Positions 1-41,930 of a stretch of 41,930 bases of DNA are shown here, in pieces (position 1 is the stretch's first letter; every line of letters starts with the position of its first letter). Origin of the DNA: Chitinophagaceae bacterium (lineage in GTDB: Bacteria; Bacteroidota; Bacteroidia; Chitinophagales; Chitinophagaceae); contig CANGSR010000004.1 in assembly GCA_947456055.1 (NCBI GenBank), forward strand, positions 1 to 41,930, read 5' to 3'. The position numbers were made by a program, and so were the translations under genes. Below the pieces are notes generated by a model. That model was not told the DNA's origin, ran no database searches, and saw only the letters and a list, made by a program, of their open reading frames with translations.

Positions 1-81
1 AATCTGTGTATTCGGGAGTTCCTGCGCCTGTACTGAGGCGGCAAATAATAAACAGGTAATAGCTACCAGTAATTTCTTCAT
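1..81 (-). CDS. Secreted protein, N-terminal fragment (cut by window edge)
   Basis: Only the first 27 codons lie in the window. They read as a classic Sec signal peptide: two lysines, a hydrophobic core and an Ala-x-Ala-type cleavage site (SVQAQ), followed by the mature start ELPNTQI. The gene is divergent from the DUF6029 gene, with 94 bp between the two starts. The short mature start resembles TlpA/thioredoxin-like periplasmic proteins, and such genes do occur beside DUF6029 genes in Bacteroidota, but this rests on seven residues and is only a guess. What is visible is an exported protein; the family is unknown. Confidence 0.6.
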   Translation of the reverse strand, partial: MKKLLVAITCLLFAASVQAQELPNTQI

Positions 82-175
82 GAGCACTTGTTTTTATAAA
101 TAATAAGCGAAAACTTTGCCAAATTTAATTAAACCTGTTAATTTCGGAAAAACTTTAACAATATACGCTTCGTAA

Positions 176-1795
176 ATGAAAAAATCAGCATTGTTATTTG
201 TGGTCCTGCTAGTAAGTAGCCGGATTTTTGCCCAGGGAACCTTTTCAGGCGACCTTATGATGAATATGAACTTCTTCCAGAGAGACACTAACATTAAAGC
301 ATCAGGCAACCCACTTTACGATAATTACCTTAGTGGTAGTGATGCCTGGCTCAATCTTCGTTACAACATCAATGGTTTTACCTTCACTGCAAGGGCCGAT
401 GCATTTAACAATTCAAACCTCAAAAACCCATCTTCCGCAAATACCGATTTCGGACTTGGCGCATGGAGCATTACCAAAGATATGAAAGACCTCACTATTA
501 CTGTAGGTTCTATTTATGACCAGGTGGGTAGCGGGTTAATGTTCAGGTCGTATGAAGACAGGGGCTTACTAATTGATAATGCACTGGTGGGTATTGAGTT
601 GAAATACAAACTGACCAATAATATCCAGTTAAAGGGGTTTACCGGCCAGCAGAAAAACAACAGTCAGGTAGCCAATAACCGTTATGGCCCGGTTATAAAG
701 GGATTTAATGCCGAAGGTGATTTTGGTAAGGGCGAAGCTCATTTTGTACCAGGTGTGGGTGTTTTAAACCGCACTTTAGATGGGGCTAGCATGACCAATA
801 TTGTAGCAGCTATAAACGCACAGGATCCTATTACTTCACGTTTTGTACCTATGTACAATACTTATGTAGGCTGTGTGTACAATACCCTAGTTTATAAAGG
901 TTTCTCTTGGTATATAGAAGGCGATTATAAATCGCACGAGGCTATTAAACTTCTGGACAATAAACTTTATGACCTTCCCGGCGATGTGGAGTATACCACC
1001 ATCAACTATGGCCGTAAGGGTATAGCCCTGAACCTAAGTGGCAAGCGTACCCACAATTTTGTAATGCGCACATCGCCCAACGAATTATTATTGAATGGTA
1101 TGCTCAACCGCCAACCCGTAATTGCTGATATCCGCCCTGAAAGGCTTATAGCACGTTATACCCCGGCTTCGCAAGACATCTCTGAAATGGCCACCAAAGC
1201 CAACCTGCTTATTTCGCCAAATGATGTTACCAGCTTCAACCTTACTTATTGCAATATCAATACCCTTGATAATGTAAAACTATTCCGTGAGGCATATTTC
1301 GAGGCTAATTACCAGGGCTTTAAGTCATGGGTGATACAATTTGGCACACAGTATTTGGAGTATAATACCACCCTTTACCAGAGCCATGAAGCTTCTACCT
1401 TGTTTGCCATTACTCCATTTACCGAAGTTACTTACCGCATCAATGACCACAAGTCCATTCGTTGCGAACTGCAGTATATGAGTACTAAACAAGATTATGG
1501 TTCATGGGCGTTTGCAATGCTGGAGTATAACCTGGCACCAAAATGGTCGATATCTGCATCTGATATGTACCTAATTAACCCAAATAATAATTTCGACAAT
1601 CCTAATTATACTGGTGTTGGTTTTAGCCAAAAATCTAACCATTACTACAATGTATTCACCTCCTACACCAAGGGTGCCAACAGGTTCTCACTGGCATATG
1701 TAAAGCAGGTAGATGGTATCAACTGTTCGGGCGGTGTATGCAGGTATGAGCCTGCATTCAGCGGTATGAAAGCAAGTATTACTTCTAGTTTCTAA
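176..1795 (+). CDS. DUF6029 family outer-membrane protein
   Basis: 539 residues. A signal peptide (residues 1-19, ending IFAQ) is followed by a chain of short amphipathic, aromatic-rich strands typical of an outer-membrane beta-barrel. The segment around residues 112-135 (GSIYDQVGSGLMFRSYEDRG) and the following DNALVG match what I recall of DUF6029 proteins of Bacteroidota. The last residues (ASITSSF) end on phenylalanine, as barrel proteins often do. The molecular role of the family is not established. The gene stands alone on its strand and is closed by a strong hairpin terminator 22 bp downstream. Two late cysteines (CSGGVC) are the only obvious disulphide candidates. Confidence 0.8.
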   Translation: MKKSALLFVVLLVSSRIFAQGTFSGDLMMNMNFFQRDTNIKASGNPLYDNYLSGSDAWLNLRYNINGFTFTARADAFNNSNLKNPSSANTDFGLGAWSITKDMKDLTITVGSIYDQVGSGLMFRSYEDRGLLIDNALVGIELKYKLTNNIQLKGFTGQQKNNSQVANNRYGPVIKGFNAEGDFGKGEAHFVPGVGVLNRTLDGASMTNIVAAINAQDPITSRFVPMYNTYVGCVYNTLVYKGFSWYIEGDYKSHEAIKLLDNKLYDLPGDVEYTTINYGRKGIALNLSGKRTHNFVMRTSPNELLLNGMLNRQPVIADIRPERLIARYTPASQDISEMATKANLLISPNDVTSFNLTYCNINTLDNVKLFREAYFEANYQGFKSWVIQFGTQYLEYNTTLYQSHEASTLFAITPFTEVTYRINDHKSIRCELQYMSTKQDYGSWAFAMLEYNLAPKWSISASDMYLINPNNNFDNPNYTGVGFSQKSNHYYNVFTSYTKGANRFSLAYVKQVDGINCSGGVCRYEPAFSGMKASITSSF

Positions 1796-1816
1796 TATTT
1801 ATTACAAATGGTTAAT

Positions 1817-1856
1817 AAACCGTTTTAAGGACAAACCTTAAAGCGGTTTTATTTTT
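1817..1856 (+). terminator. Intrinsic terminator after the DUF6029 gene
   Basis: A 14-bp stem (AAACCGTTTTAAGG at 1817-1830 with CCTTAAAGCGGTTT at 1836-1849, one G-T pair) and a 5-nt loop, followed by TATTTTT. It separates the DUF6029 gene from the GldN-like gene, so the two are probably transcribed independently. Confidence 0.85.
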
Positions 1857-1920
1857 AAAAAGTCCATAATTTTTTGTTTGTTATTCAAAAAAGAGTAATT
1901 TAGATTTATAAACTACAATT

Positions 1921-2640
1921 ATGGCCAATAAAATTTTCCGCAATGCGCTGTTTGCATTACCATTAATGGTTTCTTTACAGGTTATGGCACAGAGTAATGC
2001 CACCCTAACCACCGCAACCGGACAAAAGCTTCAGGCTAATGGACTTGCTGATTTTGGGTATAGAGTGAATAATGGCCATTCAATGCCCTGGGCAACTATT
2101 GCAGAAAAGGATATTGCTACCATGGTTACACAGCAGATTGATATCAATCCCCTATTGGCAGAAAACAAAGCATTTGCACCAACAAACAGCAATAATAATC
2201 TTTATGATGTGCTGCTAAGTGGTATTAAAGACGGAAAAATAAAGGCATACTCGGGTGAGAATGATCATTTATCCAAAGTATTGACACGGGAGGATGTAAA
2301 TAATATAATGATGAAAGCCAAAGGGCCAATGGCGATGCCTCTATCAGCTGTAGTGAAATCCTACAGGGTTGTTAACCATGTATTGGAATTAAAGGACAAA
2401 AAAGGCCAATCAATAAACCGTGTAGTGCGATTAGCCCTGATGGCTACTGACAACCAATCGGCAGGTGGAGCAGAGTTAAAACCACTATTCTGGATCTATT
2501 ACCCCGAAACAGCCGACTACCTTGCTACTGTCCAGGCACCTGCTGTACCCAACCAACCATCTATGAATTGGTTTGAGGTATTTGAAAGCAGGTCTTTTAA
2601 GGGGAATGTTACGGTCTATAATGAAAAGGCTGGCAAGTAG
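1921..2640 (+). CDS. GldN/PorN-like protein (orphan)
   Basis: 239 residues with a signal peptide (about 1-24, ending VMAQS). From residue ~45 onward the layout follows GldN: a conserved start around DIATMVTQQIDIN, then LYDVLLSGIKDGKIKAY, and LKPLFWIYYPE near residue 190, which corresponds to the 'ELFWVFFPAARDVL' region of GldN, then the FEVFESRSFKGNV block that matches the 'FDQILNSRRF' block. GldN (PorN) is a periplasmic partner of the outer-membrane lipoprotein GldK in the T9SS. This copy is shorter than standard GldN, ends soon after the last shared block, and has no gldK, gldL or gldM beside it, so it is probably a paralogue rather than the core component. A near-consensus promoter (TTTG, 19 bp, TAATTTAG) lies at 1873-1903. 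Confidence 0.75.
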   Translation: MANKIFRNALFALPLMVSLQVMAQSNATLTTATGQKLQANGLADFGYRVNNGHSMPWATIAEKDIATMVTQQIDINPLLAENKAFAPTNSNNNLYDVLLSGIKDGKIKAYSGENDHLSKVLTREDVNNIMMKAKGPMAMPLSAVVKSYRVVNHVLELKDKKGQSINRVVRLALMATDNQSAGGAELKPLFWIYYPETADYLATVQAPAVPNQPSMNWFEVFESRSFKGNVTVYNEKAGK

Positions 2641-2754
2641 GAATTCAATTCATTTGCTGTTTTGGTAGATTAATAAAAAAAAACAATTTACTACACCTCA
2701 CCACATTGCCTGCCAATTAAGACTCCTAAAATCTAATAATTTCATACCTAGTGG

Positions 2755-2799
2755 TTTCACCTTAGGATATTCATATTAAAGCCCTAACGGGCTTTTTTT
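2755..2799 (+). repeat. Dispersed palindromic repeat, copy 1, also terminator-like
   Basis: The block TTCACCT...ATTCA.ATT is followed by the hairpin AAAGCCC-TAAC-GGGCTTT (2778-2795) and a T-run. A closely similar block occurs at 6244-6283 in another intergenic region, sharing the order TTCACCT, TATTCA.ATT, AGCCC/GGGCT. The T-run means this copy could also terminate the GldN-like gene upstream. Confidence 0.65.
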
Positions 2800-2864
2800 C
2801 GTTTTTATGAAATATGGAATCCCTTAAAACGCTTAAATTGCACTAAACAAATAACTAAAATCTC

Positions 2865-3311
2865 ATGTCAACAAAAGCAGGGAAACAGATACTGAATATG
2901 GAATTGATGCAGGAAGATTTCTTTGAGGAAACTGCATTGGTAGGCATAGTTTCGGCACAACCTGCTTACAGGCTCTGCTGGCTCATCAATAACCATTTCG
3001 ACATCAATTTCATCCGTGACCCGGAACAGGTAATTGAGCTGAAAAAGAAAACCGAAACCATCTATTTTGCCATTAATGTATGTGAAGTGCCCAATAGCAG
3101 CAACCGCTACCTGCTCTACCAATTGAAAAATAATGGCACTCTCCTACTACCAGAGACCAAGAACCTTGACTATCTATGGTATATACAAGCCCCCAACCCC
3201 GAGGACGAGGCTGCCAAAATAGTGCGTGAACTAAGAAATATCCCCGAAATACAATTGGCCCAGATTTTGGACCCCGAAAAAATACCGAGCTTAAATAATC
3301 TGATTATTTAA
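2865..3311 (+). CDS. IPExxxVDY family protein
   Basis: 148 residues, no signal peptide, predicted cytoplasmic. The family signature is the 'LLPE-x-KNLDYLW' stretch near residues 95-107, corresponding to the (I/L)PExxxVDY motif that names this small Bacteroidota family. A preceding segment (LCWLINNHFDINFIRD) fits the family's usual N-terminal half. No enzymatic role is known. In many Bacteroidota such genes sit near pyruvate kinase or acyl-carrier genes; here the neighbours are unrelated, so context adds nothing. It is convergent with the lipoprotein gene at 3507-4298. Confidence 0.75.
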   Translation: MSTKAGKQILNMELMQEDFFEETALVGIVSAQPAYRLCWLINNHFDINFIRDPEQVIELKKKTETIYFAINVCEVPNSSNRYLLYQLKNNGTLLLPETKNLDYLWYIQAPNPEDEAAKIVRELRNIPEIQLAQILDPEKIPSLNNLII

Positions 3312-3506
3312 AAGAAGTCATTTAGCTAAGCTGTAAATAGTTGGCCATTGGGATATAGACCAGGTCTATTCCAAATTCAGCTATCTTCAAGTATATTCCA
3401 TGTTATTATTATCCCATGCACAACCATACATGAACTGATAATAACTATTATTTTTTTCCTGTAGAAAACAGTAGCTATTGTCATTTTTAGAATTACTAAA
3501 TCCAAG

Positions 3507-4298
3507 CTAGTGCTGGTACCAGCTCATGTAGTTATACCCTTTATCGGTATGCAAATTGATATAAAAGGTTTGTTTCGATAGACCCCAATAGTTCCAAACA
3601 AGTTGTTTTAGGCGAGGAAGATTGGCTGTATATTTATAGATAAACTGCCTACTATATATACACCCATCACGATGAGGGAAGACATTGCCTGCAAATAATT
3701 GAAAAAACCCATAATCACCTGGGGTATATGAAACGTTTTGAGCTCCAGTAATATTTAAGGAATCAAAAAAGGTATTCAAAAGAGTAGGATAAGTACCGGT
3801 GGAGTCGAAACATACATAGCCCCAAATGGTATTATCAGGTACTTTTAATAGGGTTGTGGTGGCAAACGAAATATTAGTACCTGAAACTGGTGATAGCTTG
3901 TATTGATTATTATCTACAGTTAGCGTACTGCTATTGGTCGTACCCGAAACCAAATTAAGTGTATATGTGCCTGTTGGTAATACACCCAAATCTATTTGGG
4001 CTGTAGCCGGACCAAGACTGGTGAGGCACATGGGGGGCATATTTACCTCGCCAAACCTTATGGTGATTACATTGCCTTCCCGCATCATTTGATACTTAAT
4101 ATTGAAATTACAACAAGCATAAACCTTTACTGTAGCAAAATTGAGTATCAAATGCCTCCCAGTGCCTGTAGAATCCAATGTCTCTACCATAGTAGCCTTA
4201 ATAGCCCCTGCTGGTTCGGCTGAGTCCAGTTTTTTGCGACAGGATGTTGACAACAAAGAGATGAGTGCGATAAAAAGAACAAAACGGTGTGTATTCAT
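3507..4298 (-). CDS. Unrecognised lipoprotein
   Basis: 263 residues. The N-terminus is a type II (lipoprotein) signal peptide with lipobox LSTSC (Cys20) followed by charged residues RKK. The mature part is rich in Thr, Ser, Asn and aromatic residues and reads as beta-structure, with short strands such as TYTLNLVSG and LTVDNN, consistent with one or more Ig-like sandwich domains. I recognise no enzyme motif. The protein is probably held at the outer or inner membrane facing the periplasm or the surface. It stands alone on the minus strand between two plus-strand genes. Function unknown. Confidence 0.75.
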   Translation of the reverse strand: MNTHRFVLFIALISLLSTSCRKKLDSAEPAGAIKATMVETLDSTGTGRHLILNFATVKVYACCNFNIKYQMMREGNVITIRFGEVNMPPMCLTSLGPATAQIDLGVLPTGTYTLNLVSGTTNSSTLTVDNNQYKLSPVSGTNISFATTTLLKVPDNTIWGYVCFDSTGTYPTLLNTFFDSLNITGAQNVSYTPGDYGFFQLFAGNVFPHRDGCIYSRQFIYKYTANLPRLKQLVWNYWGLSKQTFYINLHTDKGYNYMSWYQH

Positions 4299-4556
4299 AA
4301 GGCGGAATTTGAATGTAAGTTAGTAAAAAAAGCGAATCAAATTAGCAATATATATTCTTCAACTGTGATAAATATGCCCTAAAAGGCCGTTGGAGGACCA
4401 GAACGACACTAAATTATTAATCGATAGTAAATTGAATACAAATTGCTTATCACTAATTACAACCATTTCTCACCAAGGTTATTAACATTATGTGGATACC
4501 TAATTTTTTAGTGAGTATTACTATTACATTAAATTTGTTTGAAATAATCTTTACCA

Positions 4557-5141
4557 ATGGCATTAACTACCCTTAAAGAAGATCTGTTGGCTGAGTTTAG
4601 GGAAGAGCGAACAATGATCAATGACCAGATTGAAATCCTCGACCCACTGGCAACATCACTACGTAAACCTGCAGCTATACGCCTGTTAAGCAGCAGCACA
4701 CTGGCTATTACCGAGTATATTTGTTATTTCACCTGTATAGGTGGGGTTGCATTCATGGCTTTTATGCACATGATTTATCCCTTTAGCCTGTTGAGTGACA
4801 TTTTCTACAATTCCCTGCTGCGTAACAATATTGGCACACCCAATCTCATTTACCTCACCATAGCTGTTTATGGGCTGGTGGGTATTGGCATATTATTGTC
4901 TTTTTGCATTGGCAGGCTGGCAAGGGAAATAAGGTTGAAGAACGAAATACTGAATCAGGCAGGTAAGGATATTAAAACTATAGTAGGACAGCATTTGGAG
5001 CGCAAAGCCGCCCTTGATACTGTGGAGCAACGCCATATGCTGGGTTTTTCTGGTATTAACCAGATACCATCAACACCAAAAATACCCGTAAACGACCTGG
5101 TGAATGCTGGTTTTGTGGAGGGTATATCAAAGAGGGCTTAA
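4557..5141 (+). CDS. Unrecognised membrane protein with two transmembrane segments
   Basis: 194 residues. A charged N-terminal helix (residues 1-45, many Glu, Asp and Arg) is followed by two hydrophobic segments, roughly residues 56-80 and 98-122, and then a charged, probably helical, C-terminal region of about 70 residues. No signal peptide. The arrangement suggests an inner-membrane hairpin with both ends in the cytoplasm. I recognise no family. A -7-like box (TAAATTTG, 4530-4537) lies just before the start, implying a very short leader. A strong terminator follows the stop codon, so it appears to be a single-gene transcript. Confidence 0.75.
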   Translation: MALTTLKEDLLAEFREERTMINDQIEILDPLATSLRKPAAIRLLSSSTLAITEYICYFTCIGGVAFMAFMHMIYPFSLLSDIFYNSLLRNNIGTPNLIYLTIAVYGLVGIGILLSFCIGRLAREIRLKNEILNQAGKDIKTIVGQHLERKAALDTVEQRHMLGFSGINQIPSTPKIPVNDLVNAGFVEGISKRA

Positions 5142-5166
5142 CGAAAGCAATGTTCAATAATGTGGG

Positions 5167-5201
5167 GCAAGCAGGGGTTTCCTGCTTGCTTTGTTATTTT
5201 T
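5167..5201 (+). terminator. Intrinsic terminator
   Basis: A perfect 9-bp stem GCAAGCAGG (5167-5175) with CCTGCTTGC (5181-5189), a 5-nt loop, and a T-rich tail to 5201. It closes the membrane-protein gene ending at 5141. It also overlaps the possible TTG start at 5191 of the next reading frame, which argues for the later ATG at 5233. Confidence 0.9.
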
Positions 5202-5232
5202 AACTAATCAAATGCATCTAAAATTTATTAAC

Positions 5233-6132
5233 ATGAAAACATTTCTGGCCCTCTTATTGATATTTACCCTCCTAATTTCAATCAATATTTATGGGCAGTC
5301 AATACCCAAAAACATAAAGCTTAAAAACTATTGTCCAAATCAAAAATGTACTTTAAAACCAGACGATCCTGCCCACTTCGATCCATACTATAATCATCAC
5401 CTATGTGAAAATTTCAATCCTGACCAGATTGACTTTAGTAAGGAGTACCTACAACTACAATCAAGATACTATAAAAAGAAACCTAATAGCCTAAAACAGG
5501 CATTGAAATATGACTTTAGTAATATCTGGGTTAGTGGTAATTCTGAGCAAAATGGTGTCCTGGGTGAGAAATACCAACGCATACAAGTTCATATCGAAAA
5601 GGTAAGCAAGACTGATAGTCAGGGCAAATATTGGGTTATTGGAAAAACTAAGGTGATGGATAATGTCTGCGATTTCAAGGGATGCATATCCATTACGAAT
5701 GTATCCATGTATGATTCCCGCAACAATTCAACGCATAAAAAAAGCGGCAAGCTTTTGGCCCGGTATATTTTCTATGAAGACAGCACCCAATACCATACTG
5801 GCATATTTACCGGGGTTACCGAATGTATGTTTTATTTAGACAGCACAGGAAAACATATGCAGGTTGATGAATCGGCAAGTGAGGCAGATGGTTATTGGAA
5901 CAGAACCTTTGTTGGTACCTGGACCCAATATAAAACTACGAAGTCTATGAAATGTATTTGGGGAGATTACAGGCTACCCTTCACTTTCGATTTTGATTGT
6001 GGCGATGGGGAAATGATGGTGAGCGATAAATACAAAATAAATGGCTGGCAAACTTTTGGCACCGAATCTGAATATATAAAAGGGGCTAATGATAAGATGG
6101 AAATAAGAGATAAATGGTGGTTGAGGAAATAA
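5233..6132 (+). CDS. Unrecognised secreted protein
   Basis: 299 residues from the ATG at 5233. That start is chosen because it gives a clean signal peptide (MKTFLALLLIFTLLIS..., cleavage near YGQS) and leaves the upstream terminator outside the gene. The mature protein begins with a Cys/His-containing stretch (NYCPNQKC, then HHLCENF), a possible metal-binding or disulphide cluster. It continues as a mainly beta protein with the segments 'GKYWVIGKTKVMDNVC' and 'MYDSRNNSTHKKSGKLLARY'. The rest is rich in Tyr, Trp and Asp. I recognise no family. The protein is probably periplasmic or secreted. Confidence 0.75.
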   Translation: MKTFLALLLIFTLLISINIYGQSIPKNIKLKNYCPNQKCTLKPDDPAHFDPYYNHHLCENFNPDQIDFSKEYLQLQSRYYKKKPNSLKQALKYDFSNIWVSGNSEQNGVLGEKYQRIQVHIEKVSKTDSQGKYWVIGKTKVMDNVCDFKGCISITNVSMYDSRNNSTHKKSGKLLARYIFYEDSTQYHTGIFTGVTECMFYLDSTGKHMQVDESASEADGYWNRTFVGTWTQYKTTKSMKCIWGDYRLPFTFDFDCGDGEMMVSDKYKINGWQTFGTESEYIKGANDKMEIRDKWWLRK

Positions 6133-6189
6133 TTGACTGGAAATAGAAGGGTAAATTTTGGCTACAAAAATTCCATTTTCATCGCACAA

Positions 6190-6290
6190 TGCACATTGAA
6201 CCCCGCTGGGGTTCTCCCTCTTTTTCGCCAATTTCACTCCAGATTTCACCTGGGGCTATTCACATTTTAGCCCTTCGGGCTAATGCGTAG
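6190..6290 (+). repeat. Two-hairpin palindromic intergenic element, including dispersed repeat copy 2
   Basis: Two adjacent hairpins: GAACCCC-GCT-GGGGTTC (6198-6214) and TTAGCCC-TTC-GGGCTAA (6267-6283), joined by a C/T-rich segment. The second half (6244-6283) shares its order of motifs with 2755-2795. Short GC-rich palindromes of this kind are widespread as intergenic repeats in Bacteroidota and resemble REP-type elements. It lies between a plus-strand stop at 6132 and a minus-strand stop at 6339, so it could terminate both genes. Confidence 0.65.
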
Positions 6291-6338
6291 CTTATTATTG
6301 ATAAGCCCTGTAATAACAATAGAGATTAATCTATCAAC

Positions 6339-6569
6339 CTACTCCCCCGGCTCAATTACATTCAGCACATCCTTTATAGCAGCAAGTATTGAGTCATAAC
6401 TATCCTGAACATAAATGATTAGGGGCTTACCATCTGCACCATTAATATTCATGTAAATCATATTATAATCAGGTGAGGGGTATTCCTCTACTAATGATAT
6501 GTTCACAACATTTATCAGGCGGCGATTGCCATTGGCTTCGGTAACTTCCACAAAATTAACTTCCGACAT
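6339..6569 (-). CDS. Small unrecognised protein
   Basis: 76 residues: short, acidic, no signal peptide. Residues 4-22 (VNFVEVTEANGNRRLINVV) and later strands (YNMIYMNIN, PLIIYVQDSY) suggest a small beta-barrel or SH3-like fold ending in a helix. The general order, 'VTxxNGxxxxIN...V...I', loosely resembles FlbD-type small proteins, but the similarity is too weak to use as a name. It is probably a real gene: composition is protein-like, it fills the space between two other genes, and no better frame exists. Confidence 0.55.
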   Translation of the reverse strand: MSEVNFVEVTEANGNRRLINVVNISLVEEYPSPDYNMIYMNINGADGKPLIIYVQDSYDSILAAIKDVLNVIEPGE

Positions 6570-6776
6570 TTTTCAGGTTTTTACTGGATATAAAATTACA
6601 GCTAAGTTGCCATGTAGGGCAATAATCAATTGTTATGATTTATTAAAAATGAGGGGATGCCTATTGTTATCTTTTTATCAAATCAACCCTTACAAATAAA
6701 CCTTAGGACTATTCCCAATGTCATAACACCATTATTTTCACATTCCTTAATAGGCTTAAAAATCCAAAACACGGAT

Positions 6777-8206
6777 ATGGACCTGCAGCAAAAAAATAAG
6801 TTTCTTTATTCAAGGGCGGGGTTTGGGATAACGCTGGATGATTACCTCAATCCACGCCCCATAGCCCAGGTGGTTGAAAGCCTTTTCCCTAAAGCTGCAC
6901 CAGGCCCGCTGGAAATGATTACAGAAGCTGAGTGGGCTGAAAATAACCCCAAGGCCATCAAAGCTATGGATGATGAAATGGCAAGGAAGGAAAAGAAAAA
7001 GGCTTTCAGGCAAAAGACTAAGGAAATAAACCTACTATGGATGCAAGCAATGATTCATACCAGCTTTCCGCTGATGGAAAAAACAGCCCTTTTCTGGCAT
7101 GGGCATTTTGCCACCCGGCTCGATAATCCCTACTTCGATCAAAAACTGATGAATGTTTTTAGGGTTAATGCATTGGGCAATTTTGGTGATATGCTGCGGG
7201 CTGTATCTAAAAGTCCGGCTATGTTGCAATTTCTGAACAACCGCCAAAATAAGAAGGAACACCCCAATGAAAATTTCGCCCGTGAGGTGATGGAATTATT
7301 CACCCTGGGCAGGGGCAACTATACCGAAAATGATGTAAAGGAAACTGCCAGGGCTTTTACCGGGTGGAGCTTTGACGAGCAAGGCGAGTTTATTTTCAGG
7401 TTCAGGCAACATGATGATGGACCGAAAACGATTTTGGGTAAGACTGGTAATTTCAATGGGGACGATGTAATCAATATACTTCTGGAACAAAAGCAGACTG
7501 CCCAATTCATTACCCAAAAGATCTACCGCTATTTTGTAAGTGATGAAGAAGTAGATGCCAAAAGGGTGAATGAACTGGCTAATCAATTTTATGCAGGTTG
7601 GTATAATATTGGTCAACTACTTAAAAGCATCTTTTTATCAGACTGGTTTTATGAGGATAAATTGGCAGGTGCAAAAGTGAAGTCGCCTATTGAATTGTTA
7701 ATAGGTTACCATAGGTTGATGCCTATTGAATATAATGATGAGAAGACAATGATTAACCTTCAGCGTATATTGGGGCAATATTTATTTAACCCACCTAATG
7801 TGGCAGGCTGGCCAGGTGGAAAAATTGGATTGATAATTCAACCCTTGCAATAAGGATGAGGCTGCCCGAAGCGTTTTTTCTATCCAAAGAAATTGACCTG
7901 GGCCTAAAAGACCATGACCAGGAAATGGGCGAGCTCCATAATGAAATGGCCATGGTGGGTGGGGAAAAACCCAAACAATTCAGGGTAGGCAAAGTGAACG
8001 TAGAATGGAAGCCATATGTTGACCAATGGAAAACAATGAGGCAGGATTTGCTACCACAGGCAATTGCTTCCTACCTCCTACCCTGGCAATTAAGTCCAGA
8101 ACAAATGGCTACCATCAATAGCTTCGCAGACAAGGATAATACCGAAGATTATATCAAAAGCATCTCCATCCTGATAATGGAACTCCCCGAATTCCAGTTA
8201 GTATAA
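6777..8206 (+). pseudogene. DUF1800 family protein, broken by a frameshift
   Basis: The two parts together match one DUF1800 protein of about 476 residues, the normal family length. Part one (6777-7853) runs from MDLQQKNKF through the family blocks 'FWHGHFATRLDNP', 'NENFAREVMELFTLGRGNYTE' and 'ARAFTGWSF' to 'LFNPPNVAGWPGGK'. It then leaves frame and stops. Part two continues in the -1 frame, with its first ATG at 7856, from 'NWIDNSTLAIRMRLP' to the C-terminus. The break is at the five-A run 7820-7824; six As would restore the frame. The start at 6777 is chosen because residues upstream of it in the open frame do not look like the family. DUF1800 genes usually sit directly before a DUF1501 gene, as here (33-bp gap). 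Function is unestablished; both families are exported or envelope-linked. Confidence 0.85.
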
Positions 8207-8239
8207 TTCAATCCCAAAACCATTAATAACAATTTTAGT

Positions 8240-9439
8240 ATGGCCATCTCCCGCAAAGAATTCCTGAAAATAGGTTCCCTTGCTAGTGCATCACTTATGG
8301 TGCCTGGTTTCCTGAAGGCGTTTGAATATAGCCCACGGCCTGAACCTGGTAAAAAAAAGCTAATTATCATCCAGCTAACTGGTGGAAATGACGGGTTAAA
8401 TACCATCATCCCATATAGGAATGATATTTATTACAGAAACAGGCCACAAATAAAAATTACCCCTGATAGGGTGCTGACCCTCAATGATGAAATTGGCATA
8501 AATCCCTACCTCAAGGGCATTAAAGAACTCTATGATAAAGGTGAAGTATGCCTATTAAACGGGGTTGGTTATCCCCAGCCCAACCGCTCCCACTTTAGGA
8601 GTATGGACATTTGGCAGTCGGGAAGTGGTGCTGATGAGGTATTGAATAGTGGCTGGATAGGCCGTCATCTGGATATAGATTGTGGTGGTTGTAATACCCA
8701 TAACCTGCAGGCGCTTGAAATAGACGACAGCTTAAGCCTGGCTATGAAGGGGGAAACCCGAAATGCAATTGCCATAAGGGATATCAACCAGTTTTACCGG
8801 GCAGCCACAAGCCCATACTTCAGGAAATTATCGGGCCATGAGCATGAACACCAGAGCAAACTGGCAGGTTACCTTTACCAAACCCTTGCTGAAACCACAT
8901 CGGCCGCAGATTATATTTATGCCCAAAGCAAAATTTATAACACGCTCCAGACCTACCCTGATACACCAATAGGCAAACGAATGAAGACCATCGGTTCGCT
9001 CATTATCTCCGATAGTGAAACGCAGGTTTATTATGTTTCCCATGGGAGTTTTGATACGCATGTGAACCAGATTGACCGACAAAGCAAGCTTTTCGAACAA
9101 CTGGATGCTGCGCTTACTGCCCTTGTTGCAGACCTAAAACAAAACAACCGTTTTAATGACACCCTAATCATGACTTTTTCGGAATTTGGCCGAAGAGTAG
9201 CGCAGAATGCAAGTAATGGCACAGACCATGGCACAGCCAGTACAATGTTCCTGATGGGTGGGGCGATCAAAAAAGCAGGTATGTATAATGCCCTGCCAAG
9301 CCTTGAAAACCTGGATGATGGTGACCTGATTTACGATATAGATTTCAAAGAGGTATATGGAACCGTGCTGGACAACTGGCTACAGAGCGATTCTAAAAAA
9401 GTATTAGGGAAGCAGTTTAAGAATTTGGGGTTTGTTTAG
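8240..9439 (+). CDS. DUF1501 family protein (alkaline-phosphatase-like fold)
   Basis: 399 residues. The N-terminus (MAISRKEFLKIGSLASASLM) resembles a Tat-type leader with only one of the two arginines, as many DUF1501 proteins of Bacteroidota show. Family blocks are clear: 'LIIIQLTGGNDGLNTIIPY', 'GYPQPNRSHFRSMDIWQSG', 'SHGSFDTHVNQ', 'TFSEFGRRVAQNASNGTDHG'. The last combines conserved Glu, Arg, Asp and His residues that mark the family's presumed metal site, related to the alkaline-phosphatase/sulfatase superfamily. No substrate is known. It follows the DUF1800 gene by 33 bp and the two are almost certainly cotranscribed; the pair recurs across Bacteroidota and Planctomycetes. Confidence 0.9.
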   Translation: MAISRKEFLKIGSLASASLMVPGFLKAFEYSPRPEPGKKKLIIIQLTGGNDGLNTIIPYRNDIYYRNRPQIKITPDRVLTLNDEIGINPYLKGIKELYDKGEVCLLNGVGYPQPNRSHFRSMDIWQSGSGADEVLNSGWIGRHLDIDCGGCNTHNLQALEIDDSLSLAMKGETRNAIAIRDINQFYRAATSPYFRKLSGHEHEHQSKLAGYLYQTLAETTSAADYIYAQSKIYNTLQTYPDTPIGKRMKTIGSLIISDSETQVYYVSHGSFDTHVNQIDRQSKLFEQLDAALTALVADLKQNNRFNDTLIMTFSEFGRRVAQNASNGTDHGTASTMFLMGGAIKKAGMYNALPSLENLDDGDLIYDIDFKEVYGTVLDNWLQSDSKKVLGKQFKNLGFV

Positions 9440-9460
9440 TTATAATGAAATACAAAAATC

Positions 9461-9919
9461 CTAATCCAAAACAGTAATAGAGGTTACTGGGTGTATTTCG
9501 TACCAACCATGCTGAAAATTGAATACATAGGTACCTGTTACTTTTACACGTTTGCCTCGTTGGGGAATTTGCACATCATTTATATATCCCTCACAGGTTT
9601 CACGAGCATCAGGATAGGTAACTTCACAGGCACAAACTGGGACAACCAGCAAACAGCCGTATTGCTCACTAATATTCTTATCGCTCAATAAATTCCCTTG
9701 GCCGGGGTCGAGGTCCAGGCGGATATGCACATTCCCATCTTCCTGATTTAATACTGAATATACAGTACCTGTTGCGGACATGCAGGTTTTCTTAATAGTG
9801 AGCCATTGAGGATTATATACATATTTCCAAAGGCGGGCATCGCAGCCTCTTTGGGCAAATGATGAAGTGCATGATAGGAGAACAACGAAGAAAAGTATAA
9901 ATCTGATTACGAATTTCAT
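9461..9919 (-). CDS. Small secreted protein with C-terminal 'HGWYEIHPV' motif
   Basis: 152 residues from the ATG at 9919, chosen because the signal peptide (MKFVIRFILFFVVLL..., ending SSFAQ) begins there; the longer open frame upstream is not protein-like. The mature part contains seven cysteines (for example CDARLW, CACEV, ETCEG). It ends in 'VKVTGTYVFNFQHGWYEIHPVTSI', a pattern found in small OB-fold-like secreted proteins ('GxxVxDxxHGWxEIHPV'). These features suggest a compact beta-barrel with disulphides. No enzymatic role is known to me. It lies alone on the minus strand. Confidence 0.75.
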   Translation of the reverse strand: MKFVIRFILFFVVLLSCTSSFAQRGCDARLWKYVYNPQWLTIKKTCMSATGTVYSVLNQEDGNVHIRLDLDPGQGNLLSDKNISEQYGCLLVVPVCACEVTYPDARETCEGYINDVQIPQRGKRVKVTGTYVFNFQHGWYEIHPVTSITVLD

Positions 9920-10284
9920 GAGCAACAAATTGAGTTGTAAATGTACAAAAGCAAAATCCCCCCACAATACAGAATGGTAAATATTGAACAATGAACAAAA
10001 ACCATTTAATCGTTGATAATGACCCATTTAAATAACGGCCAAAAAAATATTAACCGAAAAGCAAAAAAAATTTGTTGGTTAAATAAAATACCCTAATTTT
10101 GATACCAATAAGGTTTATAGGGGCTGGTCTATTCTTAGGCTGGCTTTTTTATTTATAGCAAGTCCCAATTGCTATTTCAATTTTTCATCCATTTTTAGAT
10201 TCCCGATTGCATATAGCTAATACACAAATGGTCAATACCATTACCTATTTATTGCGCAATATATATGTATACAGTCGGGAAATA
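9920..10284. other. Intergenic region without a recognised gene
   Basis: 365 bp, AT-rich. It contains one short perfect hairpin, ATAGCAA-GTCCCAA-TTGCTAT (10155-10175), which could end the minus-strand gene at 10285. The region should also hold the promoter of the minus-strand gene starting at 9919, but no exact TAnnTTTG box was seen close to that start. An open frame on the plus strand at 10207-10410 has no family features and overlaps the more convincing minus-strand gene. Confidence 0.5.
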
Positions 10285-10533
10285 TCAATTAGGATCAATG
10301 GTAAACATGTGGTCGGCAAAGAGTCCCTTCTGGGTAATGGCTACAGTGTTTTTTTGCTTCGAATAGACTACAAAACCTACACTATCCAGAATTTCAATAT
10401 ATTGGGTTAAGGTGAATAAACGGCTTTTAATGGGGATAATACCTTCCAACACTGTTAATTCAACTTCGGATGTAATACCGGTTTCTATAAAATACTGCTT
10501 CAAACTCAAGAATACGTTATTGAAGTTGTTCAT
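10285..10533 (-). CDS. Small unrecognised protein, possibly winged-helix-like
   Basis: 82 residues, no signal peptide. The order is helix (NNVFLSLKQYFIETG), helix (SEVELTVLEG), helix (TLTQYIEILDSVGF), then a strand pair (VVYSKQKNTVAITQKG). This could form a small winged-helix domain, a reading based only on predicted pattern. A TATTTTTG box on the minus strand (10584-10577) lies about 44 bp before the start, which supports a real transcript in this direction. No family is recognised and the neighbours offer no hint. Confidence 0.55.
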   Translation of the reverse strand: MNNFNNVFLSLKQYFIETGITSEVELTVLEGIIPIKSRLFTLTQYIEILDSVGFVVYSKQKNTVAITQKGLFADHMFTIDPN

Positions 10534-10779
10534 TGCTTTATTGAAACGAGGGTGTGTTTATTTTTCTAAGACGGTACAAAAATAGAAATCAGAATTAAAA
10601 TTGTAAATAAACTTATTTATCTGATTGTTAATGAGAGAACTTTATATTTGTCATTATACTCATGCAGGCAATATATCTACTAATACTATATCCCACCTAT
10701 ATTCCGTTTTAAAAAGATTTTAAGGAGCGATGATTATATAAAGTCGTTCCTTAGTGTAAATTTGGGTTTAACAGATTAA

Positions 10780-11694
10780 ATGGCGCATAGGCTCCTCTAC
10801 ATAATTTTATTCTCTTTGCTCCCTTTTTGTGGATATGGTCAGGTCTATGATACAATAAGCCGTTTCAACCAGCCTATTACCATGGATTCGTTTGTGGTCA
10901 AAAGTGGGTTCAACACCAAGACTTTTATAAAAAAAGTGCAAAATGATACTACCTTTTTCAAGGCGTTCAAAAGCCTGCACTTTGTACCCTACAAAGCCAT
11001 CAACAATATAAGTGCCTATGACAAAAAAGGCCAAAGGTCAGCGGCTCTATACAGCATTACCCATCAGGTTATAGATAAGAATTGTAGGATAACCAAGGTA
11101 GATGTAGAAAACACAAGTGGCGATTTTTATGACCGCCATGGGGAATATAATTATTACACTGCTGCTCTTTATGCTTTCTTATTTTTCGCAAAAGAACCTA
11201 TTTGCAATGAAAGCGATATTGTAGAAGGCTCACTAAAGCAATGCGGCAAGGGAAAAATGGAGAAAAGCAAGTATGAACTTAAGCAACTCATTTTCAATCC
11301 CGGATCTAAAGTAAGTGGGGTGCCATTTATGGGAGATAGGGCATCAGTATTTGATGATGAGGAAGCTGTAAAATATGATTTCAAAATAAGCATAGAATCG
11401 CACGATGGACAGGATTGCTATGTGTTTAGAATCCTACCTAAACAAGGCTACGAACATAAAGTACTTTATAATGAAATGACCACCTGGTTTCGCAGATCAG
11501 ATTATAGTATTATTGCCCGTGATTACTCCTTATCCTACCATACCCTGGTATACGATTTTGATGTAAAAATGAAGGTACGCACCAGGCAAGTGGGTGGCAA
11601 ATTATTACCATACAAAATTGACTATGATGGAAACTGGCACGTTTTCATGAAAAACCGGGAAAGGGTGAAGTTTACTTGTGATATTGAATATTAG
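10780..11694 (+). CDS. Unrecognised secreted protein
   Basis: 304 residues with a signal peptide (residues 1-20, ending FCGYGQ). The mature protein has an N-terminal region of mixed structure, a four-cysteine middle part (KNCRITK, PICNES, KQCGKG, DCYVFR) and a C-terminal half that reads as a lipoprotein-carrier-like beta-sheet: 'TTWFRRSDYSIIARDYSLSY', 'DVKMKVRTRQVGGKLLPYKI', 'YDGNWHVF', 'FTCDIEY'. This C-terminal order recalls the domain seen after CarboxypepD_reg modules in some Bacteroidota proteins, but the N-terminal module is missing here. Probably periplasmic or outer-membrane associated. No function assigned. Confidence 0.75.
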   Translation: MAHRLLYIILFSLLPFCGYGQVYDTISRFNQPITMDSFVVKSGFNTKTFIKKVQNDTTFFKAFKSLHFVPYKAINNISAYDKKGQRSAALYSITHQVIDKNCRITKVDVENTSGDFYDRHGEYNYYTAALYAFLFFAKEPICNESDIVEGSLKQCGKGKMEKSKYELKQLIFNPGSKVSGVPFMGDRASVFDDEEAVKYDFKISIESHDGQDCYVFRILPKQGYEHKVLYNEMTTWFRRSDYSIIARDYSLSYHTLVYDFDVKMKVRTRQVGGKLLPYKIDYDGNWHVFMKNRERVKFTCDIEY

Positions 11695-11714
11695 TTCAAT
11701 AATCCAGAACTAAC

Positions 11715-12818
11715 CTATTTAAACCCTACACTTTCATCAATGAATTTCATCAGGCTTTCAGCGTTTTCCTGCTGTTCTTTTTTCTTGGGATGGCCGGGAG
11801 AATTTCTAAAAGGGAAGAAATGGGTGAACATTTTTTTGTCATCTAGCTGGGCTACTGCAGTTTTAATATATCCCGGCCATGGACTACCCTCGGCAGTGGC
11901 ATCCATGCTACCTAAGGTGCAAATAATGGAAGCATTGGGGTACTTTTCTCTTATCGATGAAACAAATTTCTTGTAGGCATCTATTATGGCCAGCTCATTT
12001 GGCATCTTATCCCCAAACCTTATTTTAGTTTGGGAATATTCAGGTTTATTAATTAACCAATAATCGTTTTGGAAAAGATTGATGACCACAATGGAAGGAG
12101 TAAACTGGCTAAAATCCCACTTAGAATTTGCATCGTATGGGTCCAGATGGTCATAAATCTCAGGCATTATCTCCGGGCACCAGCTTACCATTATACCAAT
12201 ACCACTGCGGGAGATGCAGTGAAATTCTGCCCCATAGTGACGGGCTGTTATTGCAGCATAGGAATAATAATTATTGTAAAACTTCGATTCCCTTGAATCA
12301 CCCACCGAATCCTCCAGACTATAACCCGATGTAATGGAATTACCATAGAATTCAATTTTCCTTGAGGGTACAGGTGATGGCTCTAGTATTTGCCCGTTAT
12401 GGTTAATCTCAAAACCATAAAACCAGGTTTTGCCTTTTGAAATATCTGTAAGCTTATACAATTGTATAGTATGGTTTGCATCAGGCAGTCCGCTTACTAA
12501 CTCATAGTCTTTCTTACCACTATCAGCCTTAAGCTTGGTGATACGGTTGCTATCTACAATCACATAATAATAGTTATCACCTTTTTCGTCTTTAAGTACT
12601 GCTTTTACAGAAGTCCCCTTAAAATTCATAGTAACTGAAGACCCCGACCAATACATAATAGATGCACCTGAACTATGGCCTATCCTACCCATATACCTTA
12701 GGCTGGTATTATCTGCGGCAATGGATGGAGACCTTTTCCATGCACAAATAGTGATTACCAGTGCCAGTATTGGTACTGACAATAGGAATGCTAATCTTTT
12801 TTTCTTATTAAAATCCAT
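11715..12818 (-). CDS. SGNH-hydrolase, carbohydrate esterase family 2-like
   Basis: 367 residues. An N-terminal hydrophobic segment (residues 9-26) acts as signal or anchor. Residues ~40-145 look like the CE2 jelly-roll domain. From residue 154 the SGNH fold begins with 'IEFYGNSITSGY', in which Ser161 is the predicted nucleophile. The oxyanion Asn lies in 'VVINLFQND', and 'SPGHPKKKEQ' supplies the catalytic His (His343). The Asp usual two residues or so before that His is absent, which fits CE2 enzymes that use a Ser-His dyad. CE2 enzymes deacetylate sugars in plant polysaccharides, often xylan or glucomannan. The DUF1569 gene lies 40 bp upstream on the same strand, so they may be cotranscribed. 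Confidence 0.85.
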   Translation of the reverse strand: MDFNKKKRLAFLLSVPILALVITICAWKRSPSIAADNTSLRYMGRIGHSSGASIMYWSGSSVTMNFKGTSVKAVLKDEKGDNYYYVIVDSNRITKLKADSGKKDYELVSGLPDANHTIQLYKLTDISKGKTWFYGFEINHNGQILEPSPVPSRKIEFYGNSITSGYSLEDSVGDSRESKFYNNYYSYAAITARHYGAEFHCISRSGIGIMVSWCPEIMPEIYDHLDPYDANSKWDFSQFTPSIVVINLFQNDYWLINKPEYSQTKIRFGDKMPNELAIIDAYKKFVSSIREKYPNASIICTLGSMDATAEGSPWPGYIKTAVAQLDDKKMFTHFFPFRNSPGHPKKKEQQENAESLMKFIDESVGFK

Positions 12819-12858
12819 CAGGAAGTCTATTGTTTACAGCTATTCTATTTCAAATTAT

Positions 12859-13308
12859 TTACACCCCAAACTGCGAAAGATGATGGTCAAGGTGTCTGTA
12901 GGTTAATTGATACCATTGTTCAGCAGTCATCATTCCAAAAAACGGATGCTCCGTTTTAATTATTAAATCTGAGCTGGTTTTGGTGAAGCGTGTTATTTGC
13001 ACCAAAAGCCTTTCCTTTTCCTGGTCAAATATTTTGGGGTCAGTAACTACAAATGAGGGGGCTGTAGGCAGGCTGCGCCTCCATGGTTTTGGGCCAAGGG
13101 TAGTCCTAAGTGCCATTTTCCCAAAGAGCTTTCCCATAAACAATTGTTTGAGTTTAGTATCACCCAGGGTTGTTTCCAGTGCAATTGCACAATGGGCTAA
13201 CATCTGCGAAACCGTCATTTTACCCCAAAGTGCTTTCGAATCTGGTTTTAACTGGTTGATCCGGCCAATTATTTCCTTCACAGTGCTGTCTTCTTTAAAA
13301 TTTTTCAT
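12859..13308 (-). CDS. DUF1569 domain protein (DinB-like fold)
   Basis: 149 residues from the ATG at 13308, chosen because MKNFKEDSTVKEIIGRI is the usual start; six extra residues are possible from 13326. Family blocks: 'KALWGKMTVSQMLAHCAIALE' near the N-terminus and 'HPFFGMMTAEQWYQLTYRHLDHHLSQFG' at the C-terminus. The His of MLAHC and the late H-x2-HH group are the family's likely metal ligands, as in the DinB/YfiT-like four-helix bundle. Cytoplasmic. No substrate is known; related proteins are thiol transferases or stress-linked. It is divergent from the Bax-inhibitor gene. Confidence 0.85.
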   Translation of the reverse strand: MKNFKEDSTVKEIIGRINQLKPDSKALWGKMTVSQMLAHCAIALETTLGDTKLKQLFMGKLFGKMALRTTLGPKPWRRSLPTAPSFVVTDPKIFDQEKERLLVQITRFTKTSSDLIIKTEHPFFGMMTAEQWYQLTYRHLDHHLSQFGV

Positions 13309-13450
13309 GCAAATAAGTTTTGTCAAATATACATCTTACTCTATAACATTAGCAAAGATGTGCAGATTTGTTAAAAAGCTAACAATACCCTACTTTCACA
13401 TTCTATTTTGTAACTTTTGTGTAATTTTACCTCATTAACAGACAACTATT

Positions 13451-14209
13451 ATGAATCAATTTAATCAACAGGATTTTACAAACTACACTGTGGTAGACAG
13501 CAGGCAAGCATCTGCTACAGGAGCTGTATCACGCAGATTTATGTCCAGCGTATTTACCTGGATGTTTTTTGCGTTAGGTGTTTCGGCTTTATTTGCCTTT
13601 TTGTTTTCTACCAATCTCTCTTTATTGCAGTACCTCATCAGTGAAACCGGAAAGGGTCTCAATGGTCTAGGTTATCTGGTTATGTTTGCGCCTCTGGGTT
13701 TTGTGTTGCTGATGTCATTGGGATTCCAAAGGTTATCCTCACCTGTAATGACTGCTTTGTTCCTCGCCTATTCTGCTATCAATGGTATTAGCTTTAGCTT
13801 TATCCTGCTGGCCTATACTGCGGGTTCTGTAATAGGTTGCTTCGCTACGGCTTCGGTTATGTTTGGCGTTATGGCCGTAATGGGCTATACCACCGACAAA
13901 GACCTTACTTCATTTGGTTCCTTATTGATGATGGGTGTTGTGGGTATAGTGATAGCAATGATGGTAAATATGTTCCTGCACAGTGATGGTTTGGGTTACC
14001 TAATCAGCATTATCGGTGTGGCTGTATTTACTGGTCTTACTGCTTATGATGTACAGAAACTGAAACGTATTGGGGCCGGTATTGAATACGAAGGTATTTC
14101 GGCTAATGACACTAAGAAACAAGCTTTGCTTGGTGCACTTTCATTGTACCTCGATTTCGTTAACCTGTTCCTGATGTTGCTTAGGTTATTTGGTAACAGG
14201 AGAAACTAA
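13451..14209 (+). CDS. Bax inhibitor-1/YccA family membrane protein
   Basis: 252 residues, seven hydrophobic segments between residues ~33 and 250, with a hydrophilic N-terminal tail (VVDSRQASATGAVSRRFMSSVFTWM). Family features: 'FMSSVFTWMFFALGVSALFAF' in the first segment, 'AYSAINGISFSFILL' in the middle, and the conserved 'GLTAYDVQKLK' with Asp followed by 'ALSLYLDFVNLFLMLLRLFG'. The Asp of AYDVQ and the Asp of YLDFVN are the pair that in BsYetJ controls a pH-dependent calcium leak. Inner membrane; proposed roles are calcium leak and membrane-protein quality control with FtsH. A terminator follows, so it is probably monocistronic. Confidence 0.92.
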   Translation: MNQFNQQDFTNYTVVDSRQASATGAVSRRFMSSVFTWMFFALGVSALFAFLFSTNLSLLQYLISETGKGLNGLGYLVMFAPLGFVLLMSLGFQRLSSPVMTALFLAYSAINGISFSFILLAYTAGSVIGCFATASVMFGVMAVMGYTTDKDLTSFGSLLMMGVVGIVIAMMVNMFLHSDGLGYLISIIGVAVFTGLTAYDVQKLKRIGAGIEYEGISANDTKKQALLGALSLYLDFVNLFLMLLRLFGNRRN

Positions 14210-14233
14210 TTCTGTCAATTAGAAAATTTCGTT

Positions 14234-14265
14234 ACAGGCTATTCCATTAGGGATAGCCTGTTTTG
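14234..14265 (+). terminator. Intrinsic terminator after the Bax-inhibitor gene
   Basis: ACAGGCTA pairs with TAGCCTGT at the base, and TCC with GGA above a single bulged T; the loop is ATTAG. The stem is followed by TTTT. Confidence 0.85.
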
Positions 14266-14395
14266 CATTTATGGCATAGGGATAAGTCGAAATGCAATAC
14301 GAAAACCTATCACCTTTTAACATTATCTGGACATAGCCCATTGAAATTATAACAAACTTTTACACAAAATAAACCTATGTAATAAAACGATTGCA

Positions 14396-14426
14396 TTTGT
14401 GTGTGATAGGGTTATTCCTATCTTTG
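14396..14426 (+). promoter_or_regulatory. Consensus Bacteroidota promoter for the TonB-receptor cluster
   Basis: TTTG at 14396-14399, a 19-bp spacer, then TATCTTTG at 14419-14426. This is an exact match to TTTG-N19-TAnnTTTG, the form used by the primary sigma factor of Bacteroidota. Transcription should start near 14433, giving a leader of about 150 nt. Confidence 0.8.
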
Positions 14427-14581
14427 TACGAATAAACTGGGCTAATTTTTCTTTATCTAAGGGTGAAACTTCTGTAATAATCAGGCTTGCGATGCAGGCT
14501 TCAATAATTATACACTAAAGGATAGTCTTATAGGAATGAAATGGATTCAGTAACCGCTAAAATTGAAATAAACAATTATTT

Positions 14582-16912
14582 ATGCTTAAACGTTTAAGCC
14601 TCACAGCTACCTTATTATTCCTTATTTCATGCCTTTCCCTGGCACAAAATCACCACGGAACCATCAAGGGTTTCGTGTATGATAAAAAGACTGGTGAACC
14701 AATGATTTACACCACCGTATCAGTAATCAATGCTAATACAGGTGTGCAAACTGATATAAACGGTTATTTCTCATTAACGCTTGCTGCTGGTAGCTATACA
14801 CTTAAGACGACTGCTTTAGGTTATGACTCTAGTTCAATAACTGTAAATCTGCTGCCAGATGCTACTGTTACAAAAAACATCTACCTTACCCAGAACGTAG
14901 TAACCCTAAAGACTGTAGAAGTTACCTCTCATAAAACCGAAAAAGTAACCCGCATCGGTACAGGTGTTACTACTATATCCCCAAGGGAGTTGAAATTATT
15001 ACCAAGTGCCGGTGGTGAACCCGACCTTGCACAGTACTTGCAGGTAATACCTGGGGTAGTATTTACTGGTGACCAGGGTGGCCAGTTATATATCCGTGGT
15101 GGTTCTCCTGCACAAACAGGTATATACCTTGATGGTATTACTATTTATAACCCATTCCACTCTATCGGGTTATTCTCCGTATTCGAAACAGAAGCTATCC
15201 GTAATGTTGATGTGTACACAGCAGGTTTCAACGCCCAGTATGGCAACCGTACATCTGCAATTGTAGACATCCATACAAAAGATGGTAATAAAAATGATTT
15301 TGGAGGCATCCTCTCAACTTCGCCTATCATGACACGTTTCTTGCTCGATGGCCCAATCATAAAACCAAAAACCGAAGATGGTGCAGGGGTTACCTTTCTG
15401 GTTACAGCTAAAAGCAGCTATCTTGATGCTACCTCCAAAAGTTTATACAGCGGATTTGGTGCACCATTTACCACGGGTCTTCCTTATCAGTTTACAGATG
15501 CCTATGGCAAGTTAACTTTTAGTGCCAATAATGGTAGTAAACTGAACTTGTTTGGTTTCAATTTTGACGACCGTGCAAACCTCCAAAATGATACTACCCA
15601 CGAAAATATCGCAGATTACCGTTGGCATTCTACAGGTTTCGGTGGTTCATTCGTAGTATCACCAGGCTCTTCTTCGGCCCTAATTGATGGTAAATTCGCC
15701 TTATCGAATTACAATATTTCCCTCAACCAGATTAATGTACCCAATGATACAATACCAAGAACCAGCTCTATAAATGGTTTTGAAGCTGCGATTAACATTA
15801 CCAACTTCCTGGCTAATTATTCACAATTCAAATACGGTATAGAAGTAAGCGGCCTGCACACTGCTTTAAATTACCAGGGTGCCACAGGTGTTACTACAAC
15901 CGAAAACAGGGAAAGCACCATGGCAGGATTCTATATGATGTATCGGCAGAATTTCAACAGTAAGCTTGTTTTCGAGCCTAGTTTGCGCCTTCAATACTAT
16001 TCCGAATTAAATAAAGTATCTTTTGAACCGCGTGTAGGTGTTAAATACAATATGAATGACGCTGTGCGCCTAAAAGGGGCAGCTGGTATTTATTCCCAAA
16101 ACATTATCAGTACAAAATCGGACCAGGATATCGTAAACCTGTTTACAGGCTTCCTGCTTAGTCCCGACCAAAATATCTATGATGCTAATGGGGACAAGGT
16201 AAAAGTAAACCTCCAGACTGCTTACCATTTGGTAGGCGGTATTGAAGTAGATGTAGAAAAAGTAGAATTCAACCTTGAGCCATGGGTGAAATATTTCGGT
16301 CAGGTTGATGAAATGAACAGATACAAATTATATGCCAGCCAACCCGACTTCATAGCAGCTTCAGGCCTTGCTAAAGGGCTTGACCTTTCGGCTAAATACA
16401 GCACATCAAGGGTTTACCTTTGGGGAGCTATGGGTTACCAGAGTGTAGAATATACCAGTATAGATGGCAAAGGGAATAAACAAACCTACCCTACCCCATT
16501 CGATACACGTTTCAATGCGAATGCTGTAGCATCCTATACTGCCGGTAAAAAGAAGGACTGGGAATTTTCAGGAAGGTTCAATATCCACTCACCATTCCCA
16601 TTTACACAAACACAGGGATTCAACGAAAATATCAATATGACATCCCTCACTACGAACCCACTGCAGGGAAATGGAACATTGAATATAAATTATGCCGATG
16701 CAATAAACGGAGGCCGTTTATCATGGTACCATCGTTTGGATGTGAGTGTTAAAAAGCGTTTCAAGACAAGTAAAAAGACTAATTTAGATGCTACATTCTC
16801 TATCATTAACACTTATGACCGTAACAATATATTCTATGTAAACCGTATTACTAACGTAAGAGTTTATCAGTTGCCACTGTTCCCCAGCGTAAATCTTACC
16901 TGGAATTTTTAA
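14582..16912 (+). CDS. TonB-dependent receptor with CarboxypepD_reg-like domain
   Basis: 776 residues. Signal peptide 1-22 (ends LSLAQ); CarboxypepD_reg-like domain about 25-110 ('GTIKGFVYDKKTGEPMIYTT', 'DINGYFSLTL'); plug domain about 128-235 ('LQVIPGV', 'QLYIRGGSPAQTGIYLDGI', 'YGNRTSAIVDIHTKDG'); the rest is a barrel of aromatic-rich strands ending in NLTWNF. It is an outer-membrane importer powered by TonB-ExbBD, but the substrate cannot be read from the sequence. No SusD partner follows, so it is not a standard glycan-import pair. The next gene starts 8 bp after its stop, and four genes continue on the same strand with short gaps. Confidence 0.93.
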   Translation: MLKRLSLTATLLFLISCLSLAQNHHGTIKGFVYDKKTGEPMIYTTVSVINANTGVQTDINGYFSLTLAAGSYTLKTTALGYDSSSITVNLLPDATVTKNIYLTQNVVTLKTVEVTSHKTEKVTRIGTGVTTISPRELKLLPSAGGEPDLAQYLQVIPGVVFTGDQGGQLYIRGGSPAQTGIYLDGITIYNPFHSIGLFSVFETEAIRNVDVYTAGFNAQYGNRTSAIVDIHTKDGNKNDFGGILSTSPIMTRFLLDGPIIKPKTEDGAGVTFLVTAKSSYLDATSKSLYSGFGAPFTTGLPYQFTDAYGKLTFSANNGSKLNLFGFNFDDRANLQNDTTHENIADYRWHSTGFGGSFVVSPGSSSALIDGKFALSNYNISLNQINVPNDTIPRTSSINGFEAAINITNFLANYSQFKYGIEVSGLHTALNYQGATGVTTTENRESTMAGFYMMYRQNFNSKLVFEPSLRLQYYSELNKVSFEPRVGVKYNMNDAVRLKGAAGIYSQNIISTKSDQDIVNLFTGFLLSPDQNIYDANGDKVKVNLQTAYHLVGGIEVDVEKVEFNLEPWVKYFGQVDEMNRYKLYASQPDFIAASGLAKGLDLSAKYSTSRVYLWGAMGYQSVEYTSIDGKGNKQTYPTPFDTRFNANAVASYTAGKKKDWEFSGRFNIHSPFPFTQTQGFNENINMTSLTTNPLQGNGTLNINYADAINGGRLSWYHRLDVSVKKRFKTSKKTNLDATFSIINTYDRNNIFYVNRITNVRVYQLPLFPSVNLTWNF

Positions 16913-16920
16913 TGACATAA

Positions 16921-19900
16921 ATGATGCTGAAACATAACAGGATGCCCTTTACCCGCATGGCAATTTTGGCAATAATAATGCTAAAGGGATTGGTATGTTG
17001 GAGCCAGGTGCTAGCCCCTGACCAAACCCGAACCAGGGAACTCTCATTAATAAAAGAACAGTACAATCAAAAACATTATGCGCTTGCAGCTGTGAGTGCA
17101 AGAATTTACCTTAATAACTCTGCCAATACTGCAGAGCCAGACAATACTGTATGGAAGGAAGAAGCCCGTTATTTCCTTGTATTAGCTGGCCTAAAAACTG
17201 ATGAATCCGGTTGTGCTGAAGCAGCCACTAAGGAAATGAAACTCACTACAAATCCTGATTATAGCCAAAGAATTTCTTTCACCCTTGCACAATACTACTT
17301 CAGGCACAATAACCTTGTTGATGCCATTCCTCTCTATGAGTCAGCAGGAATGAATAACCTGGATAATTCCGAAATTGGTGATGCTAAATTCGAGCTTGCT
17401 TATTGTTATTTTAATAACCAGGAATTTGATAAGGCCGAGCCACTCCTACAATCTATAAGGGAGATAAAAGAAGGCAAATATTATAAAGAAGGTAATTATT
17501 ACTATGGCCTACTTGCCTATAATCAGAATAAATATAAGGAAGCATTAAAAAGCTTCAACCGGATCAAAGACCAAAAAGAGTATAAAGCAATAGTACCTTA
17601 TTATATCGCCGAAATCTATTACTTTATGGGTGCGAGGGAAAATGCACTTAAATATGCCGACACCCTTATTACCCGCAACGATAAGTCATTTTATGACAAT
17701 GAACTTCACTTACTGGCCGCACAATGCCTGTTTGAAACACAGCGGTATACCGAAGCAAGACCCTATTTCGACTATTACTACAACCATGCTGATAAAATAA
17801 GGAAGCAAGACCTTTACGAAATAGCCTATTGCGATTATAAAACCAATGAGTGGAAGAATGCGATAGAAAAATTCAAAATGCTGAGTAATGCCCACGATTC
17901 ACTGGGGCAAACATCTATGTATCTGTTAGGCGATTGCTACCTGAAAATAGGTGATAAGGCAAGTGCCCGGTCTGCATTTAGTATTTGCTCTGAAATGACC
18001 TTTAATGAGGGCCAGCAAGAAGCAGCCATGGAGCTATATGCCAAGACCAGCTACGAAACAGGCAATAATGATGACGCTTTAAGGGCTTTCTACAATTTGA
18101 TAAAAACATTCCCCCATAGCCAATATAAAGACGAGGCGAATACCCTTATATCTGATCTTTTGTTGAAAACCAACAAATTTGAGGAAGCCTTGAAACACCT
18201 TAAAGAGGTAAAAAAGAAGGACAACAATTTTAAACTGGTTTACCAAAAGGCGACTTTTTGTTATGCGATTCAGAAATACAGGGATGGCGACCTGGCCACT
18301 GCAGCTGGTTTCTTTAACAGCTCCAGCCAAAACCCTATTAATACCGACTACGAGGCCGCTGCCCTATTCTGGAAAGGTGAAATAGCATATCACCAACACC
18401 AATACAATGATGTAATTACCTATACCCAGGACTACCTTAGTAAAAAAGGAAAAAATACTGCTGTAGAAAATATTAGCCCATTGGCTACATTGCAACATGC
18501 CTACCTTAATATGGGTTATGCAGCTATGGAAATGCAGTATTTTGCTGCCGCCCAAAGCTATTTCAACCATGCACAGCAGGAAGGTGGTAATGATAAATTC
18601 TCCGGTGAAATAGCACAACTGAAAGAAGCTGATGCTGTATTTATGCAAAAGAACTATTCACGTGCCATAGTTCTTTACGATAAGATAATAGTTGCTGATA
18701 GTGTAAATGCAGATTATGCCCGCTATCAGAAAAGTATCCTTTTAGGTTTATTGGGTAAGAATAATGAAAAAGTAATGGTTCTTAGGTCATTGGTAAATGC
18801 GGTACCACCATCGGCCTATGCCAATTATGCACGTTACGAACTCGCTATTACTTATATTGAATCAGACAAATACAATGAGGCCCTTAGCTACCTGAGGTTT
18901 TTAACTGACTCAATATCAGATAAGAGTTTTGCACCAAAATCATGGATGAAGACAGGCTTTATTTATCAGCAACAGAATGATAATGTAATGGCCATAGAAT
19001 CCTACAAGCATGTGGTTATCGACTATCCAGGTTCTGAAGACAGGCTACCTGCACTTGATGCCTTGAAAAGCCTTTACATCCAGAGCAACCAGCCAGCCGC
19101 ATATACCCAAATGCTAAAGGAAAACAACCTGCCATCAGCTGATAGTAGCTCGGTAGATTCCACCTATTACGCTGCAGCAGAAACTCAGTTTGCCGGCGGT
19201 AAATATAGTGATGCCCGCTACGCATTCACCAATTACCTTGACCAATACCCTCATGGCATATTTTCTATAAAAGCACATTATTACCGTGCCGAATGTGCTT
19301 TGCAATTAAAAAAATACAAAGAAGCACGTGATGATTATGATTATGCCCTTGCTGGCCCATGGAATGAATTTGTAGAAAACAGCTCACGCAGGGCGGCCAA
19401 ACTTGCTTTTGATGATAAAGATTATGCAGCAGCTTATAATTATTACATTCGCCTAAGGAATAATACCAATAGTAATCAAATTATAGAATTAGCCTGGGCC
19501 GGATTGATGAAGAGTGGATACAATTCAGGCAAATTTACTGAAGCAGGCAGGTATTCCGATTCTTTATTGTGCATGTCTGGACCATCGGCAGAAACCATTG
19601 GTGAAGCCCTCTATTATAAAGCCAAGACCCTTCAACAGGCCGATAGCGCTGATGCAGCAATAAAAATTTATAAGCAACTGGCTACCAACCGAAATGATGA
19701 AATAGGTGCAGAATCGAGGTACCAGATAGCACAATTACTCTATACACAGAATAAGTTGAAAGAATCGGAAGAAGCTGCGAATGAGACCATTCACCTATCG
19801 TCAGGCTACGAAACATGGGTGGGCAAATCCTACATTTTGTTAGCTGATGTACTTGTAAAAGAGAAAGACTATTTTAATGCCAAAGCTCTTTTACAAAGCA

Positions 19901-20004
19901 TTGTGAAGCGGACCAAAATAGCAGAACTAAGGCAGGAAGCTAATAATAGGCTAAACGAAGTGAAAAAACTGGAAAAAACCCAAAGCAAACTAAAAGAAGA
20001 ATAG
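16921..20004 (+). CDS. Large periplasmic TPR protein
   Basis: 1027 residues. An N-terminal signal (residues 8-29, ending CWSQ) precedes an almost continuous array of tetratricopeptide-type helical hairpins from about residue 75 to 1010. Examples are 'AKFELAYCYFNNQEFDKAEPLL', 'YYYGLLAYNQNKYKEALKSF' and 'ARYELAITYIESDKYNEALSYL', recurring every 34-38 residues. This is the layout of BamD/YbgF-like envelope scaffold proteins, but far longer. The last 30 residues are Lys/Glu-rich and probably a coiled coil. It lies 8 bp after the TonB receptor and 36 bp before an outer-membrane barrel gene, which suggests that it is a periplasmic scaffold working with these membrane proteins. No exact function known. 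Confidence 0.88.
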   Translation: MMLKHNRMPFTRMAILAIIMLKGLVCWSQVLAPDQTRTRELSLIKEQYNQKHYALAAVSARIYLNNSANTAEPDNTVWKEEARYFLVLAGLKTDESGCAEAATKEMKLTTNPDYSQRISFTLAQYYFRHNNLVDAIPLYESAGMNNLDNSEIGDAKFELAYCYFNNQEFDKAEPLLQSIREIKEGKYYKEGNYYYGLLAYNQNKYKEALKSFNRIKDQKEYKAIVPYYIAEIYYFMGARENALKYADTLITRNDKSFYDNELHLLAAQCLFETQRYTEARPYFDYYYNHADKIRKQDLYEIAYCDYKTNEWKNAIEKFKMLSNAHDSLGQTSMYLLGDCYLKIGDKASARSAFSICSEMTFNEGQQEAAMELYAKTSYETGNNDDALRAFYNLIKTFPHSQYKDEANTLISDLLLKTNKFEEALKHLKEVKKKDNNFKLVYQKATFCYAIQKYRDGDLATAAGFFNSSSQNPINTDYEAAALFWKGEIAYHQHQYNDVITYTQDYLSKKGKNTAVENISPLATLQHAYLNMGYAAMEMQYFAAAQSYFNHAQQEGGNDKFSGEIAQLKEADAVFMQKNYSRAIVLYDKIIVADSVNADYARYQKSILLGLLGKNNEKVMVLRSLVNAVPPSAYANYARYELAITYIESDKYNEALSYLRFLTDSISDKSFAPKSWMKTGFIYQQQNDNVMAIESYKHVVIDYPGSEDRLPALDALKSLYIQSNQPAAYTQMLKENNLPSADSSSVDSTYYAAAETQFAGGKYSDARYAFTNYLDQYPHGIFSIKAHYYRAECALQLKKYKEARDDYDYALAGPWNEFVENSSRRAAKLAFDDKDYAAAYNYYIRLRNNTNSNQIIELAWAGLMKSGYNSGKFTEAGRYSDSLLCMSGPSAETIGEALYYKAKTLQQADSADAAIKIYKQLATNRNDEIGAESRYQIAQLLYTQNKLKESEEAANETIHLSSGYETWVGKSYILLADVLVKEKDYFNAKALLQSIVKRTKIAELRQEANNRLNEVKKLEKTQSKLKEE

Positions 20005-20040
20005 AACCAGGACCAAAACCAAGCACCTGAAAAACAAAAT

Positions 20041-21693
20041 ATGAATTTACCAGACATGCACATAAAATACCAACTTACCATCTTGTTTCTGTCGGTTGCC
20101 CTAATCGCAACAGCACAGCGAACTGTGCCTGCTGATACCACCATTAAGAGTACAACCATAGAAATAATACAATCTTATAAACCGCAGGTAAAACAGGCTC
20201 CTAAACCCGAATGGATGCCTGCATTGCCCCCTGCAGACACTGCCCATCCTGTTATTAATTACGATGTACCACAGCAGTCTCTGTTTTACACCTACAGTTC
20301 CCTACCCCTCCGCCCACTTGCCTTGGGTAGGGATACTTTATTATTGCCATTCAAAAATTATCTGAAATTCGGAGGGGGTAATTTATCTACTATTTACCTC
20401 GACGCTGGCATAGGAAGTATAAGGGGCCGTGATTATGAAACAGGTCTTCACATACATCACATCTCTCAAAATGGCACTATTAAAGACCAGCAAACATCTT
20501 TAAGTGGCCTGGAAGCTTATGCTGGTTTACACAAGAATAAAAATGATTTCCGTGTATTACTAACAGGTGGCAGAAACCAATATAGTTATTATGGTGGTGA
20601 TGCTAATCCATATTATACTGGCGATTCCCTGAAACAGGTTTTCACATCTGTTAGGCTTATGCTTGATATGGCTAACCGTAAGGATACCAACACAAAACTT
20701 ACCTACCACCCTTCTATATTGGCATCCGTTTACAATGCCAAATACAGCACTAATGAGCTGACCCTTGGTTTCAACGCCCCATTCACCTATTCACCCGATT
20801 CTACTTTTGATTGGCTGCTGGGCATAGATGGAGTAGTAACTAATTTCAAATCAGGCCAAATAAGCGAATCAAACAATTTCATAGAAATCAAGCCGGGTAT
20901 AGCCATGCACGATGGCGACATTACAGGGCATGTATTGGCTGGTTTCGGCCTTGGTAAAGGAAATAACAAGTATATCCTACCCGACATTTTAGCTACTTAT
21001 TACCACGCCCCTACCGGGCTTCATTTCAGTGCCGGATGGCAGGCCTCTGTAAGGCAGAATACATTTGAACAATTAAGTAGCCTCAATCCTTTCCTCTTAT
21101 ATCTCGATAGTAGTATCTTTTTCAAACAAACACGCAGGGATGAGGTATTTGGGCAGGTACAGGGTAAACACGGCGACCACCTTAGCTATTCAGCGAGGGC
21201 ATCGTGGAATGCCTATATTAATATGGCCAACTACCTTAATGATGGCATCAGCAATAAACAATTCTATGTAGGTTACCAGAATATCAACTCATTGGGAATT
21301 TCTTTATCTATCAGGTATGCCGAGTCTAATATATGGTCTGCTGGCCTAAGCTGTGATATATATAGTTATTATGGCAGTTCTAATGTAAAGATATATGCAT
21401 GGCAGATACCAGATAAGCAATTGAAGGGTGATGTTATTTACAGCCCTAATAATAAATTATCAATGTCGGCTTATATATCATTGTTAGGTGGTTTGTATGC
21501 TAGAAATGTTTCTGGCCAACCCATTAGCATTGATATGAATACCGACCTTGGCGGTAATATTGAATACCTATTAATACCAAGGTTATCCATATTTTTGCAG
21601 GTAAATAATATTCTCAACCAGAAATACCAGCGCTGGTATGGTTATGAAGCCTATGGCACCAATATTTATGGTGGCCTAAGGTTGAAATTTTAA
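20041..21693 (+). CDS. Outer-membrane beta-barrel (TonB-receptor-like) protein
   Basis: 550 residues. A signal peptide (about 1-26, ending TATAQ, with a second possible Met at residue 6) precedes a proline-rich lead region (residues 40-80: 'IEIIQSYKPQVKQAPKPEW', 'ALPPADTAHPVINYDVPQQ'). A barrel domain follows from residue ~95 with aromatic-ended strands, closing in 'GYEAYGTNIYGGLRLKF'. It has no plug domain, so it cannot be a full TonB-dependent transporter. The late segment 'SIFLQVNNILNQKYQRWYGYE' is the strand pattern usual at the end of TonB-receptor barrels. Position between the TPR scaffold gene and the HU-SPOR gene suggests one envelope complex. Confidence 0.82.
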   Translation: MNLPDMHIKYQLTILFLSVALIATAQRTVPADTTIKSTTIEIIQSYKPQVKQAPKPEWMPALPPADTAHPVINYDVPQQSLFYTYSSLPLRPLALGRDTLLLPFKNYLKFGGGNLSTIYLDAGIGSIRGRDYETGLHIHHISQNGTIKDQQTSLSGLEAYAGLHKNKNDFRVLLTGGRNQYSYYGGDANPYYTGDSLKQVFTSVRLMLDMANRKDTNTKLTYHPSILASVYNAKYSTNELTLGFNAPFTYSPDSTFDWLLGIDGVVTNFKSGQISESNNFIEIKPGIAMHDGDITGHVLAGFGLGKGNNKYILPDILATYYHAPTGLHFSAGWQASVRQNTFEQLSSLNPFLLYLDSSIFFKQTRRDEVFGQVQGKHGDHLSYSARASWNAYINMANYLNDGISNKQFYVGYQNINSLGISLSIRYAESNIWSAGLSCDIYSYYGSSNVKIYAWQIPDKQLKGDVIYSPNNKLSMSAYISLLGGLYARNVSGQPISIDMNTDLGGNIEYLLIPRLSIFLQVNNILNQKYQRWYGYEAYGTNIYGGLRLKF

Positions 21694-21726
21694 ATAAATA
21701 ATGTACTTTTCAGGATTATTATTACT

Positions 21727-22692
21727 ATGGACATAGCGAAATACATCGGGCTGTTTTTATTAAAAAATCACTTTTGTTACGTACACGGCCTTGGCAATAT
21801 GGAATTGCACAAGAGCCCTGCTACCTACGATGGTAAGGCACTCCAGGCGCCCTCCTACCACGTAAAGGTGACACCCGGCGGTTCTATTGATGATAATCTG
21901 GCTAATTTCATAGCTGTTAATGAACAAATAAGCATATCTAAAGCGGCCAATGCACTAAGGGAGTTCAGCATACAAGCCCGTAAGGATATGGCATCGGGCA
22001 AGGAAGTGGTGATACCTAATATTGGTAAGTTCAACGAAGAGAATGGTAAAATATCATTTGTAACTGACGCTAATTTCCAATACACACCTGCTGGTATTCC
22101 TACTATTAAGAACAGTAAGCAGTTGGAAGAACAAAATTCAAAACCTGCCCATACCCCATCTTTCCCTCCTCCACAAAAAGCAGACTCTATCAATTGGAGT
22201 ATGATAATATTGATTCTTGTATTGTTGATTATTGTTGGTGGCGGCGGCTATGGTATTTACTACTACATGTACCGTACCCGTACAGCTACGGCACCTGTAG
22301 TAATACCAGCAATTGACACAGTGAAACCTGCTCCGGTTGTAGTGCCTACTGTTACACCAGTTATTGATACCACACATAAAGATTCTGTTACTGTGCCACC
22401 CACATCAATAGACCCAGCTAAGGACCCATCAGCAAGACCTGCGCCTGCTATGGTTGATTCGCTTACCCCTAAAGACCATAAAATGATAATAGGCGACTAC
22501 CCAACAAGGGCCAGAGCCGAATTAAGGGTTAAGAACCTGAGGGCTAATGGCAATAAGGTAGATATCATTGACAAGGACTCAACAAACTACCTGGTTTATA
22601 CTACCATTAGTTGCCGGCCAAACCAAATTAGGCATATCCATGATTCATTAAGGGTATTATTTGGCTTCAAGGGTGTATATATTTATAGATAG
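21727..22692 (+). CDS. HU-CCDC81 and SPOR domain membrane protein
   Basis: 321 residues. Residues 1-~125 form two small domains of the HU-CCDC81 type: 'MDIAKYIGLFLLKNHFCYVHGLG' at the start, then 'ISISKAANALREFSIQARKDM' and 'VVIPNIGKFNEENGKISF', which is an HU/IHF-like strand pair. One membrane segment spans about 157-180. A Pro/Val/Thr-rich linker (about 185-245) leads to a C-terminal SPOR domain (about 252-321, 'KMIIGDYPTRARAELRVKNL'). SPOR domains bind denuded glycan strands at the division septum. By topology the HU-like part should be cytoplasmic and the SPOR part periplasmic. The gene ends the four-gene envelope cluster. Confidence 0.88.
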   Translation: MDIAKYIGLFLLKNHFCYVHGLGNMELHKSPATYDGKALQAPSYHVKVTPGGSIDDNLANFIAVNEQISISKAANALREFSIQARKDMASGKEVVIPNIGKFNEENGKISFVTDANFQYTPAGIPTIKNSKQLEEQNSKPAHTPSFPPPQKADSINWSMIILILVLLIIVGGGGYGIYYYMYRTRTATAPVVIPAIDTVKPAPVVVPTVTPVIDTTHKDSVTVPPTSIDPAKDPSARPAPAMVDSLTPKDHKMIIGDYPTRARAELRVKNLRANGNKVDIIDKDSTNYLVYTTISCRPNQIRHIHDSLRVLFGFKGVYIYR

Positions 22693-22768
22693 TATAGTAT
22701 CTTCCATTATTCCATTTACAATTCTTTTATTTGGTTATTGACCCAGTGTTTAGGAATTTTACACCTGC

Positions 22769-23695
22769 ATGATTGGACTAGTTTTTAAATCTACAGGGAG
22801 CTGGTATTCGGTTCAGGATGAGGAAGGCAATTTTTGGGATGCCCGTATTAAGGGTAAATTAAAAACTGACGCCGACATTTCCTCTACTAACCCTGTAGCT
22901 GTTGGTGACAAGGTGATTTTTGAGGTAGAGGATGAAAACGTAAAAACGGCTATCATAAGCGGTATAAAAGACAGGCACAACTATATAGTTCGGGTTTCAC
23001 CCCACAATAAAAACCAAAAACACATAATAGCCTCTAATATCGACCTGGCATTATTAGTAACTTCCATTGCCGACCCTCGTACTTCTACCGGATTTATAGA
23101 CCGCTTCTTATTGACTGCTGAGGCCTACCATATTCCGGCCATTATTGTTGTCAACAAGATAGACCTGGTAAAAAACAAACAAACCGATGTTCTTGAATTG
23201 TGGAAGCATATTTACGGCCTTGCCGGATATGAACTCTACCCCGTTACCGGAACTGATATTTCTACGCTTGCAAGTCTGGAAAATAAAATCAGGAATAAGA
23301 CTACCCTATTCAGCGGCCATTCAGGTGTAGGTAAGAGCACCTTGATAAATCAAATGATTCCCGGTATCAGACAGAAAACTAAGGTAGTATCAGGATGGAG
23401 CGGCAAAGGGCAGCATACCACCACATTTGCAGAAATGTTTTTACTGCCTGATGGAGGAAAAATTATTGATACGCCAGGGGTAAAGGAATTTGGACTTATA
23501 GATTTCGAAAAAGAGGAGCTTTCGCAATATTTCCCTGAAATGAAGGAGGTGCTCAAAAAATGTAAGTTTAATAATTGCCTGCACATGAATGAACCGGGGT
23601 GTGCAATTAAGCCCGCCATACACGATGGGCGGATTTCAGAAGAACGTTACCTGAGTTATCGTGCAATACTGGATAGTATTGAGAAGAAGTGGTAG
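22769..23695 (+). CDS. rsgA: Ribosome small-subunit-dependent GTPase A
   Basis: 308 residues. An N-terminal OB-fold (about 1-70) is followed by a circularly permuted GTPase domain in which the G4 motif NKID (129-132) comes before G1 GHSGVGKST (183-191) and G3 DTPG (234-237). The zinc site at the C-terminus follows the pattern Cys265, Cys270, His272, Cys278 (CKFNNCLHMNEPGC). RsgA checks late 30S subunit assembly and releases maturation factor RbfA, hydrolysing GTP on the subunit. It lies 76 bp after the HU-SPOR gene and may have its own promoter. The start at 22769 gives a complete OB-fold, and length is normal for the family. Confidence 0.97.
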   Translation: MIGLVFKSTGSWYSVQDEEGNFWDARIKGKLKTDADISSTNPVAVGDKVIFEVEDENVKTAIISGIKDRHNYIVRVSPHNKNQKHIIASNIDLALLVTSIADPRTSTGFIDRFLLTAEAYHIPAIIVVNKIDLVKNKQTDVLELWKHIYGLAGYELYPVTGTDISTLASLENKIRNKTTLFSGHSGVGKSTLINQMIPGIRQKTKVVSGWSGKGQHTTTFAEMFLLPDGGKIIDTPGVKEFGLIDFEKEELSQYFPEMKEVLKKCKFNNCLHMNEPGCAIKPAIHDGRISEERYLSYRAILDSIEKKW

Positions 23696-23845
23696 GCTGT
23701 TTGTTCCTTATAAATTAACTGCTGGTTAGCCTGTTTTTAATATTGTTAGGATGTAGCTTTTTGTATCTTGCAGCCCATCAATTTGTACTCCAAAGTAATC
23801 AAAAACCAGGAGATGAATTCCATAAAAATCACAAAATAATTTCGA

Positions 23846-24148
23846 ATGATTATTTACAATGTAACACTAAAAGTGCAGACCGATGCGGTAGATGCATGGG
23901 TAAAATGGATGAAAGAAGAACATATGCCTGATGTATTATCATTGGGAATATTCACCGAAAGTCGCCTTTGCCATTTACTGGAACAGGAAGAAGATGACGG
24001 GGTAACTTTCGCAGCCCAATATTTCTGTAATACCTACGCTGATTACCAATCTTATATTGACAATCATGCAAATGCTATGAGAGAAAAAGGATTGAAAGCA
24101 TTCGCAGGTAAATTCGTAGCTTTTAGAACAGTTATGGAAATAATTTAA
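23846..24148 (+). CDS. DUF4286 family protein
   Basis: 100 residues, cytoplasmic. Family blocks are 'MIIYNVTLKVQTDAVDAWVKWMKEEHMPDVL' at the start (shown here in part), 'FTESRLCHLLEQEEDDGVTFAAQYF' in the middle, and 'YIDNHANAMREKGLKAFAGKFVAFRTVME' at the end. The pattern is a ferredoxin-like (dimeric alpha-beta barrel) fold, as in antibiotic-biosynthesis monooxygenase-type small proteins. No biochemical function is known for DUF4286. It lies between rsgA and the HU gene on the same strand, with gaps of 150 and 228 bp, so it is probably transcribed separately. Confidence 0.88.
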   Translation: MIIYNVTLKVQTDAVDAWVKWMKEEHMPDVLSLGIFTESRLCHLLEQEEDDGVTFAAQYFCNTYADYQSYIDNHANAMREKGLKAFAGKFVAFRTVMEII

Positions 24149-24287
24149 CGAATACTATGTGCATCACCTTAATGCCTATCAATTACTAATTTCATTACCT
24201 CAACTAATTCAAGGGATAAGACTTAAGGGTTCATTCTATATTAGTTGCTAAATGGCAATATTTCGCTCAAAAAAAATATTACTACTA

Positions 24288-24318
24288 TTTGCAACTGTAA
24301 TAAAGGTGAGTATATTTG
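24288..24318 (+). promoter_or_regulatory. Consensus Bacteroidota promoter for the HU gene
   Basis: TTTG at 24288-24291, a 19-bp spacer, then TATATTTG at 24311-24318: an exact match to TTTG-N19-TAnnTTTG. The expected transcription start near 24325 gives a leader of about 50 nt before the HU start codon at 24377. Confidence 0.85.
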
Positions 24319-24376
24319 TCCTAGTGAGTATTTTAAAATCTTCTAAAAATATTATTTCACAAAAAAACAAACAATT

Positions 24377-24658
24377 ATGAACAAAGCAGAATTGATTGAC
24401 CAGGTTTCGAAGGATGCAGGTATTACGAAAGTACAAGCTAACGCAGCACTTGATTCCTTTACCAATGCTGTAGTGACTACCCTTAAAAAAGGTGACAGGG
24501 TAACATTGGTAGGCTTTGGTACTTTTTCGGTTTCAGAACGTGCAGCACGCAATGGCCGTAACCCCCAAACAGGAGTAGTTATCAAAATCAAAGCAAGAAA
24601 AGTACCAAAATTTAAAGCTGGTAAGGATTTCGCAGCAAAAATTGGTTCCAAAAAATAA
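24377..24658 (+). CDS. HU family DNA-binding protein
   Basis: 93 residues, normal length for HU. The N-terminal helical part ([28 protein letters not shown] shown in part) forms the dimer base. '[11 protein letters not shown]' is the central sheet, and the DNA-binding arms carry the hallmark 'RNGRNPQTG' with the intercalating proline. The end is Lys-rich ([14 protein letters not shown]). It is a basic nucleoid protein that bends DNA and is usually abundant, which suits the exact consensus promoter in front of it. It differs from the HU-CCDC81 domain protein at 21727, which is membrane-bound. Confidence 0.97.
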
Positions 24659-24889
24659 TTAAAATACCTGTCAAACTTTGTTCATAATAAGCTCAACCTA
24701 AACCCGTAAAATTATCGAGATAAATATTTATCCATATACCTAAATAGGAAGTATATACTTAGTGTTTGGTGAATACCTAATAATCATTGGGTAGTAGTTT
24801 TTTTTATAAAAAACAGGCTAATACATTATTCGCTTTTACCAGCGATTGTACACTTATCTATTTAATGAAAATAAACTAAAGGCAAGGGG

Positions 24890-24919
24890 TTGAAAGTTCC
24901 TTCCTTTTTTTTATTTTTG
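24890..24919 (+). promoter_or_regulatory. Consensus Bacteroidota promoter for the THX gene
   Basis: TTG at 24890-24892, a 19-bp spacer, then TATTTTTG at 24912-24919: an exact fit to the TTG-N19-TAnnTTTG form. Transcription should start near 24926, leaving a leader of only about 18 nt before the start at 24944. Confidence 0.8.
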
Positions 24920-24943
24920 CAATTAAAACAAAATAACAATAAC

Positions 24944-25057
24944 ATGGGAAGAGGTGATAAACGCACAAAAAAAGGAAAAATATCTATGGGTAGCTTCGGC
25001 AAAGTAAGACTTGCCCGTACTAAGAAAAAAGCTGCAACCGCTGAAAAAACAGCTTAA
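24944..25057 (+). CDS. 30S ribosomal protein THX
   Basis: A 37-codon gene. The product begins MGRGDKRTKKGKISMGSFGK and continues with VRLARTKKKAATAEK. The N-terminal GRGDK-(R/K)-T-K-(K/R)-GKI-x-x-GS-(F/W)-GK pattern is that of Thx, a very basic small protein that sits in the head of the 30S subunit between rRNA helices. Known forms are about 25-40 residues, so this length is normal. It has an exact consensus promoter 25 bp upstream and a strong terminator 12 bp downstream, so it is a compact single-gene unit. High expression is expected. Confidence 0.95.
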   Translation: MGRGDKRTKKGKISMGSFGKVRLARTKKKAATAEKTA

Positions 25058-25069
25058 AAATAACTTTCA

Positions 25070-25109
25070 CTAAAAAAGGCCTGCTTTCATTTTAAGCGGT
25101 CTTTTTTAG
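25070..25109 (+). terminator. Intrinsic terminator after the THX gene
   Basis: A long stem in which CTAAAAAAG (from 25070) pairs with CTTTTTTAG (25101-25109), extended inward by GCC/GGT-type pairs and GCTT with AAGC around one bulged T, enclosing the loop TCATTTT. The A-run before and T-run after make it potentially active in both directions. Confidence 0.85.
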
Positions 25110-25219
25110 TTTGACAAGAAATGTATTAGAATTCATCATCAAACCCTCAATACTTATTAAAAGGCTATTCACCGAATATCTCTTTTAGTTATTATTGTAT
25201 AAACAACCTGAAGAGATAA

Positions 25220-26197
25220 ATGGCTGTCTTTCATAATCAGGACATTTCAAATAAGCACTTTCTGGTAACAGGCGGCGCTGGTTTTATAGGTTCCCACATT
25301 GTAGAATATCTGCTTAGTCACGGTGCAGGATTAGTCCGTATTATTGACAACCTATCTTCAGGTTCCGAACAAAATATTCATTTGTTCGAAAAATACCCCA
25401 ATTACGAATTCTGGATAGGAGATATCCGCAACCCTGATGTTTGTCTCAAAGCCTGCGATGGCATTGATTATGTTTCCCACCAAGCCGCTTTGGGATCTGT
25501 GCCCCGTTCTGTATCAGACCCAATAAGCACCAATGAAGTTAATGTAAACGGGTTTGTAAACATGATTACTGCTGCAAAAAATGCAGGGGTAAAAACCTTT
25601 GTGTATGCTTCTTCTTCTTCAGTTTATGGCGATGAACCAGTACTGCCCAAGGTTGAAGAAAAAACAGGCAACCTGTTATCTCCATACGCAGTTAGTAAAA
25701 TGGCTAATGAGCTTTATGCAAAGGTATTTGCTAATCTATATGGCATGAAAATAGCCGGTCTTAGGTACTTCAATGTATTTGGTTCCCGCCAGGATCCTAA
25801 CGGCCCATATGCAGCCGTAATACCGCTATTCGTAAAAGGTATTCTCAACCAGTCTCCGGTATATATTTATGGGGATGGTGAACAGACCCGTGATTTTACC
25901 TTTGTAGAAAATGCTGTACAGGCAAATATCAAGGGGATGCTTTGCGAAAATGATGCTGCCTATAATAATGTTTACAATGTGGCTGTTGGTAAGAACTTCT
26001 CAGTGAATTACTTATACAAGGCTATAACCGAGATACTTAATATCAACCATGAAGCTATTTACAAAGAACCCCGCAACGGTGATATCCACGACTCATTAGC
26101 CGATATTTCTAAAGCATGTAATTTGCTCAATTACCAGCCTACAACCCATTTTTTAGAGGGGCTAAAGCTTACTGTAGAATCTTTCTCAAAAAAATAA
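25220..26197 (+). CDS. WbpP-type UDP-N-acetylhexosamine 4-epimerase (SDR family)
   Basis: 325 residues. Extended SDR fold with the NAD-binding loop TGGAGFIGS (17-25), the Ser-rich site ASSSSVYG (130-137) and the catalytic pair Tyr156/Lys160 (SPYAVSK). The blocks 'QAALGSVPRSVSDPISTNEVN' (shown in part), 'YFNVFGSRQDPNGPYAAVIP' and 'YIYGDGEQTRDF' are those of WbpP/TviC, which interconvert UDP-GlcNAc and UDP-GalNAc (or their uronic acids). The product would feed surface polysaccharide or glycoprotein glycans. No glycosyltransferase or other polysaccharide gene is near, so it may serve a cluster elsewhere or general T9SS-protein or lipid glycosylation. Exact substrate unknown. Confidence 0.88.
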   Translation: MAVFHNQDISNKHFLVTGGAGFIGSHIVEYLLSHGAGLVRIIDNLSSGSEQNIHLFEKYPNYEFWIGDIRNPDVCLKACDGIDYVSHQAALGSVPRSVSDPISTNEVNVNGFVNMITAAKNAGVKTFVYASSSSVYGDEPVLPKVEEKTGNLLSPYAVSKMANELYAKVFANLYGMKIAGLRYFNVFGSRQDPNGPYAAVIPLFVKGILNQSPVYIYGDGEQTRDFTFVENAVQANIKGMLCENDAAYNNVYNVAVGKNFSVNYLYKAITEILNINHEAIYKEPRNGDIHDSLADISKACNLLNYQPTTHFLEGLKLTVESFSKK

Positions 26198-26321
26198 AAG
26201 ATACTAAAAGTAGCTTCTTTCCCTGGTGATTGTTTTTAGAAGGTTTTATTTTATACTATCTTTATGATGCGCTAATGGTGTATGTTTAAATTGCCTTCGT
26301 CTGCATCAAAAGAAAGAAATT

Positions 26322-27116
26322 ATGCCCGATTCTAAGATAAAAATAATAATCCTTGATGATGAAAAGGAGGCCTGCAATAACCTTAAAAACATCATTACCG
26401 AATACATTGACACTCAAATAGAAATAGTAGGTATAGCTTATAATACAATACAGGCTGGTAAATTAATAGACGAGTTTCAACCAGATGCTGTATTCCTTGA
26501 TATTGACATGCCTACCGAAAATGCCTTTAATTTCCTTAGCCGCATTACGCCATTCAATTTTGAGGTAATCTTTGTTACAGCATACGACGATTATGCAATT
26601 AAGGCCTTCAAGCTCAATGCAATAGACTATATTCTAAAACCTATTAGTATTGTTGAATTGAAAAATGCAGTTGATAAGCTTTCAGAAAGATTAAATGCAA
26701 AGAAATTAATTGCTTCTAAAGCCAGCACTTACACTGATATAGGTACCCTTATAAATAATAGGGCCAAAAATTCGAGAATCACACTCAAAGATGGCAATCA
26801 TATAGAAGTAATAGAGTTTAGCGATATCTATTTTATCGAGGCCCAGGGGAGCTATTCAAGAATTCTGTTTCAGAAAAACAATAATGCAAAAGAAATAATA
26901 ATGAGCACTTCTTTGGCTGAATATGAAGAGATTTTCCCAAAAGATTTGTTTTATAGGATTCACAAATCCTACCTTATCAATTGCCGGCACGTTAAGAATA
27001 TTATTAAAGATGAGTTTTGCCATGTGGTCATTAAAGAATTCAATCTTCCTGTAAGTCGCAGGAGATTCCCCCTTTTGGTTGATTTTCTGAAAACCAATGA
27101 ATTCTATTATGCATAG
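26322..27116 (+). CDS. LytTR-family response regulator
   Basis: 264 residues. Receiver domain 1-~125 with the acidic pair Asp12/Asp13, the phospho-acceptor Asp60 in VFLDIDMP, Thr86 in VTAYDDYA and Lys106 in YILKP. The C-terminal LytTR DNA-binding domain covers about 150-262 ('RITLKDGNHIEVIEFSDIYFIEA', shown in part, 'FYRIHKSYLINCRHVKNI', 'LPVSRRRFPLL'). LytTR domains bind paired direct repeats near a GTT core, and such a pair is found just past the kinase gene at 30083-30111. The gene precedes and overlaps the sensor kinase gene by a few bases, so both are translated from one message. Confidence 0.95.
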   Translation: MPDSKIKIIILDDEKEACNNLKNIITEYIDTQIEIVGIAYNTIQAGKLIDEFQPDAVFLDIDMPTENAFNFLSRITPFNFEVIFVTAYDDYAIKAFKLNAIDYILKPISIVELKNAVDKLSERLNAKKLIASKASTYTDIGTLINNRAKNSRITLKDGNHIEVIEFSDIYFIEAQGSYSRILFQKNNNAKEIIMSTSLAEYEEIFPKDLFYRIHKSYLINCRHVKNIIKDEFCHVVIKEFNLPVSRRRFPLLVDFLKTNEFYYA

Positions 27117-30027
27117 GCTTATCATAGTTTTCAGCTTATTAATAATCTCCTTATCCATACCCCTCCCCTCCTTTTGTCAAGACTACCCCATGGTACACTT
27201 TACCATGGCCGATGGCTTGCCCAGTAATACCGTGTATGATATTTACAAGGATACCAAAGGCTATTTATGGGTTTCTACTGATAAAGGTATCGCCCGTTAT
27301 AATGGCATAAGGTTCGAGGTTTTTACCACCTTCGACGGATTGCCTGATAATGAAATATTCTTTTTCCAGGAAGATTATTTTGGCCGTTTATGGCTGGCTA
27401 CTTTTAATGGCAATCTATGTTTTTATAAAGATGGCATGTTCCATACTGCCCAGAATACACCTTACCTCAGGATGGATTTCAAAACATCTTTCATCAAAAA
27501 TATCTTTCTGGAAAAGGATAGTAGCATTAGTTTCATCTTTTCCGAACAATTGAAATTCATCAATATAAACAAGGACATTACCCATACTTATCATATTGAT
27601 TCATCAAATGGACAGGCAAGTATTTTCTATTTAAAAAAACTCAATGACACTTCATTTGCTATTTCATTTGGCAATAAAACCTACTATTTAAACGATAAAA
27701 ACAAGGTTACCAAATCAGTAATAATTGAAGATTCATTAGCTACCAATTATATCTGGATACAGCATAGCGATTACTACTTTAATGACCGTATCATTAAAAA
27801 TGGACATAATAGCATTATTCACAGATTTAAGCCAGGTTTTACTTCCACCTACGACTTGCATAGAGCACTATTAGCTGATGGAAATATATACCTATGTACC
27901 AATAATGGCGTTTTTGTAAATGATACAAACCATATCCTTGCAGGCAATAATATATCATGTATTAATCAGGATATTAAAGGTAATTACTGGTTTGGGTCTC
28001 TTGGCAACGGCATCTTCACCAAATACTCCAAAGGCACACAATTATTCAAAAACCACTACAACGAAAAGGTAAAATACAGTGTTAACATTAAAAACCAGTT
28101 GTTTTATATCACCTACGACAATATGGTCTTCACATTCAAAAATGGCAAAAGCACCCTATTATTCAATTATTTTGGTTTTAAAAATGAGAAATACCAAAAA
28201 GGAGTAGAACCAGCTTATTATATCGACACTAACTATAAATATTACTGCTTCTACTACAATGAATATATTACCATTGAGAATATTTTAGCAAGGCAATTGA
28301 GTATTAAACGCCTTAAAAGCTCAAATAGCTTTAACGACATTAAAGCACTATACCTTGATGGACCAACGATATACCAACAAAACAGGGTAAATATTTTCAG
28401 GCTCGATGCAGGAAACCTCAAACCAGGTGATGACTATAATAATTTAATTCATCCTCTAACGGACGTAAGGATTAAATTAAGGATTTATGCTTCCGGCAGG
28501 GATGTAAACAACTACATATGGTATTCTACTATCAACACTATCAATAAAATAGTTCAGGATACCCCTATTGATCAGAAACAATTCCGGAATATAGCCTTCA
28601 AATCATTTATTCTTCACTACAATTATATGGTAGGATATACCCATGAAAACCAAATGATTGTTTGTAAAGATTATGATAAGGACATCAAAATAGATTCAAT
28701 ACCTTTCCAAAATTGCATCTGGAATAAGTTCTATCCTATCGATAGAACCCATCTTATTGTGAGTACCAATAATCTATATAGGCTAATCACATTAAATGAA
28801 ATGGGAAATGGGAAAATCGCATCAGTTACGGCTATTGAAAATCCGTATATACCCCTTTTGGCAGAATCGGTAATTTCCGACACATCAAATTGTTACTTCT
28901 TTAAGGATGGGGATATTACAAGTATAAGTATTAAAAGTATACTGCAAAAACCAGAACCACCTGAAATCTATTTTGGTGTCCTGAAAACAAATAATAAAAG
29001 TTTTAATATTGGTAAGGTTTTAGAAATCCCCTACGATGATGCTAGGAATATGCAGATAGTATTTTCGGCCTTATCTTTCAATAGCAAATATGTACAATAC
29101 CAATATTCATTTTCTAAAAATGCCTTAGTCAGCTGGACCGATCTTAATGGAGAAGAAATTAGCCTGGTGAACCTGGGCTACGGTACTTATAATATCAAAG
29201 TAAGAGCCAAAACTATTTCTAGCAATTACTCCACCCCCATCCAGTTTACACTTGTTGTTTTAAGACCCTGGTGGGCTATGTGGTGGTTTTTATTAGTATG
29301 TATTGTTATTTCTGTAAGTATGGTTGTCTTATTGGTCAGGACCCGGATCAGGAATGCAATCCACAAACGGGAGAAAGAACATAACAACGAAATAAAATTC
29401 ATGAAATCGGAATACAAAACCATGAATGCCCTAATGAACCCCCACTTTATTTTTAATACACTCAATAATGTGCAGGGTCTTGTGAACAGGAACGATAAAC
29501 TGGCCGCTAATGAGTATTTAAGGGTGTTTGCCGACCTTATTAGGCAAAACATGCACAACATTACCAAAGAGCTGATACCGCTGCAGAAAGAGATTGATTT
29601 GGTGAACAACTACCTAACCCTCGAAAAACTCCGGTTTAAAGAACACCTTAATTACGTCATTAATATTGATGACGATGTAGACATTACCGACATTAATATC
29701 CCACCACTTCTAATACAACCACTCGTAGAGAATTCCATAAAACACGGCATCCTGCCAATGGAATCCGAAGATGGCAGTATAGAAATTAACATCTACGAAA
29801 AAGAACACATCCTGCATATAGAGGTCAGGGACAATGGCATTGGATTTGACGCATCAAATAAAAATAAGATAGCCGGCCATGAGTCTTTCGGACTAGAAAA
29901 TATCAGGAAACGTATTGAACAGCTCAACATAATCCAGGATATGAACTTATCATTTACAATCACCGAGATACCCGCTGCTAAAAACAATAACAGATGGACT
30001 ATAGTAACAATACTGATACCCGAATAG
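27109..30027 (+). CDS. Sensor histidine kinase with periplasmic beta-propeller (LytS-type)
   Basis: 972 residues from the ATG at 27109, which overlaps the regulator's stop by 8 bp (ATGCATAG); an ATG at 27097 would add four residues. A signal peptide (ends PSFCQ) is followed by Reg_prop propeller repeats, clear near the start ('MADGLPSNTVYDIYKDTKGY', 'LWLATFNG') and again further on ('CINQDIKGNYWFGSLGNG'). A Y_Y_Y-type Ig-like domain follows ('YGTYNIKVRAK'), then one membrane segment (about 720-745). The His_kinase domain has the phospho-acceptor in 'NPHFIFNTLNN' (His about 780), and the ATPase has 'PLLIQPLVENSIKHG' and 'DNGIGF'. Unlike hybrid systems it has no receiver or AraC domain and works with the separate LytTR regulator. 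Ligand unknown; propeller sensors of this type often sense periplasmic glycans. Confidence 0.93.
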   Translation: MHRLIIVFSLLIISLSIPLPSFCQDYPMVHFTMADGLPSNTVYDIYKDTKGYLWVSTDKGIARYNGIRFEVFTTFDGLPDNEIFFFQEDYFGRLWLATFNGNLCFYKDGMFHTAQNTPYLRMDFKTSFIKNIFLEKDSSISFIFSEQLKFININKDITHTYHIDSSNGQASIFYLKKLNDTSFAISFGNKTYYLNDKNKVTKSVIIEDSLATNYIWIQHSDYYFNDRIIKNGHNSIIHRFKPGFTSTYDLHRALLADGNIYLCTNNGVFVNDTNHILAGNNISCINQDIKGNYWFGSLGNGIFTKYSKGTQLFKNHYNEKVKYSVNIKNQLFYITYDNMVFTFKNGKSTLLFNYFGFKNEKYQKGVEPAYYIDTNYKYYCFYYNEYITIENILARQLSIKRLKSSNSFNDIKALYLDGPTIYQQNRVNIFRLDAGNLKPGDDYNNLIHPLTDVRIKLRIYASGRDVNNYIWYSTINTINKIVQDTPIDQKQFRNIAFKSFILHYNYMVGYTHENQMIVCKDYDKDIKIDSIPFQNCIWNKFYPIDRTHLIVSTNNLYRLITLNEMGNGKIASVTAIENPYIPLLAESVISDTSNCYFFKDGDITSISIKSILQKPEPPEIYFGVLKTNNKSFNIGKVLEIPYDDARNMQIVFSALSFNSKYVQYQYSFSKNALVSWTDLNGEEISLVNLGYGTYNIKVRAKTISSNYSTPIQFTLVVLRPWWAMWWFLLVCIVISVSMVVLLVRTRIRNAIHKREKEHNNEIKFMKSEYKTMNALMNPHFIFNTLNNVQGLVNRNDKLAANEYLRVFADLIRQNMHNITKELIPLQKEIDLVNNYLTLEKLRFKEHLNYVINIDDDVDITDINIPPLLIQPLVENSIKHGILPMESEDGSIEINIYEKEHILHIEVRDNGIGFDASNKNKIAGHESFGLENIRKRIEQLNIIQDMNLSFTITEIPAAKNNNRWTIVTILIPE

Positions 30028-30082
30028 CTAACATTTTTCTCACTCCCTTAGCAGTATTTCCCCGAAGACATGGTAGTTTTTG

Positions 30083-30111
30083 ACCGTTAATAAACTTTTA
30101 CGACCGTTAGA
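30083..30111 (+). promoter_or_regulatory. Candidate LytTR binding site (direct repeats)
   Basis: ACCGTTAAT (30083-30091) and ACCGTTAGA (30103-30111), with an 11-bp spacer (period 20 bp). The published LytTR-site form is two direct repeats of [TA][AC][CA]GTTN[AG][TG], about two helical turns apart with a 12-13 bp spacer. The first repeat fits at all positions, the second at all but the last, and the spacing is one base short. It lies 55 bp after the stop of the sensor kinase gene. Confidence 0.55.
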
Positions 30112-30115
30112 AAAC

Positions 30116-30123
30116 TATTTTTG
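30116..30123 (+). promoter_or_regulatory. TAnnTTTG (-7) box next to the LytTR-like repeats
   Basis: TATTTTTG is an exact -7 element 4 bp after the second repeat. No TTG/TTTG lies at the expected -33 distance; that space holds the repeats instead. This is the usual design of a promoter that depends on an activator. The expected start of transcription is about 30128-30131. Confidence 0.5.
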
Positions 30124-30127
30124 ATTA

Positions 30128-30261
30128 AATAAGCTGGTAAAAATAGATTGCACCCTGATTCGTTACCCACCTATCTATCCCATCAACGCCCCTTAATAAC
30201 CTTGCTTATTTTCTCATGGAAAATATTCCCCCAAACCAGGCTAGCACCTGGTTTTTTTTGT
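30128..30261 (+). ncRNA. Candidate small RNA (inferred, about 130 nt)
   Basis: Bounded by the -7 box at 30116-30123 and the terminator at 30234-30261. The predicted 5' end AAATAAGC (30127-30134) is complementary to GCTTATTT (30204-30211), which would close a structured RNA with a C-rich, mostly unpaired middle (ACCCACCTATCTATCCC). No protein-like open frame fills the space. The 5' and 3' ends are inferred, not observed. The alternative is that the terminator simply ends the kinase transcript 207 nt after its stop codon. Confidence 0.35.
30234..30261 (+). terminator. Intrinsic terminator
   Basis: A perfect 7-bp stem AACCAGG (30234-30240) with CCTGGTT (30247-30253), a 6-nt loop and a run of eight Ts. 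It is on the plus strand between the sensor kinase gene and the Nudix gene. Confidence 0.9.
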
Positions 30262-30537
30262 TTCAATTATTATTCTTACAATATTGGTTAGATTGCCTTG
30301 GGATAATTGATTGGGAAGCTTCAAAAAAAGTAGTCCCCCCAGGAAGAAATCAATTTACAGCCCTATTTATCATTAACATAACTTCAGAAATAATCCTTGC
30401 GGATTGTATCTTTGTTAAGCTGGCATTATTGATTTTTATGCAAATGTTCAGATTTACCAATTTGCAGGTCTACAAATATAATCTGTTGGAAAATCCTTAT
30501 ACCCGGCTTAATTCTTAAACCATAATCTATACGTTTT

Positions 30538-30963
30538 ATGCTTATACAGAATATTAAAATAGCCGCCGATGCCCTGGTGTTCAGCAAGGGTGAAGAATTG
30601 CAGATACTGCTTATAAAACGCAAAAACTACCCTGATATAGGCAAATGGGCCTTCCCGGGCGGGTTTGTTGAGGATGATGAAGATCTCGAAGCAGCAGCTA
30701 TCCGAGAGCTGGAGGAAGAAACCAGCCTCAAGGTTCCTTCTATGACCCAATTACACACCTTCGGTAAGCCAGGGCGTGATCCAAGGGGCAGGACCGTATC
30801 TGTAATACATTATGCTTTTACCAATGCGGCAGAAACTACCGTGGTAGGCCAGGATGATGCTGCACATGCCGAATGGGTAAATGTAAAAGACATTACAGAC
30901 ATGGCTTTCGACCACAAAATGATTTTGGATTTTGCGTTGGATGTGCTTGCCGGTCAATTATAG
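30538..30963 (+). CDS. Nudix hydrolase
   Basis: 141 residues, cytoplasmic. The Nudix box (Gx5Ex7REUxEExxU) is complete at residues 42-64: GFVEDDEDLEAAAIRELEEE, followed by TSL. The N-terminal strand 'ALVFSKGEELQILLIKRKNY' and 'GKWAFPGGFVEDDE', together with 'RDPRGRTVSVIHYAF' after the box, are typical of the ADP-ribose/NrtR-like branch, so ADP-ribose or a related nucleotide sugar is a plausible substrate. No C-terminal DNA-binding domain is present, which excludes an NrtR regulator. It is convergent with the aspartokinase gene, with 11 bp between the stops. Confidence 0.93.
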   Translation: MLIQNIKIAADALVFSKGEELQILLIKRKNYPDIGKWAFPGGFVEDDEDLEAAAIRELEEETSLKVPSMTQLHTFGKPGRDPRGRTVSVIHYAFTNAAETTVVGQDDAAHAEWVNVKDITDMAFDHKMILDFALDVLAGQL

Positions 30964-30974
30964 TATTAATCTAC

Positions 30975-32240
30975 CTACTTCATTACCACCTGAATAGTCT
31001 TCCGGGTTTCCTGTCGAAGAAGAATAGATTTCGTTTTGGTTAACTCAAAAAATACTTCATTGGTAAAATGGCGTATCGTTAGCAATTGCACATGCTCATT
31101 GATAGCCACTTTGTAGTCGAGGTTTAATGACTGTATAAGGGCCTTAACTTTGTCCTCTCTGTTATCTATACAAGCTACAAAACTGATAGCCGCATTTTGG
31201 ATAATATTTATCTTGATTTTCAGGTTGTGGAAGATACCGTAAATTTTGCTTAGGTTATCTTCCGTAATAAATGAGAAATCTCGGGTGGTAACCTGTATCA
31301 ACACCTGGTTTTCTTTTAATACAATTATTGGCGGGTAAGGGGTGCTACCCACCTCCGCTTTTATTACCGAGCCTGTAAGTGCCTTATCCAGAAAGCACTT
31401 TACATATAGGGGAATGTTTTTATTCTGTAGTGGTTTTATGGTTTTAGGGTGTATAATCTGCGCACCGTAGAAGGCCATTTCAATCACCTCATTATAGGTA
31501 ATTGCTTCAATTTTTACGGTATTCGGAAACAGTTTAGGGTCGGCATTTTGCAGCCCGTTTACATCTTTCCAGATGGTGACCGACTCCATATTCAGCATAT
31601 TGGCTAGTATAGCCGCAGTATAGTCACTACCCTCCCTACCCAGGGTTACCGATTTGTCGGTTTGTGTAGAGCCTATAAATCCCTGTACCACCACTACCTT
31701 ATCCTGTTTTAATTTCCTGCCAATTGTGGCTTCAGCCTGGAGTTTTGTGAAATCCCAGTTTACCACAGCATCCCTGTAGGTATCATCTGTTCTTATCACA
31801 TTCCTTATATCCACCCAGCTATTGGTGATATTGCATTGTTGCAGGTATATGGCAAAAATATGTGAGGATAGCAGTTCACCTATGCATACTATCTGGTCGT
31901 AAGAATAATCATATTTCGAACTGACTACATTTTTAACAGCCTTTTCTAGCTCTTCAAAGTGTGGTTTTAGTTCCTTTGTGGCAATAGCATAGTGAGTTTC
32001 ATCAAGCAAGCCTTTGGCATAATCCAGGTGTTTCAATTCAATACCCTGGGCTAAATCAAGGGCATCATCAATTTCGCCCGAGCAGGCCAGGTTTACAATG
32101 CGTTCCAACGCATTGGTGGTTTTGCCCAGTGCGGAGAGAACAACCAGTAATGGTTGGTCAACATCATTAATGATAGGTATTAACGCCGCCATTCTGCCGG
32201 CATCTGCAATAGAAGCACCACCAAATTTATAAACCTGCAT
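30975..32240 (-). CDS. lysC: Aspartate kinase (monofunctional)
   Basis: 421 residues from the ATG at 32240. This start is chosen because MQVYKFGGASI is the standard aspartokinase N-terminus, and because a TATATTTG box on the minus strand (32296-32289) overlaps the alternative start at 32291 and would put the transcript's 5' end after it. Kinase domain: KFGGAS near the start, 'GFIGSTQTDKSVTLGREGSDYTAAI' (shown in part) in the middle; tandem ACT domains at the C-terminus (from about 290). It makes 4-phospho-L-aspartate, the entry step to Lys, Met, Thr and diaminopimelate. Two ACT domains imply feedback inhibition, likely by lysine or threonine. It has no homoserine dehydrogenase fusion and no amino-acid operon around it. 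Confidence 0.93.
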   Translation of the reverse strand: MQVYKFGGASIADAGRMAALIPIINDVDQPLLVVLSALGKTTNALERIVNLACSGEIDDALDLAQGIELKHLDYAKGLLDETHYAIATKELKPHFEELEKAVKNVVSSKYDYSYDQIVCIGELLSSHIFAIYLQQCNITNSWVDIRNVIRTDDTYRDAVVNWDFTKLQAEATIGRKLKQDKVVVVQGFIGSTQTDKSVTLGREGSDYTAAILANMLNMESVTIWKDVNGLQNADPKLFPNTVKIEAITYNEVIEMAFYGAQIIHPKTIKPLQNKNIPLYVKCFLDKALTGSVIKAEVGSTPYPPIIVLKENQVLIQVTTRDFSFITEDNLSKIYGIFHNLKIKINIIQNAAISFVACIDNREDKVKALIQSLNLDYKVAINEHVQLLTIRHFTNEVFFELTKTKSILLRQETRKTIQVVMK

Positions 32241-32643
32241 AAAATTCAAATATTTATTACTCCTAAACCGACACTTTCGACCCGAGTGCAAATATAAGGG
32301 GATGTGGGTAATTGATTAATTGCAAAAGATAAGTAGTTGCGATTTAATGCATTTTTATACTGCTTCCTATTTTGTCGTCGGGTAGGATGCTTTAATATTT
32401 TGATATTGGTTTTAGAATTTGGAAACTATTTTTAAAATTTGTGATATTATATTTAAATATAATATTGTCGTATGCAGGCAGGTAGTAATGATAAGGAAAT
32501 GAATAGCTATTTCATGCAATTAAGCGAGTTTTTTATTAGGAACTTTGATTCTAAAAAATCAATTTCATCCCCATTCATTTTCCCTCCCCCACTTTTCCTT
32601 ATTTTCTTTAACTTCGTAATCGTATACTATTTTCTATAAGTCT
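32241..32643. other. Intergenic region between lysC and the M43 protease gene
   Basis: 403 bp, AT-rich. It holds the lysC -7 box (minus strand, 32296-32289) and a 22-bp perfect AT-only palindrome (32444-32465). A 54-codon open frame (32472-32636) begins MQAGSNDKEM and ends in a hydrophobic stretch, but shows no family features and is not called. No consensus promoter for the protease gene was found. Confidence 0.5.
32444..32465. repeat. 22-bp perfect palindrome
   Basis: ATATTATATTT followed by its exact reverse complement AAATATAATAT, with no central gap. It lies in a divergent intergenic region, about 200 bp from each start codon. It could be an operator, or chance in AT-rich DNA. Confidence 0.5.
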
Positions 32644-34041
32644 ATGAAGAAGAGCCTGATATCTTGTTTGCTACTATTGTGGTTTTTTGGTGCATTGGCA
32701 CAAAGGAAATGTGGTATTGCAGATGAACGGAATGCCATGATTGCACAGGACGCTTCATGGATTCAAAAATTTGAAAATCAACGTATTTCCCTACAATCCA
32801 TTGCTGATCAATATCTGCAACAGCATAATTCAGGTGGCGAACATAAGTCTACCACCATACCCACCATACCGGTTATCTTTCATATTATGGTTACCAATGC
32901 CCAATTGGCCCGTATGGGCGGTATGGATGGTATACAGATGAGGGTTGATTCACAAATAGCAGTTTTAAACAGGGACTACAACCGGCAAAATCCTGATTCC
33001 CTAGTGATTCCTGATTTATGGAAACCACTTTACGGCAATGCAGGTATCCACTTTGGGTTAGCGCATACCTCACCCATGGGCTGGAATAGCCCGGGATATG
33101 AATTGAAAATTATTCCCGATTTGCCCGGTGGTTTTAATGCCGGTTCGGGTGGGAATTATGGTGAGGCAAAATACGATTCTACAGGAGGGCTTAGTGCCTG
33201 GGACATAAGTAAGTATATAAATGTTTGGTGCTATAATTTTGCTGATGCCTCAGGTTACCTGGGGCTGACCTATGCCAAATCGTTTACCACTGCAACTACC
33301 CGCAACCAGGAAGGTATAAGTATTTATTACCCCGCTCTTGGATGCCAGGATACTGGCAATACATTGTTTTTCCCCTACGGACATAGTTTCAGGTTAGGAA
33401 GAACACTTACCCATGAAATGGGGCATTATTTTGAGATATGGCATACTTGGGGTGATGATGGCTTTGATGAATGCCCATGGACTGCCCTGAAAAGGGACGA
33501 TGGCATTGCCGACACCCCTCCACAGGGTAATTCTACAGCAGGAAACCCTGTTTATTCGATATCGGGTGGTACAATCAACGATGTTTGCAAAGATAGTATG
33601 ACGGTAAATATGCAGCCTATTGGCTATGCCTGCCTTGATTTCATGGATTATACCGATGATAGTGGTATGCATCTGTTTACACCCATGCAGGCGGCTGTGA
33701 TGGCCTCAATGGTTTTGCCGGGTGGGCAAAGCTATTCCTTAACCCAGCATCCCGAATTATTACAATATCCTGCCAATACTGGTATTGCAGGTGTAAAAGG
33801 AGACTTTAATTTTATTATATCACCAAACCCTACCACAGGTCTCATTTGTGTTTCATCATCACAAAAGATTCAAAAACTAGAGCTTTACAATGCAATTGGC
33901 CAGGAGATAAGGCAAACACCCACCCCAGGCCAGCAAGAAAACTATTATTCTATAGACTTATCAGGATTCAGTAAGGGTATTTACTTCCTTAGGTGTAACT
34001 TTGCATCTGGAAGCGTCATAAGTAAGGTGCTTTTGCAATAG
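32644..34041 (+). CDS. M43 family zinc metalloprotease with T9SS type A sorting domain
   Basis: 465 residues. Signal peptide 1-19 (ends FGALAQ). The catalytic domain covers about 75-365. The zinc motif HEMGHYFEIWH begins at His257; Glu stands where many metzincins have Gly, though M43 members also vary there. The downstream 'CLDFMDYTDD' (Met about 334) is the Met-turn, and 'CPWTALKRDDGIADTPP' is a usual pappalysin/cytophagalysin feature. The last 80 residues (from about 386, 'ISPNPTTG', 'LYNAIGQEIRQ', 'LSGFSKGIYFLRC') are a type A C-terminal sorting domain, cut off during export by the T9SS and used for surface attachment or release. The product is a secreted protease. Confidence 0.95.
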   Translation: MKKSLISCLLLLWFFGALAQRKCGIADERNAMIAQDASWIQKFENQRISLQSIADQYLQQHNSGGEHKSTTIPTIPVIFHIMVTNAQLARMGGMDGIQMRVDSQIAVLNRDYNRQNPDSLVIPDLWKPLYGNAGIHFGLAHTSPMGWNSPGYELKIIPDLPGGFNAGSGGNYGEAKYDSTGGLSAWDISKYINVWCYNFADASGYLGLTYAKSFTTATTRNQEGISIYYPALGCQDTGNTLFFPYGHSFRLGRTLTHEMGHYFEIWHTWGDDGFDECPWTALKRDDGIADTPPQGNSTAGNPVYSISGGTINDVCKDSMTVNMQPIGYACLDFMDYTDDSGMHLFTPMQAAVMASMVLPGGQSYSLTQHPELLQYPANTGIAGVKGDFNFIISPNPTTGLICVSSSQKIQKLELYNAIGQEIRQTPTPGQQENYYSIDLSGFSKGIYFLRCNFASGSVISKVLLQ

Positions 34042-34147
34042 GTTATAAATTGGTGTTATGATTAAAGGACATCCCCTCCCCCTTCGAAAGAAATGGGGAA
34101 TGTACACGCTTAGTGAATTGGCCTTTGGAGCAATTTTGAGGATATGA

Positions 34148-34241
34148 ATTTGCAACGTGTAGGCTTTCAACTTTTGACTTATAAATTTTGCATTTGCAAC
34201 GTTTGCGGTTTTTTGACTTTTTAATTTTAACTTTTGACTTA
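34148..34241 (+). repeat. Interleaved direct repeats before mqnE
   Basis: AACTTTTGACTTA occurs at 34169-34181 and again at 34229-34241, exactly 60 bp apart. ATTTGCAACGT occurs at 34148-34158 and 34192-34202. The tract reaches to within 8 bp of the mqnE start. Similar CTTTTGA-type words recur at 36421-36494. Confidence 0.6.
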
Positions 34242-34249
34242 ATAAAAAA

Positions 34250-35392
34250 ATGTCTTTCAATCTATCTGAGGTAATCAAGAATTCTAATTTGGATAAGGGG
34301 CTGCTTGCAATTGCAGAAAAGGTACAAAACCGTGAGCGGATAACTGATGCAGAGGGTTTGCTCCTATTTGAAAAAGGGGAACTGGGTTTTGTAGGGGCTT
34401 TAGCCAATTATGTTGCACAAGACCTACACCAGGGAAGGGTATATTTCAACCGTAACTTTCATATTGAACCTACCAATGTATGTGTATTTACATGCAACTT
34501 CTGTTCCTATTCACGCCAGTATAAGCATCGTGATGATGGGTGGGAATTAGGCATGGAAGAAATGCTGGATATAGTGCGCAAGTACGATGGTCAACCTGTA
34601 ACAGAGGTGCATATAGTAGGCGGGGTACACCCAAAAATGAATCTGGAATTTTTCTGCGAATTAATCAGCAAGATAAAAGCCCATAGGCCGGACCTGCACA
34701 TAAAAGGATTTACTGCGGTGGAACTCGACTATATGATCCGCAAAGCCAAACTGACAATTGAGGAAGGCATGCTGAAACTTAAGGAAGCAGGCCTGCAATC
34801 TTTGCCAGGTGGTGGTGCAGAGATATTCCATCCTGATGTTAGGACTATTATATGTGAAGATAAGGTGGACGCCGATGGATGGTTGCATATACATGAAACA
34901 GCACATAAGCTTGGTATGCACTCTAATGCTACCATGCTTTATGGCCATGTGGAAAAATACGAACACCGTATTGACCATATGAGGAGGCTACGTGAATTGC
35001 AGGACAAGACTGGTGGATTTAACTGCTTTATACCCTTGAAATTCAGGAATGGGGATAATGATATGAGCCATATCGCAGAAACTTCAGTAGTAGAAGACCT
35101 GAGGCTGTATGCCATATCCCGATTGTATATGGATAATATCCGCAACCTGAAAGCCTACTGGCCTATGCTGGGCCGGCAGACCGCCCAACTCACCCTTGCC
35201 TTTGGTGTAAATGACCTTGATGGTACAATTGATGATACCACCAAGATTTACTCAATGGCTGGCGCAGAAGAACAGAAACCATCACTAAGCACAGAAGAGC
35301 TTTGCGATATGATTCATAATTCAGGGCGTATACCAGTGGAAAGGGACACACTGTATAATGAAATTAAGGTTTATACGGCTGAGGTGGTGTAG
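34250..35392 (+). CDS. mqnE: Aminofutalosine synthase MqnE
   Basis: 380 residues, radical SAM enzyme. The iron-sulphur cluster motif CVFTCNFC gives Cys78, Cys82 and Cys85 (CxxxCxxC). The C-terminal part ('LGRQTAQLTLAFGVNDLDGT', 'SLSTEELCDMIHNSGRIPVE', 'RDTLYN') is that of MqnE rather than MqnC. MqnE joins 3-[(1-carboxyvinyl)oxy]benzoate to SAM to give 6-amino-6-deoxyfutalosine, an early step of the futalosine route to menaquinone. No other mqn gene is in the window. An 8-A run and repeats lie directly upstream; a long perfect terminator follows. The start gives a complete N-terminal helix and normal family length. Confidence 0.95.
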   Translation: MSFNLSEVIKNSNLDKGLLAIAEKVQNRERITDAEGLLLFEKGELGFVGALANYVAQDLHQGRVYFNRNFHIEPTNVCVFTCNFCSYSRQYKHRDDGWELGMEEMLDIVRKYDGQPVTEVHIVGGVHPKMNLEFFCELISKIKAHRPDLHIKGFTAVELDYMIRKAKLTIEEGMLKLKEAGLQSLPGGGAEIFHPDVRTIICEDKVDADGWLHIHETAHKLGMHSNATMLYGHVEKYEHRIDHMRRLRELQDKTGGFNCFIPLKFRNGDNDMSHIAETSVVEDLRLYAISRLYMDNIRNLKAYWPMLGRQTAQLTLAFGVNDLDGTIDDTTKIYSMAGAEEQKPSLSTEELCDMIHNSGRIPVERDTLYNEIKVYTAEVV

Positions 35393-35405
35393 GTGGGCTA
35401 AGTTA

Positions 35406-35448
35406 TTCAAATAAAAAATCCGGCTTTATGCCGGATTTTTTATTTGAA
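35406..35448. terminator. Strong bidirectional-type terminator after mqnE
   Basis: A perfect 19-bp inverted repeat: the left arm 35406-35424 (ends ATCCGGC), loop TTTAT, and the right arm 35430-35448 (begins GCCGGAT). The GC-rich core has an A-run on the left and a T-run on the right, so it can act on both strands. Confidence 0.95.
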
Positions 35449-35546
35449 ACCAATCTCAGTCCCATTACTGATGTACATCACGTAGTTGCTGGTTAATCAC
35501 ATGTAACTTTACAATAGTTTTTAATGTTTTTAAACCAAAGGTATAT

Positions 35547-36305
35547 ATGGAAAGGATGTTTTCGGGTAAGGTAGCAATAGTGACAGGTGGTGGTTCTGGA
35601 ATTGGGCAGGCAACAGCAATTTTATATGCTGCCAATGGGGCAAGTGTAGTAGTTTCAGACATTGATGAAAGGGGTGGGCATCATACCTTGGCAACAATTA
35701 TTGGTCATGGTGGTAAAGCCATCTTTGTGAAAGCGGATGTAAGCAACCCTCATGATTGTGAGCATTTGGTGAGTGAAACCCTAAAAGCTTTCAGTAAGCT
35801 GGACATTGCCTTTAATAATGCTGGTATAGGCGGCGAAAGCAACCCTACTGCCGATGTGAGCATTGAGGGTTGGAATAAAATAATTTCGGTGAACCTGAGT
35901 AGCGTTTTTTATTGTATGAAATACCAGATACCTGCCATGTTGGCCAACGGAAAAGGGGCAATAGTGAATATGGCCTCAATATTAGGATCTGTAGGTTTTG
36001 CCAATTCCATAGGTTATGTTGCTGCCAAGCACGGTGTCATTGGGGCTAGCCAAAATGCGGCTTTAGAATATTCGGCTAAGGGCATCAGGATAAATTCAGT
36101 AGGCCCTGGTTTTATCAATACTCCATTATTAACTAATGCAGGTATGGATGATAATACTAAGCAATACCTTGCAAAAATGCACCCAATAGGCCGACTTGGT
36201 GAACCAAATGAAGTGGCTGAACTAGTGGTTTGGTTAAGTAGCGATAAGGCTTCATTTGTTACGGGTAGTTATTATCCAGTAGATGGTGGATATCTAGCCC
36301 AATAA
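35547..36305 (+). CDS. SDR family oxidoreductase (classical)
   Basis: 252 residues, cytoplasmic. Classical short-chain dehydrogenase with the cofactor loop TGGGSGIG (13-20), the structural NNAG (90-93), the catalytic Ser of NMAS (144) and Tyr157/Lys161 (GYVAAKHG). The end '[18 protein letters not shown]' is the usual C-terminal closing motif. An acidic residue after the second strand ([10 protein letters not shown]) favours NAD over NADP. It is of the glucose-1-dehydrogenase/FabG-like type, but the substrate cannot be told. It stands alone between two perfect terminators (35406-35448 and 36306-36348), so it is a single-gene unit. Confidence 0.93.
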
Positions 36306-36348
36306 ATATAATAAAGGAAGCAGGGTTCACCTGCTTCCTTTATTATAT
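36306..36348. terminator. Strong terminator after the SDR gene
   Basis: A perfect 19-bp inverted repeat: left arm 36306-36324 (ends GGAAGCAGG), loop GTTCA, right arm 36330-36348 (begins CCTGCTTCC), with flanking A- and T-rich ends. It may act on both strands. Confidence 0.95.
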
Positions 36349-36454
36349 ACAAAAATTAAAATGGTCGCCGTAATTATTGAAGCCGAAATACAAAATCATT
36401 TAAACCCTGCAATTTTATCTTTTGAATTTTGTCTTTTGACTTCCCAAGGTTTTA

Positions 36455-36494
36455 ACTTTTTACTTTTTACTTTTTACTTTTTACTTTTTACTTT
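36455..36494 (+). repeat. Heptanucleotide tandem repeat (ACTTTTT)
   Basis: Five perfect copies of ACTTTTT (36455-36489) and a partial sixth, ending one base before the stop codon (complement) of the minus-strand lipoprotein gene at 36496. Related words (CTTTTGA, GTCTTTTGAC) precede it from 36419. It is likely to vary in copy number between strains. Confidence 0.85.
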
Positions 36495-36495
36495 C

Positions 36496-37497
36496 CTACG
36501 GAATATTAAAAATATGAATTGACTGCTCCTTATAGGTTTGGTATGCTGGTTGGCTGGCATCAGCCTTATCTGATACTACAACTATTTGTGTCGCACTAAT
36601 AAATGAAATACCTTCTATATTACCATAAAGTTGGTAAGTGCCGGCACCTACAACACCAGTGCTACTGCCATGTGGAAATTCATAAGCCGTTCCACCCGTA
36701 ATAGTCCATGAGGTGCTGCTCAATGTGCCTATCCATAATTGACCATCTTCCTGCGAGGTAATTGCCACCTTTGTACCATAAACACAAATATCAGAATAGT
36801 CTGTAAATGTTACTGACGATGGCAGGGTAATGGAATCAACTAATATCCAGTGTCCCGAAGTCTTTTTAACCACAGCAATTTTTCCAGTTCCTTCCACCAG
36901 ACCCAGTAGGTAATCTTCCCCACCACGGTAAACCCAGGCTATACCTTCAAAGGCTTTATTATTGGTAGCAGAGGTGAAATAGTAATCCACCCATTTGTCG
37001 CTTTGGTAGTTCATAGATGCATCATATTCCCTTACCCGTGGTTGGTACACGCTGCCATTGTGCACGCATTCTTCTACTACAAAGAAATTTGGTGTGCCAT
37101 TATTATCATAGGTAATGCCTTCGAAATTAGAAGAACCAGAACCAGTACTCAGCAATGAATTGTCAGAACTATTAATAGGTAGGGTACTCTTGATTTTGCC
37201 TATTTTATACCTATTGTCGAAGGCTACGTAAAAATAGCCACCTAAATAATATACACCACTAGCCTCGAAATCATCACTACTATTATAGCCTTGTAGCAAT
37301 TTGTAAATTTTAGCTTCGGCTATAGGGGCGGCAAGCATTGTTGCACCGCTAATCCTTCCAGCAGTTTTGTGTGTTTTTACTTCTTCAGCACAAGCTGTTT
37401 GTTTGGTAACAGGATTAGTGCTTACATGGCTTTTGCTGCATGAGCTAAGGATGAATGATGCTGCAACGATGGTTGCCAAAATGGGACGAATGGTCAT
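36496..37497 (-). CDS. Lipoprotein with predicted beta-propeller (phytase-esterase-like)
   Basis: 333 residues from the ATG at 37497, chosen because it gives a normal lipoprotein signal peptide with lipobox ILSSC; nine more residues are possible from 37524. The mature protein shows recurring blade-like segments with 'FEGI' turns: 'SSNFEGITYDNNGTPNFFVVE', shown in part, 'KAFEGIAWVYRGGEDYLLGL', and 'GNIEGISFISATQIVVVSDK'. This is the pattern of esterase-like phytase or SdiA-regulated-type propellers. Probably anchored in the outer membrane. No active site can be assigned. A tandem heptamer repeat touches its 3' end. Confidence 0.75.
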   Translation of the reverse strand: MTIRPILATIVAASFILSSCSKSHVSTNPVTKQTACAEEVKTHKTAGRISGATMLAAPIAEAKIYKLLQGYNSSDDFEASGVYYLGGYFYVAFDNRYKIGKIKSTLPINSSDNSLLSTGSGSSNFEGITYDNNGTPNFFVVEECVHNGSVYQPRVREYDASMNYQSDKWVDYYFTSATNNKAFEGIAWVYRGGEDYLLGLVEGTGKIAVVKKTSGHWILVDSITLPSSVTFTDYSDICVYGTKVAITSQEDGQLWIGTLSSTSWTITGGTAYEFPHGSSTGVVGAGTYQLYGNIEGISFISATQIVVVSDKADASQPAYQTYKEQSIHIFNIP

Positions 37498-37692
37498 GAT
37501 ATTCTGTTTGGGTGCAAATTCCAACCATAATATCTTTAAATGCAGTTTTGGGGGTTAACTTATTATTACTGCAATATTAAATTTTATAAATGAAATTTAT
37601 ATGCAGTTAAGCCTAGCTTTCAGTAATGGGAGTAATATATAAATCAAGGGTAACGAAATTGTAAATACTATTTTACTCTTCCAAAAATGCGG

Positions 37693-37700
37693 TATATTTG
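37693..37700 (+). promoter_or_regulatory. -7 box for the membrane TPR gene
   Basis: TATATTTG matches the Bacteroidota -7 element exactly, 16 bp before the start codon at 37717. No good -33 element is seen at 17-23 bp. The leader would be only about 10 nt, which supports the start at 37717 over the earlier one at 37687. Confidence 0.6.
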
Positions 37701-37716
37701 CCGCCCAAATTATATT

Positions 37717-38367
37717 ATGAATTTCAGACGCATATTTGTACTTTACCGCATACCTATTGCAATTGGATTAATCGCCCTCGGATTTTTATTTGGATTTAAA
37801 GTAACCTGGTGGATTGCCTGGATTCCTTTCCTGGTATCTGCCTTGATGATTACCGCCTACTTCCTTATTGGTCCTATGACCCTTATCCAGGGGTACATGG
37901 AAAGTGGTGATATGGAAGGTGCCAAAAAATTATTGGCTACTGTGAAATACCCTAATTTCTTATACAAGCCTGTTCGTTCTTCCTATTATATGTTACAAGC
38001 CAATTTCTCCACAATGGGCGATGACCTTGACCTTGCTGAAGCACAACTAAGGAAGGGTCTGGAAGGCGGATTACCTGAAAAAGAATATGAAGGAACTGTT
38101 TATTTGCAACTGGGTGCCATAGCACAGAAAAAAGGTAATACCAAAGAAGCTTATGAACACTTGAGAAAAGCCATCAGTATAGGCCTGCCTGATAAGGATA
38201 ATGAGGCAACTGCCTACTTGCAGCTTTCTGGTATTTGCATACAGAGAAGGGATTTTAGGAATTCTAAAATATATTTTAATAAGGCTAAGGCATGTAAACC
38301 TACCAATAAACAGGTGGTAGACCAGATAAAGGAAATGGCTGGTTATATCGCCCGCTTACCCGGATAG
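37717..38367 (+). CDS. Membrane-anchored TPR protein
   Basis: 216 residues from the ATG at 37717, chosen because the -7 box TATATTTG (37693-37700) lies between this start and the earlier possible one at 37687. Two adjacent hydrophobic segments (about residues 8-25 and 29-52) form a membrane hairpin. The rest is a soluble TPR region: 'LDLAEAQLRKGLEGG', 'GTVYLQLGAIAQKKGNTKEA', 'ATAYLQLSGICIQRRDFRNS' and 'KIYFNKAKACKP' give three to four repeats. It probably hangs in the cytoplasm and binds a partner protein. No specific family is recognised. A terminator follows. Confidence 0.82.
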   Translation: MNFRRIFVLYRIPIAIGLIALGFLFGFKVTWWIAWIPFLVSALMITAYFLIGPMTLIQGYMESGDMEGAKKLLATVKYPNFLYKPVRSSYYMLQANFSTMGDDLDLAEAQLRKGLEGGLPEKEYEGTVYLQLGAIAQKKGNTKEAYEHLRKAISIGLPDKDNEATAYLQLSGICIQRRDFRNSKIYFNKAKACKPTNKQVVDQIKEMAGYIARLPG

Positions 38368-38393
38368 TCATATTTTATTTATAAGAAATAATG

Positions 38394-38430
38394 AAACGAA
38401 CTTTTGTCCTACACTGGCAAAAGTTCGTTT
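38394..38430 (+). terminator. Intrinsic terminator after the membrane TPR gene
   Basis: A perfect 13-bp stem AAACGAACTTTTG (38394-38406) with CAAAAGTTCGTTT (38418-38430) and an 11-nt loop. Confidence 0.85.
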
Positions 38431-38569
38431 TGCTTTTGGGATAATCCCTGTTGGATGACTAAAATATTTTATGGTTAATTTGCATGTGTAATTTATCTAT
38501 ATTGGGCATGAAGAAAAATTTCGGTATCAGGATAAAATGGTAGGTGTTAAGCCGCTTTTAGCCTTATTA

Positions 38570-38598
38570 TTTGGGATTTATGACCTGATTTATGTTTG
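38570..38598 (+). promoter_or_regulatory. Promoter for the large repetitive secreted protein
   Basis: TTTG at 38570-38573, a 17-bp spacer, then TATGTTTG at 38591-38598: an exact -33/-7 match with a short but allowed spacer. The leader to the start at 38766 is about 160 nt. Confidence 0.65.
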
Positions 38599-38765
38599 TT
38601 TCTTTTAAAATCATGTGGTTATTTTTTGTTAAGAAGTCATTTTTTAGTATGTTTACCCTGAATTTTAGAAAAATTATTTCTTCAAACAAGATTTAGCTCA
38701 TGAGAAAACTTTCTTTACTATCAGTGATTGGTATTATTGCCAGTAATAACAGTCATTCCAAAACC

Positions 38766-41700
38766 ATGCAAAGATTTATTTTAGCCCTACTTCTTTGCTT
38801 CATGGGCTATACTGGTTTTGGAGCTGTGATTGTTACACCGGGTTCAGGTGGTCTCAGTATTTGTAGTAATTCAGCGTCTACCGGTATTGCTCCTGGCTTT
38901 ACTACATTGGGTACAATAACAGTAACAGAAGGTAATAATGCCGATTTCGTTACCGGTGCCGACCAAATTGTGCTGCATCCACCTACGGGTTGGCAGTTTA
39001 ATTCAGGTTCATCACCTGTTCTATCATTTTCAGCAGGTGGTAATATCTCTGCTATTGCAAGCGGCGGTATCACTGCTACTACCTTTATTATTAATATTAC
39101 ATCAGGTGGTACTACACTTGCAGATGCGATTACAATTTCTGGCTTACAATTACAAGCTACTAGCACTTCTGCCGCATCAGGATATGTTTATGCGCAATCA
39201 TCTTCAAACGTTGCTGGTATTACAACGGGGTTTTCAGGTACAAATTTTGGTGATGCCTCATTGCTTACAGCATTAACTCCATCAGTAAGTATAGCAGCTG
39301 TTCCTTCAGGTGCTATTTGTTCAGGTACTAGCGTCACATTTACTCCTACTCCTATTAATGGCGGTACACCTGCTTATCAGTGGTTTGTAAATGGTTCTTT
39401 GGTGGCGAGTGGTTCTACATTTACCAGCAGTACACTAGCAAATGGTAATACAGTAGTTTGTACTATGATACCAACTGGTTGCGCTGCACCCGCAAGTGTT
39501 AGCTCTAGTACTACAACAATGTCAGTAAATGCTTTACCAACAGCCGTTACAGCAAGCGGGAGCGGTACTTTCTGCGGAAGCACAACTATTACTGCTGCAA
39601 ATGGTGGTAGTGGTACCATATATTTCCAGGGTACAACATCAGGTGGTACATCTACTGCAATCGCATCTTCTTCACAAACAGTTTCTTCTTCAGGTACCTA
39701 TTATTTCAGGGCTCAGTCAGCAGCAGGTTGCTGGGGTACAGAGGGTAGCGTTACAGTTACCATCAATGCTTTACCTACAGCAGTTACTGCAAGTGGTGCT
39801 GGTATTTTCTGCGGAAACACAACAATAACTGCTGCTAATGGTGGTAGTGGTACTATTTATTTCCAGGGCAATACTACAGGCGGTACATCTACTGCTACTC
39901 CTTCAGTTTCACAAACAGTCGCATCAACTGGTACTTATTATTTCAGGGCACAATCGGCAGCAGGTTGCTGGGGCACAGAGGGTAGCGCAAATGTTACCAT
40001 CAATGCTTTACCAACTACAGTAGTTGCAAGTGGTGGTGGTACTTTCTGCGGAAGCACAACTATTACTGCAGCAAACGGCGGAAGTGGTACTATTTATTTC
40101 CAGGGTACAACATCAGGCGGAACTTCTACAGCTACTCCATCTGCTAGCCAGATAATAGCTTCTTCGGGTACTTATTATTTTAGGGCACAATCAGCAGCAG
40201 GTTGCTGGGGTAATGAAGGAAGTGTTACAGTAACAATCAATCCTATTCCTACAGTTTATACAGTAACAGGTACTGGTAGCTATTGCGCTGGCGGTACTGG
40301 TATAGATATTAATTTGAGCAATTCCCAGGTAGGTGTAAACTATACCTTATTAAGAGGTGGTGTTTCTACAGGTATTGTTTTAGCAGGTACAGGTAGTTTC
40401 TTGGATTTTGGTTTCCAGACTACTGCTGGTACTTATACAGTTTCTGCTGCCAATGCTGTTAGCGGTTGCTCAGTAGTTATGAGTGGTAGCGGTGTAGTTA
40501 CAGTAAATACATTACCAACTGCCTTTACCGTAACTGGTGGTGGTGGTTATTGCGCTGGTGGTGCAGGTACAGTAGTTGGCTTATCCGGTTCTACTTCTGG
40601 AATCAATTATCAATTATATGTAGGTGGTGTTGCCACTGGTTCATTAGTTCCAGGTACTGGTGCTGCAATCAGTTTCGGTTTACAAACTGCAATAGGTACT
40701 TACACGGTAGTGGGCATCAATGCAACTACTGGATGTACCAATAATATGACAAGCAGTGTTACCATCTTTACCAATGCTGTTCCTGCAATATTCACAGTTA
40801 CAGGTGGTGGTACTTATTGCTCAGGTGGTACTGGTGTTGTGGTTGGTCTTTCTGGCTCTACAGCTGGAGTTAACTATCAATTATTTGTAGGTGGTGTGCC
40901 AACAGGTTCTGCTGTTGCAGGTACTGGTGCTGCTATATCCTTTGGCTTCCAGACAACAGGAGGTACATATACAGTAATAGCTACCAATGCTTCAACGGGT
41001 TGTACCAGCACAATGGGTAGTAGTTCAGTGGTAACAGTTAATGCGGCTCCAGTAGCTTTTAGCGTTACCGGCGGTGGTGCTTATTGCTCAGGTGGTACCG
41101 GCGTTGCAGTTGGTTTATCATCATCAGCTTTAGGTTTCAACTACCAATTATTTGTAGGTGGTTCACCGGTAGGTGGAACAGTTGCGGGTACAAACTCTGC
41201 ACTTTCGTTTGGCTTGCAAACAACTGCCGGTGTTTATACTGTAGTAGCTACAAACGGTCTTACAGGTTGTACTGCTACTATGACAGGTAGTGCTACAGTA
41301 ACAGTAAATGCTTTACCAGGTTTGTTCACTGTAACTGGTGGTGGTGCTTATTGTTCAGGTGGTACTGGTGTTAACGTAGGTATCAGTGGTTCAGCTGCTG
41401 GTATCAACTATCAATTATTCAGGGGTGGCGTTGCTGTAGGTGCACCAGTTGCAGGTACAGGCGCTTCATTCAACTTCGGTCTTCAAACAATTGCCGGTAC
41501 ATATACTATAGTAGCTACAAATGCTACTACTTCATGTACTAATAATATGACGGGTAGCGTAACTGTATCAATAAACGCATTACCTACTTTATATTCAGTA
41601 ACAGGTGGCGGTGCTTATTGCACAGGCGGTACTGGTGTTAGCGTTGGTCTTTCAAATTCTGACATTGGTTTCAATTATCAGTTATTCAGGGGTGGTGTTC

Positions 41701-41930
41701 CGGTAGGTTCTACTGTTCCAGGTACAGGTGCTGCATTAGATTATGGTTTACAAACCATTGCTGGTGTATATACAATAGTAGCTACCAATGCTACTACACT
41801 TTGTACCAATACAATGACAGGTAGTGCTACAGTAACTGTAAATGCATTACCTACAGCATTTGCTGTAACAGGCGGTGGTGCTTATTGCTTAGGTGGCACG
41901 GGTGTTGCAGTAGGCTTAGGTAATTCAGTA
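38766..41930 (+). CDS. Very large secreted repeat protein (Ig/PKD-like repeats), cut by the window edge
   Basis: At least 1055 residues, open to the last base with no stop. The start at 38766 gives a clean signal peptide (MQRFILALLLCFMGYTGFGA); 38700 is an in-frame alternative. A first domain (about 18-170) and an Ig/PKD-like domain (from 39273) are followed by two sets of tandem repeats. Three 79-residue units (39531-40241) have the core 'FCGSTTITAANGGSGTIYFQ' and 'GTYYFRAQSAAGCWG'. Six complete and one partial 89-residue units (40242-41930) have 'YCSGGTGV', 'INYQLF' and 'GTYTVVATNATTGC'. Each unit has two conserved cysteines, probably a disulphide. Gly, Thr, Ser and Val dominate. Such proteins of Bacteroidota are usually T9SS-exported surface adhesins whose sorting domain is at the far C-terminus, here outside the window. 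Confidence 0.9.
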   Translation, partial: MQRFILALLLCFMGYTGFGAVIVTPGSGGLSICSNSASTGIAPGFTTLGTITVTEGNNADFVTGADQIVLHPPTGWQFNSGSSPVLSFSAGGNISAIASGGITATTFIINITSGGTTLADAITISGLQLQATSTSAASGYVYAQSSSNVAGITTGFSGTNFGDASLLTALTPSVSIAAVPSGAICSGTSVTFTPTPINGGTPAYQWFVNGSLVASGSTFTSSTLANGNTVVCTMIPTGCAAPASVSSSTTTMSVNALPTAVTASGSGTFCGSTTITAANGGSGTIYFQGTTSGGTSTAIASSSQTVSSSGTYYFRAQSAAGCWGTEGSVTVTINALPTAVTASGAGIFCGNTTITAANGGSGTIYFQGNTTGGTSTATPSVSQTVASTGTYYFRAQSAAGCWGTEGSANVTINALPTTVVASGGGTFCGSTTITAANGGSGTIYFQGTTSGGTSTATPSASQIIASSGTYYFRAQSAAGCWGNEGSVTVTINPIPTVYTVTGTGSYCAGGTGIDINLSNSQVGVNYTLLRGGVSTGIVLAGTGSFLDFGFQTTAGTYTVSAANAVSGCSVVMSGSGVVTVNTLPTAFTVTGGGGYCAGGAGTVVGLSGSTSGINYQLYVGGVATGSLVPGTGAAISFGLQTAIGTYTVVGINATTGCTNNMTSSVTIFTNAVPAIFTVTGGGTYCSGGTGVVVGLSGSTAGVNYQLFVGGVPTGSAVAGTGAAISFGFQTTGGTYTVIATNASTGCTSTMGSSSVVTVNAAPVAFSVTGGGAYCSGGTGVAVGLSSSALGFNYQLFVGGSPVGGTVAGTNSALSFGLQTTAGVYTVVATNGLTGCTATMTGSATVTVNALPGLFTVTGGGAYCSGGTGVNVGISGSAAGINYQLFRGGVAVGAPVAGTGASFNFGLQTIAGTYTIVATNATTSCTNNMTGSVTVSINALPTLYSVTGGGAYCTGGTGVSVGLSNSDIGFNYQLFRGGVPVGSTVPGTGAALDYGLQTIAGVYTIVATNATTLCTNTMTGSATVTVNALPTAFAVTGGGAYCLGGTGVAVGLGNSV
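39531..40241 (+). repeat. Three tandem 237-bp coding repeats
   Basis: Units start at 39531, 39768 and 40005, each exactly 237 bp (79 codons), with the reading frame kept. The units differ at scattered codon positions while the protein sequence is nearly constant. Confidence 0.95.
40242..41930 (+). repeat. Tandem 267-bp coding repeats (six complete, one partial)
   Basis: Units start at 40242, 40509, 40776, 41043, 41310, 41577 and 41844, each exactly 267 bp (89 codons); the last is cut by the window end. The first unit is the most diverged. The array probably continues beyond the window. Confidence 0.95.

Follow-up and report, generated by a model that had tools for sequence, protein, structure and literature searches.

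What does a LytTR regulator paired with a propeller-type sensor kinase switch on? Kinases of this type with LytTR regulators were found in many of the genomes searched, and the region directly behind one such pair, in a member of the Chitinophagaceae, raises the possibility that part of the answer is RNA. The original prediction, made for the window (the whole 41,930-nucleotide stretch that was analyzed), held that paired repeats behind the kinase gene are a LytTR site driving a small non-coding RNA next to its own two-component system. We examined that prediction by genome comparison, and the binding motif, the promoter with a predicted start, the regulon and the RNA output described below were all obtained in this way. 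The features that the argument needs first are these:

26322-27116, plus strand: response regulator with both a receiver and a LytTR DNA-binding domain (Pfam Response_reg 5e-18, LytTR 9e-17), the proposed activator
27097-30027, plus strand: sensor kinase of the Reg_prop kind, with propeller repeat Reg_prop, His_kinase and HATPase_c (Pfam; orthologues)
30083-30115, plus strand: conserved element, repeats ACCGTTAAT (30083-30091) and ACCGTTAGA (30103-30111), each followed by AAAC; matched 61 times across 15 of 35 genus genomes, 53-site alignment; proposed binding site of the regulator

A repeat element behind the kinase gene

The closest named relatives of the regulator belong to MAGs called Flavipsychrobacter stenotrophus and to Taibaiella, which are likewise Chitinophagaceae. 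Orthologues were found in 16 of 35 same-genus genomes, with 46-100% identity, counting a fragment at a contig end in G024 and a gene with one internal stop in G026. The genome to which the window belongs has two regulator-kinase pairs, the second regulator being truncated at the end of its contig. Rfam and tRNA scans of positions 1-41,930 returned no Rfam family (0 matches at the gathering score) and no tRNA. Positive feedback on the regulator-kinase operon was considered and rejected, since inspection by eye of the sequence ahead of 26322 revealed no repeat pair.

The repeats described in the original prediction are present in the sequence, 55 bp beyond the kinase stop: two 9-bp units separated by an 11-bp gap, hence a period of 20. 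Direct repeats of about 9 bp spaced 11-13 bp apart are the form expected of LytTR targets, and this form is conserved. Pairs of the short motif ACCGTTA, allowing up to three mismatches, gave hundreds of matches in the window's own genome, fewer than the reversed control and exact only at the window; a longer element was required. The extended element ACCGTTNNNAAACNNTTNNNACCGTTNNNAAAC, again with up to three mismatches, occurred 61 times in 15 of the 35 genus genomes, against 2 occurrences of the reversed pattern, and once in the window's own 5-Mb genome. A DNA search with positions 30028-30300 against 60 genomes, including the window's own, hit six other places in five same-genus genomes at 81-91% identity, all of them within the repeat stretch and one right behind an orthologous kinase; a seventh match, in G041, covers 25 bases close to the terminator and is probably due to chance. 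A sequence-only model, R1, built from 53 aligned sites, matched 20 of the 35 genus genomes at E <= 0.05, and 17 of these had matches with E no higher than 1e-4. Its two good matches in the window's own genome (83% complete), at the window and at G000:C133:8183-8256, each lie right behind a clade kinase; an additional, partial match (E 0.04) is doubtful. Among 298 genomes drawn from the order, three were matched at 1e-3, the window's own well and two others weakly and in part, the scan being nearly empty outside the genus. By these comparisons of sequence, the direct repeats are real and strongly conserved.

The element accompanies the regulator. Among the 16 genomes in which a regulator orthologue is present, 14 have the element in its strict form, compared with 1 of the 19 without an orthologue (p = 7e-7); with G024 counted as lacking the regulator the figures were 13/15 and 2/20 (p = 6e-6), with R1 at 1e-4 they were 14/16 and 3/19 (p = 3e-5), and among genomes at least 90% complete 12/13 and 1/13 (p = 2e-5), all of these p values being too small because the genomes share ancestry. 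As expected from the prediction, the repeats were also conserved beside orthologous kinase genes. The genus contains 22 clade kinases (E < 1e-150), two of which end at a contig edge; behind 11 of the 20 evaluable ones (G000 twice, G012, G016, G019, G026, G027 twice, G028, G030, G032) the element stands on the same strand, within about 225 bp of the stop. The other nine have no element behind them, although in one of these, G008, the place is taken by a diverged pair of repeats (two copies of ACCGTT, with a period of 21) with TACATTGC, judged by eye, at the right distance. Outside the genus, the element overlaps the kinase end in Taibaiella lutea (E 1e-11), the only good match among five Taibaiella loci searched, the other four having no R1 match, and UBA7688 has a weak R1 match (E 0.002) in the equivalent slot behind the kinase. 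In the cultured isolate Taibaiella lutea KVB11 the promoter occupies the equivalent slot, but ahead of a protein gene.

The same pattern could arise if the element were the site of a different regulator that merely co-occurs with this one and tends to lie behind these kinases. G007, G010 and G033 have good R1 matches yet no clear regulator orthologue, and relatedness of the genomes inflates the association of element and regulator, as such a reading would have it. The form and spacing of the repeats, however, match those of LytTR sites, and the element stands directly behind 11 of 20 kinases, so that we consider a different regulator very unlikely.

Promoter boxes and the predicted RNA

Downstream of the repeats we assigned the following features:

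30120-30123, plus strand: TTTG as the -33 element, separated from the second repeat by 8 bp; 34 of 61 sites have TTTG at the same offset
30144-30151, plus strand: -7 box TAGATTGC, 20 bp after TTTG; in 30 of the 61 sites a TAnnTTG stands at offset 28 or 29
30156-30260, plus strand: predicted small RNA of about 105 nt, its start placed by the -7 box at -12 to -5; terminator; no closed ORF
30187-30201, plus strand: core CGCCCCTTAATAACC, C-rich and unpaired in the predicted fold; GCCC(C/T) shared by 13 of 16 RNA-type sites, against 3 of 46 others
30233-30259, plus strand: intrinsic terminator, 8-bp stem and eight Ts, read from the sequence

The original prediction had taken TATTTTTG (30116-30123), 4 bp past the second repeat, for a -7 box without a -33 element, and had placed the 5′ end of the RNA at AAATAAGC (30127-30134). 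In the aligned sites, TTTG starts 4 bases past the element in 34 of 61 cases and TAnnTTG 28 or 29 bases past it in 30, that is, 20-21 bp after TTTG; shuffles scored for TAnnTTG at offsets 24-43 gave a mean of 1.4 sites and a maximum of 6 in 1000 rounds. Because both offsets are conserved across the aligned sites, TATTTTTG contains the -33 box: the octamer is where it was said to be, but its last four bases are the conserved TTTG, the -7 box lies 20 bp further on, and what was conserved about the proposed -7 box proved to be its role as a -33 element. The 8 bp between the second repeat and TTTG lie within the 4-11 bp that separate LytTR repeats from the -35/-33 box. In Flavobacterium psychrophilum, one promoter class has a -7 box TAnnTTGY at -12 to -5 (excerpts of PMC9723704), and transcription would therefore start here near 30156. 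The boxes originally proposed were thus one step too far upstream, and the RNA would begin without the 5′ hairpin that had been drawn for it, AAATAAGC lying upstream of the start given by comparison.

Promoters of B. fragilis are described as TTTG / TAnnTTTG (excerpts of PMC7366714). At the conserved -7 place, TAnnTTGY was found in 27 of the 61 sites, neither form in 34, and TAnnTTTG, the box of primary-sigma promoters in Bacteroidota, in none (0/61). The 188 other upstream regions of the same loci contained 35 TAnnTTTG and 27 TAnnTTGY, and one shuffle of them 13 and 16. This preference for TAnnTTGY may reflect an alternative sigma factor or dependence on the activator.

Keeping the boxes as first drawn, with TATTTTTG as the -7 box, an RNA start near 30128 and a stem of AAATAAGC with GCTTATTT (30204-30211) that loops out the core, has some attractions. 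TATTTTTG fits TAnnTTTG exactly, the 8-bp complement of AAATAAGC and GCTTATTT exists and is reached by 3% of shuffles, and the folds of L104, L113 and L124 also place a stem around the core, though only that of L113 passes p < 0.05. Against this stand the conserved -33 TTTG that the other sites have at the position of TATTTTTG, followed by TAnnTTG 20-21 bp later, and the fact that a core-closing stem is not general: of the 12 members with mapped (predicted) starts, one reaches p < 0.05. The boxes as first drawn are hardly likely to be right; of the structure proposed with them, the C-rich middle is indeed unpaired in the window's fold, without the closing stem being a property of the family.

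The 3′ end agrees with the original prediction. A perfect hairpin, AAACCAGG (30233-30240) with CCTGGTTT (30247-30254), is accompanied by eight Ts at 30252-30259, three of them inside the 3′ arm. The claim that no convincing gene lies in the interval also holds, as the predicted RNA contains no closed ORF of at least 8 codons beginning with ATG, GTG or TTG. A 100-aa ORF at 30216-30518 was rejected as a gene: it has no Pfam match, starts within the RNA and runs through the terminator. That the true product is this ORF or a micro-protein would fit the micro-ORFs that follow other sites of the regulon and the 27-codon ATG frame of L122, but with no closed frame of at least 8 codons in the window's RNA it is highly improbable. 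Among 11 RNAs checked for closed frames of at least 8 codons, four (including the window's) had none, six had short GTG or TTG frames only, and L122 had its ATG frame. An independent promoter, a terminator and the lack of an ORF, the combination by which trans-acting sRNAs are recognized, are thus found together, as far as the letters of the DNA can tell.

Terminators scoring at least 14, a cut-off chosen after the scores had been seen (the next lower score was 12), were located by script at 11 of the 61 sites; they end 84-139 nt downstream of the first base of the -7 box. GCCCC or GCCCT within 90 bases of the -7 box was present at 9 of these 11 sites and at 6 of the other 50 (p = 1e-5). When RNA-type sites were picked by eye (15 of the 61 sites, plus L202), the core GCCC(C/T) was present at 13 of 16, compared with 3 of 46 others, L107 and L119 being two of those three. 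The 13 core-bearing sites come from 12 genomes (the window, L104, L113, L122, L124, L131, two in L133, L138, L141, L147, L149 and L202), so that 11 genomes besides the window's have such an RNA behind the same promoter; the RNA-type sites lacking the core are L108, L118 and the first one of L113. Five RNAs (L104, L113, L124, one of L133, and L138) have TGGCCC(C)TnnTAGACC in common. The RNAs are conserved over a short stretch. Outside the core their free alignment breaks down, and no common structure was found among them, the folds being different, with the core unpaired in the window and unpaired or partly paired in the others. The window's own RNA has no close relative for base-by-base comparison because in G023, the nearest genome, the sequence breaks off within the kinase. 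Duplex prediction, for the loci examined, gave for 7 of 7 RNAs a best duplex no better than the best of 20 shuffles.

In G011, G012 and G032, which are 97-98% complete and carry the regulator, the promoter of the RNA is the only R1 match at E <= 0.05. The same is seen at L202 (G033:C144:6497-6569), where the sole R1 match at that threshold is the promoter of a core-bearing RNA and no clear regulator orthologue was found; the regulator of G033 may be missing from the assembly.

The promoter could be driven by LytTR and its transcript still not act in trans, being instead an attenuator-bearing leader of the gene that follows. In seven genomes (L104, L113, L124, L131, L133, L138, L147) hutI, encoding imidazolonepropionase, lies just downstream of the RNA on the same strand, which accounts for 9 of 15 RNA-type sites tested. 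It is absent within 1.5 kb at the other six, including the window, and at L202. The next gene in the window is a NUDIX gene at 30538, with its own -7-like TATCTTTG at 30407-30414, which suggests a promoter separate from that of the RNA. A leader is therefore unlikely. Upstream of hutI in L113 and L133, two promoter-RNA units stand in tandem.

Other outputs and the proposed mechanism

The original prediction spoke of the RNA as the output of the sensor. As a sole output this is too narrow, because what follows most of the other sites is a secreted protein or a micro-ORF. Of the 11 elements next to a kinase, 8 are followed by an RNA of the core type and 3 (G000:C133, G027:C22, G030:C15) by a small ORF, of 24, 53 and 39 codons, followed by a large ORF with a signal-like N-terminus. 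The first of these, L154 (G000:C133:8183-8256, minus strand), is the second site of the window's own genome, behind the second clade kinase and ahead of the 24-codon ORF and its large ORF. Away from kinases, many sites precede large ORFs with a signal-like N-terminus; nine such proteins, our choice among 31 large ORFs, were scanned and contained Por_Secre_tail (five), NHL-type repeats (three) and Big_2 (four), with overlap.

Micro-ORFs of 36-53 codons start 36-40 nt past the predicted RNA start in L115, L126, L127, L141, L142, L145 and L146. By eye, the micro-ORFs of L126, L127, L141, L142, L145, L146, L103 and L115 appear to form families, with QVVxQTIYLYLLK, QPLNSxDxxLD or YVSIRAPGxQ in their products, and the encoded peptides might be functional in their own right. 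In L107 and L119 the GCCC(C/T) core stands right ahead of the start of a micro-ORF about 52 codons long, and an RNA with two functions is possible there; for G002 and G017, with the core just before a micro-ORF, a second, coding function of the RNA as in RNAIII is possible.

Taken together, the data allow us to put at about two in three the probability that this LytTR two-component system has a small RNA among its outputs, in the following way. Once triggered, the kinase (27097-30027) would act through the regulator at 26322-27116 or a close paralogue in the same genome, which would bind the direct repeats at 30083-30111 and recruit RNA polymerase to TTTG at 30120-30123 and TAGATTGC at 30144-30151; two repeats two turns apart beside the -33 box suggest that activation would involve direct contact with the polymerase. 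A short non-coding RNA would thereby be switched on, running from about 30156 to 30260 and closed off by the intrinsic terminator, and its exposed C-rich core (GCCCC), the likely pairing site, would most likely pair with target mRNAs. The RNA would belong to a lineage-specific LytTR regulon whose outputs also include micro-ORFs and secreted surface proteins. Comparison shows that the promoter is conserved and goes with the regulator and the kinase, that a terminator is present and that the core recurs; binding, activation, the transcript itself and target pairing are inferred. The central claim of the original prediction, a LytTR site leading to a terminator-ended non-coding RNA beside its own system, is thus borne out by kinase adjacency (11 of 20), co-occurrence with the regulator and the recurring core; its RNA start, its missing -33 element and its single output are not.

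More tentatively, and with the odds rather against it in this full form, the conserved output, in some species the only direct one, may be the C-rich RNA right behind the kinase, in a slot that is exchangeable and in relatives holds a micro-protein or a secreted protein, with the one-base-shorter -7 box TAnnTTGY setting the regulon apart. Since the same switch precedes similar RNAs, tiny proteins and secreted proteins in relatives, sensors of this kind appear to exert part of their effect through RNA. The targets switched on by propeller-type LytTR sensors are now directly testable.

Comparison with known systems

VirR of Clostridium perfringens is a LytTR-type regulator, Cur of Bacteroides thetaiotaomicron is of the CRP kind and not a LytTR response regulator, and the AgrC sensor of Staphylococcus aureus is not known to be of the Reg_prop kind. 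In the literature searched, which covered few subscription papers, we found no description of a LytTR regulon or of a LytTR-driven RNA in Bacteroidota; the excerpts of PMC5395568 mention LytTR regulators and candidate sRNAs separately. The comparisons that follow likewise draw on excerpts of the papers cited.

The promoter resembles those of LytTR regulatory systems. HdrRM, BrsRM and LRS-like Bacteroides operons have direct repeats of 9 to 11 bases, 11-13 bp apart and 4-11 bp before the -35/-33 box, and in LRS-like promoters of Bacteroides the repeats stand 11 bp before TGTA-19-TATCTTTG (PMC6193735). The form of the repeats and their distance to the -33 box are as in the window, but those systems drive their own operon or bacteriocin genes, whereas the window's element lies behind the kinase and drives a predicted RNA. 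The SM5 promoters of F. psychrophilum share the -7 box TAnnTTGY at -12 to -5 and have been attributed to an alternative sigma factor (PMC9723704). MasB of B. thetaiotaomicron is likewise a Bacteroidota sRNA under a dedicated transcription factor, Cur (PMC10994844).

In the agr system of S. aureus, the LytTR regulator AgrA recognizes direct repeats immediately ahead of its promoters, and RNAIII is made from one of these, beside the agr genes (PMC4227749). An effector RNA beside its own system is the same in logic, but the window has no Rfam match, its RNA is much shorter, and the sensor type and the promoter boxes differ. VirS/VirR of C. perfringens has the motif CCAnTT-n15-CCAGTT-n3-Cac (PMC4963840). 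VR-RNA comes from another phylum, measures about 386 nt and is encoded away from virSR (PMC4963840), whereas the window's RNA lies directly behind the kinase; as far as tested, the two are unrelated in sequence. In logic, VirSR with VR-RNA, and also with VirT and VirU, is alike: VirR activates regulatory RNAs as well as secreted proteins from direct repeats adjacent to their promoters (PMC4963840, PMC2838878), as we propose for the regulon described here.
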